Positions 1 through 64,000 of a stretch of DNA of 64,000 nt are shown here, piece after piece (position 1 is the stretch's first letter; each line of letters begins with the position of its first letter). The notes under the pieces are model-generated. The model saw nothing but the letters and a program-made list of their open reading frames with translations. It was not told the DNA's origin and ran no database searches. The DNA comes from Tribonema minus. Its lineage: Eukaryota; Sar; Xanthophyceae; Tribonematales; Tribonemataceae. Location: assembly GCA_017506865.1 (NCBI GenBank), contig JAFCMP010000224.1, positions 434,001 to 498,000 of the forward strand. Direction: 5' to 3'. The translations under genes and the position numbers were made by a program.

Positions 1-129
1 GCTGCCGCGGCGACTGCTGCTGCGGCTCTTTTAGTGTGAAACATGTGCAGGTGGATGACCCATCAGGCGGGGCCTGCAGCCCCAGCTACCTCACCAGCAG
101 CCACTGTTTGGGCCGCTCACTGGCGCTAA

Positions 130-715
130 CCCTAACCCTAACCCTAAGGACGCAGGCTGCCCTCCGCAACAAGCAGTACAGCAGCATGGTCGGGGGCCTT
201 CTCTACCCGTCGACGAGCACGCACCCCAATCTCACCTACTCAGTTGCTCAACGGGCTCAGCACATGGGTGACCCCTGCCAACATCACACGCGGCAACACC
301 ACTGGCGTACCTCGAGGGCACACAGGACTACAAGCTCATGTTCAGGCCCAGCCAGCAACTTCAACTCATGCATGCGGACGCATCCTACGCCAGCAGCCCG
401 GTCGAAAGGCGATCAACATCAAGTCTTGTCTTGCTGCAAGCGGGAGCAGCAGTCGCTTGGCGCAGCAAGAAGCAGAGCCGTGTCACCACTTCTACTACGG
501 AGGCAGAGTATGTGGCGCTGTACCGTGCACAACAACAGGCGGTCGCGCTCCTGGCCTGCTTGCCTTTCTAGGGGCGAGCAGCCAGGAGCCCATGCCCTTA
601 TATGAGGACAATTGCGGGCGCTACAGCTGGCGTTGAACCACTACGCTCAGCAGCGCACTAGGCACGTCGGTCCAGACGTCAAGTATCACTTCACCAGAGA
701 TCAAGTGCAGCCAAA
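130..715 (+). pseudogene. Ty1/Copia retrotransposon fragment, end of RT and RNase H
   Basis: Three reading frames give consecutive pieces of the Copia RT-tail/RNase H region. Around 186-280 there is a LLYPSTSTHPNLTYSV-type block followed by a DP-QHH block. At 338-571 an ADASYASSPVERRSTS block is followed by AWRSKKQSRVTTSTTEAEYV, which is the RNase H signature of the family. Around 595-610 a PMPLYEDN piece matches the DN-motif block, and 630-710 gives HYAQQRTRHVGPDVKYHF. The frame changes between blocks and no integrase, gag or LTR is seen, so this is a decayed remnant. It lies where the C-terminal exons of the truncated V-ATPase gene would be expected, so it may mark the break. Confidence 0.8.
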
Positions 716-719
716 CCCT

Positions 720-1380
720 AACCCAAGGTTATCGACATAATGCCCGTGTGTACCCATCAGCAGTACATACGCAGACGGCTTCACCAAGCCTCTGCCGAAG
801 CCAGCACAGCACACCGTACGCGTACCGCCTTCATCATAGGCATCTCCTTAGCTTCAACATCAAGCTTCAACTACAGCTTCAACAGCATCTTCAATGAAAG
901 CTTCCATCAGCTTTGTCGACTTCATCAGCTCAGCTTCAGCAGCAGCTACAACTGCAGGGATCAAGCAGCAATACTTCAAGTTTCACACGGCGTAATGCCG
1001 TCCAGTCTTGCAGTACATACTGGTGCCTAATTCCGTGTTCAGAGTTCACACTGGTTTCTACACCAGGTTGGCATGCACACCGTTGCACATGAAGGAGCAC
1101 ACCTGGCTCATACATACACGTTTACTTCAGCACACACTCCATACCGAGGAACGGTGACAGGGGCTCCATCAACATGCCCTAGTTGCATGTGCCCATGCAT
1201 AGTCACACAGGTGTCTCCATTCTGGGAGTTTCTCCTGGGTGTCCACCATGATACAAGTCAGCACCAGCCCAGAAGCGCCGCCAACATATCGCGCAGCGCA
1301 ACCGCCTCGAGTTCTGCAACACTGAGGTACGTGCCATGCTCTGCATCTGGTGTGTAGAGCATTGCGCTCTGGCGCCGCTC
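720..1380. other. No gene recognised
   Basis: Contains degenerate CTTCAA/TTGAAG-type repeats near 843-930 and a short CCCTAACCC tract at about 714-725. No V-ATPase C-terminal exon was found on the minus strand here. Confidence 0.5.
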
Positions 1381-1740
1381 ACTGCGTCCATGTACCCAGG
1401 GGTACTCCCTGCACCCTGGCACCTCCTCCCTAGCCGCGGCACAGCGTATCCGCCTCGGCGTCTGCTACCACAATAGATATGTATATATTGCTGGGCACAC
1501 ATGTACTCACCGTGTACATACATGTATCGGGAACCCCCCTGCGCCCTGGCACCTCCTCCCTATGGCACAGCGTATCTGCTTCACCGGCTGCTACCAAAAG
1601 AGGTATACTTCAAGTATGTATGTATTGCTGGGTATGTATTTGCTCACCGTGTACATGTACCCAGGGTACCCCCTGCGCCCGGCACCTCCTCCCGCGCCGC
1701 CGACACCTCGTATCCGCTGCAGCGTCTGCTACCACTTGAG
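1381..1740 (-). repeat. Three echo copies of the 3' end of V-ATPase exon 5
   Basis: Read on the minus strand, about 1730-1627, 1595-1489 and 1471-1381 each repeat the end of exon 5 ([13 protein letters not shown] region) with neighbouring intron. The two nearest copies still have a GTGAG donor after the TACATGTACAC-like end. The third has lost the donor and the frame. Spacing is roughly 110-140 bp, and similarity drops with distance from the true exon. Confidence 0.75.
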
Positions 1741-1823
1741 GTATGTATGGAAACTAATCAAAAGCTCATAGAGCTCCTAGGTGACAAGGGGTGTATATTG
1801 CTGGGTACGCATGTACAACTCAC

Positions 1824-2666
1824 CGTGTACATGTACCCAGGGTAACCTCTGCGCCCCGGCACCTCCTCCCTCGCCGCCGACACCTCACGCAGCGCGTCCG
1901 CGTAAGAGCTCATGTCCGTCAGGATGACCAACACATGCAGGTCGCGCTCGTACGCCTGCGCAGCGCGCGCGCGGCAGCAGCAGCGGCAAATCACGTTTCG
2001 TGCAGAGGGGAAGCTCTGCCCCTAGTGCTAATGCTGACGCTAAGCTGTGGATGAGGCAGTGCTCAGCGGCAGCCGTTCAGAGCTGAGGGCGGTAGTGCAG
2101 TGAAGTTTCCGCCTGACGCGTGCAGTTGAAGTGAGCGGGCTGTGAGCGCTGAGCATTGCGCACAGAAGAGCTGATTGACAGAGGGGGTAGTGGTGCCTTG
2201 CTTACTTGGTCAGGAGAAGTGACACTGGCAACAGTATACTGAGCCCAAACCCCTAACCCTAACTCTAAGCAGAGCAGGCGCAGCGTGCAACAGTGTCCAT
2301 GTTGAAGTCACAACTCATGATGTAGTGTACATTACACACGCATGTGCAACGAGAAATGATCGTTGCCCATTGCCACGCTCTTTCAGTACATGAAGCGGCA
2401 CCAGCCACGCTCAAGCGCGACACTGTGCCTAGCCCGCAACAAACTACACTTAAGCGCAAAACAGTGCCTGAGCGCTGCCAACGCAGCTGAGCGTTGCCAC
2501 CACTGACCAGGTACTCCGCGGTGGTGAGCGCCAGCCTCGGCGTGATGATGCGCTCGATAGTGGGGTCGTTGGCCAGGTTGAGGAAGAGAGCCGTGCGCTG
2601 CATCGCGCCCGACTGACGACGCGCGGAGCAGCGAGGGGAGCGGGGGCGCGTGAGCAGGCGTAGGTA

Positions 2667-2698
<32 letters not shown>

Positions 2699-4322
2699 AG
2701 AGCAAAAGCAGGCGATTGTATGTTTCTGTTTGTAGCAGCAAGGCTCAGCACAGGGGGGGTGGGCCAGGGAGGCACGGGCGTCGCCGACTGAAATTCAAAC
2801 TTGAGCAATCAGCGATGGCACATGTTGCAATGCAGACAGATGACGGAACGTACAACCGCGTCACACCTAACCCTAGACCTCAGGTGGCACGCACACAGAC
2901 CGACATGCGCATAACCGCACAGGCACCTCCTCAAAGGCATTACGGAAAGAGCCGCGCCGTCTCCAAATGCCGGCACCCTGCAGGATGTGCTTCGCTCATA
3001 CGGTATGTCTGCAAACACGCGCAATACCTACATGCCCCCCGCCCCCTCAATGTCGTTGCGGAAGAAGCGCGCCGTCTCCGCATGCTTCGCTCGTACAATA
3101 TGTATGCAAACACGCGCAACACATGCCCCCCCCCCCGCCAAACCCACGCACCTCCTCAAAGTCGTTGCGGAAGAAGCGCGCCGTCTCCATGTTGACGCCC
3201 ATGGCGCCGAAGACGATGGCGAAGTTGTCGTCGTGCGAGTCGTACACGTCCTTCAGCTGCACGAGCGACGCCTGCCGGCAGATCTGCGCCGCGACCTCGT
3301 TGTGCGGCAGGCCCGCCGCTGAGAACAGCGGGATCTTCTGGCCGCGCGCGATGGAGTTCATCACGTCTATCGCGGATATCCCCGTCTGGATCATGGCCTT
3401 GGGGTAGTCGCGGCACGAGGGGTTAATGGGCTGCCCCTGGATGTCCAGATAGTCCTCGGCGAGGACGGGGGGGGCGGAGTCGATGCACTTGCCGGAGCCG
3501 TTGAACGCGCGCCCGAGCATCTCCTCCGAGATGGCCATCTTGAGCACGTCGCCCGTCATGGAGATGCGCGTGTTCTTGTTGTCGATGCCGGAGGTGCCCT
3601 CGAAGACCTGCACGACGGCGCGCGAGCCGAAGACCTCCAGGATCTGCACGGGGGGGGGAGGGGGTGTGTGTGTGACGTGCCACATACTAAATGTAAGCAT
3701 TGAAGTGAGGTACCGGTGTTGCGGATGCGCCGGAGGTGGTCGGGGGCGAAGCTGCGCCCGGAAAGTGCACAGGGAGATACGACACCCATGTAGCTGAGAG
3801 CATCAGCCGCAAGAGGTTACTGCTGCTGACTGCTGCGCGCATGTTGTGCACAGTGCGACTTCAGTAAAGTTCTTCATCGCTCGACAGAGCAGACTCACCT
3901 GCCCCTGCCGCTTCTCCCCGGATGCAAGAGTCAGGTCCACGATCTCCGCGTATCTGGGTAGCTTGACATTCTCCAGAATGACCAGGGGCCCGTTAACGCC
4001 GCTGATTGTTCTGTACTCCATGCGTGGCTCCACATGGTAATCCCTCACTACCTGTTGAGAGGCATAAGAGAAGCAGCCACTGCATCAATCAGTTTGTGTG
4101 CGCTCGTGCATCTATCTCTGCTTGCACAGTGCACGGGCTCAGAGCCAATTCTGTTGGAAGCTGCGCTTCCAAGCAAGTGCAGAGGCACTAGTGCAACGTT
4201 GCAGATTGGTCAAGTACCACTTTGCAATCGTTCCGTTTGGGTTCTTTGGGACATGCAACTACGTGCGTTGACGTGCTGAAAATCCTTACCGCTGCTACAG
4301 CCGGATCCAAAGGCCCCGACAT
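1824..4322 (-). CDS. ATP6V1B: V-type H+-ATPase subunit B, 3' end missing
   Basis: Non-catalytic B subunit of the V1 sector, needed for ATP-driven acidification of vacuoles and endosomes. Five exons on the minus strand: 4322-4290, 4051-3899, 3643-3152, 2612-2508 and 1955-1824, each with GT-AG borders and phase-0 joints, giving 305 codons. The start codon at 4322 is chosen because an 11-codon first exon joins in frame to [18 protein letters not shown]. Diagnostic blocks are [84 protein letters not shown] and [20 protein letters not shown]. The family is about 490-510 residues, so roughly the last 190 (after [12 protein letters not shown]) are absent. Downstream there are only exon echoes and a Copia remnant, so the gene is probably truncated unless a very long intron leaves the window. 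It shares a 212-bp promoter interval with APC10. Confidence 0.9.
2918..3129 (-). repeat. Two echo copies of the 3' end of V-ATPase exon 3
   Basis: The end of exon 3 ([13 protein letters not shown], about 3190-3152) recurs in the following intron at about 3085-3045 and 2965-2918. Both copies include the GTCGTTGCGG-like plus-strand core, and the two echoes also share a TGCTTCGCTC-GTATGT-GCAAACACGCGC-AA tail with each other. The outer copy keeps the CTCCTCAAAG-like border. Confidence 0.8.
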
Positions 4323-4534
4323 GGCGCTCTTGCGGAAGGATCACGAGGAAAGGGTGAGCAACAGCAGCGGAACACCACCTCCAAGCTGCTCCTCCAAGGG
4401 CTGCACTGCAGAGGCTGCTTTCCTCGTTTCAGCTTCCTTTTGCCAAAAAAGCGTTGTCACGCAAACTCAACTAGTGAAGTTGTGTGCATTGAACCTCGAG
4501 CTCTGTTTCACACCTCTAAAGCTCTCGCGGTGCC
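4323..4534. promoter_or_regulatory. Bidirectional promoter interval, V-ATPase B / APC10
   Basis: Only 212 bp separate the two divergent start codons (4322 minus, 4535 plus), so both promoters and 5' UTRs must lie here or overlap the genes. No clear TATA box is seen. Confidence 0.6.
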
Positions 4535-7500
4535 ATGGAGCCAGCGGCCGAGGAATTCGATGCCAACGCACCAAATGTCACGCCGCCGACTGACACGCCT
4601 TGCACTGTCCCCAACACGAGGGAGGTCAGCTCGGAGGCGATCTGGACGCTCAGCACAGCCAAGCCATTGAGCGGTGTCGACCAGATTTTGGATGACAACA
4701 TGGACACGTATTGGCAGTCAGGTAGCGCCTGAAACAATGGTACTTTGCATCTGGATCAGCGTGCAAATGTCGCTAGGTGGAGACCAAAAGAAGCTGCACC
4801 CAACTGCTTGACTTCACCGTGAGATGATGAATCGGGGGTATGACTGACGAATGTGGCCATAATAATGACTTCGACAGGAGTGGCTTTCAGTCTGATTTGC
4901 GTATGCGCTTTGTTGTCCAGTGCAGATGGAGCTTTCCCCCATTACCTTACCATACTGTTCCAACGGAAGATTACGCTCTCAGAGATATCCTTCTACCTCA
5001 ACTTCACCTTGGACGAGGTGCGTGACTATCTTCTTTCGGCACTGTACCACCGATACAATAATATTGCTCGCTGGATGTGAAAGACTTGTGGGTACGGTAT
5101 GGTTTTGCTCCTTCCACATGGCCGTCTCGAGGGCACTGTGAAAATCTCCACATGCACTGAACATGTGAAAGCCACAGGCCAACAAACTCACGGGTGCCAG
5201 CATAGTCAGGGGGAGGCGGTACGACGACCCGCTGTGACAGACGCCGCTTTGACGTGTTTCAGTCCGCAACTTTGTACATCAATTCTCAGCGCGCCAGAGC
5301 AGGCATGCGACAGGAGTGTCATGCTGGCCCTTTCGGCTGCACTTATCGCGCTGCCCATAGAGCCCTACTGCAACCACAACCACCCCAACCCAGCCACAAA
5401 ACGCGCCACACTCTCGACAGCCGATTTCCTCGTCGCAGCGCTCACCCCCCTCTGCCCCCTTAACCCCCCCCCCCCCCCCCCCCCCCCCACGCAGAGCTAC
5501 ACCCCGCTGCAGCTCTCGATATGGGCGGGCAACACGCAGGAGGACCTCGCGGAGGTGCACACGGCAGACCTGCGCGAGCCCGTGGGCTGGGTGAACTGCG
5601 TGCTGCAGGGCGTGCCGGACGAGCGCGGGCGCGCGACGCCGCTGCGCGCGCGCATGCTGCAGGTGTGCATCGTCGTCATGCACCAGAACGGCCGCGACCT
5701 GCACATACGCCAGGTCAAGGTGCGTGCGGCGCGTCGCTGGTTAAAAATGAAATTGAAGTACTGGTGCGCGCATGCTGCAGGTGTGCGTCGCCGTCATGGC
5801 ACCAGAACGGCCGCGACCTGCACATACGCCAGGTCAAGGTGCGTGCGGCGCATCGCTGATAGAAGTTTACATCGAAGTACTGGTGTGCGCATGCTGCAGG
5901 TGTGCATCGCCGTCATGCACCAGAACGGCCGGGACACGCACATACGCCAGGTCAAGGTGCGTGCGGCGCGTTACTGGTGGGGGGCTTGATTCTGGTTGAA
6001 GTTGAAGTTGAAGTATCGCGCAGGCTGCAGGTGTGCATCGCCGTCTTGCACAAGAACGGCCGCGACACAAGTTGGTGCTGGATGAAGTTGTAGTTCAAGT
6101 AGTACCGTACCGCGTATGTGCATTGCCGTCATGCACCAGAACGGCCGCGACGCGCACATTTGCCAGGGTGGTGCGTGCGGCGGCGCGGCGGTGGAAGTGA
6201 TGCTGGTTGAGGTTGAAGTTCAAGTAGTACTGTAGCGCACATGCTGCAGGTGTGCGTCGCCGTCATGCACCAGAACGGCCGCGACTTGCACATACGCCAG
6301 GTCAAGGTGCGTGTCGTACATCTCTGGTGGGAGTTTTGATGCTGGTTGAGGTTGAAGTTCAAGTAGTACTGTAGCGCACATGCTGCAGGTGTGCGTCGCC
6401 GTCATGCACCAGGACGGCCGGGACACGCACATGCGCCAGGTCAAGGTGCGTGTCGCGCATCGCTGGTGGGGATTTTTGATGCTGGTTGAAGTTGAAGTTG
6501 TAGCGTCGTGCACCAGGACGGCCGGGACATGCACATGCGCCAGGTCAAGGTGCGTGCAGCGCGTCGATGCTGATTGAAGTTCAAGTTGAAGTAGTACTAC
6601 AGTGCGCGTGCCGCAGGTTTGCATCGCCGTCATGCACCAGGATGGCATTGCCGCGCGCATGCGCCAGGTCAACGTGTCTGCTGGTTGAAGTGGTCGTATG
6701 CAGCGCGCTGCCATGGCTGCATGTTACTGCGCAAAGCGCACCAGAGCCGCTGGCCAAAGTTGCAATACTGGCGCGCGTCCTGCGGCAGCGCGCATGCGGC
6801 GTGCGTGTGGCTGTGCTATGCGCCAGAGCGGAGGGGGCGCGCACGTGTTCGCCGGGTCAAGCTGTCGTGTCATTGGTACAGTTCGCTGTGCAAAGCGGTG
6901 TCATTGCTACGGATGGCGGTGTCGAGCCGCTTGCTAAAGCGGCACATTGCTGCTACATCAGTATAGATGGCAGCGTAAGCTGCTTGCCACATCAAGTACA
7001 CTGCTCTAGCCTTTTAATGAATTCTTGGAGAGCACCACGCGCGGCACCTAGGTCACTATGCGCTCACCGCTTACAATTGCAATGTCGTGTGAAGGATGCA
7101 GTAAGCGAGCGCGCCAATTCTGTTGGTGATGGAAGATCGACGAGTACATTTAGCCGGTACATACTGTAACATACATCACTGGCGGCCCCCTATCCCTGTG
7201 TGGCATGACGTCGTCGAGTGTACATGACAAGGCCTGTCAGTTATTATGTACACCGTTGCCGTGCCACAACAATATTGAAAGTTGTGCTTTAAGGACGCGG
7301 GCTCTCCGCAGGCATCTGGGGCATAGCAAGAAGCGACATGGTTGCTGTGAGAAAATAGAGGGCGGTGGATTACTCTCTGATCTGAAGGAGCATCAAGGGC
7401 TCGCAGAAACTCCTGAAACCTGACGCTGCCCTACCCCTAGGGCATGGACTCTGTATCGTGGAACACCTCATCGTTCAACATGAGGAAAGCCTTTTGCAAT

Positions 7501-7679
7501 TGCATGGTGCGTTGACAGCCACGACTTGCCAGCATTGCTCAGCACCAACCCGGCCGCCGCCGCACGCCCCCCCTTTTCTCGCGCAGGTGTACAGCCCGCG
7601 ACACGTCCCCGCGCAGCTGGACACGAGCCTCCCGCCGTGCACCTCCGTGGAGTTCACAAGGTTTGCCACGATTCGGTGA
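4535..7679 (+). CDS. APC10: Anaphase-promoting complex subunit 10 (DOC1)
   Basis: Substrate-recognition subunit of the APC/C ubiquitin ligase, a single DOC domain that helps bind D-box degrons. Exons 4535-4721, 4926-5017, 5495-5719 and 7587-7679 join in frame to 198 residues, close to the family length (human 185). Landmarks are WTLSTAKPLSGVDQILDDNMDTYWQ split across the first junction, DGAFPHYLTILF, SFYLNFTLDESYTP, SIWAGN, VHTADLREPVGWV and HQNGRDLHIRQVK. The last exon ends in FATIR, matching the Ile-Arg tail by which APC10 docks on TPR subunits. The intron before the last exon (5720-7586) holds about nine copies of the end of exon 3, and three of these could be spliced in without changing frame. 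The primary exon has DLH where copies 3 and 7 have the family-typical DTH. Confidence 0.92.
5720..6870 (+). repeat. Array of about nine echo copies of APC10 exon 3 3' end
   Basis: Copies begin near 5769, 5886, 6018, 6110, 6236, 6374, 6505, 6604 and 6776. Copies starting at 5886, 6236 and 6374 are intact: a GCTGCAG acceptor-like border, 57 nt in phase 0 (for example VCIAVMHQNGRDTHIRQVK), then a GTGCGT donor. The copy at 5769 has a one-base insertion, and those at 6018, 6110, 6505 and 6604 carry gaps or lose the donor. The copy at 6776 is barely recognisable. Spacers contain GTTGAAGTTGAAGT-type runs and CAAGTAGTACTGTAGCGC. Confidence 0.9.
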
Positions 7680-7699
7680 CACAAGCGTACTCAGGTCGC

Positions 7700-7785
7700 A
7701 GAAGCTCCAAGCACCAGCCTGCCGGCGTGCGCCTTGTTGAAAGTTCACAAGGTTCGCGACGAATCAGCGATGCGGCGCACTGATG
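7700..7785 (+). repeat. Echo of the terminal APC10 exon
   Basis: Just past the APC10 stop, about 7723-7772 repeats the CCGTGCACC-TGG-GTTCACAAGG-TTGCCACGATTCGGTGA end of the last exon with about 75% identity. The homologous stop is out of register. Confidence 0.6.
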
Positions 7786-10111
7786 CCTGGCGCTGAGCAT
7801 CACCAGGCCCTTCATGCAGTCTCCAGGCACGGCGTGCGACAGGCGCGACGTGTGATGCGCTGTGCCCACACGGCAGGAGCGGCGGCATGCGTGGTTACAC
7901 ACCATCAGTGGCCGGCAGTGCAGTCGTTGGCTATGGGTGCGCTGCCTGCGCCTCGAGCCTGCCCGCGGGCGGCGGCGCTCCGCGCTGCTGAGCACTGAGG
8001 GGGGCAGGCAGGGCTTCAGCCGGTGCATGTTGAACTGTGAGCGCTGCGGAAGTCCTCACGCAATCAAGTCAGCAGCAGCAGTGCTCAGCTTCTGTACGTG
8101 TGCCGCGGCAGCGCGACGCCGCGCGCCCGGCTTCACGACACGGCGACCGCCGGCATCGCGGACGTCAACAACCGATAACTTCAAGTGCGCCGCACCGCAT
8201 CAGGCATCAACACTGTCGTGCAGGTCATAAGGTGAGGGCTGCAGCAGCCCCAGGGGCAACCCTGCGGCGACACGTAGACGCGCTGCTATGCCAGCGCCGC
8301 CATGCGGGGTCTCCAAGCGCTGCATACTTTGACGAGCGCGCCGCTGCAGAATGCAAATCGTCAAGAGGCGCAGCTGCGGATCGCCAAAGAATCGCGGCGC
8401 ACATCGTCACGCCTGATGGCATGCAGCTGGCCTGTCCCGGTGGTCGCTGTCCGTGTGAGCGATTGCGTACGATGGCCAGCAGTCGCTGCGGCTGGCTGCT
8501 ATGCATGCCTTGCGTGGGAATTAGCATTGCGCACTGGGACATGAGCACTTGAATCGGAATATGCATTGTGTTGCCCGTGATCAAGCGGCGGTCAACAGCC
8601 CTTTGTGCCATTAGGGCGGGCATACATACATACATACATACCTCCGTGTGCGTCTGCTGTTTTGCCTGTGTTAGGCTGATTACCATAAACGTCAGGTCTC
8701 TGTGTGTGCAAGAACCCCATCAACGCGTCTGTGCAGCCACAATCAGAAAATGTCAGCATACATACATTTGAGCGCTGGGGCGGAAGGCATTGCGTCAAGC
8801 AGGTGCAACAAGCAACTTGTGTGCTCATGGAGGATTTCAGAACATAAGTGCAAGGCATGCAGCAGACCGAAAACATGGCATCAATCAGACCCAGTGAGAG
8901 GCATGCAGCAGACCACCATTTGCTTCAAACAGGTGCAGCAGGCAGCAGAGAAGATCACAAGTGTACACACACAACTGGGCTGATTGTGAGTATTGTTGGT
9001 GCCAAATGTGTCGCGCAAGTACCTGGTGCCTACACTGGTCGCGCGCGTCAGCTGCAAGTACGCCGAGGGGGAATCAAGGATCGACGCTATGGGGCGAAGG
9101 AGTTAAAAAAAGGAATCACTACTTAGTAGAAGTACATGCGACGACGGCGCCGCTCACAAGGTAGGTATGTACGAGGTTGGACAGCACCGCACCGCGCGGA
9201 GCGGCCACCGAAGGGCGGCGCTGCAACGCGCATGCCGACAGCTACACATGCGCGAGTCGAACGCGCCCCCTCACGCCAACGCCTGCAACGATGTGATGCG
9301 ACTGCAACAGCCAGGGGGGGGGGCAGGCGGGCCCCCGCAACGCGCTCTTACGGTAAACTCCCTGGCTCAACGATGCGTCACGCAGGCCAGACGAAGATCA
9401 TGGCCGGGGCAACTGAGCCGTGGCTGTAGGCCACACTGCATGGCGCTCTGCGAGAGCGCAAGCGCCGTTGACACGTGGCAGTTCTGGCGCAGCGGCAGCA
9501 GCGCTCGGCAGGGGGGCGAGCTGCGCCCCCGCCGCCGCCGCCGCCGCGCTGTGCGCGCCGCCGCCCGCTTGCGTGCGAGTGAAGCTCGCGTGTGTCGCTG
9601 GTGCATACTTCAACTACGCAAGCTGAGCGGTGATGCGCGCCCCGCCTTCGCCTAAGGGTGATGCTGGTTGCCACTAGTTGACACGGCTCCGGTTGTGGGA
9701 GCAGCACCTGTTGCTTAAATGTCGGAGTTGGCGGCGCCTGCGAGTGCAGACAGAGAGAGAGGGACAAGCGGATGCGTTGGGGTGTGTGTGAGTGCTCAGT
9801 TGAAAAAAATCGCGCGATCCGTCGATGCGGAGCGGTGCTGCTCGGGCTGCGGCAAAAGACCAATGCAGCGTGGTGCTTGCAGTGCATCAAATTCTGGTCA
9901 TCAACGCCGACTGTGAAAAAGGGTGCACTTCAGCTGCATCGATTGAGGTGCTTCAGGCTGACTTGTGAACGACCGGGAGGTGTTTGCAGACATATCATGA
10001 TCTGCTGGCTTAGGAAGGGTTAGGGTTGGCCGCTTCCTGACCTACGTTAAAACCCCTACTTCCGAGCAAGCGTATGCAGCACACGGACAACCTCTTGCAA
10101 GCATTGCATGA
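7786..10111. other. No gene recognised
   Basis: Only short GC-rich frames without domain character. Contains a CATA tetranucleotide run at 8624-8642, a CCG-rich stretch at 9520-9550 and an AGGGTTAGGGTTGG tract at about 10016-10029. Confidence 0.5.
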
Positions 10112-13100
10112 TCAGGCGTGCTTACCGCCTCCACTGTTGGAGGCTGAGCCCGTGGGGAAGGGGGGTGCGTCGACTGTGTTGATGAGGCCATCGCCATTCT
10201 GCGAAGTAGCAAAATCGTGGCATGAGAGCACGGAGGTTGGGGATTAGATCAGTGCGAGGTGTTGCGTGTTGTTGGCGTGACCTCATGCACTAAAAGGCAA
10301 TCAAAGCATCGACATTTGCATTGGTGCTGTCGTTACCTGTTGTTGCAGGTCTGACGCCATCGGGCATCGTGATGAACCAATGCGGTTTTTACTCTGGCAA
10401 ATCCCACTTGCACCGCACCTGCAGGCAGACTAATACGCAGCCTCATGCAGGCTGAACAAAGCCAGCGCTGCCACTGACAGCATTGACACAGGCAGGTTCA
10501 CACACAGCAGGTGCGCAAAGGGGGGACCCTTACCACGTCCTGAAGGGGGACGACCGCGGGCAGGACCTGAGGCAGGCCCTGGGGCGTGTACTGCAGCAGG
10601 CTGTCGCGGAACGCCTCGATCTCATCGGCAGAGTTGAGGTCCCACTCGCCGTCGTCCTTGTCCTCCAGGAACCAGGTGCTGCAGTTTTGGCAGAGGTGAC
10701 GTGCCAGTGGGGGGCAGAGGGGTTGAGGTTTAGCTCGCGACACCCGACGCATGACCTAAGTACTGCTTTCATGTGTGTTGATGCGGTGAGCTGCACCAGA
10801 GCGCATGCTACGCTTCGTGCCAGCAGTGCTCAGGTTGTGAAAAAAAGACACACGTGCCAGTGCGCCAAAAAGTCACACAGCCAAGTAGCACAAACAGGCG
10901 AGGGTCCGCCAATAAGCTTCGGGGATTATGTGCACGAGTCGATTAGACATTTAGGTTGTCTATTCAGTTGAGTGGTAGTGAATGGTGCTGTCATGAGCTG
11001 AGCAATACTTACGTGAATCTGCTCAGCTGAACATGCTCACACAAATCTGCTCACATGAAGCTGCTGAGTTTTGCATGTTGGAAGTCTCCACAACCCTCTC
11101 ACACCACGTTGCAGCAAAACGAGTCCTCCCTGATTCATTCCCCAACAAGTCCATGTTCCACTGAGAAGCTGCTGGTGGTAGCAAACACAACTGCACTGGG
11201 CGCACATCGCGTCATCGCGTGATGCTTACATTTGTTCCACGCGCGGGTACAGGGTAGGGAAAGCAGCAAACGCGTCTCGGATCCAGCCCGCCTGTGCACA
11301 CAGGAACCAAAAGCTCAAGCGTACAAAATGCGAAGTCAGAAGCCAGTTCAAGTACATCATCGCAAGTGGTACGGTTTCAGCGCACACGTCCGCTCTGATA
11401 GCCGAGTGCAAGCACCTGTGGATGTGCAGATATTGCTGCTATGTAGGTGATGACGCCCAAGCTCACGCCGCCGTTGATGATCAGAAAACAGAAATTGCTG
11501 CTATGAAGGCGATGACGCCCAAGCTCACGCCGCCGTTGGTGATCAGAAAACAGGGATGGTGCCTGGATGACCCAGCACGTGTAATCAAAGTGCGAGTTGA
11601 AGACGAACACAAACACTCGCTAGATCAGCACACAAACCCTCAGACCCGAGGGCAAATGCAGACCTTCCGTCGTCGCTGACTGCAGCAGACGAACACAAAC
11701 ACTCGCTAGATCAGCACACAAACCCTCAGACCCGAGGGCAAATGCAGACCTTCCGTCGTCGCTGACCACAGCAACTGACTCAAACTTCTGTAACCAACTT
11801 CAACTTGCGACGCTCCACACGCACCTTGTCCTCGCCAGCCATGCCCACGGTGCCCATCTCGCCGACGCCGAGCGGCGCGCTCGTGGGCAGGGCGGCCATC
11901 TGATCATACCCTAATTGGAAGACGTCGGGCCACGTCTGCCACTGCGTGTGGAACTGGTCCGTGCCGGCGCGGTTGTAGGCACTGCAGACGACCATGTCAA
12001 CGACGTCGTCGCCCGGCCACCATGCCGAGAACGGCGTCTTCTTGTCGTTGGCGCCGTTGACGCAGTTGTAGCCCAGCTGTGCGGGTGCGGGCGCGCGCGG
12101 GTGCAGAATATGGGCGCATTGGAGATTGGGTTAGAGTCAGAGTTAGAGTAAGGGTTAGGGTTAGGATTAAGGTTAGGCGTAGAGACTGCGAAAGCGCATA
12201 TATAAATAGTGCGGTTCTTTTACTTCAAGTTGGAAGCTGCGCATGCGTGCGCGTGCGTGCGTGTGGCGCGGATGGATGCATGAGAATCTGACCATCAGCT
12301 CAGGTTTGCACTTCAAGTGTGAAGCTGATGTTCGGAGGGTCGCTGCATCGTAGCGCCGCCCTCATGTCACTGGACACTGCCGCTGCGACTACAAACATGC
12401 GAGTGTCAGCCAGTGACACTGCCGCTGCGACTACAAACATGCGAGTGTCACTGCATTCAACTGCACATCCAACCAGTCTGCCATCTGTGGCAGGTAAAAG
12501 GCGCACGGCTGAGAGACCATGCCTGCCCAGAACAGGTGCGTCACCCGCGGCAGTCGTAAGCAACCTCACCTGGAACTTGATGTTGGCGCCCTTGGCGGTG
12601 AGCACCTGGTACACGTGGCGGTAGGCCCTGATGAAGTTCTGGATAGTGTTGGTGCCGCCCATGTACGTACCCCACGGGTACCAGTCGCCGTTCTGCAGGG
12701 TCGCAATTAATCGCAAAAAAGGCGCGGCGGACACATAGGGGTGAGGGCCAAGGCTGAGATTAGGGTTGGGGCTGGAGGGCACAGCGCATGTATCTCACCT
12801 ACGTACACAAGCAACATGCTGGGCAATCGACGACACACCCACATCATCGCAAGCGCGCTGGGGGAAATGGTACCCAGGCTACAGTCATGCCTTCATGAAT
12901 GGTCAGCATCCATGCACGATGAGGTCACGCTCGCATGGCAGCAATGCTCAACTCATGCAAAGTGCCACACAGCTGTTCTATGCATCGGCCGCGCCAAGCT
13001 TGCAAGACCATAGGCAGCTGTGTGAGTGTCATGCAACAACGCGCGCGTCGATGCACAAGCTCAGGCCAAGAATATGTGATTGCAGCCATGAACTGGCGAC

Positions 13101-14835
13101 CATGAAGCGAGAGCACAAACAAGGCTGTTTCTGAACTTACAAATTTGATGCACAAACACAGGCCAAGCATACGTGGGTGCAGCCATCAACTGGCAGCCAT
13201 GCAGCGAGCGCACAAATAAGGTTGTTTCTGAACTTACAAACTCGTGCATGGGCCGGACCCACACTTCGCGGTTGCCATCCTTGATGAGTTCATCCGCAAA
13301 CTTGTACAGGTACTTGTCGTAGAGGCCGTCGCCGATCTGCTTCAGGTTGGTCGTGAGGGTGTCCAGGAACTGGACGACAAGGACCTGTGCACACACAACA
13401 CAACATGGACATGTGTGGTTGAGCATCATCGAGGCAAGAGGTTTCCTCAGAGTCGGCGTGATGAAAGAGCATTTCGTGACAGCAGTCATCAGGTTGAGCG
13501 CCGTCGAGGCAGTATGATCAATTCAATCAGAGGCGGTCTGATGCGAGCTGTTTGTGGCAGCAATGGCAGGGTGAGATGAATGATGAGACACAGTACATGC
13601 GTTGTCAAATGTCAACCAATGCACGTGCGGTCGTTGTTCTGGCCATCAGCAAGAGAGGGAGGGTGCTGTCGCCCAACGTCCTCCCTTGTGCCAGCGTTGT
13701 CTGTGCGACTGCCTGATGTGGTCCTCATGGTTATTCAAACAACATCTGCTCCAGTACACGCAGCTTGGACACACACCTGATGGCAAACAATGGCCTGCAG
13801 TGTAAGACGCGCATGTGCACACAGTAGCAACTGATGTCGATCATGCTGCTGATACAGTTGATGATACTCACCACTTTGAAACCCTGGTCCAGGTAGTTCT
13901 TGACGAGGAAGGGGTACCTGTGGCAGCGCTCAGCAGCACAGGCAAAAACAGCTGAGAATGTGGCCGATGATTGTAGTGCATGGGTATCAAGCAGCATGTC
14001 GACGTCAACGCAAAGCGAGGTGAGTATGCTACCAGGCCGGCTATCGTAACCTGCGCTGAGTGGCGACATGTGCTGCAGTGCCACCGCTTCACAGAAGGAC
14101 AAAAAAGTGCAATATCAGCATAGCACATTCAAGAACCATGCATCTCTGGCATAAGCGACCGTTAAATGATAAAAAAAAGCTGGCGTGCCACACGACTGTG
14201 GCACAAGGCAGTTGTCTGTCTCACCTCATGGTCTTGATGAAGCCGAACTTGGTGACCACCTGAAACTGGGCGTTGAGCTCCTCTTCTCTGTAGACAGGCT
14301 CCAGTATGTCTGCGATGCCGACATCAAGCAGACCTGGCACGGTGCGAGTCGATGGGTGAGCCTTCCTTGTTGTGGGGACAGGTACTACGTCGCCAACGCC
14401 AGCGTTGGCAGAACCACCGTTCGCGGCAGTGTCAACACCACCGGAAGCAGAGCTGCCGCGGTGGCGAGTCACGCCGTACACTGTCAATGCAGCGACAGGC
14501 AGCAGGGCCAGCAAACAGCACACACTGCCAAACATCCTCCGGTTGCTCTTGCGAGCAGCCGCATCCTTGGATGGTGCGCAGCTTGGCACGCAACTAAACG
14601 GAGCGCGCGGAGATTGGGAGCCGTCGGCAGTAGTGGTTGCGACGGCGGCCGTCTCGACGTCAGCAGGCATGGTTGCGGTACGCCTGACCGATCCGAGCAC
14701 CGGCGTCCCCTCTCGGTGCCCCGTGTGCGCGCTGTGCTCGGTGGTGTCCCCGGCTAGTGTTGCTGCAGGTACTGTGTGCTGTTGCTCTGCTGATGTGTGA
14801 GTGAACATCTTGCGCGCACGCTCGGCGTGATGCAT
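10112..14835 (-). CDS. GH26-like glycoside hydrolase with N-terminal membrane anchor
   Basis: Probable beta-mannanase or related endo-glycanase. Exons on the minus strand: 14835-14225, 13917-13872, 13384-13238, 12692-12570, 12076-11825, 11291-11230, 10678-10534 and 10198-10112; phases agree and give 490 residues. Alternative starts are 14808 and 14670. A hydrophobic segment at residues 101-122, preceded by Lys/Arg, suggests a type II membrane protein with a luminal or extracellular catalytic domain. The signature VWVRPMHEF/NGDWYPWG spans two exons; Glu267 of RPMHE fits the GH26 acid/base and Glu382 of GVGEMGTV the nucleophile. The C-terminal ITWFLEDKDDGEWDLNS block fits the last strand and helix of the barrel. 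The final small exon (NGDGLINTVDAPPFPTG) is less certain. Introns hold several tandem duplications. Substrate cannot be read from sequence. Confidence 0.78.
11420..11765. repeat. Two pairs of tandem duplications in a GH26 intron
   Basis: A unit of about 70 bp containing GATGACGCCCAAGCTCACGC occurs at about 11448 and 11511. A second unit of about 86 bp containing CACTCGCTAGATCAGCACAC occurs at about 11602-11680 and again at 11688-11765, nearly identical. Confidence 0.85.
12120..12182 (+). repeat. Interstitial telomere-like tract
   Basis: Degenerate run of GGGTTAG / AGTTAGAG / GGATTAAGG units inside an intron of the GH26 gene. Confidence 0.7.
12360..12450. repeat. Tandem duplication of about 45 bp
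   Basis: GACACTGCCGCTGCGACTAC followed by AAACATGCGAGTGTCA occurs twice in direct succession within a GH26 intron. Confidence 0.8.
13040..13237 (-). repeat. Echo copies of the end of GH26 exon 3 with its donor
   Basis: On the minus strand the exon end CATGCACGAGTTT plus GTAAGTTCAGAAACA recurs about 99 bp downstream as GTGCATCAAATTT plus GTAAGTTCAGAAACA. A third, weaker start (TTGGCCTGAGCTTGTGCATC) follows. Confidence 0.75.
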
Positions 14836-15659
14836 GATGCATAAAGTTGCCAAGCTTATTCACGCTGCAAATGCCCAAGGCTGGCTCTCTCATCAGTTGT
14901 TCAGCTCGACCCGTCAAACCTTTGAAGGGTTCAACTTCAACGCTGACCAAAATTTGAACACGAGCACTCGGCGCCAGCCTGTTTCAGTGAGCCCTGATGT
15001 TGCACTACAGGGACCGCAAGCTAAGCTTGCAGCATAGGTTCACTAGCTTGCCCCGAGAATCGCTCGGTACACAGCATAGATCATGGTCGCCGAAAGACAA
15101 CGATTGAGGCTTACAGGCAAGGATTCCACGCCGCCTTCAGAGCGATAGAGCTAAGACGTCTACCAGCGGAGGTAAGCGCTACAAGGCACTGTGCATTTTG
15201 TTTATCTGGCGTAAAACGTTGTGCTTGTGCTTGTGTGTGAAGTTCGATTGTTGCGGTCGACTCAGAAACTCTCAGGCAGCTAATGTCACAAGGCTGCACG
15301 TTGTTGCTGCAGGTAGCTGCAGCCAAGCACGGCCGCGGCCACAGGTAGACAATTCAAGCGTCGCCGGCCATGGCACATTCACAAAGCTACAAACGTACCC
15401 TCCTCCATGCATATAGATGCCCACTGCATGTTTTTAAAGTATCACCCATGCACACCTGCAATGCCATTGATATTAAATATGTTGACATACATTGACATGT
15501 GAGGCAGAGGTAGCAGCGGCTGGGAATTTCAGAGTGAAAAACTATGGGGCCTGCAGCAGTGCCCCTTATTATGCCAAGTGCAAGAGGAACCACAGACATC
15601 ATTTGCTGCACGGCGTCTACGCAGGAGCGCACAGTGTTGTTAGTTTGCGAGGGGTGTTA
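14836..15659. other. No gene recognised
   Basis: Upstream flank of the GH26 gene. Nothing coding is supported. It contains a CTTCAACGCTGACC-like motif near 14932. Confidence 0.4.
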
Positions 15660-15826
15660 AGTTGAAGTTGTGGGCGCATACATAGCCATCAGCCATCACA
15701 CCAGCAGCGTGTGCTGTCCATCATGTGCGACATTGCCATGGCAGCAGTGGCTCCCTGCAAACTACACAGTACGCGTTGTGCATCCTGTTATGAGTGGCCC
15801 TTACTGAGTGCCTTGCATGCCCTGCG
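15660..15826. repeat. Repeat X, first copy (second at about 16675-16848)
   Basis: GTTGTGGGCGCAT, GCCATCAGC, CATCCTGTTATGA and ACTGAGTGC blocks recur in the same order at about 16675-16848. The MYB 5' duplicate sits between the two copies. Confidence 0.75.
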
Positions 15827-16594
15827 CACAGATCAGTGGCATCTTGACAGAGCGGCTGGTAATCCTTAGTTGCTGCAGTCATGCCAGTGACTTGCTGGTG
15901 CAACGCGCTGTAAACGTCATGCGCTGTGTGCGTTGAGTCACAATGCTAGGGACCATCAGCGCCTCCAAGAGATCTCGGCTGGGGGGCTGCCATTTGCAAT
16001 GCATGTATACACACGTGATCATGTGGTAGCACTGGCAGCTGACCGCCTGCTGCAGATGCGCAAGTCATTACCACGGACTATGAGCGCCATGAAAGCGGTC
16101 GTCACGTCGTGGAGCAGCAAGAACACTGAGGTGGGCGGGTGCGAGCAGTCGATGCACATCAGACAACGGCAATTGCTGTTTGGTGTCGTGGCTAGTGGCG
16201 CAACATTGATACGCCATTTGTCCATGGCAATGAGCACGTGTCCACGTCCACAGCCCCTTTTGCCCCCGAATTCGAGTTTGACGTGTGTGTAGAATAAGCA
16301 GGTACACTTCATGTATGCGCAAAAAGGCCCCGTTAAAGTCAATAGCCTCAACCGTGGCTTGCTCATTAGGGGTGCAAGGCAAAGGATAGACACGACAAGC
16401 AAGAAGAGAGCACAGGGCAAGGTCAGGACATCGGTCAGCGTCAAGCACCCTCCTGAAATTTTCTCCGCAGCCTCCAGCGCGACGTGACGTTGCAATGGAC
16501 ATCGCAGTGCCACAGCAGGCCATGCAACAGAACAGGGTGGCTACTACAGGGGCGCCCTCAGCCACAGTGCACGTGCCGCCCGTCAGTGTGTCAC
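15827..16594 (+). repeat. Direct repeat, copy 1: duplicated MYB promoter and 5' end
   Basis: Matches 21287-22056 almost base for base. The first roughly 370 bp appear identical and about 15-20 differences are scattered over the remainder. Homology ends about 33 codons into the MYB coding sequence. Confidence 0.95.
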
Positions 16595-16647
16595 ATTATG
16601 TGTCGCATGGGATGTACTTCAGAAGTATGCAGGACGGCAAAGCATAA
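16495..16647 (+). pseudogene. Truncated 5' copy of the MYB gene fused to foreign sequence
   Basis: The ATG at 16495 opens a 50-residue frame. Its first 33 residues match the MYB N-terminus (MDIAVPQQAM against [10 protein letters not shown]), then it runs into unrelated sequence and stops. No Myb repeat is present. Because the duplicated upstream region is intact, this stub could still be transcribed. Confidence 0.75.
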
Positions 16648-17294
16648 TCAATTTTGTGAGAGTGGAATCAGTCTGAAGTTGTGGGCGCATGGCCATCAGC
16701 AATTACACCAACACCATGTGTCATCCATCACATGCGGCACTGGCAGCAGTGACTCCCTGCTGTTACTAGACAGTGCGTGTTGTGTATCCTGTTATGACTG
16801 ACCCTCACTGAGTGCAGTTCATGCCTTGCACAAGAGCCCTGTGGGCGGGGGGGAGTCCCAGGGAAGCGTGCAGGCAGAGTGCACCACGGCAACACATACA
16901 CTCATAGCTTTGTGCTTACTCACACACTATGTGATTTCAATCAAGAATTGTTGTGTACAAACATGCATGTTGGAAAGCTGGTCCTGCAGAATAGCACACC
17001 GTTGTCAATTTACAGCACGGAACACAGGAGGCGGCACATGCACTCAAAGCGAGCTTGAACCCTTCCTACTGTATGCAATGACACCATGCATGGTCCATAT
17101 ATCTATGTGATAATGCATGGCACGCATCAAACTGGCACAGCATATTGCAGTGACTGAACATGCTCAGCATATAGGTACATGTGGCATCTCAGCCTGAGCT
17201 ATCGATGTGTATGTTGGCACGCCTGGCAAAGCAGGAGTTCAGCACACATGCTTGTTGGTACCACAGGTGTAGCCAGCCCACGCAAGTCACCATT

Positions 17295-17605
17295 GCAAAC
17301 ATTTGGCAAGGACCAGCCATGGGAGTTCGTTGCTGACGGGCCGCCAAGTCATCCAACCGCAACCTGCTGCGTGTTCACTTCATACATGGCCCAGTGTGAC
17401 AGCATGCACTGGCAGCTCTGCAAGTCTCGTATATTGCATTGTGGCTTCAGCTGCAGGCAAACCAAGCCAGTTGCCGGTGCAAACAGTAGGCCAGTTCAGC
17501 CATGGAAGTTCCTTGTTGAAGGGTCGCCACGTCAATTGCCCGCAAGTTGCTTTGTGTTGGCATGTCACCTCTATCACCAGTGTCGCTCTCCTGCTAGCCG
17601 TGTAG
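17295..17605 (-). repeat. Two units of a ~180-bp repeat (also at 19724-20363)
   Basis: Each unit contains a CCATGG-GTTC core, GGGTCGCCAA, ACCGCAAC, TGTGACAGCATGCACTGGCA and CTTCAGCTGCAG blocks. Read on the minus strand some units give NSHGWSLPNVCNGDLRGLA-like frames, so they may be echo copies of an exon of the unrecognised minus-strand gene. Confidence 0.65.
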
Positions 17606-17609
17606 CATC

Positions 17610-17770
17610 ACCTTGTTCTTGCCTGCAGCAGCCCATGAGCAAGTGTTGTCGTGTCGTCGTAACAGCCCCACTGAAACCCGAATCTTGTACCCGAGGCATT
17701 CCAGCCGTTGGTCGTTTGCTCAAAACACGCAGAACGCGTGTCGCCCAGGTAGCTCTTGCCAACATCCCAA
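17610..17770 (-). other. Putative exon of an unrecognised minus-strand gene
   Basis: The minus strand gives an open stretch including SYLGDTRSACFEQTTNGW and GTRFGFQWGCYDDTT, ending LAHGLLQ before GCAAGA, which could be a rare GC donor. The amino-acid composition looks like folded protein, unlike the other frames. The corresponding part of unit B is degraded. Function unknown. Confidence 0.4.
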
Positions 17771-18332
17771 GAAACGGCTACCGTGGCTCATGTGCATTAC
17801 TGAGGGAAAATCAGCCAGCCACAGCCCGAGCATGACATACCTTATCTTCATTGGTGTGCAACTTGCTCAACAGCTGCATTGGGAAAGACACACGTGTACA
17901 GTAGTAGCTGAGCCTAGTCATTGCTCAGCAGTTTATTCCAGGTTCTGTTGCGGCTCCAGTATTTGCTTCTCAGGCGCTGCTGAGATGGGCTTAGTCGTGG
18001 TTGTCAACACCAGCGCTTGCTGCCATACGAAGCTCAACAGTGCTCGTGAAGCCAGGAGTATGCGAGCTGTTCCGCACGACCACTCCTTCGTCTTGCTGCG
18101 CGCCTACTCTGTGAGCTAGCCTCACCACTTGCTTCTGTCGTGAGCTCAGGTCATTCTTGCGCTCCGCAAGGCAGGCGGGCACTTGCTAGCTGAACATCGT
18201 GATCATGAACACCGGCGACTAGGCGAGGGACCCTTCTGGGCGATCTTTAGGTACTTCGGTGCGCGCGCGATTCTCCACACCGATGCATCTGGGCTTGCTG
18301 ATATTTGCTGTGGGTATGTAAACGTTTGCTTA

Positions 18333-18632
18333 CCGATGCAACCGTTCACCAATCAGCGCGCAGAGGGTCATGTTGCGCAGGGGCATGTTGCCGTCCCAGC
18401 GGAACACCCAGGAATCCTCGAGCTTGTTCTGGCGCTGGCTGCGCGCAGTTTGTTGCTCCAGGCGGCGCTGAGCGTGTGCAGCGCATTGACGCTTGGCACG
18501 TATCGTACTGCAGTCTCAAGCCTGCGGCCCACGGCCTTACAGCGCGTTTGGAATGTCCCACCTGAGGAAGTGAAGTTGTAGTTAACGGCTTTGAAGTTGC
18601 GGATGGTGACTTTCCGGTGAGTGGGGCTGGCT
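18333..18632 (-). other. Two putative exons of an unrecognised minus-strand gene
   Basis: About 18632-18563 reads HRKVTIRNFKAVNYNFTSS and ends in a possible GTGGGA donor. About 18500-18333 reads RLEQQTARSQRQ, NKLEDSWVFRWDGNMPL, RNMTLCALIGERLHR and ends at a GTAAGC donor. The phase between the two is unresolved. No family recognised. Confidence 0.4.
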
Positions 18633-18959
18633 GTGCACATGTGCTTGTCATAGGAGTAGCACCGTCTAGCAGCAAGGAAGACTTTTGAGCCCGCAGCGTG
18701 TGCTTAATCTTATGATCACAGGTTCAACGCGGGACCAATTAGCTGAAGTGATACCTCGTGTGCATGCAAAGACCATTCGCTGAGGTGATGTCTATGACCC
18801 GCTTTGAATGCAGCTTATGCCTTTTCTGCCATAGCTAGAATCCCTCGCCCCCTACTTCCGGAGGTACAAGGGCCTTCCTTGTTGTCGGGGTTTTCGGTGC
18901 ACAGACACAAACCCTTTAAACCCTGCTCACACAATTGGGCTGCTGCAGATCTGCTGCAA

Positions 18960-20900
18960 AATAATAGCCGTGCGGGCTAGGGGAAAGTCCTAGGGACGCG
19001 TGCAGATAGAGTGCACCATGGTGCCACAAAAAGCACCAGGAGCATTGTGTTTGCTCACAAGCTGTGGAAGTTTGATGACAGGGTTGTTGTATTGCAAACG
19101 TGTTAGAAAGCTGGTCATGCAGACAGGCACATTGTTGTCAGTGCACAGCAGCAGACTCTGAGGAAGCAGGGGGCACAGGAGGCGGCACATGTGACAACGT
19201 GTGGAATGAAATAAGCAATATCTTACAAATGCCCAAAAGCTGTTGCAAAACAACACGGGAGCATAACTTTCCTCTAAACTTGAGAGACTTCAAGCACAAA
19301 TTTCAGCCACACTGAGCAGGTAAGCAGCCATTTCGTGCGTTTGAAGGGCTGTGCGAATCCACTGTGAGTTCTGTGACGACTGCTCCACCGCCTGGGGTTA
19401 TCAAAGGCATAATCACACCCGACGCTGCTTCATTGCACACTGCAGATGTGTATGTTGGCAAGCAGGGCAAAGCAGGAGTTCAGCACACAATGGAACATTG
19501 TATGTCATGGTTGTTGACACCACATTATGTAGCTTCAAACGCATACACTGTCCAGAGGAATGCACTTACTCCACGCAGGTTTTATGGCAGTATCAGAAGT
19601 GTGCTATCACGTCCTGCTGTGCCAGCTTGGTCTGCGCCTCAGCTGCTCTCATACCACATGATGCTGTTGACACCAGTGCGTTGTTGGTATGACCTGGCCT
19701 CTTGAAGAATGCATAACCATGGCACCTGCTGCCAGCTGGCAGTCCAATGCTCACATGCGCCAAGTCAACCGAGCACAACTTGCTGCGTGCTCACTGCATG
19801 CATGGCCCAGTGTGACAGCATGCACAGGCAGCTCCGCAAGCCTCGCATGTTGCATATGTCTTCAGCTGCAGTCAGCCCAAGGCAGTCACCATCGAAACTG
19901 GTGGCAAGGACCGGCCATGGCAGTTCAATGCTCATGAGTCGCCAATTCAACCGACCGCAACCTGATGCGTGCTCACTGCATACACGGCCCAGTGTGACAG
20001 CATGCACTGGCAGCTCTGCAAGCCTCGCATGTTGCACATGTTCTTCAGCTGCAGCCAGCCCAGGCCAGTCGCCGTTGAAAACAGTTGGCAAGTACCAGCC
20101 ATGAAAATTCATGATTGATGGGTCGCCAAGTCTATCGATCGCAGTCTTCTGCGTGCTCACTGCCCTGTTTGACAGCATGCAGCTCTGCAAGCCTCAGGCT
20201 TCTATGTTGAATCGAGGCTCCAGCTTCAGTCAGCCAGGCCAGTTGCCTTTGCGAACAGTTAGCAAGCACCACCTATGGAGGTTCATTGCTGACGGGTCGC
20301 CAAATCAACCGACCACAATTTGCTGCATACCTGCATGTCACCTTAATCACCAGTGCCGTGCTCCTCCTGCTCGTCGAGCAACTTAACTTGGACTTGCCTG
20401 CAGCAGTCCATCGTCGGAACACAACACGACACGCTCCGTCTGTGAAGGCAGCCCACGCCATGGGTACAGCTTGCTCAACAGCTGGGCTTATGCTGGCAGA
20501 CACGTGTACATAGCTGAGCCTTCATGCTCAGCTCACAAGCCAACCAAGTTGCTGCTTCCCCGCCAGCATTTTATTCGCCGTGATGCTAGTCAGCGCCAGC
20601 ACTTGGTGCCACACGTGGCTCAGCACTGCTTACCGTGAAGCAAGGACTGTTGCTGCACCTCACTCGGCATCAGTTCTTCGCGTGCTGCGTTAGCCTCGCT
20701 CAGGCAGCTCCACTGTGTTGTCCTCCGCGAGCTGTGCCGCACGGCTGCTCCTTCGTGCTGTGCGCGCCTACGCTTTGAACAAGTCTCACCACTTGTTACA
20801 GGCTCATTGGCCTCAGCTGCACTGCTCTCGTTGTCTGTAGCTGTGGTCATGGTGTGACATGAATACCGGCGATTATATCGGGTTTTCGGTGCACAGACAC
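18960..20900. repeat. Tandem segmental duplication, unit B
   Basis: Diverged second copy of 16675-18890. It contains four of the ~180-bp repeat units (about 19724, 19893, 20077 and 20251) where unit A has two. GTTTTCGGTGCACAGACACA occurs at 18890 and again at 20882. Confidence 0.7.
20637..20850 (-). other. Putative first exon, minus strand, unit B
   Basis: An ATG at 20850 opens about 71 codons rich in Glu, Ser and Arg (KRRRAQHEGAAVRHSSRR), ending LLHG before a GTAAGC donor at about 20636. The homologous stretch in unit A (18180-17990) has a related but altered frame. No function assigned. Confidence 0.35.
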
Positions 20901-20999
20901 ACAGACAAACTCTTTTAATCCGAATAAACCTTATTTTGAGGCTTTGTAATTACCCACAGCATCACACAAATGGTCTGCTGCAGATCTGTTGCATCATCA

Positions 21000-21286
21000 T
21001 TATACCTAACAGTATGGTATGTACCATGCACCAAACAGGATGAGAAACAGGCTTCTAGTTCAAAAGTTATTGCGATTTTGGGTCTTTTGCACGATGTGCA
21101 AACGGAGACCTAGTGACTTCGTCCCTAGGAACTAGTGACTTCGTCCCTAGGAATGTTTATAGCAAACAGTGTGGCTGCATCGTGCATCAAACAGAATGAG
21201 AAACGGGTTCTAGTTCAGGAGTTATTGCGATGTAGGGCGTCTGGCACGATGGGTAAACGGAGATCTAGTGACTTCGTCCCTAGGAA
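21000..21286 (+). repeat. Tandem ~130-bp repeat with a CTAGTGACTTCGTCCCTAGG motif
   Basis: The motif occurs three times (about 21110, 21132 and 21264). Two flanking units share CAAACAG-ATGAGAAAC-GG-TTCTAGTTCA-GAGTTATTGCGAT. The array stops exactly where the MYB direct repeat begins. Confidence 0.85.
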
Positions 21287-22056
21287 CACAGATCAGTGGC
21301 ATCTTGACAGAGCGGCTGGTAATCCTTAGTTGCTGCAGTCATGCCAGTGACTTGCTGGTGCAACGCGCTGTAAACGTCATGCGCTGTGTGCGTTGAGTCA
21401 CAATGCTAGGGACCATCAGCGCCTCCAAGAGATCTCGGCTGGGGGGCTGCCATTTGCAATGCATGTATACACACGTGATCATGTGGTAGCACTGGCAGCT
21501 GACCGCCTGCTGCAGATGCGCAAGTCATTACCACGGACTATGAGCGCCATGAAAGCGGTCGTCACGTCGTGGAGCAGCAAGAACACTGAGGTGGGCGGGT
21601 GCGAGCAGTCGATGCACATCAGACAACGGCAATTGCTGTTTGGTGTCGTGGCTAGTGGCGTAACATTGATATGCCATTTGTCCATGGCAATGAGCACGTG
21701 TCCACGTCCACAGCCCCTTTTTGGCCCCGAATTCGAGTTTGACGTGTGTGTAGAATAAGCACGTACACTTCATGTATGCGCAAAAAGGCCCCGTTAAAGT
21801 CAACAGCCTCAACCGTGGCTTGCTCATTAGGGGTGCTAGGCAGAGGATAGACACGACGAGCAAGAAGAGAGCACAGGGCAAGGTCAGGACATCGGTCAGC
21901 ATCAAGCACCCTCCTGAAATTTTCTCCGCAGCCTCCAGCGCGACAGTCTCGTCGCAATGGACACCGCAGTGCCACAGCAGGCCATGCAACAGAACGGGGT
22001 GGCTACTACAGGGGCGCCCTCAGCCACAGCGCACGTGCCACCCGTCAGCGTGTCCC
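21287..22056 (+). repeat. Direct repeat, copy 2: promoter and 5' end of the complete MYB gene
   Basis: Partner of 15827-16594, 5,460 bp downstream in the same orientation. This copy continues into the full coding region. Confidence 0.95.
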
Positions 22057-25000
22057 AGCCCATCTTTCATTTCAATGCTGGTGCCATGCAGCCCGCTGCT
22101 GCCCCCGCCTACAGTCTTCCTGCTGCAGCTTACCTGGACAACTCTTTCTATGAGAGGGGACAGGGCAAACGGAGTGTGAGGAAGTGGTCACCCGAGGAGG
22201 ACCAGCTAATGATGCTGCTCGTCAGGGAGCACGGCACCAGGCAGTGGGGGCTTATCGGCTCGCTGCTCAGCGGCCGCACCGGCAAGCAGTGCAGGGAGAG
22301 GTGAGATGAAGACCCTTTCTCTCGTGTCCGAATAACACTCGGCAGATCTTTCCGACTACCGCGCCCTGACCCTGCCTCCCCCCCCCTTCCCTCCCCTCAG
22401 GTGGCACAACCAGCTGGACCCCATGATCAAGAAGGATGCCTGGACGAGGGAGGAGGAGGAGGTGCTGATGCAGGCACACAGCGTGCACGGGAATCGGTGG
22501 GCCGAGATCGCCAAGCTCCTGCCGGGGCGCACCGACAACGCCATCAAGAACCACTGGAACTCCGCCAAGCGCCGCCTGTCGCGCCAGCTGAACATGTCGA
22601 CGAACCCGGGCCCCGTCAACTCGTACGCGCACATGCCCTCGGAGTACTCAATGGTGAGTGGTTGTCTACGACATCACACATCAAATGATGGTGTTCTTTC
22701 AAGCGTGGACCCCTTCCACTGAGCTGCAATGACGAGCGTCATGTGTGACAGTGCTTCATGCGGCCTCCATGCTGTTATCCCCCCCCCCCCCCCGCCCCCG
22801 TCCCCCCGCCCATCCCCTTCTTCTCTTGGAGCCTTATCTTTCAGGACGCGCGTGTGCCCCTCGCCAGCGCGCCGAGCGATGCCCAACACGCACGCCACCA
22901 CTTTGTTCCGGACTTATGTGCGCACACCTCCTTCGCACGTCGTAGCAGGTCGCCCAGCTGCAGCAGCAGCACCTGGCGCAGCAGCAGGCGGCGGCAGCTG
23001 CTGCTGCCGCCGCTGCTGCCGCCGACAGCACTGACGACGACGGCAGTGACCGCATGTACTCCCCCTCGTCTGTCGCCGATGTCGACGGCAGCAGCAACAA
23101 CATCTTCAGCAGCAAGCAGCAGGCCGGCACCAAGAGGCCGGCGGAGGACGCGGCCGGCGGCGGCGGCGGCGGCGCTGCCGCGGCGGAGAACGAACGCGGC
23201 GCCAAGATGCTCAGGGTACGTATGTACGCCGCACGCGCTGCATGTTTGACGCGCCGTCTTTCAAACGCGCGCACTTTGAAACCCGTGGGGTCGATGACGT
23301 GCATGAAGTCAGTGCTGCACGGGCGACGTACACCTGCACACCTTAAACGACGGTCCGTCGTGACGGAGTCGAGCAGCACGACGGCTAATCCGACGGAGAG
23401 GTGTGACGACGGAGTCGTGCATTACGACGGACTCTGGTGTGACCGTGTGCGACAGTGCTGACAACGGCAACAGTATTATTCAGCAGCAGCAGTCTGGAGG
23501 CGTTCGCTGCGAAGCTCTCAGCGCCGCGAAGCTCACGGCGCTACGAAGCTCGCAGGGGCGGATACCGCGTGGATGATTGCCCGAGGCGCGCTGAGCCATG
23601 TCGCGCGTCAAACCCTTTGTAGAGCGTCGTGTGCTGCGGTGTACCCGGCCTTCGCCTTCACTGCGTTTGTGTACTGCGCACAGCCGGCCTCGTACTGCAA
23701 CGCTCCAGCGGGGGGGCCTGCTCACGCTGCGCGCTGCGCGTCACCGCTGCTCTCGCTTGCCGCCGCTGCCATCTACGTACAGCCGCCGCATTGCGCAGCC
23801 GCTCACGCCATTCGCCACGTCGATGCTGCTTTCGCTCGCTGCCACTGCTGTCTACGGCATGGGCTCGTCGCCGAAACTCAGCGCTCAACACCTTATCCTT
23901 AGTTGTGACCATGTGCCGTGGCGCCGGCAGCAGGTTCTGGTGCGCGCATCGCAGCATGCTGCGCGCTCTGCGCCGCGCGATGGGATCACAATATTCGCAT
24001 CCACGAAGCTCTCCGCGCGCATCCTCCCGCATTATCTCGCGCGCACCGCTTCTCTTGGGTACACCTTTGTCGGAGCGCTGCGACACCCACCTGCTGAGCG
24101 CTGACACACACTGCTTTCCCTTCGGGCACTGCCACACTTTGCCTGTGGGAGCGCTGACACGCACGCCGTCGCCGCAATCGCCGCAGGTTCAAGTCGCGCA
24201 GCCCATGGCCGTGCAGCGCAAGCAGACCAAGTCGGACTCGTCAGGCGACATGCTCGCTGCGCAGGCGCTGTTCCGCGGCAGCATCCCCGGCCTCACCAGC
24301 TTCGGCCGCTCGCAGGTCAGTGGTTGTCGCTGAAACTCGGCCAAGACGTTGGCGGGTTCAAAGCGGTGATGTGTTGGTGGACGTGCGGAGGGCGCTGTTG
24401 CGTGGTAGTGCCGCAGGGCTAGCGAAGGCGGTTTTGTCATCAGGTCGTATCTCATGCGTAGCAGCGTATTTCTGTTGGCGACTGCACGTGTCGCGTGGCA
24501 GTGCTCACCCAGAGTCCAGCGTGTGGGCCGTCCATGCGTTTGTCTCAAGCGATGCGAGGCGCACGTTTCCTCCGCCGCCCAGCACTGCGCCCTAACGCAA
24601 TGATTTGTGTGCGCAGGATAGAAGCCCGGAGACACGCTTGATGGACAGATCATCGTTCGCATGCCGCATCCTTGCCACCACATTGTCACCGCGTCGTCGT
24701 GTCACTGGCACCGCGCCCCCGCCCCCTCGGCGCTGCGTCGCTGCCGCCGGCACCAACAGCCGTGCGCGCTACGCATCAGGTGTGCGGCAGCTGCTCCTGT
24801 GCGGTCCCGGGGGCGAGAGTCAACGCTTGAAGTAGGGTCCACTGCTTGAAGTTGAGAGCCTGATGCAGCAACGCTCCGCGCGCCGATCACTCTCCTCGCC
24901 CCGCAGATCCAGCAGTTCCAGCGCGAGAAGCTGAACCTGCTGCGCGCCAACATGCACGACCCCGAGAAGCACCGCATGATTGAGGAGGCGACGCCGGACG

Positions 25001-26315
25001 TGCTCAACGCCAAGGGCCTCCTGCTGTTCCTCAAGCGCAGCCCCAAGGGCGACGAGGCGCCCGTCAACGTGCTCAAGGACGACGGGTGAGCGCCATGGCA
25101 GCGCTTGGCGCATTTCCGCTTCGATGTCGTTTGCGCGAGGCGCCGTTGTCGGTATTATTCCAGGTGCTTGGTTACTGTATACAGTATGTAGCAGCTCGCT
25201 GGCTCACTGACGCGGAAGTTCTTAGCTCCGAGGGCGACGAGGTGCCCGTCCACGTGCTCAAGGACGACGGGTGAGTAGCAGCGAGTGGCAGCGCTCAAAC
25301 TTTAGTGGTTGCATAGCAGTGCTCGTTGTGCTTCGCTCAAGGGGCAGTGGCAGTACAAAGTTGATGCAGTTGGTGCGCAGCAGTGTTCGTTGCTATGCAG
25401 TGGGGCAGTGCGCAGCCTCAGGGGCGAGACGGCAGCGTGCTTGTGAGGAGTGGCAGCACTGACCATGTAGTTGGTGCCCAGCATTGCTCGCTGTGCGGAC
25501 TAAGTGTGGCAGTGCTCGTTGATGTGACGTTGCCCCTCATCTGGCCACCTTTGTCCCCTCTGCAAACCCTGCATGATTCGGCTACGTTCTGCTGCGGATG
25601 CAGCGGCGTCAAACTGCCCAGTGCCCAACAGTCCTGACACGCCCCTTCAGAAGCACGGCGACTTCAATCACTGCGCTACCCGGGCTCCACAAACTCTACG
25701 CTCACCCCCTCATCTCCACCCCCCCCCCCCGCCTCTCCCGCGCCCCGCAGCACCATCGTGACCGAGAACGGGAGCTTCGTCATCGACGCCGCCACCGCGG
25801 CGGCCATGGCGGCGGCTGCTGCCGACTCCGCGCTCACCGCCGCCCTGCAGCCCGCGACGATCGCCGCTGCGCTGGCCGCTGCCCCCACACCCATGCCCGC
25901 CGCCCCCAACGGCGCCGCGCCCGCTGCCGCCGCCGCCGCGCCCGCGTCGACGCCCATGGAGATCGCCCCCGCTGCTGCCGCCGCCGCCAGCAGCGCTGCT
26001 GTGCCTGCGGCCGCGCCCACGACGGCGGAGGCGGCGACGGTGGCGGCGGCGCTCGGCGCTGGCTCCGCCGCCGCGGTGCAGGCGGCGGCGGCCACTGCTG
26101 CGCCCACCGTCGCCGCCGCCGCCGTGGAGGTGGAGGCAGCGGCGCCGGTCGCCGCTGCTGCGGCAGCCGTGCAGGAGGGCGGCGCGGCGGCGCCGAAAGA
26201 GGTCGTCGTGGTGGAGCGCGAGGGCCAGGCGTTCCTCGAGTTTGTGAACACGCACCACATGGAGTGCGACGAGCAGCAACAGCAGCGCGCTGCCGCCGAG
26301 GCGCCGCTCTCGTGA
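21957..26315 (+). CDS. R2R3-type MYB transcription factor
   Basis: Nuclear DNA-binding protein. Exons 21957-22300, 22401-22653, 22949-23215, 24187-24315, 24907-25085 and 25751-26315 join in frame to 578 residues. Two Myb repeats: R2 has Trp at 77, 97 and 116 ([29 protein letters not shown]), and R3 has Trp at 129, 148 and 167 ([38 protein letters not shown]). The first R3 position is Trp, as in animal and protist MYBs, whereas land-plant R2R3 proteins usually have Phe or Ile. The rest is low complexity: Ala-rich blocks, a GTKRPAED stretch that may be a nuclear signal, and a conserved-looking [20 protein letters not shown] helix in exon 5. The very Ala-rich exon 6 ends [14 protein letters not shown]. 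The promoter and first 33 codons are duplicated 5.5 kb upstream. Confidence 0.92.
25222..25275 (+). repeat. Echo of the end of MYB exon 5 with its donor
   Basis: GGGCGACGAGG-GCCCGTC-ACGTGCTCAAGG through ACGACGG plus GTGAG repeats the exon 5 end (25046-25090) about 180 bp into the intron. The frame ([14 protein letters not shown]) is preserved. Confidence 0.9.
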
Positions 26316-28151
26316 GCACGCGCCGCGCCCCCCCGCCGCCCCCCCCCCCCTTCCCCTCCCCCCCCTCCCTGCCCCCGTGCGTGCGCACCGGCACCCCCAG
26401 CGATGTGCGGTGCGCAGGCTGCAGAGCATCAGCTTCAGTCAGTGCTCAGCGGGGGATGGGAGGGGGGGGGGGGGGGGGGGGGGGGGATGAGCGGTGCGTG
26501 TGCGCGCGCCTCACGCCGCCACCACCATCAGCAACTGCAGCCGCAGGGGCGCAGCGCGTCTGCTGCGCATACGCCTCCATTCACCTCTTCCATGCACGTC
26601 ATCTGGAAGTGTCATTCATCACGATGCGACAAACATCACGGAACAAGAAGGAACATTTTTGCGTCGAGCGCCCGCGCCCTCGTATGCCGCTAGCGGCTCG
26701 GCAGGGCTGCAGGGTAGGGGCATCCCAGGGGGTAGGTAGCCATCGAAGCAAGGGAGAAATTGACGGAGGAGGGCTTGGGGGGGGGGGGTCTGTAGGGGCC
26801 GGTACAACTATTACCTAGAGAGGGGGAGGGTGACGGAAAGGGTGACGGAAGCGGTTCCACCCTCAGGCAGCGCAGCTTACAGGGGGTACGACCACCATGC
26901 AAGGGGATTTCATTTGGCACGCGCGCAATCGCGGGGGCGCGTGCAACGCACCGCTCTGCAGCGTCGCCGCGCTGCTTCTTATGGTTTCGCAACCGTTTTC
27001 AATCGTGGGGGGGGGGGGGGGGAGTCGCACACGCGGGAGCGGGCTCCGCCGTCTGTGTTCGCTGCGTACGCGCTCTGAACGACGTGTGCACAGGTCCGCA
27101 GCGCGGCATCGCAGGGGGCGCAGAAAGAAAGAATGCCACGAGTGCTTCATACACTGGGGGGGGGGACACTGGGAAGGCAGGAATCTTCTGCATTTCGGGG
27201 CGCGTTCCGTGTGTCAGCGCGGCCGCCGCCGGAGTGCTGAGTTGGCTGGAGTTGAGGTTGCGATTGCCACCATGTGTGTGTGTGCCACGTTCAATGTGTA
27301 CCATAAGCTTCGACCGCGCTGTGCGTTTCCTTTTGGCTGCGTGTTTGTCTTGGTGTGTTTGAATCAGTTGGTGCTGCTGTTCACTGCTTGTGGGCCAAGT
27401 TGTGGCGGCGATGCCTCAACTTTCGTGTGCTCAGGGGTGGCAGCAGGTGTCGACTGCATTTTCTTCTTGCCTGCAGGCTGCATCTTGGCCATTTTTAAGT
27501 TCATAGGCGCATCAGGCAACAAAGCGTATCTGGTCACAGCGAACCGTGCTACATACTGACTTTCTGCTGCACTTGTGATTCATCGATACACCTGTAGCAT
27601 GCATCTGTGTTGTGCGTCAGTTGACAAACATGGTCAGTTTCAGGTCATACGTTCGTGGTGAGCATACATTGCAATATATATGCCTACGGTCACCCTACAC
27701 TTCACATTCGAATTTCACATGTGAATTTGAATTTCTGCGGTCGGGCGAATTCCACGACAACACACAAAGCACCTGTAGCAAGCGCTGGGGTGATCTGGGC
27801 TTCTCAGTGCACGGAGCGACATTGAATGCCATGCACAAGCGCCCCTATGCCTCCATGAGGAGACCCTAGGAGGAGCCTCCCTGCCAGTGCGGGAGATCAA
27901 TTTAAGGGTCCATCGCACTGTCCAGAGTCTTGTGTCATACTTTTCCACACGCTGCCCCGGCAAGAGCAAGAGCGTTTCTCAAATATAACTTCAACTTTCG
28001 AACTTTTGAACTTCACTTCAAGTTCTGAAGTTTGAAGTTGACGACGAGCCTTGTGAAGCAGAGGCTGCAGCTGCAGCTGTGAGCTCGTCGAGTACGGGGG
28101 TGCTGGGTGCCGAGGGAGACCAATCGGCGGTGCTCGCTTTGCGCCAGCGCC
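26316..28151. other. No gene recognised; long G and C runs
   Basis: Holds the MYB 3' flank, a G run at about 26462-26486, another at 27007-27021 and several open frames without protein-like composition. Position 27980-28040 is a cluster of AACTTCAA/TTGAAGTT words. Confidence 0.5.
27980..28040. promoter_or_regulatory. TTGAAGTT/AACTTCAA cluster upstream of the DnaJ gene
   Basis: About 60 bp of alternating CTTCAA, GAACTT and TTGAAG words forming an imperfect inverted repeat, about 110 bp before the DnaJ start codon. The spacing does not give a canonical heat-shock element (GAA and TTC are one base apart, not two), so a regulatory role is only suggested by position. Confidence 0.3.
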
Positions 28152-31100
28152 ATGCGGTGCTGGCGATCGCCGCGGACACTGGCGTTGTTGGTGCTCGTGA
28201 CACTGTCTGTTCTAGTGCTGACGGCCGCCTCTGATGGGTTCTTTTACGGCGGTCGAGGGCCCCAATTCTTCTTCAATGGTCAGGTGAGCTTTCCGCAATG
28301 ACTTTGCTGCAGAGCGACTCCCAGAAAGCTGTCGGAGTGTTGGTAGAAATCGGAAGTTTGAGAAGTGCGTTTCTTCGCAGCAGCGAACATGTAAAACGCA
28401 CAACGGCTGCGTTGTGAAGGCCACGTAGCCAAATGCACGGCCATTCAACCGTGCATTTTTGAAGAACTGGCTGCAGCACTTGAGCCGATGATCAGCTTTG
28501 GTTCTCAGGAAGTTTTCGACCCCCACCTTTTTTTTTTTTTTTGATCTGCTGTGACAATAAGGTGGACACAATACATGAGTTGATCACAGAGAGTAAAGGA
28601 CCCCACTTACCACTCATTTCCATCATGTGCACATTGTGCGTCCTTCTTGAAACTCAACGCTGCTTGCAACAGTGTTGCTGAGAACCACAACATGGGCTTT
28701 GCTGTGGCAGTGCGTTGGCTGCTTTGTTCCTCACCGCCATCATCATCGCCATACATTGCGCACATGGGAGCTATTTTGGACTGATCTGCAACTGCACATG
28801 CAAGTACCACTGCCACTGCTGAGACTTTCATAAGGACGGCGCGCAGAGGCATCGTGCCTCAATCTCAATCGTCGCGACAGACGCAAATGGTCGCAGTTCC
28901 AGTGTGCTGCGAGCCGTACGTGCCGGTGGCGTGCTGCATGTGGAGGGTCTCAATTGGGAAGGAGAGTCAGTGCAGGCTCACCTGACAGTTGCCAAATGAT
29001 GGAGAGATGAGTCAATTCATGTGAGCCCAGTGCTCCTCTCGCCACCACTGCCGCACACTTCAATGTGCCGCCTTTGCTTGCGCTGTCTCGCAGCCGATGG
29101 GCAGCGACCGCGGCCCTGTCGATAACCAGGGCTACTACGACTGCCTGGGAGTTAGCAAGGGCGCTGACGACAACGCCATCAAGAAGGCATATCGGAGGCT
29201 GGCAGTAAAGCTGCACCCGGACAAGGAAGGGGGGGACCCGGAGCGGTTCAAGGAGCTGGGAGAGGCATACGCGGTGCGTATACCAGTGTTCTACACGAAC
29301 TGCAATGTGTGCTCAACATGACGCTTAGTGTGTGTCCAAGAGGCATGTTTGTATGTGTGAAGCACCAGTTGACTGGCGGTCGCAACACCATGCAAGCTTG
29401 TGAAGACGATGCTGCCATTGCTGTTCTGCTCTGTTGGGACTCAATAGAGCACCTTGATGCACAGCCCCTATTGTCAGCATGTGTTTGCATGGCGCGAGCC
29501 TGTGCCTGACTGCACACTTAGTAGCACGACACACATCGCTTAAAAGTAACAACAGTGCGTACGGCTCACACGTAGGGGGTGGGCGCTGTCACGTGGTTGC
29601 GTGCACCATGCAACGCATCATGTTCTGCGCGATGGCCTGTTACAATTTACAGACAGCGCTGATTGTCCACTTTGTGGACACTGCCATCCTCGAGTGACAC
29701 TCTCGTCATGACGGCGGCATTCACGCACGCAGCCTTGCAGCCTGCTTTTTCAGCCAGTAAGCAGCGGCCGCTGCATGTGTGCTGGGCGCATGGTCTGGAG
29801 AGATCATCATGCGGCACGTGCATCACCAACTGCAGCACTCACCGCGCTACCTGAAGGGCGGCACATTGCACAGCCAATCAGCGGTTGCGATTCATCACTC
29901 TCACCAGTAGCTCCCATCACGGGATTGTGCCCCCCTGTGCTTTGTAATTAGGCAGGATGTCAACCGGGCTCAGTGAAATCTTGTGACGTGCACACAGCCC
30001 CCATCATCAGTGGTTGCCGGCTCTTTCATAAACCCCCCCTCCCCCACCCCCCACCCCCATTCCCCCCCCCCCCCTTACCAGGTGCTCTCCGACCCGGACA
30101 AGCGCCGCACCTACGACCAGTACGGCAAGGCAGCGCTCGACGGCAGCGGCGGCGGCAGCGCTCCGCAATCCACAGACTTTGCAGAGGACATCTTCTCTGC
30201 TCTCTTTGGGGGGGGCGGGGGGCGGCGGCGCGGCGGCGCAGGGGGCGCAGGGGGGGGGTTCCGCAGCGCGCCGCGCGCGCCCGACGCGACGTACGAACTT
30301 GAAGTTCCGCTGGCGGATCTGTACAGCGGCGCGACGCGGCGCGTGCGCGTGTGGACGCAGAAGGTCGGCGGCGGCGGCGGCGCGCCCGTGCGCGCGCCCA
30401 AGGACGTGGACATTGTGATCGAGCGCGGGATGCGCGCGGGGGCGGCGGTCGTGCTCAAGGGGGAGCAGGTGCGCGCGCGTGCGCCCCTGGCTGACGCTTG
30501 ACGGGCTTTGCGAATAAGGGCGAATGTCATGGTGTCCGGCTGACTCGGCCGCGTATGCTGATGCTAGATGTCAGGTTTCATGTAGGGTCGTGCCTGCATG
30601 TGCGCCAGTGTGGGGGCAGAGTGGGGTACGCGCACCGGCGCGACGCTGTCCCTCAATGATGACATGTGTTCCTAAGTGTCAGTGGCGAAGCACTGTGACG
30701 CATGCGCATCGGACGCCGGGTTAGTGTTAGTGTCAGTGTCAGGGGTAGGGCTAGGGTTAGGCATTGGCATGTGTCGCGCTCAAAACCTGCACGCAACTCT
30801 GACCGCATGTCTTGAAGGCGTCAAAGGTGCTGCCGCCTGCAGCAGCAGCACTAACCCCCCCCCCCCCCCCCCCCCCTGCAACGTTTCAAACCGCTTCGCT
30901 ATATCGCCTGTACATGTCCACAGGATCCAGGAATACCGGGCATAGCGCCAGGGGACCTGGTGTTTGTGCTGCGGGAGGCACCGCCAGACGCCAACGGGGG
31001 GGGGTTCACACGCGTCGGGGACCACCTGGTGGTGGACGTGGAGCTAACCCTAGCAGAGGCCCTGCTAGGGTTCTGCCGCCCCCTGTGCCACCTGGATGGC

Positions 31101-32712
31101 ACCACCATAAAGGTGGAGTGGCTCTGCGGCAGTGCTCAGCTTGACGTCGCCAAATGCGGTTGCGCAGCGCAAGCGCCTCACTCCATGTCAGCATGGCTGT
31201 GTATGTCTGCGGCGAAGCGGCCGTTTGTGCGGCGGCGAGTATACGCATCAGAAACTCTTGTTCACGGACTTGATGGTATTCTTTGCACGTGATGCAGGAA
31301 CAGGGCCTGTGGTCGCCACGTGTGCCTGGCGATATGATGGACGCATCGCATAACAGCGCCGCTGCTGCGCCGTTGGTGCCTGCGGCATGACCATACATAC
31401 ATGTAGCCGCGGTGACCCGTCTGCATGAGCATATGCACAGACCGCTATCTGAATACCGGCGCTTATGTTCGGTACATGGCAGGCTGCAGTCCTGCCACCC
31501 ATACGGCTGTCATGAGTGAGTCACTGGGTGTCATTCACTAAAGCATAGTGCGGACCATGCACGTCAAGGGGTTGGTAGATGTAATCTTCATGTGCCTGTG
31601 CCACTACATCATCTGTGATTCATCTTGTGTCCTTTGCGCATGTTCTTGGGGGGATGGACGTAATCCTCAACTGCCCTTCAAGCCGCGGTACACTGCTCCA
31701 GTTACGCAGCTGCACGCCCTCTGTACCTGACATTGTAATGCAAAGTGTTGATATGCTCTGTGGGCAGGCGAAGGAGGTGTACCTTGGCACCACGCTGCTA
31801 CACTTGAGCTTAGCACTTGAACTTTTTGTAGCAGCGCTCATCTTGCGCTGCACAACTCAACATATGCCGCCGCTGTTTCATGCTCGCGCGTGTCGCCGGC
31901 AGGTGCGCGGCGGGCGCAGGGGGGAGGGGGGTGCCGTAAAGCCAGGGGACTTGCGGCGGCTGCGCGGGAGGGGGATGCCCAAGCAGGGGCGGCCGGGAGA
32001 GTTTGGCGATCTGTACCTGCGCTTCAGTGTCATGTTTCCATCAGAGGTGAGGGGAATGTGTACGGTATGCAAGGGGTATGTGTACTCTGTGCAAGGGGAA
32101 TGTGTACTGTATGCAAGGGAATGTGTTCTGTCTGCAAGGGGAATGTGTACTATGTGAGCAGAAGACATTGCTTGTTGTTCGTACGTCGTGGGCATGTGTT
32201 GCGGCAATGACGGCGGCAACAACGTTGGATATTGCAGCAATGGACAACAACATTGCTCACGATAATTGCCACGTGCGCTGAGCACTGTGCTTCATCGCAA
32301 TGTTCAGATTCCCGCACGATGATTGTTTACGCAACCGCGTGGATCACACCAGTCAGAACCGCCCTGCCTGTCGCAGCCCAGGGTGACATTGCGCATCGAA
32401 CACAAGACCAGCGCAGACACTTGCAAGCGCACCCGCGCATGACGAAGCACCAATGTCTGAATCACCCTGCTTGCCGCAACGCAGGATGAAATCGCCCACT
32501 GGACGCAAGAGCAGCGCGACAAACTGGCGGGTCTGCTGCCGCAGCCGCCAGAGTTCCCCTGGAAGGAGGGGGCTGGGGCGAGCACTGCCACAGAAGCGGC
32601 AGTCGAGCCCCCAGACCCCCTGGTTGCGAGAGCGATAGACAGGGGCGTGGGGGGGGGCAGCGGTCAGGAGCAGGGGGACGCCAGCAGTTTCTTTAGGTTC
32701 TTCAACCTCTGA
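28152..32712 (+). CDS. DNAJB11: Secretory-pathway type II DnaJ (ERdj3-like)
   Basis: Hsp40 co-chaperone expected to stimulate the ER Hsp70 BiP. Exons 28152-28283, 29094-29273, 30082-30468, 30924-31112, 31903-32046 and 32485-32712 join at phase 0 to 419 residues. The ATG at 28152 is preferred because it starts a clean signal peptide ([20 protein letters not shown]). The J domain begins [20 protein letters not shown], with HPD at residues 85-87. A Gly/Arg-rich linker follows, then the substrate-binding domains ([33 protein letters not shown]). There is no CxxCxGxG zinc region, hence type II. In the ERdj3 class retention is by partners; the C-terminus here (FFRFFNL) has no KDEL signal. Introns contain a minisatellite, a TTAGGG-like tract (30718-30762) and an echo of the last exon's start. 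ERdj3 is the best fit, but a generic DnaJB cannot be excluded. Confidence 0.88.
30718..30762 (+). repeat. Interstitial telomere-like tract
   Basis: GGTTAGTGTTAGTGTCAG followed by GGGTAGGGCTAGGGTTAGG in a DnaJ intron. Confidence 0.65.
32047..32160 (+). repeat. Minisatellite of about 20-23 bp starting at a splice donor
   Basis: About five units of GCAAGGGGAATGTGTAC-TGT follow immediately after the end of DnaJ exon 5. Confidence 0.85.
32368..32425 (+). repeat. Echo of the start of DnaJ exon 6 with its acceptor
   Basis: CAGGGTGACATTGCGCATCG and the following ACACAAGACCAGCGCAGAC parallel CAGGATGAAATCGCCCACTG and GACGCAAGAGCAGCGCGAC of the real exon, 107 bp upstream of it. Identity is roughly 70-75%. 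Confidence 0.65.
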
Positions 32713-33254
32713 AGAGCTGGGCCATGCAAATGGTGCATGGAGCGGGTTTCATGACTCGCAGTATGTGGTGCGTCTACTTGCAGTACAGGCATTTTGACGG
32801 GAGTCTCCTTCCGCGTTGTGCATACATATGTGCCTGGGCGATGTGCATACGAGCGCTGCCCCCTTTGCGGGCCGCCACGGGTTATAGTGGAATAATAGCA
32901 CGCCGCACGACATCCCTTCGCTGTTGACGCTCTTTCGTGTTTGGATGCGGCGTTGAATGCACTGCCGCGCATGCCGCGCAACGCACGCTGCACTCAGTGT
33001 ACTTTTGCTACGTACTTGTGTGTACACGCCAACAAACACGGGCGACATTTGTATGGAGTGCCATTTCGAATCATCGCTCTGGCATCTGCTCAGACAGCGT
33101 TTGAACATCTGGAACGAGCTAAACCACTACCCGCAATCCCACATTGACCATGATAAAGCACCAATCACGAATAATAGTGCAGGTTGCCACCGCCGCACTG
33201 CATGTGTACACAGGGGGGGGGGCACATGGAGGAGGACGTAGGGGAGGATCTCGA

Positions 33255-33386
33255 GCGTTTGAGTGGTTGTCATTGAGACACTTTCAGACTGTCACACAAC
33301 ATGTAGATTCTGTACAGCAAGCTTCAAGTTAGATGCCATTCATCTGAGCTTTTTTGCGCCCTGAGCGAGAATTAATAAAAAGCACA
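33255..33386. repeat. Inverted repeat, left copy (partner 38019-38137)
   Basis: About 120-130 bp including GTTTGAGTGGTTGTC, CACTTTCAGACTGTC and GCGAGAATTAATAAAAAG recur in reverse complement at 38019-38137. A shorter relative of the inner end (GCGAGAATTAATAAAAAGTA) is at 61371. Confidence 0.85.
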
Positions 33387-33645
33387 TACCTGTAGCATAA
33401 GGGCGCAATGATTAGCTGAGCACTGCATTCGGTTGTGCCGTCTACTTGAAGTTCCCCATGGGCCGCGTTACGCGGGACCAGCCGCCAGCGACAGCCAACA
33501 ACATCTCAAAGCCAGCAGCGAGCGTGGTGCTCGCCTAAACGCCGTCAACCGGGAATGGTGAGCAGCTCTTTCCCTGGAGCTGCCATGCACTTGCTCTTCT
33601 GCGACTACTGTACGACCGCCTGGAACACCACTACACGCACGACAG

Positions 33646-34302
33646 ATGTCCAAGCCCTCGGCGACCGCCATGAAGAACGCCCTGAGCGCCGCGGAGCTCA
33701 GAGACCTGTGCGAAGACAACGGTCTGGCGGTCAGCGGCAGCAAGGACGAGCAAGTCAGCCGCTTGCGCGACTGCTGGGCGGACTTATGGCCCGCGGGGCT
33801 GAAGGTAGCCAGCAAGAAGCGCGTCCTGAAGGCCATCGACGAGAACGAGCGCGAGGGCAGCAACCCGACGAGAGTGCGAGACGTGCAACCTGCTCCAAGC
33901 GCAGCCAACATGCGGGCTGCTCTTACCGCTGCCGAGCTCAGAGAACTGTGTGAAGACAATGACCTACCATACAGCGGCTCTAAAGATGACCAAATTCGGC
34001 GCTTGCTCGTGTGGTGGGAGGGGTCATGGCCTAATGCGCTTAGAGCTGATAAGAAGCGGATTTTGAAGGCCATCAAGGACTACAGTAATACCAATCAGCA
34101 GCCTAAGCCGGCCAGGAGGCCGGCCCCTAGTGCAGCTGCGGCGGCGACCCACAACAACAAGCGCCGCAAGGTCGGTGGGACTACATCTGCGTGGGGGGAT
34201 GGTACCGGTGGCAACCCGACACACAACAGCATTCAGGACGGACACTGGTGGGTCACAGTCAGCGCCGACGGAATGAAGGTGAAAGTCAGGACCTTTCAGT
34301 GA
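33646..34302 (+). CDS. Two-SAP-domain protein, intronless
   Basis: 218 residues in one exon from the ATG at 33646. Two tandem units of about 85 residues each contain a SAP helix-extended loop-helix (AELRDLCEDNGLAVSGSKDE and AELRELCEDNDLPYSGSKDD), followed by a KKR-LKAI block. SAP motifs bind AT-rich or scaffold-attachment DNA, or RNA. A basic NNKRRKV sequence after an Ala-rich linker is a likely nuclear signal. The C-terminus (GHWWVTVSADGMKVKVRTF) is unassigned. Being intronless amid intron-rich genes and lying between inverted repeats, it may belong to a mobile element or be a retrocopy. The internal duplication is recent enough to be obvious in DNA. Confidence 0.75.
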   Translation: MSKPSATAMKNALSAAELRDLCEDNGLAVSGSKDEQVSRLRDCWADLWPAGLKVASKKRVLKAIDENEREGSNPTRVRDVQPAPSAANMRAALTAAELRELCEDNDLPYSGSKDDQIRRLLVWWEGSWPNALRADKKRILKAIKDYSNTNQQPKPARRPAPSAAAAATHNNKRRKVGGTTSAWGDGTGGNPTHNSIQDGHWWVTVSADGMKVKVRTFQ

Positions 34303-36525
34303 CAGCAGCAACCGTGGTCGCCTTCGAGCAGCATGGCGCACACCATCGCCACACCATGACCGTGGTGCGCGTGCATACCACCAACGGCAACACCAGACCC
34401 CCCCCCCCCCCCCCCCCCCCGCCGCAACACGGAGCGCAGCAGTAGATTGCTTTGCAGCGGCGGCTCAATGACACGCCTCAATATCACCAGAATTCCATTG
34501 CCCGACAGCAAGTCCCGCGCCCACAGCAGGCAGTCGTTGCCCAGTGCCAGTGGCTGCGGCTGATCCGCAGGTGCAGTTCTACTTTGAGTAGTAGATTTCG
34601 CAGACCAAAGTGAGGTGAGGACATGCGGTGCAGTGACCGCATGGCATGTACAAAGCGGTGGCCACCGCTCACCACCTTAGTTGTTACACATGCCCGATTT
34701 ACATACAACAGTGCTTTTTTCACAATGACAGGTGCTGCCATTTTCATTATTTTTGACCTGTTGCACAACTTCCAGTGTGTGTGAGACGTCAAGCATTATA
34801 TGAGAGGCATGACTAGCCGTGCTGTGCATGCCACTATGGTATCACTTCCATTGTTCAAGACGGGTCGCTGCTAGTGATCTGCTCTGTTCATTGGAGGTGC
34901 ATCGCCTCATGGGGCATGTATGCACAAGGCGCGGTCTCCCCCGCTGAGCACGCATGCACGTCCAAGTGAAGCTGATGCAGCCTGGCTGAGCTGCTGTGTA
35001 GCTGGTTTTCCACATGTTGCTGACAAGGGTCGTGACATAATGTACGTTACATTGCTACTAGACGACTACTAGTAGCTTCTTTGCTTGTTGCTCGCTGTTG
35101 GTCGTGCTTCCGCAGCAGAATGAGCCATCCGCTGCTTGCTCACCCCTGGTGACAAACATGTTGAGCACTGCAGCTCAACTTGTGACATGATGTATGTTTG
35201 CTGACCATATGTATATGGCGTATATCCGCGCTGATGGCAGTAAGCAAACGCCATCCCTCACCACCATAAGGTTGTTGCAGGAACAGGTGAAGCCATGGTT
35301 TCAAGACCTGTCCCACCGTACACAGACTGCAACACGGTGCAAGAGGTTGAGGTCATGCGCCTTGTTGAAATTCGGAACTCTCACTGCCGTTCTTGCCATG
35401 ACGATGTCTTCAGTGCAGGCAATCGCAACTACAACAGCACTGTGACTGAAGAGCTGTAGCTCTGCCACATTTGCGTGGTCATGTATGTGCACTTTTGTGT
35501 GTCTTTTGTCACTCCTGGGGGAATGAGAGATTGGGTGGTGTACTGACTACAGTCGAGTACGCAAACTATATGCCTTTGTGGTAGCATGGTCGATACTTTG
35601 ATGTCATAGCAATGCCTTGGTGCACTGCGTATTTATAACACTGACAGATACATGGTGATGGGAAACTGCAAGCACATTGTCAATCCGACTCCGACATGAA
35701 TGCCGTGGCAGTGAGCAAGAGCGCTGCAGAGACAAGCGCTGACGCAGCAGACACCCACACCGGTGGAAGCGGTGTGCCCCTCATACATACATGTACCGCG
35801 TGCTGTGTGCGGAGACGTCCATGCATTGCTGGCGTGTGCGTGCAGGCAGACCCGCAAGGCAAGCTGCTCACGGTGTGCCCACCGCTACCTCACCTGTGGC
35901 ACCTCTGCGCTGTTCACCTCTGCTCAGCAGTGTGCCCACTACTTCACCTGTATGCTGATTTGTCTCAGTTGCGCTGAAATTGTCTTCAAAGTTTCGATAA
36001 ATATCCATGAAAGCAGAGCAGCAGCAGGGCTCGTGCTCTTCGCCTCCCGCTGTGAGGCCATGTTGATGAAGCCTGTCACAGCAGCGTCAGGCTCCACCAT
36101 GCCCTCTGTTAAAATAGCTGTATGTTGTTGCGGGCGGTTGCGGGCGGTTGTCAGGTCATCTCATCCCTTTGCAAAGTTGCACGCTTTCTTTAAGTTGTCC
36201 GTGCTGCTCGGCCTGTGAAGCTCGCCGAAGCAGCTGCACTATGTTTCGCGCAGCTTGCGGTTATGCTTGCCGCTAGCAACCATCCACCTCCGCCGCACCC
36301 GTGGTAGATGCGGCCCAGCCAAGCTGATGACATAATCGCACAGCCCCTCAGCTCGGCAGGTGCCTGCAGATCTGGACAGTTTTGGCTTCAGTTCGCCAAT
36401 GTCTGTTGCACCTTGAATACATCCATCACAAGGTGTCCCATCCCCCTCCTCGTCGCAGTTCCCACAGGTCGCTCTCCACGGCTTCACCTCCTCACTGCCT
36501 GTTCGCTCAAAGCTTCAACTATCAA
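34303..36525. other. No gene recognised
   Basis: Contains a C run at about 34400-34422. Scattered short frames lack domain signatures or credible splice structure. Confidence 0.45.
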
Positions 36526-36846
36526 ATGAGTTTTCACGTCAGCATGTTGTATTGTGTGTTGCAGGGCACTTTATTGTTCAAGTGGGAGGATGAAGATGGC
36601 CACTGGTGGTATCTGCACGGCATGCGCAGACGCAGACGGACGGCCACTGGTGGCACCTGCACGGCATACGCAGACGTATGCGCGTCTGCGTCTGCGTCAG
36701 CGTATGCCGTGCAGGTGCCACCAGTGGCCATCTTCATCCTCAGACGTATGCGTATGCCGTGTAGGTGCCAACAGTGGCCATCTCCATCCTCCCACTTGAA
36801 AAGTGCCCTGCAATACACAATACAACATGCTGACGTAAAAACTCAT
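36526..36846. repeat. Palindrome of about 320 bp
   Basis: The two arms are reverse complements over nearly their whole length. ATGAGTTTT-ACGTCAGCATG at the left edge pairs with CATGCTGACGT-AAAACTCAT at the right. The GGCCACTGGTGG / CCACCAGTGGCC block is present in both arms, with extra GCATACGCAGACG copies near the centre (about 36686). No protein-like frame. Confidence 0.92.
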
Positions 36847-37233
36847 CCAATATAACATGTCGATAGCTGGCGTTCTTAGCCTGACTCATAAGTTAGTGTA
36901 TACAGCCAGTGGAACTACGGCATATTGCAAATAACTAATTACACATGCACACAATCACTACCCCGTAGTTTCTGCTCACCAGGTATCCAGCTTTGTCGTT
37001 GTGATACTCGTAGCCAAGGCCAGTTCCATTACAGCATGCCGCACACACGCCAGGCGGTACAGTCCTGTCACCGATGATCCTTCTTCGCTCTCTTCGCGCT
37101 AAACTTCATCTGAAACTTGAAGAAGAAGGAAGTTTTGGCTGCAGCCCCGTGACTTGTGTGCGATCCTTCGACTGGCTAATAGCTATCAGGTGACACCTGC
37201 CAGAATCTTGTAGGCTTTTTGGAAACGAGAATC

Positions 37234-37471
37234 ATGCAACCCCCGAACCAAAACAATGGAGCTGTTGCGGTGCGACTGAACGATCTTACATTGACAACGG
37301 TGGCCAAGGGAGCAGCTGGAGTGGCGGTTCGGCATCCTGTGATCAGTTTGTCCTGGGTGGCCGGACTTTTCCTTGCAATCATGGCAACTGGCTTCACGCC
37401 TGCGCCCCAAGCGATGGAGGCGTACTCGTTCGCAGTGGAGGATTTGAAGTTTTACGAGAATGAACTCCTGC

Positions 37472-37556
<85 letters not shown>

Positions 37557-40315
37557 CGTGTGTGTAGAGTCTTGTGTCGACGGCTGCTTGTCGCCGATAC
37601 CGCAGAAAACTCAGCTGCTGTACACTTGCGTCGATTGCTGTGAGGCCAGCCGGCTGTCACCAGAGCTCGAAGCTCTGCTTGCTCGACATAGGGTCCTGAG
37701 CACGATTGCCTGGCTACGTATACAATCCGTATTTGCATAAGCGTATTGTGCAACAATCACAGGTTGCCGTCTTGCCTGTGTTTGACCCCCGTTTTGTCAA
37801 TGACCCTGAAGGGCGACACACGAATAGAGGATCTGTGCAAAACAGAGACCCTCTCGCATTGCACGCAGTGCAATACGCGCCGCAAGTGAGCCTCTGCGGA
37901 ATTCCTTCCAGCGCCGCCGTGAACAAGGCGGGCTGCAAAACCATGAATCACCGTGTCGTGACAATGACTGCCACTATCGGTTGTCCGTACTCAGAAGTTG
38001 GCAGTAAGTTTGTGACGTGTACTTTTTATTAATTCTCGCTCAGGGCGCGAAAAAGCCCAGATGATTGGCATCTAGCTGTAAGGAATCTACATGTCGTATG
38101 ACAGTCTGAAAGTGTCGCAACGACAACCACTCAAACGCCGCCGCCGACGTGTACTACTGGTCTACCCCCCTATAGATCGTCCACATGTGTGGAGCATGTG
38201 TGGAGCTTCAACCTATTGTCAGACTGTCGTGCACACCAAAAAACGGCGCTGATGTTGATGAGAATCAGGGCTTGCTGAACTTGAACTTCACATGAGAGGG
38301 AAAGTGGCAGAACTCATCAAAGTTTGCCCGCATGATCGCCAAGCCACCATTTACAGCACATGCTGCAATGCTGCTTTCCTTTTCTGTCACCTCTGCGGAT
38401 GACTTTGTGTCAGACTGAACATAGAGCGCAGATGACACATCATCCAGGCGATGCGCTGACGATATTACGGTTCCCCCATCCTGCAGGCACAGTACGAGTA
38501 CGACAGTTGGAATGTGGAGTACCACGAGAGCAAGGGCTGGTTCTGGCAGTGCGACGACCACTGCCAGGAAAACTACAAGAGCTTTGTGCAGGCGCGGGAG
38601 GATCTGCGAGGGAAGCAGCGGTCGTACGACGGAAAGCTGGCAGAGGCCAAGAGCCATCTAGGTAACCGCGCTGTACTTTGTGGACGGTGTCGCACCGGGG
38701 TTTTGCTGCGCATGTATCAGGGCCCTGAGCATTGCCTGTAGGCGTGTGGTTTTGTGCAGCTCACGCTACATCGATCACCCCATCGCGCTGCATGTCGTGC
38801 CATGCTATGTGCCGTTCAAGCTCTACATAGTCCGCAGTATGACTCAAGAGCGCGTGCACATCCACCGTGCAGCAGAGCGTACAGTAAGCGCAAGTGCAGG
38901 TGACCATGCGTGTACGGCCGACGCTCCACCAATGCCCATCTTCAAGCGCAAGGCCACGCTGAGCAGCAGCTTGACGCCGCGCGCAGCACATCTCACAGCA
39001 GCGGTAGAGCCAAGACGTGCAATTGTCCATTGTCGCGTGCACACCTGTGCGTTGGTTTAACCTCATTCCACCGGAACGTACCGTCTCCTGCTCTTGCTCC
39101 TTCGCCGCAGGCATCTTCTCCACGCTGGGCGTGGCGGAGGCCAGGGATCTGTTCTGGCGGCGCGTCGCCGGCGGCAGGGAGTTTGCGCGGCGCAGCACGC
39201 TCTACGACGCCATCTTTGCAGGTATGGCAAATAAGGCAAACACCGCCGTGCGTTTTCTTCAACTTGGGGTTATATGGTGCGGGCGCGCATGAGCTAACGT
39301 CGTGACAGCTGACATTGATCCAGCCCGCGCGTGATACAGTGCCCTCGTTGTGAGGGCCAGTGAAGCCCCACATGCTCATGGGGTATACATTGAAGTACGG
39401 CGTACACACTTCTGCTGCTTGCGATGCTGTCTCTGAGAACACCCGCGCGTCACCCAATGGTGCCCGCGCGTGATGATGCGCAGTGCCTGCGCGCTGACAT
39501 CAACCCACAGAACACACGCTCGCCATTCGAGGATCAGGGCTAGGGCTGGGGGTTGCCACACTCTTATGGCGGAGCAGCGTCGCAGAGCAGCGCCATGTGA
39601 GTTTTGCGCCCGCAGTTGCCCGTGATGGCGAAGCACGCTTTCCCTCTGTCTCTCTCTGTATCCCATTCTGTGCGCGCATGCGTGACACACACGCTGACAA
39701 TTTGCAGCCATGGCCGTGTCAGCCGTGGCGTCAATGTGCAGGGTCCAAGGCAGCAATGCTCAGTGCACACTGCACGAGTGACTGGTCGCTCTGCTCATGA
39801 CTCCTCGCGCCACCACCGCGCATCACCATGCCATCCGTCAGGGCTGCCGATACATCGTCAAGCGTGCACTCCCCTTCTACACGCGCATGCCAGGGCATCG
39901 GCAGCATGCGGCGCGATTCGTACCTGGCCTGATCGTGCAGCAGCCATGCTCAGCACGCACTGCAAAGCAAACTTCTCATCTCGACGCGGTATCCGTAAAT
40001 CCGCTGACACTGAAGCGTGCAGCGCTCTCCCACCGCACGCGCGCGCCGCCAGGCATCGGCAGCATGCGGCGTGACTCCTCCATGGCCGAGTACGTCATGA
40101 CCATGGCCGTGCAGGTCCTGTGGAACATGAGCATCGGCGCCGTGGGCGCTCTCGTCACCTTCCTGTGGTCCGTCTGGGGCGTCATCGCGACCTTCCAGCC
40201 GTCGGCCGTTGTCGCGCTGCTCTTCTTCATGTGCGCGTCGCTCGCGGCGGGGTCCGTGATTGCGACGTTCTTCCTGGGCCTGGGGGCCGCGGGCGCGGGG
40301 GCCGTCGTGGGCATG
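37234..40315 (+). CDS. Multi-pass membrane protein, unrecognised, 3' end unresolved
   Basis: Four exons join in frame: 37234-37473, 38487-38661, 39111-39221 and 40053-40315 (263 codons so far). The ATG at 37234 is the first in frame. Exon 1 has a hydrophobic segment (LSWVAGLFLAIMATGF). Exons 2-3 form a hydrophilic, Trp/Cys-containing region (DSWNVEYHESKGWFWQCDDH) followed by charged helix (EDLRGKQRSYDGKLAEAKSH). Exon 4 has about three membrane segments (WNMSIGAVGALVTFLWSV, SAVVALLFFMCASLAAGSVI, ATFFLGLGAAGAGAVVGM). Exon 4 ends at a GTATGT donor; candidate continuations near 40740 and 41174 are uncertain. I do not recognise the family. The donor of exon 1 is the first GT of a long microsatellite. 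Confidence 0.65.
37474..37565 (+). repeat. (GT)n microsatellite starting at the exon 1 splice donor
   Basis: About 90 bp of nearly pure GT follow the exon-ending CAG directly, so the donor and its downstream consensus lie inside the repeat. Confidence 0.95.
38019..38137. repeat. Inverted repeat, right copy (partner 33255-33386)
   Basis: Reverse complement of the left copy, 4.6 kb away, lying in intron 1 of the membrane-protein gene. A short related piece (GTGCGCGAAAACGCCCAGA) is at 40350. Confidence 0.85.
39880..39925 (+). repeat. Echo of the start of membrane-protein exon 4
   Basis: CGCGCATGCCAGGGCATCGG plus CAGCATGCGGCGCGATTC matches the acceptor and first codons of exon 4 at 40040-40075. 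Confidence 0.85.
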
Positions 40316-41813
40316 GTATGTGTGAACTTTCTATTGATGATCGCTTAGTGCGCGAAAACGCCCAGAAGGTAGACGTCCAGCTTGCTGCTTCACGAAAAGG
40401 TGTGCTCTGAAGTGCGTCACCGTGCATTGTGGTACACAATTTTGTGAGTGTGTGTGTGTGTGTATGCGCGCGCGCGTACGCGCGTGTCGTGGGGGCGGCA
40501 AGCGCTGTTCACAGCGCTGCGCCTCTCCGGCGCGGTGTGCCGTGGCCGTTGTCAGCAAGGCGTGGGAGTGGCGGTGCTCTGCATGGCTGCAGCAGCCACA
40601 AGCACACCCCTGCACGGGTTTGGTGCAATCCGCAGACTTCGAGGGTTGGGTTCAGGGTTAGAGTTAGGGTTAGCTGACAAAGCGATGTATCGCCTGCTGT
40701 CAGCATCAGTTGGCGTCCCACGTGGAACGTTTGAGTGCCGGTAGCGGCAGCAGCGCCGGCGGCGCCGCGCGCTGCGCCTCAAGAACCCGAAGGCGCAACT
40801 GCGGGCGGAGCTGATGGCTGTGCGGCGACAGCACAGCAGACCGCCGCGGCAGCAGCGGCAGCGTGTGCTGCGCCGTCAGCTCCGCGTGCGGTTGCGCCTG
40901 AGCGGCAAACTTGTTGTGCTCTGCACCCCACAGCGCTCTTTTGTGAGCAGTCCCTTCTTGCAGCGGTGTCTGCGATTTTCTAGATGGCAACTTGTGCATT
41001 CGTGTCCTGCTGCTAGCCTTGCCGTTGTCAGATTAGTTTGATCGTATCATGACGTGCATCAGCAACTTCCGTCAGGTGTCAGTGTATGGCCTGCAGTTCG
41101 CAGGTGCTACAATTCACTTCTAAGGATCACCCATTGCTGCCCATGCAGCCCCCCCCCCCCCTTCCCCCTGCAGGCTGGTGTCTGCCAGTTCAGTTGGCAG
41201 CGCATGCTGATGCGCGTGCTGCTGCCCTGCCACTCCATCTCTTGTCAGGTGCAATTAGCCAAAGCGCAGGGGACGCTGGAGGCCGGCGACGGCACGCAGC
41301 AGCGGCAACGGCTGCAGGGGCAGCAGCAGTACCGTTCACACCGGGACTGACCGCGCGCCGCCGCCGCTGCCGCTGTGCGCCAGGTGTTGTCGATACAGCG
41401 CATCGCGGTCCCTGGTGTCGCACAGGTTCAGATGCCGAGATGCGTTGTATCGACAACACCTTGCCGCACGCACCGAGCAGTGGACAGAGCTCGCCGCTAT
41501 ACCAAGGCTCGAGGCAACGAGAGTCGCAGTTGTTGAGCGTTGGTGAGGAGGTGCATCAGGCCTCCCGAGCGCTGCGACAATTTGCATGTACCGAGGGAGC
41601 GCGAGCACGATCGGGCACATGCGCTGTTTAAATATGCCCCATTTACATTGTGCCATGCAAGCTTCGGTATTTGATTTGCTGTTGAGAGGGTGCTGCCATA
41701 GGATCGTGTCACGGTGTGAGTGACCAAGTGCCAATGCTGCTTCATCTGTGCAAAAGCATACATGCCAGTGCTTACATTAGACCCTTGCGCAGTCTGAATC
41801 CGCGTAGGAAAGC
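40316..41813. other. Intron or spacer with possible further exons
   Basis: Includes a GT/GC-rich run at 40448-40490, a GGGTTCAGGGTTAGAGTTAG tract at about 40649-40672 and a C run before 41173. About 40745-40920 reads either as a basic helix or as an Ala-rich stretch, depending on frame. About 41174-41250 reads AGVCQFSWQRMLMRVLLPCH after a good acceptor. None could be joined confidently to the upstream gene. Confidence 0.3.
41379..41462. repeat. Hairpin with ~23-bp arms
   Basis: AGGTGTTGTCGATACAGCGC at the left pairs with GCGTTGTATCGACAACACCT at the right, one mismatch, with a loop of about 35 bp. Confidence 0.85.
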
Positions 41814-42180
41814 TGTTTGTCAGCAGCAGAACATGGGCGGTGCTGCCTGCAGGTCCTGACGGCTACTATGGACGATGCCTATTGAAGTTCTCACAGAAAA
41901 CCAGAGTTAACTACCCTAAGTGCATCCTGTATGGGTGATGGTGCTGCTTTCTCGATAATGCAATGTCAACGTCGTTGTTCCTCCAATCCGATGCGATGTC
42001 ATAAATGTGGTTTTGTGCTGGTATAGAGAAGCTGTATGTCAGCAGAACATGGATGGTGCTACCTGCAGATCTTGGCGCTACTACGGTTGATGCCTGTTGA
42101 AGTTCTGACGTAAAACCACGGGCCATCCTGCAGGGGTGGCGGTGCGGCTTGACAATGTTCAATGACACACGACAGTGGCG
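41814..42180 (+). repeat. Tandem duplication of about 160 bp
   Basis: TCAGCAGAACATG-GGTGCT-CCTGCAG, TGAAGTTCT and the CAATGT-CAA block occur in order at 41820-41970 and again at 42037-42160. The second copy leads directly into the coding-like stretch at about 42176. Confidence 0.7.
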
Positions 42181-43450
42181 CGCACACTGCCGCGCCCGGC
42201 GGACCTGCTGGACCCGGCGCACTTGTCAATCAATGTGCCGACCACGCAGGGGGGGGGGGGGGGCGGTGTACATGCCTAAGGAGGTATATACGGTCAAATG
42301 GTCGCTGCAGACCGTATGCGCCGCCGCCAAGGTGCAACATCCGCGCCCACAGCGGGGGGGGGGGCTGGTTGACGCTTACGCGCACTTCTGGGCGCAGCAT
42401 CAGGAGCGCCAGAAGGCAGTGGCGCAGGTGTGGTGCGCGCGGGGGGGGGGAGGGGGCAGCGGCGCCGTCGCGGTGCAGCGGGGGGCACAGGGCCGCTTAA
42501 CGCCTCGCAGGTGGTGCCCCTGGCGAGCATCAGCGACGGCCAGTCCGCAGACGTGCTGGGGTGACCGTTGATGTCCGCTGCGGCAGCAGGGGGCGCCCTG
42601 AAGTCAAGGAGACTGCCGAGCTGCGCTTGGCGGAGAGCCTGCGCATCAAGGCATCCCGTCATAGGCAGCGCATGCTGACTGTGACATGCTGCCTGTGACG
42701 GTGAGCGTCAACACGAGGGACGTCGCCGGCGAGCATGACGGGCACGAGCGCACGCGCGTGCACATCACTTTCGAGTGCATCCGCGACGCGCCGGCGCCGC
42801 TGCCGCCGCTGCCGCCAGCGCGCGCCTCTTCCGATGTGACGCCGCAGCCCGCAGATCTCATTGACACGTGCATCCACAACGCGCCGGCGCGGCTGCCGCC
42901 GCCGCCAGCGCGCGCCTCTTCCAAAGCGACGCCGCAGCCTGCAGACCTTGCGAAGGGCATCGCCATCGTCGAGGACGCGCTGCGGCCGCTGCAGCCGCTG
43001 CTGGATGCGAGCTGCGCCGCGGACCCGTGCGCAGCGCAGCAGCGGGCACGCAGGGCGGTGCGGCTGTGTCATCGCCTCACCCACGGCGTCTTACGGAGGC
43101 GGACGTCTGCGCGCCTCTGTCTGGCCGCACGCAGCGGCAAGACCCTGCGTCGGCCGGCATGCAACACAAAGCACGTGCTGGTGCAGGACACTCTATGTGG
43201 CCTGACAGTGCAGCAGCGTGCTGCGGCCGCACGCCTGTCGGGACTGCGGGGGGGTTCGTGGGTCGTGGAGGTCAGGGTGTGTTCGGTCACTGCTCATGTG
43301 GCGAACACGGGGCAGGTCTGGTACACTGGCGAACAGCACCCAAACATGCTGCAGCGGCGCTTCCTACGGCCGATGCGCCGATGTCAGTCGCATATGTAGA
43401 GGAAGCGCTGCTGCCGCATGTCGGAGTAGTGGCGCATCGGCCGTAGGCGA
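42176..43450 (+). pseudogene. Unrecognised coding-like stretch with broken frame
   Basis: Several plus-strand pieces look like protein but do not form one frame: LPRPADLLDPAHLSINVPTT (about 42182-42250), VYMPKEVYTVKWSLQTVC, a charged DVRCGSRGRPEVKETAELRL region (about 42570-42660), and 42686-43399. The last has two repeats of PPARASS-TPQPADL and a helix (AKGIAIVEDALRPLQPLLD). Breaks fall at G runs (42250-42262, 42357-42363), so either short introns or slippage frameshifts are involved. The last part runs into the palindrome at 43258. No family recognised. Confidence 0.35.
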
Positions 43451-43590
43451 CTGACATTGGCGCGTCGGCCGTAGAAAGCGCCGCTGCAGCATGTCGGAGT
43501 GCCCTTCGCCAGTGTACCAGACCTGACCCGTGTTCACCACAAAAGCAGTGTCTGACCGTGACGCCGATGTCCACACGCCCCACCCACACG
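43258..43590. repeat. Palindrome of about 330 bp
   Basis: Both arms contain GGCGAACACGGGGCAGGTCT-like sequence followed by GGTACACTGGCGAA and CATGCTGCAGCGGCGCTT, in opposite orientation, centred near 43424. Each arm can encode NTGQVWYTGE and MLQRRFLRP in its own forward direction. The right arm also overlaps the continuing frame of the retroelement on the minus strand. Confidence 0.88.
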
Positions 43591-44588
43591 AACTTCGTTG
43601 AACCCCGCTGTCCCGTCAGGCGTGCGAGCTGCTGCTCTGACTGTCAGGCCAGCTGCCAAAATAGGCCATCGAACGAAGCCGTTGTGGAGTACATGGGCTC
43701 GTTGAGGAATGCCATGCCGATCGAGTGCATGTGGCGCTGCGACCGGAATCGAGCAAGTGCTTGCGTGCGTTGCGTGCCCTGCGGCAGCTGTTGCAGGTCC
43801 GCCTCCACCTTATCTGCAAGCTCGGTAGCGACGGCATCTGCAAGCGCACTCTGATTGGGGCGCTTCAGGCTACACTGCAACTGCAGAGCACTGGCGTCAA
43901 GTACGCAAGCAGCATCCGCACCAGTGCCACCACCTGCTGTCGGCCGCAGCGGCGGCTGCTGCGTAGGTGGTTGCTGCTGCAGTGGCGTTAGCGCTGGTGG
44001 CAGTATATGTTCCAGCTTGTCACCTGTTGCTGCACGTAGAGATGTGGCAGCTGTGGCGATCGTCCGCATGAGGGGCAGGCGCGCCACCTCTGCTGCTGCT
44101 GCGCCTTGTAGCATTGCTGGTGTGGAACGCGCAGCGCCTGCATTGACGGCTGCCGCTGCTGCGTGCGCTGGTGCTGTAGCTGCGCCGTTTGCCGTTGCTG
44201 CTGCTGCCAGTGGTGTTGCTGCTGCCGCAGGTGTTGGTGCAGCACCTGCCGCATTGGCCGCTGCCACCGCCATTGCCGCTGTCGCAGCCGGCACGGTTGC
44301 GGCGCCGCCTGCCGACGCTGCTCCTGTTGCAGGTGCTGCAGCAGCCTTTAGGCTAGTAGGGCCTGTAGCAGCTGTGTTGCCTATGCCCGCAGCCGCTGCT
44401 GTTGATGCTGCAGTTAGTGATGCCGCCGAGGCCACTTGAGGTGCAACATGTGCTGCCGCTGCTGCAGCAGCCTCTGATGCTGGAGCAGCTGCTGCTGCCG
44501 CCGCTGCTGCTGCCGCCGGAGTAGTTGCGCCGTGCGCCGCCGCTGCTGCTGCTGCCGCTGGTGCCGCCTGTGCTGCCGCCGCGGCCCC

Positions 44589-46112
44589 TCATCCAGCGGC
44601 AGCTGCGTCGTGTGTTGCCGGAATGGCTGCGCCATAAGCGCGGCCAGCCGCTGATGCAGTTGCCGCTGCCGGAGCGGTCGCGCCTCCACTGGCAACCGCC
44701 GCTGCCGCTGTAACAGTTGCCGCTGCTGATGCTGCTGGTGCTGGTGCTGCTGCCGCTGCTGCCGGTGCCGCTTGTGTTGCCGCATCCTCAGCAGCGTTGT
44801 CTGCAGCCGCTTGAGGAGCCGCCTGCTGCAGCACCCCCGCCCATCCAGAGAGTGCTGGTTGCAGCGCTTGCAACGTGCCCGCCACATACGCAGCATCAGC
44901 GATGTTGCAGGCGCTGGTAATGCCAAGGCCGCCATGCCGTGTTGGGAGTCGCGCTTGCTGTAAGGCTGGGCCGTGCGCTGCCAGATGGAAGTGGGCCCCA
45001 CTTTGCTCAAACTGGCGCCAGGTCTGGCCTGGTGGCTGCAGGCCCATTGAGTGCTCAAGCACCCGCTGCGTGACCCGATCCCACTCCTTGGCGGCTGGCG
45101 CTGTCTGCGTAGTGGGAATGGTGCGCAGGCAGTACGTCATGCGAGGCACCACGCAGTAGCGCAGTAACCTGAACATAGCCCTCGGAGATGTCAGGCGCGC
45201 GCATCGCTCTGCAAATCGAGCCCCTGCCCCGCCTGCACTCGCTTCCCTGCGCAGCCATGCGTCCACGAAGCTGCTGTGGCCCACCGGCACCCCCAGCAAC
45301 ACAGCTCCACGGTTCTGATTTTCATCCGTATCCCCCACTAGCTGAATGTTCAGCTGCTGCAGCAGTTGCCGCTCGTGGTCTGTCACCACATGCCCCCTGC
45401 CAGGCAGCGCGCGTGACTTGGTGAGGTTTAGCTCCAGCCCCACCTCCGCAAAGTGTTGTTTGAGCTGCGCCACCGCCTGTATGTCATCCTGAGTCAGCGT
45501 GCAAGCGCCTGTTCGGACGTTGGCATCGTCCATGTAGGCGCCCATCCGCCTCCGCGCGCGCTGCGCGGCCGCCGCCTCATTGAACCGTTTCAAGCACTGA
45601 GCAATGGCGCCGCAGAAGAGCATCGGTGCCGCGGGGTCCCCCTGCTTAAACCCGCGCTGAGACATGATGATGCGCGTGGAGCCGTCGACGTGCTGGAACA
45701 GCAGGCGTGGCCGAGTGCGAACGTATGTGCCGATGAAGTAGTCGAGGAAGTCCGGCAACTGTGCTGCTACCCATTCCGCTGCCGCCAGGACGAACACCAT
45801 GTTGAAGGCATTCTTGAGGTCCAGCATGAACTGCCAGTGACCGAGCTCATACGCGAGTTTGCCGGCCATGGCCGCTTTCTCCGCTCCTGCTGAGACGGCT
45901 ACCCCATACTGCCCATCTGGCTCAAGGAGCTCCGCCAGGAAGTCTTTGCGGTCTGCCACGTACACCGAAAAGCATAGTCGCTGCAGCACCTCGCCGCAAA
46001 CGATGGGCCGCTGCTTAGCTGTACCATCTTCCTGTTGTTCTGCAAGTGGCGTCAGGCGCCCCGCGCCATGCAACTGCCAGAAGGTATCCGGCAGCCGCGC
46101 AGCCTCCCGCAT
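44589..46112 (-). CDS. Retroelement reverse transcriptase domain
   Basis: First in-frame ATG after the TAG; 507 residues to a TGA. RT motifs: LDLKNAFN (motif A, Asp98), RGFKQGDPAAPMLF (motif B), AYMDDANVR (motif C, YMDD at 193-196) and a thumb-like region to about residue 390. The C-terminal 100 residues are mostly Ala, Pro, Thr and Ser. The key Asp residues are intact, so the polymerase core is not obviously dead. The ATG here is probably not a native start because sequence conserved in such elements lies upstream of it in the same frame. Confidence 0.8.
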   Translation of the reverse strand: MREAARLPDTFWQLHGAGRLTPLAEQQEDGTAKQRPIVCGEVLQRLCFSVYVADRKDFLAELLEPDGQYGVAVSAGAEKAAMAGKLAYELGHWQFMLDLKNAFNMVFVLAAAEWVAAQLPDFLDYFIGTYVRTRPRLLFQHVDGSTRIIMSQRGFKQGDPAAPMLFCGAIAQCLKRFNEAAAAQRARRRMGAYMDDANVRTGACTLTQDDIQAVAQLKQHFAEVGLELNLTKSRALPGRGHVVTDHERQLLQQLNIQLVGDTDENQNRGAVLLGVPVGHSSFVDAWLRREASAGGAGARFAERCARLTSPRAMFRLLRYCVVPRMTYCLRTIPTTQTAPAAKEWDRVTQRVLEHSMGLQPPGQTWRQFEQSGAHFHLAAHGPALQQARLPTRHGGLGITSACNIADAAYVAGTLQALQPALSGWAGVLQQAAPQAAADNAAEDAATQAAPAAAAAAPAPAASAAATVTAAAAVASGGATAPAAATASAAGRAYGAAIPATHDAAAAG

Positions 46113-46205
46113 AACGGTCTGAAGCCACCGTGTGAGGACAGCAGCAAACTCATGCCGTCCCCAGCTTGTGCGTAGCGCATCCTGCAGGTGGCTGTAGCGC
46201 AGCCC

Positions 46206-47912
46206 CTATGGGCCTGCTCCACTGTAAAGGCTTGCTCGCTGGATGAGCTTGGCAACCGTCTCTGGCTCAATTCCCTCCCCCTGTAACAGGCTGAGTTCTG
46301 CTGGCATGTCGGCTGCTTTCGCCACAAGCTGATCAACCATGCCGGATAGCTCATGGAGTTGTTCCCCTGGCGCAGCGGGGGGGTGTTTGGACTGCATGGC
46401 GGCAAAGCAGTCATCATCAGGTATCGCCACCGTTTTGGGCTGAAGGAAACGCGCTGCCTGCTGTAGCCCCCCCCGTGTGCCCATGCACTGTAGGACGTAG
46501 GCGTTGATCGCTGCCTCCGTTTGCTGGCGCGCGCGCCAGCGCCGGTGCGCACGCGCGTGTGCGAGGAGCGCTGGCACCAACCGGTCAAGCTCACCGCGTG
46601 CCAACATTCTGATTCTGTCGGAGCGAGTGATGCCAGGTGCGCCATCGGTGGAGGTGATGAGTGATGGCATGAGGTGGTGTAGAATCGTGGATCTTTGCAG
46701 TCGCTGCACCCGCCCTGCGGAATCTGGCTCCCGCGCCGCATTGACGAACATCGTCATTGTGTGTGCCAACAGATGTGTTGCTGCGTTCTCCAGTGCAGCT
46801 CCCACATAGCGACGATTGCGTGGTCTAGCAAGGCTTCTAGTTGTCGCGAACTGCAGCTTGCACAGCTCATCGAGGCTGATGCTGTCAAGCACTGCTGCGA
46901 CTGCGGGGGTTGAGATGGTCCACGTGAAAAGCCCACCTGCCCCACCTGCTGCGCCTGCAGGGCCTGGCGCTGCCGCTGCTGTCGCCGCACCTGCCGCTCT
47001 GGGGCCCCCTCCGCCGCCGCCGCGGCCGCCACGACCACAGCCTCGTCCGCCGCTATCGCTGCTGCGACCGCTGCCACGGCCACCGCGGCCGTTTTGAGTT
47101 CGCGCGCCACTGCCGCTGTTGCTAGCACCGCCGCTGCGGCTGCTGGCATCACTGCTGCGGCCGTTGCCAGCGCCGCTGTCCTTAGTACCGGCTGCACTGC
47201 CGCCGCCGGCACCGCTGCTGCTGCCGCCTCCGATTCTGCTGCCGCTAGTCGCTCTGCTACTGCTGATGTCTGCATCATTGCTGCCGCTGCGAACGCGTCC
47301 TCCATTGCCACGTCCGCGCCCTCCACTGCGACCCCGACCCCCTCGTGTAGCACTGCTGCCCCCGCGTTCCGGCCTCTTTGAGCTGCCGGAGGAGCTGCTG
47401 CCACCAGCCTGAGCAGCAGGTGCCTGCTGCGCGTGCGCTGGTCCCTTTGCGTAGGGGTTGCCGATGGGTGTGCACGCCGGTTGCTGCTGTGGCAGCGACG
47501 TGGTAGCTGTTGCCGTCGATGCATCAGGTGCTAGCGGTGCTGCTGATGCTGTTGTTGACAATGTTGCCGCCACTGCAGCGGGTGAAGTGATAGGCCTGCA
47601 GTTGCGGCAGTGCTTGCCCGCGCTGGCATCGCTGCTGTCCACTCTGAATGTCTTATTGGCATGAAACAGGTTTTTGCACAAGGCACACTCGGTGTAGATG
47701 GTTTGCAAGTGCGAGGTGCTGAGGTCGGAGCGCTCCAGGAACGTTGTTGCTGTCCCACTGTGGTGTTCGCGCTGGTGCTTCGCCGCGATGTGGGCGTTTA
47801 ACCTCTGCTGTAACGAGAGCAGCGACATGCCCTTCTTCACCACGAGGTCGCATAAGTTGCACTTGTACTCCGGGTCCGCACTGCCTCCACCTCCAGCTTC
47901 GTCGTCTAGCAT
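46206..47912 (-). CDS. Retroelement ORF, N-terminal part with zinc fingers
   Basis: 568 residues. Two zinc-binding motifs occur near the start: a C2H2-type finger (CNLCDLVVKKG then HIAAKH) and a Cys-rich pair (CALCKNLF then CRNC). A Ser/Gly/Ala/Arg-rich linker follows, and then the helical region that precedes RT in related elements (ITRSDRIRMLARGELDRLVP, ending SLYSGAGP). It ends at a TAG, but the same frame continues into the RT. Confidence 0.75.
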   Translation of the reverse strand: MLDDEAGGGGSADPEYKCNLCDLVVKKGMSLLSLQQRLNAHIAAKHQREHHSGTATTFLERSDLSTSHLQTIYTECALCKNLFHANKTFRVDSSDASAGKHCRNCRPITSPAAVAATLSTTASAAPLAPDASTATATTSLPQQQPACTPIGNPYAKGPAHAQQAPAAQAGGSSSSGSSKRPERGGSSATRGGRGRSGGRGRGNGGRVRSGSNDADISSSRATSGSRIGGGSSSGAGGGSAAGTKDSGAGNGRSSDASSRSGGASNSGSGARTQNGRGGRGSGRSSDSGGRGCGRGGRGGGGGGPRAAGAATAAAAPGPAGAAGGAGGLFTWTISTPAVAAVLDSISLDELCKLQFATTRSLARPRNRRYVGAALENAATHLLAHTMTMFVNAAREPDSAGRVQRLQRSTILHHLMPSLITSTDGAPGITRSDRIRMLARGELDRLVPALLAHARAHRRWRARQQTEAAINAYVLQCMGTRGGLQQAARFLQPKTVAIPDDDCFAAMQSKHPPAAPGEQLHELSGMVDQLVAKAADMPAELSLLQGEGIEPETVAKLIQRASLYSGAGP

Positions 47913-48780
47913 CAGACGTTGGTGTTCCAGACTGTTATGACCTGTTCTAGAGCGCTTGACTGCACTTTACTAGTACCTGTAGTTGGTTGCTGTAGCACTT
48001 ATCATTGAAGTAGTTGACAGAATTTAATACTATCCACCAAGACTTCATTCTTCAACACACTGTGGCACCAGCTTTAACATCAGAGCAGGATTTACCGGAG
48101 GTTATGGGCCGGCACTGATCACGTCAGCTCCGCTCGCAGGCCCATAGGCTTTGCCTACAAGTATTTTAATGATTGACCTGTGTCCAACGCATCAGACTTT
48201 TCGTGTTGGACTGCGAGACAGGGGCGCCATCGAGAGAGCATGATGAATGGCTGCATCCTGCATCCAGCCAAGGCAATGCCCCCAATACGGACATCAACGC
48301 GTGTGTCCATGCCAAGGCGTGTGTCTGTCCATGCCTCAGAATATTACACCAAAGCAGCTGGTTGGGATGCCGCGCATACATGGTGGAATCCATGCACACC
48401 CCTCCATAAATGCTAAAAAAAAACACATGTGCCTCTTCAATTTCAATTCCAGTGATGAGCGCAGGTTCCCAGACTTCAAATTTTGTGCGTGCTGGAGCAA
48501 CAGTAGCTACTGTGACTGTGTCGTAGGACAGGTTATCACCGCTTGACGCACGAGCAGCCCGCGTGAGCAGAGTGGCGAAGTGGCATCATCATCGTGCTAG
48601 GTTGTACGCAGAGACCTTGTTCTTACAGCCGGGGTCGACAGGAAACGAGGCGTGCTGCGCGTGCATTGAGCAGCAAGCGAGCTGGGGAGGGGCCGGCGCT
48701 TTGCAAAACAGAACAGGAGCTGACAGCCTCACTGCGCGAAGTAACTGCGCGCAGCCTTGAGCGTTGTCGATTGGCGGAGC
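47913..48780. other. No gene recognised; 5' flank of retroelement and HSF upstream region
   Basis: The retroelement's 5' end should lie here but is not delimited. No heat-shock elements or TATA box stand out before the HSF start. Confidence 0.4.
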
Positions 48781-51700
48781 ATGAAAAGAGCATACCCTGT
48801 TGCGAGCGAGCAAGACCGAGTCGTAGAGCCCACGACATGCCTGGACGATGGTGGCACCAGCGGCCAGTTGACGACCTCGACGGCTGTCAGGCCGGACACC
48901 AGCGTGGCCTTCGTGGAGGACTGCGACCAGCCGGAGGATGCGTTGTCGAGGATCAACCAAGCTACCGTTTTTGGCTCTGGTTACACAAACATACCAGGCT
49001 TCCTCACCAAGACCTATGAGATTTTCTCAAACTCTAGCTTCTCCAAGCTCTGCGGATGGGGCGTCAACGGCGACACCATTGTGATCTACAAGATCCCCGA
49101 GTTCGCCAGCGAGGTGCTGCCCCAGTACTTCAAGCACAGCAACTTCCAGAGCTTCGTGCGACAGCTGAACATGTGCGTACTTGGAGAGTGTGGACTTGCC
49201 TGCTACACCTGGTGGGCTATGCATCTGTATGCGCTCATCCAACTGCTCTTCTTCTTGCATGTAGTGGCGCTGGACAGTTTTCCATGACATGGAAGCTTAA
49301 AAGCAAGCAGAGCAGGAGACGTAGGACATGCATGCATGGGAGGGGCCCACACCAGTGCCCACTGCTGCTCGATGCGCTTGCAAACGCTGCATCTCAGACC
49401 CCGCTCTTGCGCTTGCTCCTTCGTCCTGAGGGGAGCGAGGTGCACACGTCTGCAGTCAGGCCGACCCGCCATGCAAGTCCTCGTGACACCGCTGCAGCTG
49501 CTCATTCTCACCCACCCCGCCCCCCCCCGCGTGCACGCCGCCCTCCTGCCGCCGCAGGTACAACTTCCACAAGACGGTGCAAGACCCCACGCACGGCGAG
49601 TTCCAGCACCAGTACTTCCGCAAGGGGCGCCCGGACCTCCTCACCCTCATCAAACGGAAGGCCGGCACACCGTCCACGACTGCGAGCGGTGCGTCCACCG
49701 CCTCCGGCAGCAGCGGCTCAACCAGCGCCGCGACGTCAAAGTCAACGCGCACCAGCGTCACGGGGGACGCCGGTGGAGCGGGGGCGGGCAGCGGCGGGGG
49801 GGGCAACAAGGGGGCGGCGGCCCCCTCTTCAGGGGGGCGCGGGGGGGGGGGAGGGGCGGGGAGTGGGGGGGGGGGGGAGGGGTCGACGCCGCTGGCGCGC
49901 GCCATGGCGGAGGCGTGGCCGCAGCAGAAGGACAAGATCACCACCCACACCGACGCGGTCATCACGGAGGTGATTGCTCGCTGCTGCGCTTGGTCTCACC
50001 AGTGTGTGTGTACGGTATGTGCCTTCAAGTTCAGAGCAGCGGTGGGAGGAGGGGGCGGTGAAGACTGCGTTGCCTCAAGTCCCATAACTGGCAGCAGAAT
50101 GATTTGTTGAATCTGCGTCAGCGAGCACGAACCGCAGGTGCTGGAGCACTTGATGCCAGGGCGCACACACTCTGCGGTTGTACAAGCCTCTGAGAAGCAC
50201 CCATGCTGCTATCTTCCCTCCATTTCTTATCAGCGGTAGCTCTCCGCCTGCCCCCAACACCGTGTGGCTCCGCGGCTGATGCCACTCCATCGTCGGCGCG
50301 CAATCGCAAATCACTGCTTTTCTGGGGCGTGGCTCGCACAAGCAAGGCACATGCTGAGCGCTGATGCATATTACACGCCACACCCGTCTGCATGTATTGT
50401 GGTTATGCTCGTGGGCACGCCGCGTGGAGCGCCCCGTCTCACGCCGTGCAGCACCGTAGTGAGGGTTTAGTGGCCAGGCAGCACTGCTCAGCCACTGCGG
50501 CACCACTTTGCCGCGCCGCGTGTCACGACAGCTCGTGCAACTTCAACACGTGGCATCCAACGCAGAGCGCTGCACCCAGCGGCTCGTTGTCGCGTGCGCT
50601 GCAACCTCCATAGAGCCTTGTCACCGCAGCTGAATCATTTCTCATCACACCACACCACACCACCGCTTGTGTGTGCAGCTTGTCCAACTTCAACACTGGG
50701 CACGTCACATGGAGCACCGCATCCAGGAGCTCGACGCACAGAACCGCCACCTCACGAGCGCCAACGACACGCTGTGGAAGTCGCTGCAGCGGCACAGCGC
50801 AAGCCAGCTGCAGATGCAGACCAAGATGCAGAAGATCATCTACTTCCTGTACCACGCCGTGCTCACGCCGGAGGCCAAGTCGCAGCTCTCGCAGCTTGAA
50901 GAGAACAGGTCAGGAGCGCTGATGTTAGGTAGGTATGCTATGGTTACATACCCCTCTTATAACTTATTTGACCAGTCAACAGCATGCTCACGCCGGAGGC
51001 CAAGTCGCAGCTCGAGGAGAGCAGGTGAGGAGCGCTGATGCAAGCAAGGTGGTGGTAGGTAGGTTGGCGTGCCATGGTTACATACCCCTCGCATAACTTC
51101 TTGCATTTAACCAATCAACAGCATGCTCACGCTAGGAGCCATGCCCCACCGCTTGCAGCTGGAGGAGAACAGGTAAGGAGCGCCGATGCAAGTAAGGTGG
51201 GAGTGAGTAGGTATGCCTTGGCTGCATGACCGCTGCAGTCCTCTTACAAATGAAGTATGCGGCAGCAGGCTCATGAATCATGTGGCTCAAGGAGAGGACA
51301 AGCGACAGCGCTGCAGAGCACTGGAGGTGGGCATGTATGCTATGGTTGCATGCATACCCACTGCATACCTCATTTTGAGGCTGCAGGCGCAAGTACTTTG
51401 TGCTAGCGGCTGAGTGCAACGCAGACACAAAGTGCCCTCCTCACACTGCGTGCCTGCCCCCAGAACACAAAGTGCCCTCCTCACACTGCGTGCCTGCCCC
51501 CAGAACTCAGCTCTCTGTCACTTTCGCGCTCATGCTTAGCAGCCTCTACGCCTACGCGCAGCATGCACAGCCCTGACATGCCGTACCCGCTGCGGCAGCC
51601 AAGCAACGAGCGCTAGAAGTCACACCGCTCAACGCGCTGTGCAACCTCAACCCTCATCTTCAACTGCGCTGTACCCACCACCACTTCTCTGCGTTGCCCG

Positions 51701-52046
51701 CGCGCCGTGCCGTCAGGTGGTCGCCCGACGCGCTGATCAATGACGCCAAGGCTGTCGCCGCGCAGAGCGCGCAGCTGGCGCTCCAGCAGCTGCAGCAGCA
51801 GCACCAGTCAGCGCCGCCGCCGCAGCAGCAGCACATGCCCGCGCAGCAGCAGCTGCAACCCGCGCAGCTGGCGCCGCCGGCGCAGCAGCAGCAGCAGCAG
51901 CACCTGCCGTTCATGGACGCGTCGCAGAGCAACACGCTCTTCGCCGAGTCCCTCAAGTTCCTCAACATGGAGATGCCGGGGATACTGCCCATGGCGCTCA
52001 ACAGCGGCATCCTGCCGTCGCCGTCGTCCGTCAACCTCACGGTGAG

Positions 52047-52078
<32 letters not shown>

Positions 52079-54230
52079 CAGTTCACGTAGTGGCAACTGG
52101 CTGCAAGCGGTGGGTTCTGCGCACTGCGCTGTGCACAAGCACGTGTCTATACCACACAAACTGCTTTGTCATCATGAGTTTTTCAAAAAAGTTTTTGGCG
52201 GTCCATCTCACATGCGTGCTAAATGAGCATCACCCTCACCCGCCACCCCCCCTCCCACCCTGCACCCCACCCCCCCGAATGCATACATGAGCAACAGCCC
52301 CGCCCTCCCCTCCTGGTCACCTCCGCTCCCACTGCACGTCATTCCGCCGCACTGTCCCAGTACATGATCCTCCTATGCGTTCAGCATACTCGAGCATCAT
52401 TGACCCCCCACCCCCCACCCCCCCACTGCGGCAGGACGTCCTCAGCGGCGGCGGCGGCATGGGCGCCATGGCCGGCGGCGGCGGCGGCGGCGCCACCATG
52501 CAGCAGCTCATGCAGCAGCTCGCGAGCGTCGGCAACAGTATGGGCGGCGCCAACGCAGCAGCGATGCTCGGCGCCACGGCAGCGCTCACCGGCTCCGGTC
52601 CCGGCTCGTCGGGCGGCGACAACGGCTTTGCCGGCCACGACATGCTCATGGCGTCGCTCGCCGCGGCGGTGGCCGGCGGCAGCATAGGCGGCGCTATGGG
52701 TGGAATGGGCGGCGGCGGCGGAATGGGGGGCGACGATGGCGGCGGCGGCAGGGATGCGCGGCACGGCGGCGGCGGTGGTGCGCCGATGCAGGTGGGTTGG
52801 GCGTGTGGCAGCGCGCCGCGGGCAGCGCCGGTCGACAGACAGCCGCAGTCGATTTTGCGCGGACCTGACATGTGTCATTGGTATAGTTTTGATGTGAGTA
52901 GCGCAGATCGCGTACTGGTGTACGTCTCAGGCTCACTCTGTCGTTGTGCCGCACAGTCAAGACAGCCGCTGCGAAGGTCACATCGCCCAATGCACAAGTG
53001 CATCAATGCTCCAACTCCAAAGCGCAGTTCAAGACAGAAGCGCAGTTCATCGCCACCACTCCCCTTCATCATGTACTCCATTCCTGCGGCCGCAAACGGC
53101 AACCTTCTTGCGGTCTTGATTGCTGGGCTGACCCGAAAAGTAACGTCTTCTTCCCGACGCGCCCTATTTGCTGGCTCTCCGCCACTGCGGCGTGCCTCAC
53201 CGCCGTCACCCTGCAACGTGCACCCTGCCGTGCAGTCGAGACATCAGCAGCAGCACCACAACCACCAGCAACAGCAGCAGCAGCAGCAGATTGCGGCGGC
53301 GGCGTCGTCGACGCTGGCGCTCGGGCAGCATCCCGGCAAGCGCGCGCGCGTGGCCTCAAAGGGGGACAAGGGGGACAGGGGAGATGACTTCGACATGGTG
53401 AGTCAAGTCTAGTCTCATTAGATGTCACTGTTGCAGATGCACGTATAGCCGTTTTTCGGCGCGTTTATCTGGAGAGTGTCGCATTTCTCTGCTGCGCTGC
53501 GCACGCCGCGAGCTCAGGAGGCAGCCGTGGCGATGAGTTTCGCGTGGCTAGGATGATTGCTGAACGTCTACGGACCGGGACCGCCTTTGTTGAGCGTTGC
53601 ACACCGCACGCCCATTTGCGCACCCTTCCAACTGTTTTGAGTTTGAGCGTGTGGGTGGGTATAGAGTGTGGCGATGCGCAGCGCACGTCAGCTGAGCGTT
53701 GTTGCCGCCAGCCAGTGCGGTGCAGGAAAGCGCACATGCGCATGTGACGCCTTGCGCGATGCTGCTTGTCTTGAAGCACACAATATTCAGTCTCTGCTGC
53801 TGCAATATTCAGTCTCTGCTGCCTGCCTCAACTATCAGTGGATGTTCCCACTCAAACGTCGGGGCTACTCCTGGGCCCTCTCTGGCTCCTGCAGGTGCAA
53901 CGCTCACACACACTCATATCCTCTGCAGCTGTGCATTCATCTCTCTACCGCTGACTGATCTGCATGACCTTGGAGGCTGCATGTGATGTCGCAGATGCTC
54001 GCCCGTTTCGCTGACATGTAACCCGTTTCGCTGACATGTAACCGCCGCCGCCCCCTATCCCCCATTCCGCAACGTGTGACGCTCCGCAGGCAGCGCTCGT
54101 CTCGCGCGAGATGGAGAACCTCGGCGCGGCGGAGGCGGAGACGTTCTCCAAGCTCGGCTCGCTTGAGTCGCACCTGTCGTCGCTGTTTGACGGCGAGGAC
54201 CTCAAGGCGATGCTCAGCGGCCCCATGTAG
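48781..54230 (+). CDS. HSF: Heat-shock transcription factor
   Basis: Trimeric nuclear activator of heat-shock genes. Exons 48781-49172, 49558-49969, 50679-50908, 51717-52041, 52435-52791, 53236-53397 and 54090-54230 join in frame to 672 residues. The DNA-binding domain (about residues 70-150) contains IPGFLTKTYEIFSN and VLPQYFKHSNFQSFVRQLNM, continued in exon 2 by YNFHKTVQDPTHGEFQHQYF and RKGRPDLLTLIKRK; the intron inside the recognition-helix region matches other HSFs. Exon 3 is the heptad-repeat oligomerisation region (LVQLQHWARHMEHRIQELDA). Exons 4-6 are Gln-, Gly-, His- and Ala-rich, with a possible nuclear signal (GKRARVASKGDKGD). The end (LFDGEDLKAMLSGPM) is acidic and hydrophobic, possibly an activation motif. 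Two echo copies of the exon 3 end lie in the next intron. Confidence 0.93.
50925..51180 (+). repeat. Two echo copies of the end of HSF exon 3
   Basis: The exon end CTCACGCCGGAGGCCAAGTC-CAGCT-GAGA-CAG plus a GT donor recurs at 50980-51027 (donor GTGAGG) and, more altered, at 51120-51176 (donor GTAAGG). Each is preceded by a matching ATGGTTACATACCCCTC intron block. Confidence 0.88.
51424..51504 (+). repeat. Tandem duplication of 38 bp
   Basis: ACACAAAGTGCCCTCCTCAC followed by ACTGCGTGCCTGCCCCCAGA is repeated twice in the same HSF intron. Each unit ends in an acceptor-like CCCCCAG. Confidence 0.85.
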
Positions 54231-55702
54231 GCAGCAGCGCTCAGTTGTGATGTTTCCGGCTAGGTAATCTACCCCCCCACTGTTGTCACCCCCCGGCGGG
54301 GCACACGTACGCTCCAGTGCAGGGTTCGTAGTCGCAAGTCAGGGGGCGCAGTCGCCCCCCCCCCCCCCCCCCCTGCGCATCCAGCCCTCGAGGGGGAAGG
54401 GTCACCCCCCACACCTGCACCTGGGGAGGAGACTTTTCCCGCAAGCTCGCCCGGGGGTGTGGCAGCAAGCAAGGCAGCAAATTGAGCACTGACACTTGTA
54501 TGTCGCCGCCTGCCCCTGCACTTGGGGGCAGTAACATGTAGGGCGGATACCAGGTACCAGGCGTGCTCAGTGTACATATACCCCCCCCCCCCCCCCCCCC
54601 TTGCGGGATGCGCGTGAGAGCACCCCCCCTTTGTCAACCCCCCTGGGGTAGTGCGGCAGAGGCCGTCTCTTACGTCCCCGCAGGCCTCGATAGACATTAC
54701 AGGAGGCTGCCCAAGCGGCAGCTTGTGATACGTTCATTGGCAACTCTTGCTGGGGTTTTGGGGCCTGCGGCAGCAGCCAGGTGAAAGGCCTGAGCTTCGG
54801 TCAGCCGATATAGCCCCCCCCCCCCCCCCCCCCCCCCTCTGCAATCCCTGTCGACCAGTTGGCCCTGTTCATGCAAGAAGCTGCCTGCCTTGCGCAGACG
54901 GGCAGCCACCGTATGTCAAACGTTTTTTTCCTTCTCACGCTGGTTGATGTGAGTTTCACTTCAGGCCCGCCCAGGTGCAGCGCGGCTGTATGCTAGGCAC
55001 AGGCAAGTGGCGCACCGCCACGATTACATGTTTCAGGAACTATGTGGCTGATGGTTGAGTGCATCTCCGTTGCACTTCTGGCTTGCTGTGCAGCTTCATG
55101 ATGCTCTGACATCCCCCGCTGCGTGATCATCTGTCGACATGGTGTCACTCAGCCATATGGGATGTTGACCTGTCACTTTGTGATCGCTCTGCTGTACTTC
55201 CAATGTGCGTGAGGTTTGTTGAGGTGCTCCTCCACTTCGGAAGTTTCACTTGCGTTGTGCACATGGTACGCACTCACTGCCTTGCAAACTGTGCACAAAT
55301 AACTCTAATCATGTTGCAATGCGCTTCACAGATGAGTCTGTCGCTGGATGCTGCCAACTTGTACAGCGCAGCTCAGCCCAGCAACAATTGGTCCAGTTTC
55401 TCAAGTGTGGTCGACTTGCATCCTATGAGCATCTGAAAGTGCACATTCATGGTGCACATGTCATGTGTGTGTGTGTGTGTGTGCATTTGAAAGCTGGCAT
55501 GGTTTGGTTGACCTCGACACAGGTAGTAGTTGGATATGTGCATCTGCATGTGTATAGGCTGTTTTGAAATGTTAGGGAAAAAGTGGCGAGTCCATAAACT
55601 TCAACAGCCAACTTCCGTGGTGCACTTCCGTGGCAGCAGCAGGCAGTGTGTGCACTTGTTACACCTAGACAAGTGCACTTCGCATCAGGGCAGCGTCGCA
55701 CC
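54231..55702. other. No confident gene; C runs and one small possible exon
   Basis: C runs at about 54355-54373, 54581-54600 and 54813-54837. Position 55331-55436 reads MSLSLDAANLYSAAQPSNNW and stops after 35 codons; it follows a CACAG and might be an exon, but nothing joins to it. Confidence 0.4.
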
Positions 55703-57007
55703 ATGACCGTTGCTGCAGACCTTTTTGGCGGAGAGGATGCTGCCTTGGGCATGACTCATCCGCTGGATGCCCTAGATCGCGAGGCCTGTCGCAGATACAG
55801 AGAGTTGTTTGCAGCCAGCGATGTGAGCTATAAGGATGTGCAGGACATGCTGCAACCAGCAGACAGGCATGGCTTCTCTGGTGAGCTAAGGTTGTCATCT
55901 GAGGCATCCTGACACGGCAACGCTGTTGATGTCCACTCCCGCGTGGCGTTCATCGCAAACATCACACTATCCTTGGTCGGCAAGAGGCGCTATTCCTAAG
56001 CTACAAGGCTGCTTCACAAAAAGTATCATGTGCCTTCTGCAGTGAGCTCCACAATTGTTAGGGGACATAGGCCGTTTAAGACTCATGTTGTGCATGGACC
56101 ATGCAGCATGTGATCGCCACCAACCTGTGTGTCACTACTCATGTAGAGAGGTTTGTCATCCCTGGCAGCGCTTTCAACACAGCGAAGAGCGTATCTCGCC
56201 GTGCGAACGCCAGCATACGCGAGCGTCGGCACCCATCACGACGTGGAGGCCTTACATCACCGTAATGCACGGCGTAGATGTGCTGCACAACCCCACACAC
56301 ATCGAGCAGGGGCTTGTGACTGAAACTGCTGCTGCCGATGACACACCGTGCAATGCTTCATACATGATAACGCTACAGTTAGAAACATGGCGCCACACGC
56401 GCTGCTGGACTGCAGCTGCACCGCTGCAGTTCACGACCGGACACCACTGTACAGTACATCGGCGCGGTCGCCTCGCCTTCATGAGCTCCTGCGCTCACAC
56501 GCAGGCCACGACAAACTGGCGTGGATGGGCGTGTCGAACGGCGACCACAGGGCGGCGATACTGCTGCGCATGGCGGCCCTCGCGCAATGGCGGGCGGCAC
56601 ACGGCGATGCGGAGCGCTGCCCTGCTGCGCAGCCGCTGCGAGACGGCGCAGCAACCCCCGCTGCCTCTCACGCTGAGGCGGCAGACGCCGCGAGCGGCGG
56701 CGCAGTGCTCAGCAGCAGCGCCGACGCTGCAGGGGGGGGTGACTTGGCAATTGGCGGACAGCACCTGGGACACGCTGCTGCGGACTGGTCTGTTGATGAC
56801 GTGGTTGCGTGGCTGCATCAGCATGGCCTCAGTGCTCAGGAGGAGCTGTTTCGGCAAAAGGGTGTGACGGGCGCGCAGCTGGCGGATCTGGCGACGGCTG
56901 ACTTGAAGTATGGCTTTGGGGTCGTGGACAAGCTGCACTGGCTCGGAGTCAGAGATGACCTGGAGCCGCTGGTCGCAGCTCTTCAAGAAGAGTTCAATGA
57001 TAGATAG
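55703..57007 (+). CDS. SAM-domain protein
   Basis: Two exons, 55703-55880 and 56430-57007 (phase-1 joint), give 251 residues. Exon 1 begins MTVAADLFGGEDAALGMTHP and contains an acidic helix (CRRYRELFAASDVSYKDVQD). Exon 2 has an Ala-rich middle and a C-terminal sterile-alpha-motif domain at about residues 175-240 (WSVDDVVAWLHQHGLSAQEE, TGAQLADLATADLKYGFGV, LHWLGVRDDLEPLVAAL). SAM domains mediate protein or RNA binding, and nothing else identifies the role. The acceptor at 56429 was chosen because it is the CTGCAG that brings the SAM frame into register with exon 1. Confidence 0.7.
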
Positions 57008-58474
57008 TGTCCATGTGCTGGTCAGTTTATCGTGTGCGTGTTGTCCTGTTCAATTGCAAAGAGGCGGGCTAATGGTGGTATTTACATGTAAAAATACAAC
57101 TATTTTGAAAAGTATGTCCGTGGCACTGCTGTGTTGGGGCCTTGCCAAGTCTGCCATCCTGAATGGCGGCACATAGCCCATGGATCTGCTGCCTAAACAA
57201 CGTCTCTCGCTGGCTTTCGAGCTTCAATCTACTGCAGCTAATGCCGCGTCCTTCAACTTCACAACAACCTGTGCAAACCAGCCTCAGCATACATGTACAC
57301 TCATCCTGTGAACCCCCAATGCTTCGGTTGGAGCAGCACTCACTCTGTTACATGGATCTTGATGCAGATGCTGAAGTCTGCTAATATGCGCAGACGCGCA
57401 CGCCAATATGTTTCGTTGCGTACAAACGCTGATACATATGGGCTGCACTCACTCCCCCTCTTATTCATGAAAACTCACCTATGAGCATACTACGGTATCA
57501 CAATAGAAATGTGGTACCAACAGCGTGCCATTCAGATGTGATGCGTATTTACCGCCCTCCCACCTGCTGCCAGTGCGGGCCACATCCTTATTTGAGATGC
57601 ACACTCGAGCCCTCTTTCAGCGCAGCAGGCTACCACATGTACACGATGGAAGTCCGTGTATGACTCCAGCGCAACGGCTGAGCGATGAGCACCAGCTCTG
57701 CTGCTGCCTGCATGGCGTGTGCTCTGCCAATAAGCACGCGTCAGCACACCCAAGACCCACGCATTGCTTATGTACTGTTTGCCTGCTGCTTGGTCATGAC
57801 ATTCTGCTGCGAGAAAGTACGTGGCTGTGTACAATGAGTCGCTTCTTGCGCCAGCGTCCACGCCAGTCCTGCACGCATGCGATGAACATAAATCACACCG
57901 TCCGCGGTGGCGAACGCAGGCCCATATCAGCCTGTGTCACTCCAGGTATCCATCCCTTTTAGACGGCTCTGTCCATTTCGGCCACCTCTGCTCCCCTGCT
58001 CACATGCTTTATTCGTTTTCCGCCAGCCGCAGATCCGCTGCCCTCCGAGCTCGTCCATCTGTGACGTGCGAGGAAGAGCATGCATACTCAGCAGCTGAGA
58101 CACTGACTGCCATTTGGTGCCACATGGCTGTTGATGTCGAATGACGAACCATGTAAGCGATTGCATGGCAACAACGCCGCACGACATACCAAGTTCGGCA
58201 ACAATTGCATTGGCAACAGGGCCACGCGACAGGCAACATAAGCGCGAATGTATCAACATGCTGCTCGACCACAGCATCCTGTGACTCACACCATACACAA
58301 CGGGGTTCGTTCGCGATTCGATATTGAACGCCTCCCGGCACGAGAGCTACCACTTGGCATTCACTGCAGGGTCTCGCAAGTGCTTCTACACACCTGCCCA
58401 CACTATCATGGCCACATCATAGAATGTCGCACGACATAACACTATTTGGGCTGCTGTTGTAGCTTTGGCCTTAC
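57008..58474. other. No gene recognised
   Basis: Intergenic between two convergent genes. No protein-like frame or clear repeat seen. Confidence 0.45.
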
Positions 58475-59172
58475 CTAGGCTCCTATTGCATCGCACTTGA
58501 AGAAAGGGATGCGCGGCAGGGCCGCAACGGAGCCAAGCCACATGTTGATGAGAGCTGACTTGACAAACTTGAACTCGTCCTTCGTGTGGTCCGGTCCGCA
58601 GGGGCCCAGCATCATGCCTATGACACAGCCGTCCCGTTTGAAGAGGGGGGCTCCGATGTAGCACCCCTCAGGCGCCTTGATGGAGACGGTGCCAAAGAAA
58701 AACTCGAGGGGGCTGATCTTTACGCATGCCATCACGGCAGTGGCACTGGCGGGGTATGCGACGACAAAGGCTTCGGACACGTGCTCGCATCCGCCAAACG
58801 GCGTTGGCGCCGGCGGCACATCGTGTGGATCCTCCATGGACCGGAACGCGGCGATGTCATCGTCGGAGCTGCTTTTCAACACCTCAAGGTTGATGACTTG
58901 GCCCCTGTTACACCACGGCATGCGGTATCTGGGTGCTGAAGAAGGACGTGGGCGACCGACAGCAAGTAGTTCTTGCCCTGCTGTTGCCCTCCCCCCAGAT
59001 GAAACCACCCGTTTGTTGAGGCGCAGACCTCCCCTGCAGCGTCAGTGTACTCTATGACAGCCACTAAGCCCTCGCCGCGCTCACGCAGCCGCCGTCTGAG
59101 AGCAGCCTCGGGGTCGAGCTCGAAGTCAGGAGCGCGATTGTACCATGGGGTGAACACCATGATGGGCTCCAT
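58475..59172 (-). pseudogene. Trypsin-like serine protease relative, frame broken, Ser lost
   Basis: The ATG at 59172 starts an N-terminal half with strands and a catalytic His motif (ASTNGWFHLGGG, then NYLLSVAHVLL). After about 58940 the similarity continues in another frame (GQVINLEVLKSSSDDDIAAF to the stop at 58475). No GT-AG intron spans the change, so a one-base indel is likely. The second half has the strand pair around the active-site loop, but the expected G-SGAP reads GCYIGAPLFKRDGCVIGMML, with Ile at the nucleophile position. Even if the frame were intact it would therefore be non-catalytic, perhaps a pseudo-enzyme. It is divergent from the related locus at 59613. Confidence 0.6.
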
Positions 59173-59612
59173 ATTGTATCGCGGCTAAAAGCCAGCGCTG
59201 AATGTTTTGTGTGTGTGTGCGTGCCGCGTCAGTCTCTCTATCCAAGTCGGCGTGCTAGTCAGCGATTTTGAAAGAAAATTGTGAGTACCTTCATCCTGGC
59301 CTCCGTTTATTCTGACTTGGCGCGAAAAACGTTTTATTTGAAAAGACGGATCAAAGTTTAGCGTGCCTTCAGAGAGACAGACGACAATACCAGACAGACA
59401 CAGGCTGAGTGGCACGGTGAGTGCTCTTGCGGCGTGCCAAGTTCTGCACGAATAGAGAGCTTCGGAAAAGGGTTTCAGACTTGAACTTTAGGACTTGAAC
59501 TTCGGCAGCAGAAGTTTTTGCGCGTTAACTACGGAACGCACACATTTCCGAGGCAGGTGAGGCGGTTTGCTGTTGCCGTAGGTCGTATTGCTTCCCAGAC
59601 GCGTTTGCCACG
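59173..59612. promoter_or_regulatory. Divergent intergenic region of the protease-like pair
   Basis: 440 bp between opposing starts. A GACTTGAACTTTAGGACTTG / AACTTCGG cluster at about 59479-59505 resembles the word cluster before the DnaJ gene. No TATA box assigned. Confidence 0.35.
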
Positions 59613-60216
59613 ATGGCATGGGCGCATCGAGTTACGGCGTTTTCTGTCGATCGACAATTTGCATGCCTTTGCCGGCAAGATGCATCAAACGATGTCTCAG
59701 GAGTTTCGGTGTATGTCTTCGCATCGGGCTTCCTGCACGGCGCCACTCCTCGGGTGGTCAGCTCACCTGCTGGGGATGGAAGGCGCGCGCTTCTATCGGG
59801 CTGTGCTTCCAGCGGGCACCGATGTCGAAGTCATCCCCGTATTCTCATGGACTGCACCCAAGCCGGCCGAAATGACGACTGCAGCTTGCGAGCCGCCCAC
59901 ACTACTGCAGGATGTGATTGTGCGTGCAATGATTGGAATTGAACCAAAGCTAGTATGCGGGAAAGGCTGCATCACAGAGGTGGAGGAGGACATGTCAGAC
60001 TTCTACACAGATGCGTATGCGCGAAAAGGGTTCTCTGGGGCACCAGTCCTGTGCGCCGACGGCAGCATCGTAGGCATGTTGCTAGGGTGCACGGCCACGT
60101 CGGAAATCGACCGTATACCGAGGGTACGGGTGATGCACGCCCACTTTTTGAGCTGGAATCTGACTCAGCAGGGCTACCCGCCGTCGTTGGAGCAGCCCCA
60201 GGTTTATCAGCCCTGA
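59613..60216 (+). pseudogene. Trypsin-like serine protease relative, frame broken, Ser kept
   Basis: The ATG at 59613 opens a frame with SGVSVYVFASGFLHGATPRV. From about 59785 the protein-like sequence moves to another frame (ARFYRAVLPAGTDVEVIPVF to the stop at 60214-60216). The active-site Ser loop is complete (YARKGFSGAPVLCADGSIVG), but no His motif is seen between the two halves, so a segment may be missing as well as the frame shifted. An unrecognised intron cannot be ruled out. Together with 58475-59172 this looks like an inverted gene duplication in which each copy has lost a different catalytic element. Confidence 0.55.
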
Positions 60217-62025
60217 TCTGGCAGCTCCCGGCCGGCGTTGCATGCAGATGCCCTCGATTGCTCTCCTAGTGTTGCTGCCACCGTGTGACACTGCTTAGCG
60301 TTCTCGATAGTTTGTAGAGGATAGCACTTGTGGTGCCCTACCATGTTCATGTGATTCTCTGACTGAGTCGCTACCCACATGGCACACAAACAGCATGCGC
60401 TGCGCAAGTGCGTGCTGAACCCTGCATGTCGTCAGTGTCTGCCTTCATGAAAAAGCTGTCAAGGCCAAGATCTGTTCTCTGTTTGTCTGCTGCCGCTTTA
60501 CCCCGTGTTTTTGTTTGTCTGCTGCTGCTTTACCCCGTGAGAACAGACACCGTTACGTCAAACCCACCATAGGCCTCTTCACTGAGGCATGCACCCCAGC
60601 TGCGTCTCCTCGTCCGCGGCGGCAACTTGAACGCTGCTGACCGCACCAGTCATCCATCATATGACGCATTGCCGCTGCGACCAGTAACTGCTGCACCGCT
60701 GTTGCGACCAACACCAACACCGTTACATCAGCTGTGCCCTATGCCCCACTGTACATTGCACCTGTGGCATCCGCCTCCTTCTCCGCTGCAGCGGCATTGT
60801 TGCGCAGGGACAGGCCGTGCAGCGCTGCAGCGGCGCGCATGATGGGAGCACCCTATCTTGCAGCGACCATCCCAGATCGCGAGGCTGCTCGTCGCCCGCG
60901 TACGCCGTGGGAAGCCGCTTGCTCCAGGGCGAAAGCATGCTGTTAGGACACGGCGCGCAAGAGAAGGCTCACGCCCAGGTGCCGGTGAGCGAGGGTGCCA
61001 AGGAACAGGGCGTCCGCTGCATCTAGTCACAATGTTGCCTGCCAGAAGGGGGGGGGGGGCACGGCGGCGGGGGAGGGGCACTATGGCATGTGGTAGGGTA
61101 AGTGGGGGAGAGGGACGGAAGCATCACGGCATGTAGCAGCGGGCCGGCGGTATCGGTAGCGGGCGGTTTTGTAGCATACATGACAAATGTGAAAGCACCA
61201 CAAACACGCCACTGTGAAGCAGTGGCATGGGAATGTCAAACCATGTACCGAACAACAAAGCCTTTGCCCCAGAGTAATTCTTGCCCGACGCTAAGCCTAC
61301 TTTTAAGGGTGACTGTGTAGCCTCACCATGGCCAGCGTTGCAAAGACGCCAACAGCGCAAAGTACAACAGCGAGAATTAATAAAAAGTACAACAGGCAAG
61401 CAGGAACGGGAAGGAGCCGGGCGGCTTACCCGCTGGCGAGCGCTCATGCATTGCCTACGCCATGGCTCCACAGCAAACAACAATAGGGTAGGCCTGTGCG
61501 CGCAGCACAGCTTAGCACAGCAGAGCACAGAAAGGGGCCGGCATGCGCAACAGCAGTCAGTACCTGACAATGGCGCGAGAGCCTCTTTGTGGTGTGGTGG
61601 AGAGAAAGGCATGCAGAGAGGGTGCGAAGAGGGTGACACCACGGATGAATCGGCACCTCAGTGTGTGCATTGTGAGAGTGAAGTGCCCATGAAGGCTACG
61701 ATATGTGTAACATGATACAACACGTTGAAAAAAACTGAACATGATGCTGAACAACACCCATCAACCCTAAACCTTAACTGAGCCGATGATGCATGCGGTA
61801 TGTATGTGCACTCCTACTGCAACTGGCAAATTTCGGGAGCTAGACAGCGTCACACCAGGGTGTGCAGCGTGTCTTCCAGTGCTGCATTAAAGTGGCCTTA
61901 GGCTAGCCTAGATCCACGTAATCGTGCTGCGAGCGCCGGACACTCAGGAGCTGACAAAAAGCAGCCTGAAAGCTTTTACTTTTGTTGTGACTTGGCTGCT
62001 CCCTGCAACGTAACCTCCAGGCGCC
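60217..62025. other. No gene recognised
   Basis: A fragment at 61369-61395 (GCGAGAATTAATAAAAAGTA) matches the inner end of the inverted repeat at 33255/38019. G runs occur at about 61050. Confidence 0.45.
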
Positions 62026-63175
62026 ATGTCTATAAAGCTGAAGGAGCTGATCAGGGCCGTCAGAGCCTGTAAAACTGCTGCGGCGGAGCGCAGCGTGGTG
62101 AGCCAGGAGCTGGCCCTCATCAGGACCGCTTTCAAGGAGGAGCAGCTGGAATATCGCAACAGGAATGTTGCCAAGCTGCTCTTCATGCACATGCTGGGCT
62201 ACCCCAGCCACTTTGGGCAGATGGAGTGCATCAAGCTCATCACCTCGCCGGAGTTCACGGACAAGAGGATCGGCTACCTGGGCCTGATGCTGCTGCTGAC
62301 GGAGAAGGAGGAGGTGCTGATGCTGGTCACCAACTCCCTCAAAGTGGACCTCAACTCTCAGGTACCTACATTGCGGCACACACTGCATGTAATCCTGTGC
62401 GCGTTGGTGATGAGCCTTTGCAGATGACACATCACAGAGCTCTTTGCGCAGTCACAGAACAGCAGGCAGCAGAAATTGAGCGATCAGGGTGAGGGTGAGT
62501 GTACCAGGCCTACACATCGCACCAGTTTTTGATGCCAACAACATGCCTGACCATCATGTACCATTACTCATGAGAACTACAGGCAGCTTGGTCCCCCGTC
62601 GCGATTGACACAGAGCTTCACGTTTGCAACACGACCCAGCAATCATGTACGTGGCAGTCACTGACATCTTGGGCTCCCGTTGTGACTGGCACAGAGCTTC
62701 CATCTGCAACACGACCCAGCACTCTTGCACGTGGCAGTCACTGCGTCCGGTCTGGCGAGCCGCCCGCGCGTATTGCTGCCTTCGCGCACAACTGTTGTCA
62801 CATGATACAGCGCACAGCTCCCGTCACCGACTCAGAGCAAACCTGCGCTGCATACTTTCAACACACACGTCGACACATACCACTGCCAGCACAGGCGGCG
62901 GCCGCACTGTGAAGGAGAGTCACATCCTGTACTCTACTGCGCACACATCACCCCCGCTGTTGTTGCGGTTTTGCCAAGAAGGAGAGTCACCATTTGCGCA
63001 ATGCCCTCGCTTGCAGAACCCATTTGTGGTGGGGCTGGCGCTGACGACGGTGGGCAACCTCGCCACGCCGGACATCGCGCGCGATCTCATGATGGACGTC
63101 GACCGGTACCTGCAGTCCAACAACCCGTACCTCAGGAAAAAGGCGGCGCTGTGCACGATCCGCATCCTGCAGAAG
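62026..63175 (+). CDS. AP1G: AP-1 complex subunit gamma (gamma-adaptin), 5' part
   Basis: Large subunit of the AP-1 clathrin adaptor at the trans-Golgi and endosomes. Exons 62026-62361 and 63017-63175 give the first 165 residues; the gene continues past the window. The start [20 protein letters not shown] is the conserved N-terminus. [64 protein letters not shown] and [20 protein letters not shown] follow the family almost residue for residue. The remaining trunk, hinge and ear (about 650 residues) are not seen before the right edge. Confidence 0.93.
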
Positions 63176-63211
63176 GTCAGGCGCTACATACAGCATGGAC
63201 TGTGTGTGCTG

Positions 63212-63258
63212 TTGCGTAGGGTTGGGATTAGGGTTGAAGTTGAAGTTAGGAGGGTCGA
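63212..63258 (+). repeat. Telomere-like tract passing into GTTGAAGTTGAAGTT
   Basis: GTAGGGTTGGGATTAGGG is followed directly by TTGAAGTTGAAGTTAGG in a gamma-adaptin intron. Confidence 0.7.
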
Positions 63259-63264
63259 GCGCTG

Positions 63265-63585
63265 TGCACGAATCCATGTGTTGCAGAAGGTCACAGAAGC
63301 TGCATGGAGTACGTACGTACGTGTGGCGTTTCGCATCTGCCATACGCCATTCTCAAATGTGAGGCTGGGGGCGGTGTGTGCGCATCAGTGCACTGCTGCT
63401 TGTGCCGACGTGAGCTGTAAATGCCTGTCCCCCATCGGAGATGTCGGTTGGTAGTGCAGCATGCCGCTGGTTCTGAGTCCAGTAATTACACTTCATGTGC
63501 AACATGCCATTGGTGCTTGATCTGGCAAGCGAATCAGGAATCTCGCAGCGCGCAGGACGTGCATTTGCAGAAAGTGCAGGTGTGC
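63265..63585 (+). repeat. Weak echoes of the end of gamma-adaptin exon 2
   Basis: GTGTTGCAGAAGGTCACAGA at about 63279 and GTGCATTTGCAGAAAGTGCA at about 63559 resemble the exon end ATCCTGCAGAAGGTCAG (63165-63180). Both are short, so chance is possible for the second. Confidence 0.45.
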
Positions 63586-64000
63586 TGCAGCCCGCTCTCA
63601 CTGTTTCAGTGGGGGGTTTGTGAACTTCAACTGACTTTGTGGCCCATGCATGAGCATGGGGTGCGCAGTAGCTGCTGAGCAGTGCTGCGCATTGAGTGGG
63701 GCATCCGCTGGCAATTGTGTCTTGCACATCCGTTGATACTGGGTATTGACTGCCAGGCAAGGGCACTGCACTGGTGCCTGATTACGCTTGAACTTCAAGA
63801 TGCCACAAGTGCTCTGGCATCAAATCAGGATGTAGCAGCGCGCATGCGCCACGCCCCTGCACACTCTGTTGCGGTGGCCATACCTGTCTGATAACGCCAA
63901 CTGCTGTAGTGGCACACAAGCATGGATTCATGGGGATCTGCCGAGCAGTGCTGCGCAGTGGAGGCGGTGTCGATCGTGTTGTGTGCATCCTGTGGCACTG
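63586..64000. other. Intron of gamma-adaptin gene, no further exon seen
   Basis: The next expected exon (VPELIENF-like in the family) was not found before the window ends. Confidence 0.5.

Follow-up and report, generated by a model that had tools for sequence, protein, structure and literature searches.

The third intron of the Tribonema minus APC10 gene holds an array of tandem units that are, very probably, neutral fossils of the end of exon 3, copied by tandem duplication across the exon-intron border, and not spare exons in use. The array is located in a window of 64,000 nucleotides (the whole stretch of DNA analysed), where it spans positions 5648-6869 and comprises ten head-to-tail units, the first of which lies inside exon 3. 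The identity of the gene as APC10, proposed in a preliminary description of this DNA, is borne out by matches of the spliced product to Pfam ANAPC10 (E 2.2e-54) and to human APC10 (E 6.7e-46). The gene model, which we infer from reading frame, homology and GT-AG borders, consists of four exons encoding a product of 198 aa, with predicted introns of 204, 477 and 1867 nt in phases 1, 0 and 0. A run of 25 C is found at 5464-5488, immediately 5' of the intron 2 acceptor. The features of the gene are as follows:

4535..4721, + strand: exon 1 of the spliced model, with the start ATG
4926..5017, + strand: exon 2, as predicted
5495..5719, + strand: exon 3, the final ~72 nt of which (5648-5719) form array unit 1 and code for the HQNGRD loop
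7587..7679, + strand: exon 4, as predicted, stop TGA included
7712..7765, + strand: decayed copy of the exon-4 end (7622-7674), 3' of the APC10 stop codon (0/500 shuffles)

Following the exon end itself (U1), the array contains eight clear copies (U2-U9) and a decayed one (U10), and its units share a period and carry exon as well as intron sequence. Tandem Repeats Finder (TRF) reports two periods for it, 119 (score 534) and 139 (score 543), and in a self-BLAST of the window the array is recovered with an E value of 2e-156. The exon-derived parts of the units are:

5663-5719, + strand: U1, the 57-nt module of exon 3 itself
5781..5838, + strand: U2, 58-nt module with a one-base insertion, GTGCGT donor retained
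5900..5956, + strand: U3, complete 57-nt module VCIAVMHQNGRDTHIRQVK, donor retained
6031..6087, + strand: U4, 3' half replaced, donor gone
6116..6170, + strand: U5, 55 nt with a 2-nt deletion, acceptor-like border gone
6250..6306, + strand: U6, complete 57-nt module VCVAVMHQNGRDLHIRQVK, possible mosaic unit
6389..6445, + strand: U7, complete 57-nt module VCVAVMHQDGRDTHMRQVK
6500..6549, + strand: U8, 5' truncated, donor retained
6617..6673, + strand: U9, donor altered to GTGTCT
6788..6869, + strand: U10, strongly decayed copy

The earlier count of about nine copies of the preceding exon's end in this intron is correct, because U10 is real (0/500 block shuffles equalled its score). Likewise upheld is the description of three complete modules (57 nt, phase 0, GTGCGT), which are U3, U6 and U7; each is free of stops, with CTGCAG upstream and GTGCGT downstream, and complete length and frame are thereby found in 3/8 copies among U2-U9. 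The damage ascribed to the other copies was also observed, U2, U4, U5 and U8 being frameshifted or truncated (by the one-base insertion in U2 and the deletion in U5) and the donor being lost in U4 and U9, with no simple decay gradient along U2-U9 (Spearman -0.43, p 0.29). The proposed module border stood in part: 57 nt preceded by CTGCAG are indeed present, but the duplicated exon part is longer (about 72 nt), since similarity begins at about 5648, and the 57-nt "module" is the portion following an exonic CAG codon.

The splice-signal context of the copies can be read from the exon. In exon 3, CTGCAG is coding (Leu-Gln codons) and lies 57 nt upstream of the real donor, and the intact copies have a 57-nt phase-0 piece with GTGCGT because exon 3 has the same CAG-to-donor spacing; the complete look of the U3, U6 and U7 modules is inherited from the parent exon and as such requires no selection. 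The donor heptamer GTGCGTG is retained in U1, U2, U3, U5, U6, U7 and U8, and the border CTGCAG/GTGTGC (the slash marking the border) is found in exon 3, U2, U3, U4, U6 and U7, with U9 reading CCGCAG/GTTTGC. Taken over 21 nt that stop five bases short of the border, the pyrimidine fraction is 0.48, 0.48, 0.43, 0.52, 0.52 and 0.52 for U2, U3, U4, U6, U7 and U9, respectively, vs. 0.62, 0.95 and 0.81 for the comparison set of the three inferred acceptors of APC10. Thus, of the GCTGCAG acceptor-like border previously described, the AG/CTGCAG letters are there, but they are inherited coding sequence, and as acceptors the borders of the copies appear weak, with fewer pyrimidines than the inferred real ones.

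Differences between the exon and its copies over U2-U9 amount to 9 synonymous and 34 non-synonymous (9/43, with U4, U5 and U8 counted over their alignable part only), vs. a synonymous share of 0.216 expected if all units were neutral; for U3, U6 and U7 taken together they amount to 3 and 11 (3/14). In the absence of a synonymous excess, coding selection on the APC10 copies was rejected, and the suggestion that selection may act on the array is unsupported, the differences across codons resembling those in unconstrained DNA. The observed share also falls short of the 0.355 that a constrained exon accompanied by neutral copies would give (p 0.055). A frame-free codon-phase test of 130 local duplicate blocks placed none of the APC10 blocks below p 0.06.

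Some copies are closer to the APC10 family than the exon is. Where the exon has V, all seven copies covering the site (U2-U7 and U9) have A, as does human APC10; where it has L, U3, U4 and U7 share T with the human protein (U2 has the CTG of the exon); and where it has I, U7-U9 share M with the human protein. The claim that two of the copies match the family consensus (DTH) better than the exon (DLH) was therefore confirmed for U3 and U7, human APC10 having DTH. Probably, U3 and U7 fit the family better since the exon changed after those copies arose, a conclusion drawn because copies share A and M with human APC10 at sites where the exon differs. The N of HQNGRD corresponds to human Asn147 (counted along the alignment with human APC10), and U7 carries D at the equivalent position. 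The copied piece codes for the D-box-binding loop, in which Asn147 (human numbering) is important for D-box-dependent activity.

Comparison of the units with each other revealed exon parts that are more alike than intron parts in 8/36 unit pairs (p < 0.05), all of them within U1, U2, U3, U6 and U7, the strongest being U2-U6 (differences at 1/67 in the exon part vs. 17/51 in the intron part, p 1.3e-6). U6 is U2-like in its exon part and U5-like in its intron part (13:0 vs. 5:11, p 1.3e-4), a bias already expected from the decay of the U5 exon part; the U2/U7 contrast for U6 gave 4:0 vs. 2:5 (p 0.06), and among the nine contrasts in total nothing significant was obtained for U3 and U7. Gene conversion, which had been raised as acting on the array, or another form of exchange within it is possible in view of the 8/36 pairs, but not proven, as the U2/U7 contrast illustrates. 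This extra exon-part likeness is the observation least well explained by a purely neutral account; likeness beyond simple drift needs either homogenisation of the exon parts or a nucleotide-level constraint.

In the explanation that we favor, intron 3 holds a minisatellite-like tandem array, unit 1 of which would be the functional exon-3 end with its donor. A segment of 118-139 nt across the exon-intron border would have been duplicated repeatedly, by slippage or unequal exchange, placing non-functional exon-end copies in intron 3 and lengthening it. Splicing would most likely join 5719 to 7587, as in the gene model, and the copies would drift, may be reshuffled inside the array and would keep older states of the exon; the splicing of the model, the exchange of sequence among units and the duplication order are parts of this account that we infer. 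It is supported by the lack of a synonymous excess, by the broken copies and the apparently weak acceptor borders, by the restriction of exon and intron units alike to the array (no match outside it in the 158-Mb assembly at E <= 0.001, such counts being lower bounds), by similar duplications in other genes and by the decayed exon-4 end copy that the same gene has after its stop. It is opposed by the exon-part likeness in 8/36 pairs, by a synonymous share (9/43) below 0.355 and by the missing decay gradient.

A functional role for the copies could take two forms. U3, U6 and U7 might be cassette exons, each supplying the DOC domain with one more 19-residue unit, in agreement with their 57-nt length, phase 0, freedom from stops and GTGCGT donor, and with a U3-insert protein that still matches ANAPC10, in two stretches (197.2 bits). 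This is nevertheless very unlikely, as codon constraint is lacking, the acceptor context appears weak, length and phase derive from the parent exon, and a doubled strand-loop-strand would likely disturb the beta-sandwich fold. Alternatively, CTGCAG/GTGTGC might be dual-specific: within exon 3 it would serve as a donor (after 5662), and in a copy as an acceptor, so that the copy replaces the exon end; such a swap, if true, would exchange the D-box-binding loop and leave the protein length unchanged. Consistent with it are the presence of this border in exon 3 and in five copies (U2, U3, U4, U6 and U7), the ANAPC10 scores of the swapped proteins (186.4, 183.8 and 186.9 bits for U3, U6 and U7, vs. 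184.3 for the exon form) and the precedent of dual-specific AGGT sites in the tandem repeats of UBC, as outlined in PMC10809524. The same absence of codon constraint and apparently weak acceptor context, however, make it highly improbable.

Two further explanations concern the origin of the array. Repetition of units within an intron would also be seen with a mobile element or introner family, but the exon and intron units match this locus only in the assembly (with counts as lower bounds), so that this alternative is vanishingly unlikely, and a mobile-element origin was rejected for want of further copies in the 158 Mb. Joined haplotypes could yield exon-like copies with divergent intron parts, but a false duplication introduced during assembly is hardly credible for ten units that are each damaged differently, and comparable cases with differing periods occur at many loci.

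Local tandem duplication is a widespread feature of the sampled sequence. Approximately 271 kb (the window and 60 kinase/helicase exon loci) contain 73 same-strand local arrays with a median period of 153, and inverted matches in the 60 loci number only 7, mostly counted twice. Further local tandem duplications in the window are located at 1377-1886, 2920-3189, 11427-11785, 13050-13240, 19737-20326, 21000-21287, 25039-25275, 41810-42118, 50860-51212 and 62584-62743, with main periods of about 60-220 nt. The edge of the matched exon is copied outside it at 9/60 loci, involving exon ends at L018, L029, L057, L058, L066, L067 and L069 and exon starts at L029, L051, L065 and L066. The kinase exon of L029 (1039-1555 and 1923-2500) has two start copies in its upstream flank and two end-plus-donor copies downstream. 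Exon sequence is copied downstream at 3/20 UQ_con loci (a sample of 20 of the 36 places found), and at one of these three (L089) the match covers 31 nt and lies within the exon. In several genes, the final 48 exon nt together with the donor are highly alike, and likeness falls over the next 50 nt, the 48-nt comparison being ungapped and thus understating APC10 U2 (insertion), L018 (short match) and L029 (deletion). Duplications span 8/47 likely internal exon edges (including an L061 edge absent from the nine-locus list) vs. 1507/16,320 flank points (9.2%), with 3/19 vs. 4.4% for kinases and 5/28 vs. 14.1% for helicases. Exon edges are seemingly hit by a general duplication habit, because they show no clear excess over flank points.

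Matches to the NCLDV major capsid family were observed at 10 places (contigs C21, C40, C90, C112, C144, C179, C223, C485 and C541), and endogenous giant-virus elements are likely present in this genome; no APC10 relative was found in the viral contigs. Near-identical kinase loci occur on several contigs. An interpretation of identical-scoring loci as haplotig or allelic pairs was dropped, as these are on giant-virus-capsid contigs or resemble such loci. Altogether, 16/60 loci are on giant-virus-capsid contigs or near-identical to loci that are, and 0/16 are among the nine loci with edge copies.

Three helicase genes have exon-end copies with mostly synonymous differences:

L069 1810-1904, + strand: downstream exon-end copy
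L058 1306-1391 and 1129-1213, - strand: downstream exon-end copies
L057 1316-1386, - strand: downstream exon-end copy

For the nearest exon-end copy, this trio, which was picked post hoc after its result was visible, yields 16 synonymous and 4 non-synonymous differences (expectation 0.395, p 2.6e-4), and the donor is kept or nearly kept in its copies, which we regard as better candidates for alternative exon ends than the APC10 copies. Pooled over ten genes, the nearest copies give 29 synonymous differences and 30 that are not (expectation 0.384, p 0.061, not significant), or 29:28 (p 0.041) if L069 is counted from 1573, its stretch 1564-1572 adding two non-synonymous differences; the other seven genes of the ten, APC10 included, account for 13 and 26. 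The best match of the L069 copy elsewhere is its own exon, and alignment with the paralogue L065, by eye, assigns six changes to the copy side, four synonymous and two non-synonymous at the copy's 5' end. The frame-free codon-phase test gave 5 of the 130 blocks at p < 0.05, no more than chance, and in 3/5 of these the blocks include an exon-end copy from L069, L057 or L058 (for L058, two copies vs. each other).

Overall, such arrays record past exon states beside the living exon and show intron growth via repeated duplication of an intron's own borders, placing donor sites and partial exons in the introns of several sampled genes. One genome thereby offers a test bed for how often exon-end copies turn into real exons. 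A more far-reaching scenario, which we consider improbable, is that tandem duplication across exon-intron borders keeps supplying the introns of this genome with spare exon ends, a minority of which are adopted as alternative ends (L057, L058 and L069 foremost), and that a rare APC10 swap to U3 or U7 would restore a family-like D-box-binding loop. Use of an APC10 copy, if true, would touch substrate recognition (HQNGRD loop, Asn147).

What is new is how extensively exon edges are duplicated within a single genome, together with the helicase lead. No report of exon-end arrays in green-algal introns was found among titles and the starts of abstracts, which is no proof of absence. In the potato RdRp gene, as outlined in PMC4974935, one tandem duplication across a border made a new spliced intron; the APC10 array is similar in that a border-crossing segment was tandemly duplicated with its splice signals carried along, and differs in having about nine copies inside an existing intron and in being known from sequence alone. 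In the polyubiquitin gene UBC, according to the account in PMC10809524, AGGT splice sites of dual specificity form tandem arrays, and the APC10 units are likewise tandem and bounded by AGGT, a potential donor or acceptor; UBC units, however, are coding and spliced, whereas the APC10 copies lack coding constraint and are described at the level of DNA only. Tandem duplicated mutually exclusive exons, as presented in PMC9013439 and PMC9741552, share with APC10 the adjoining of homologous exon-like units in one gene, but the APC10 copies comprise only the 3' part of the exon, without its acceptor region, and are mostly broken.
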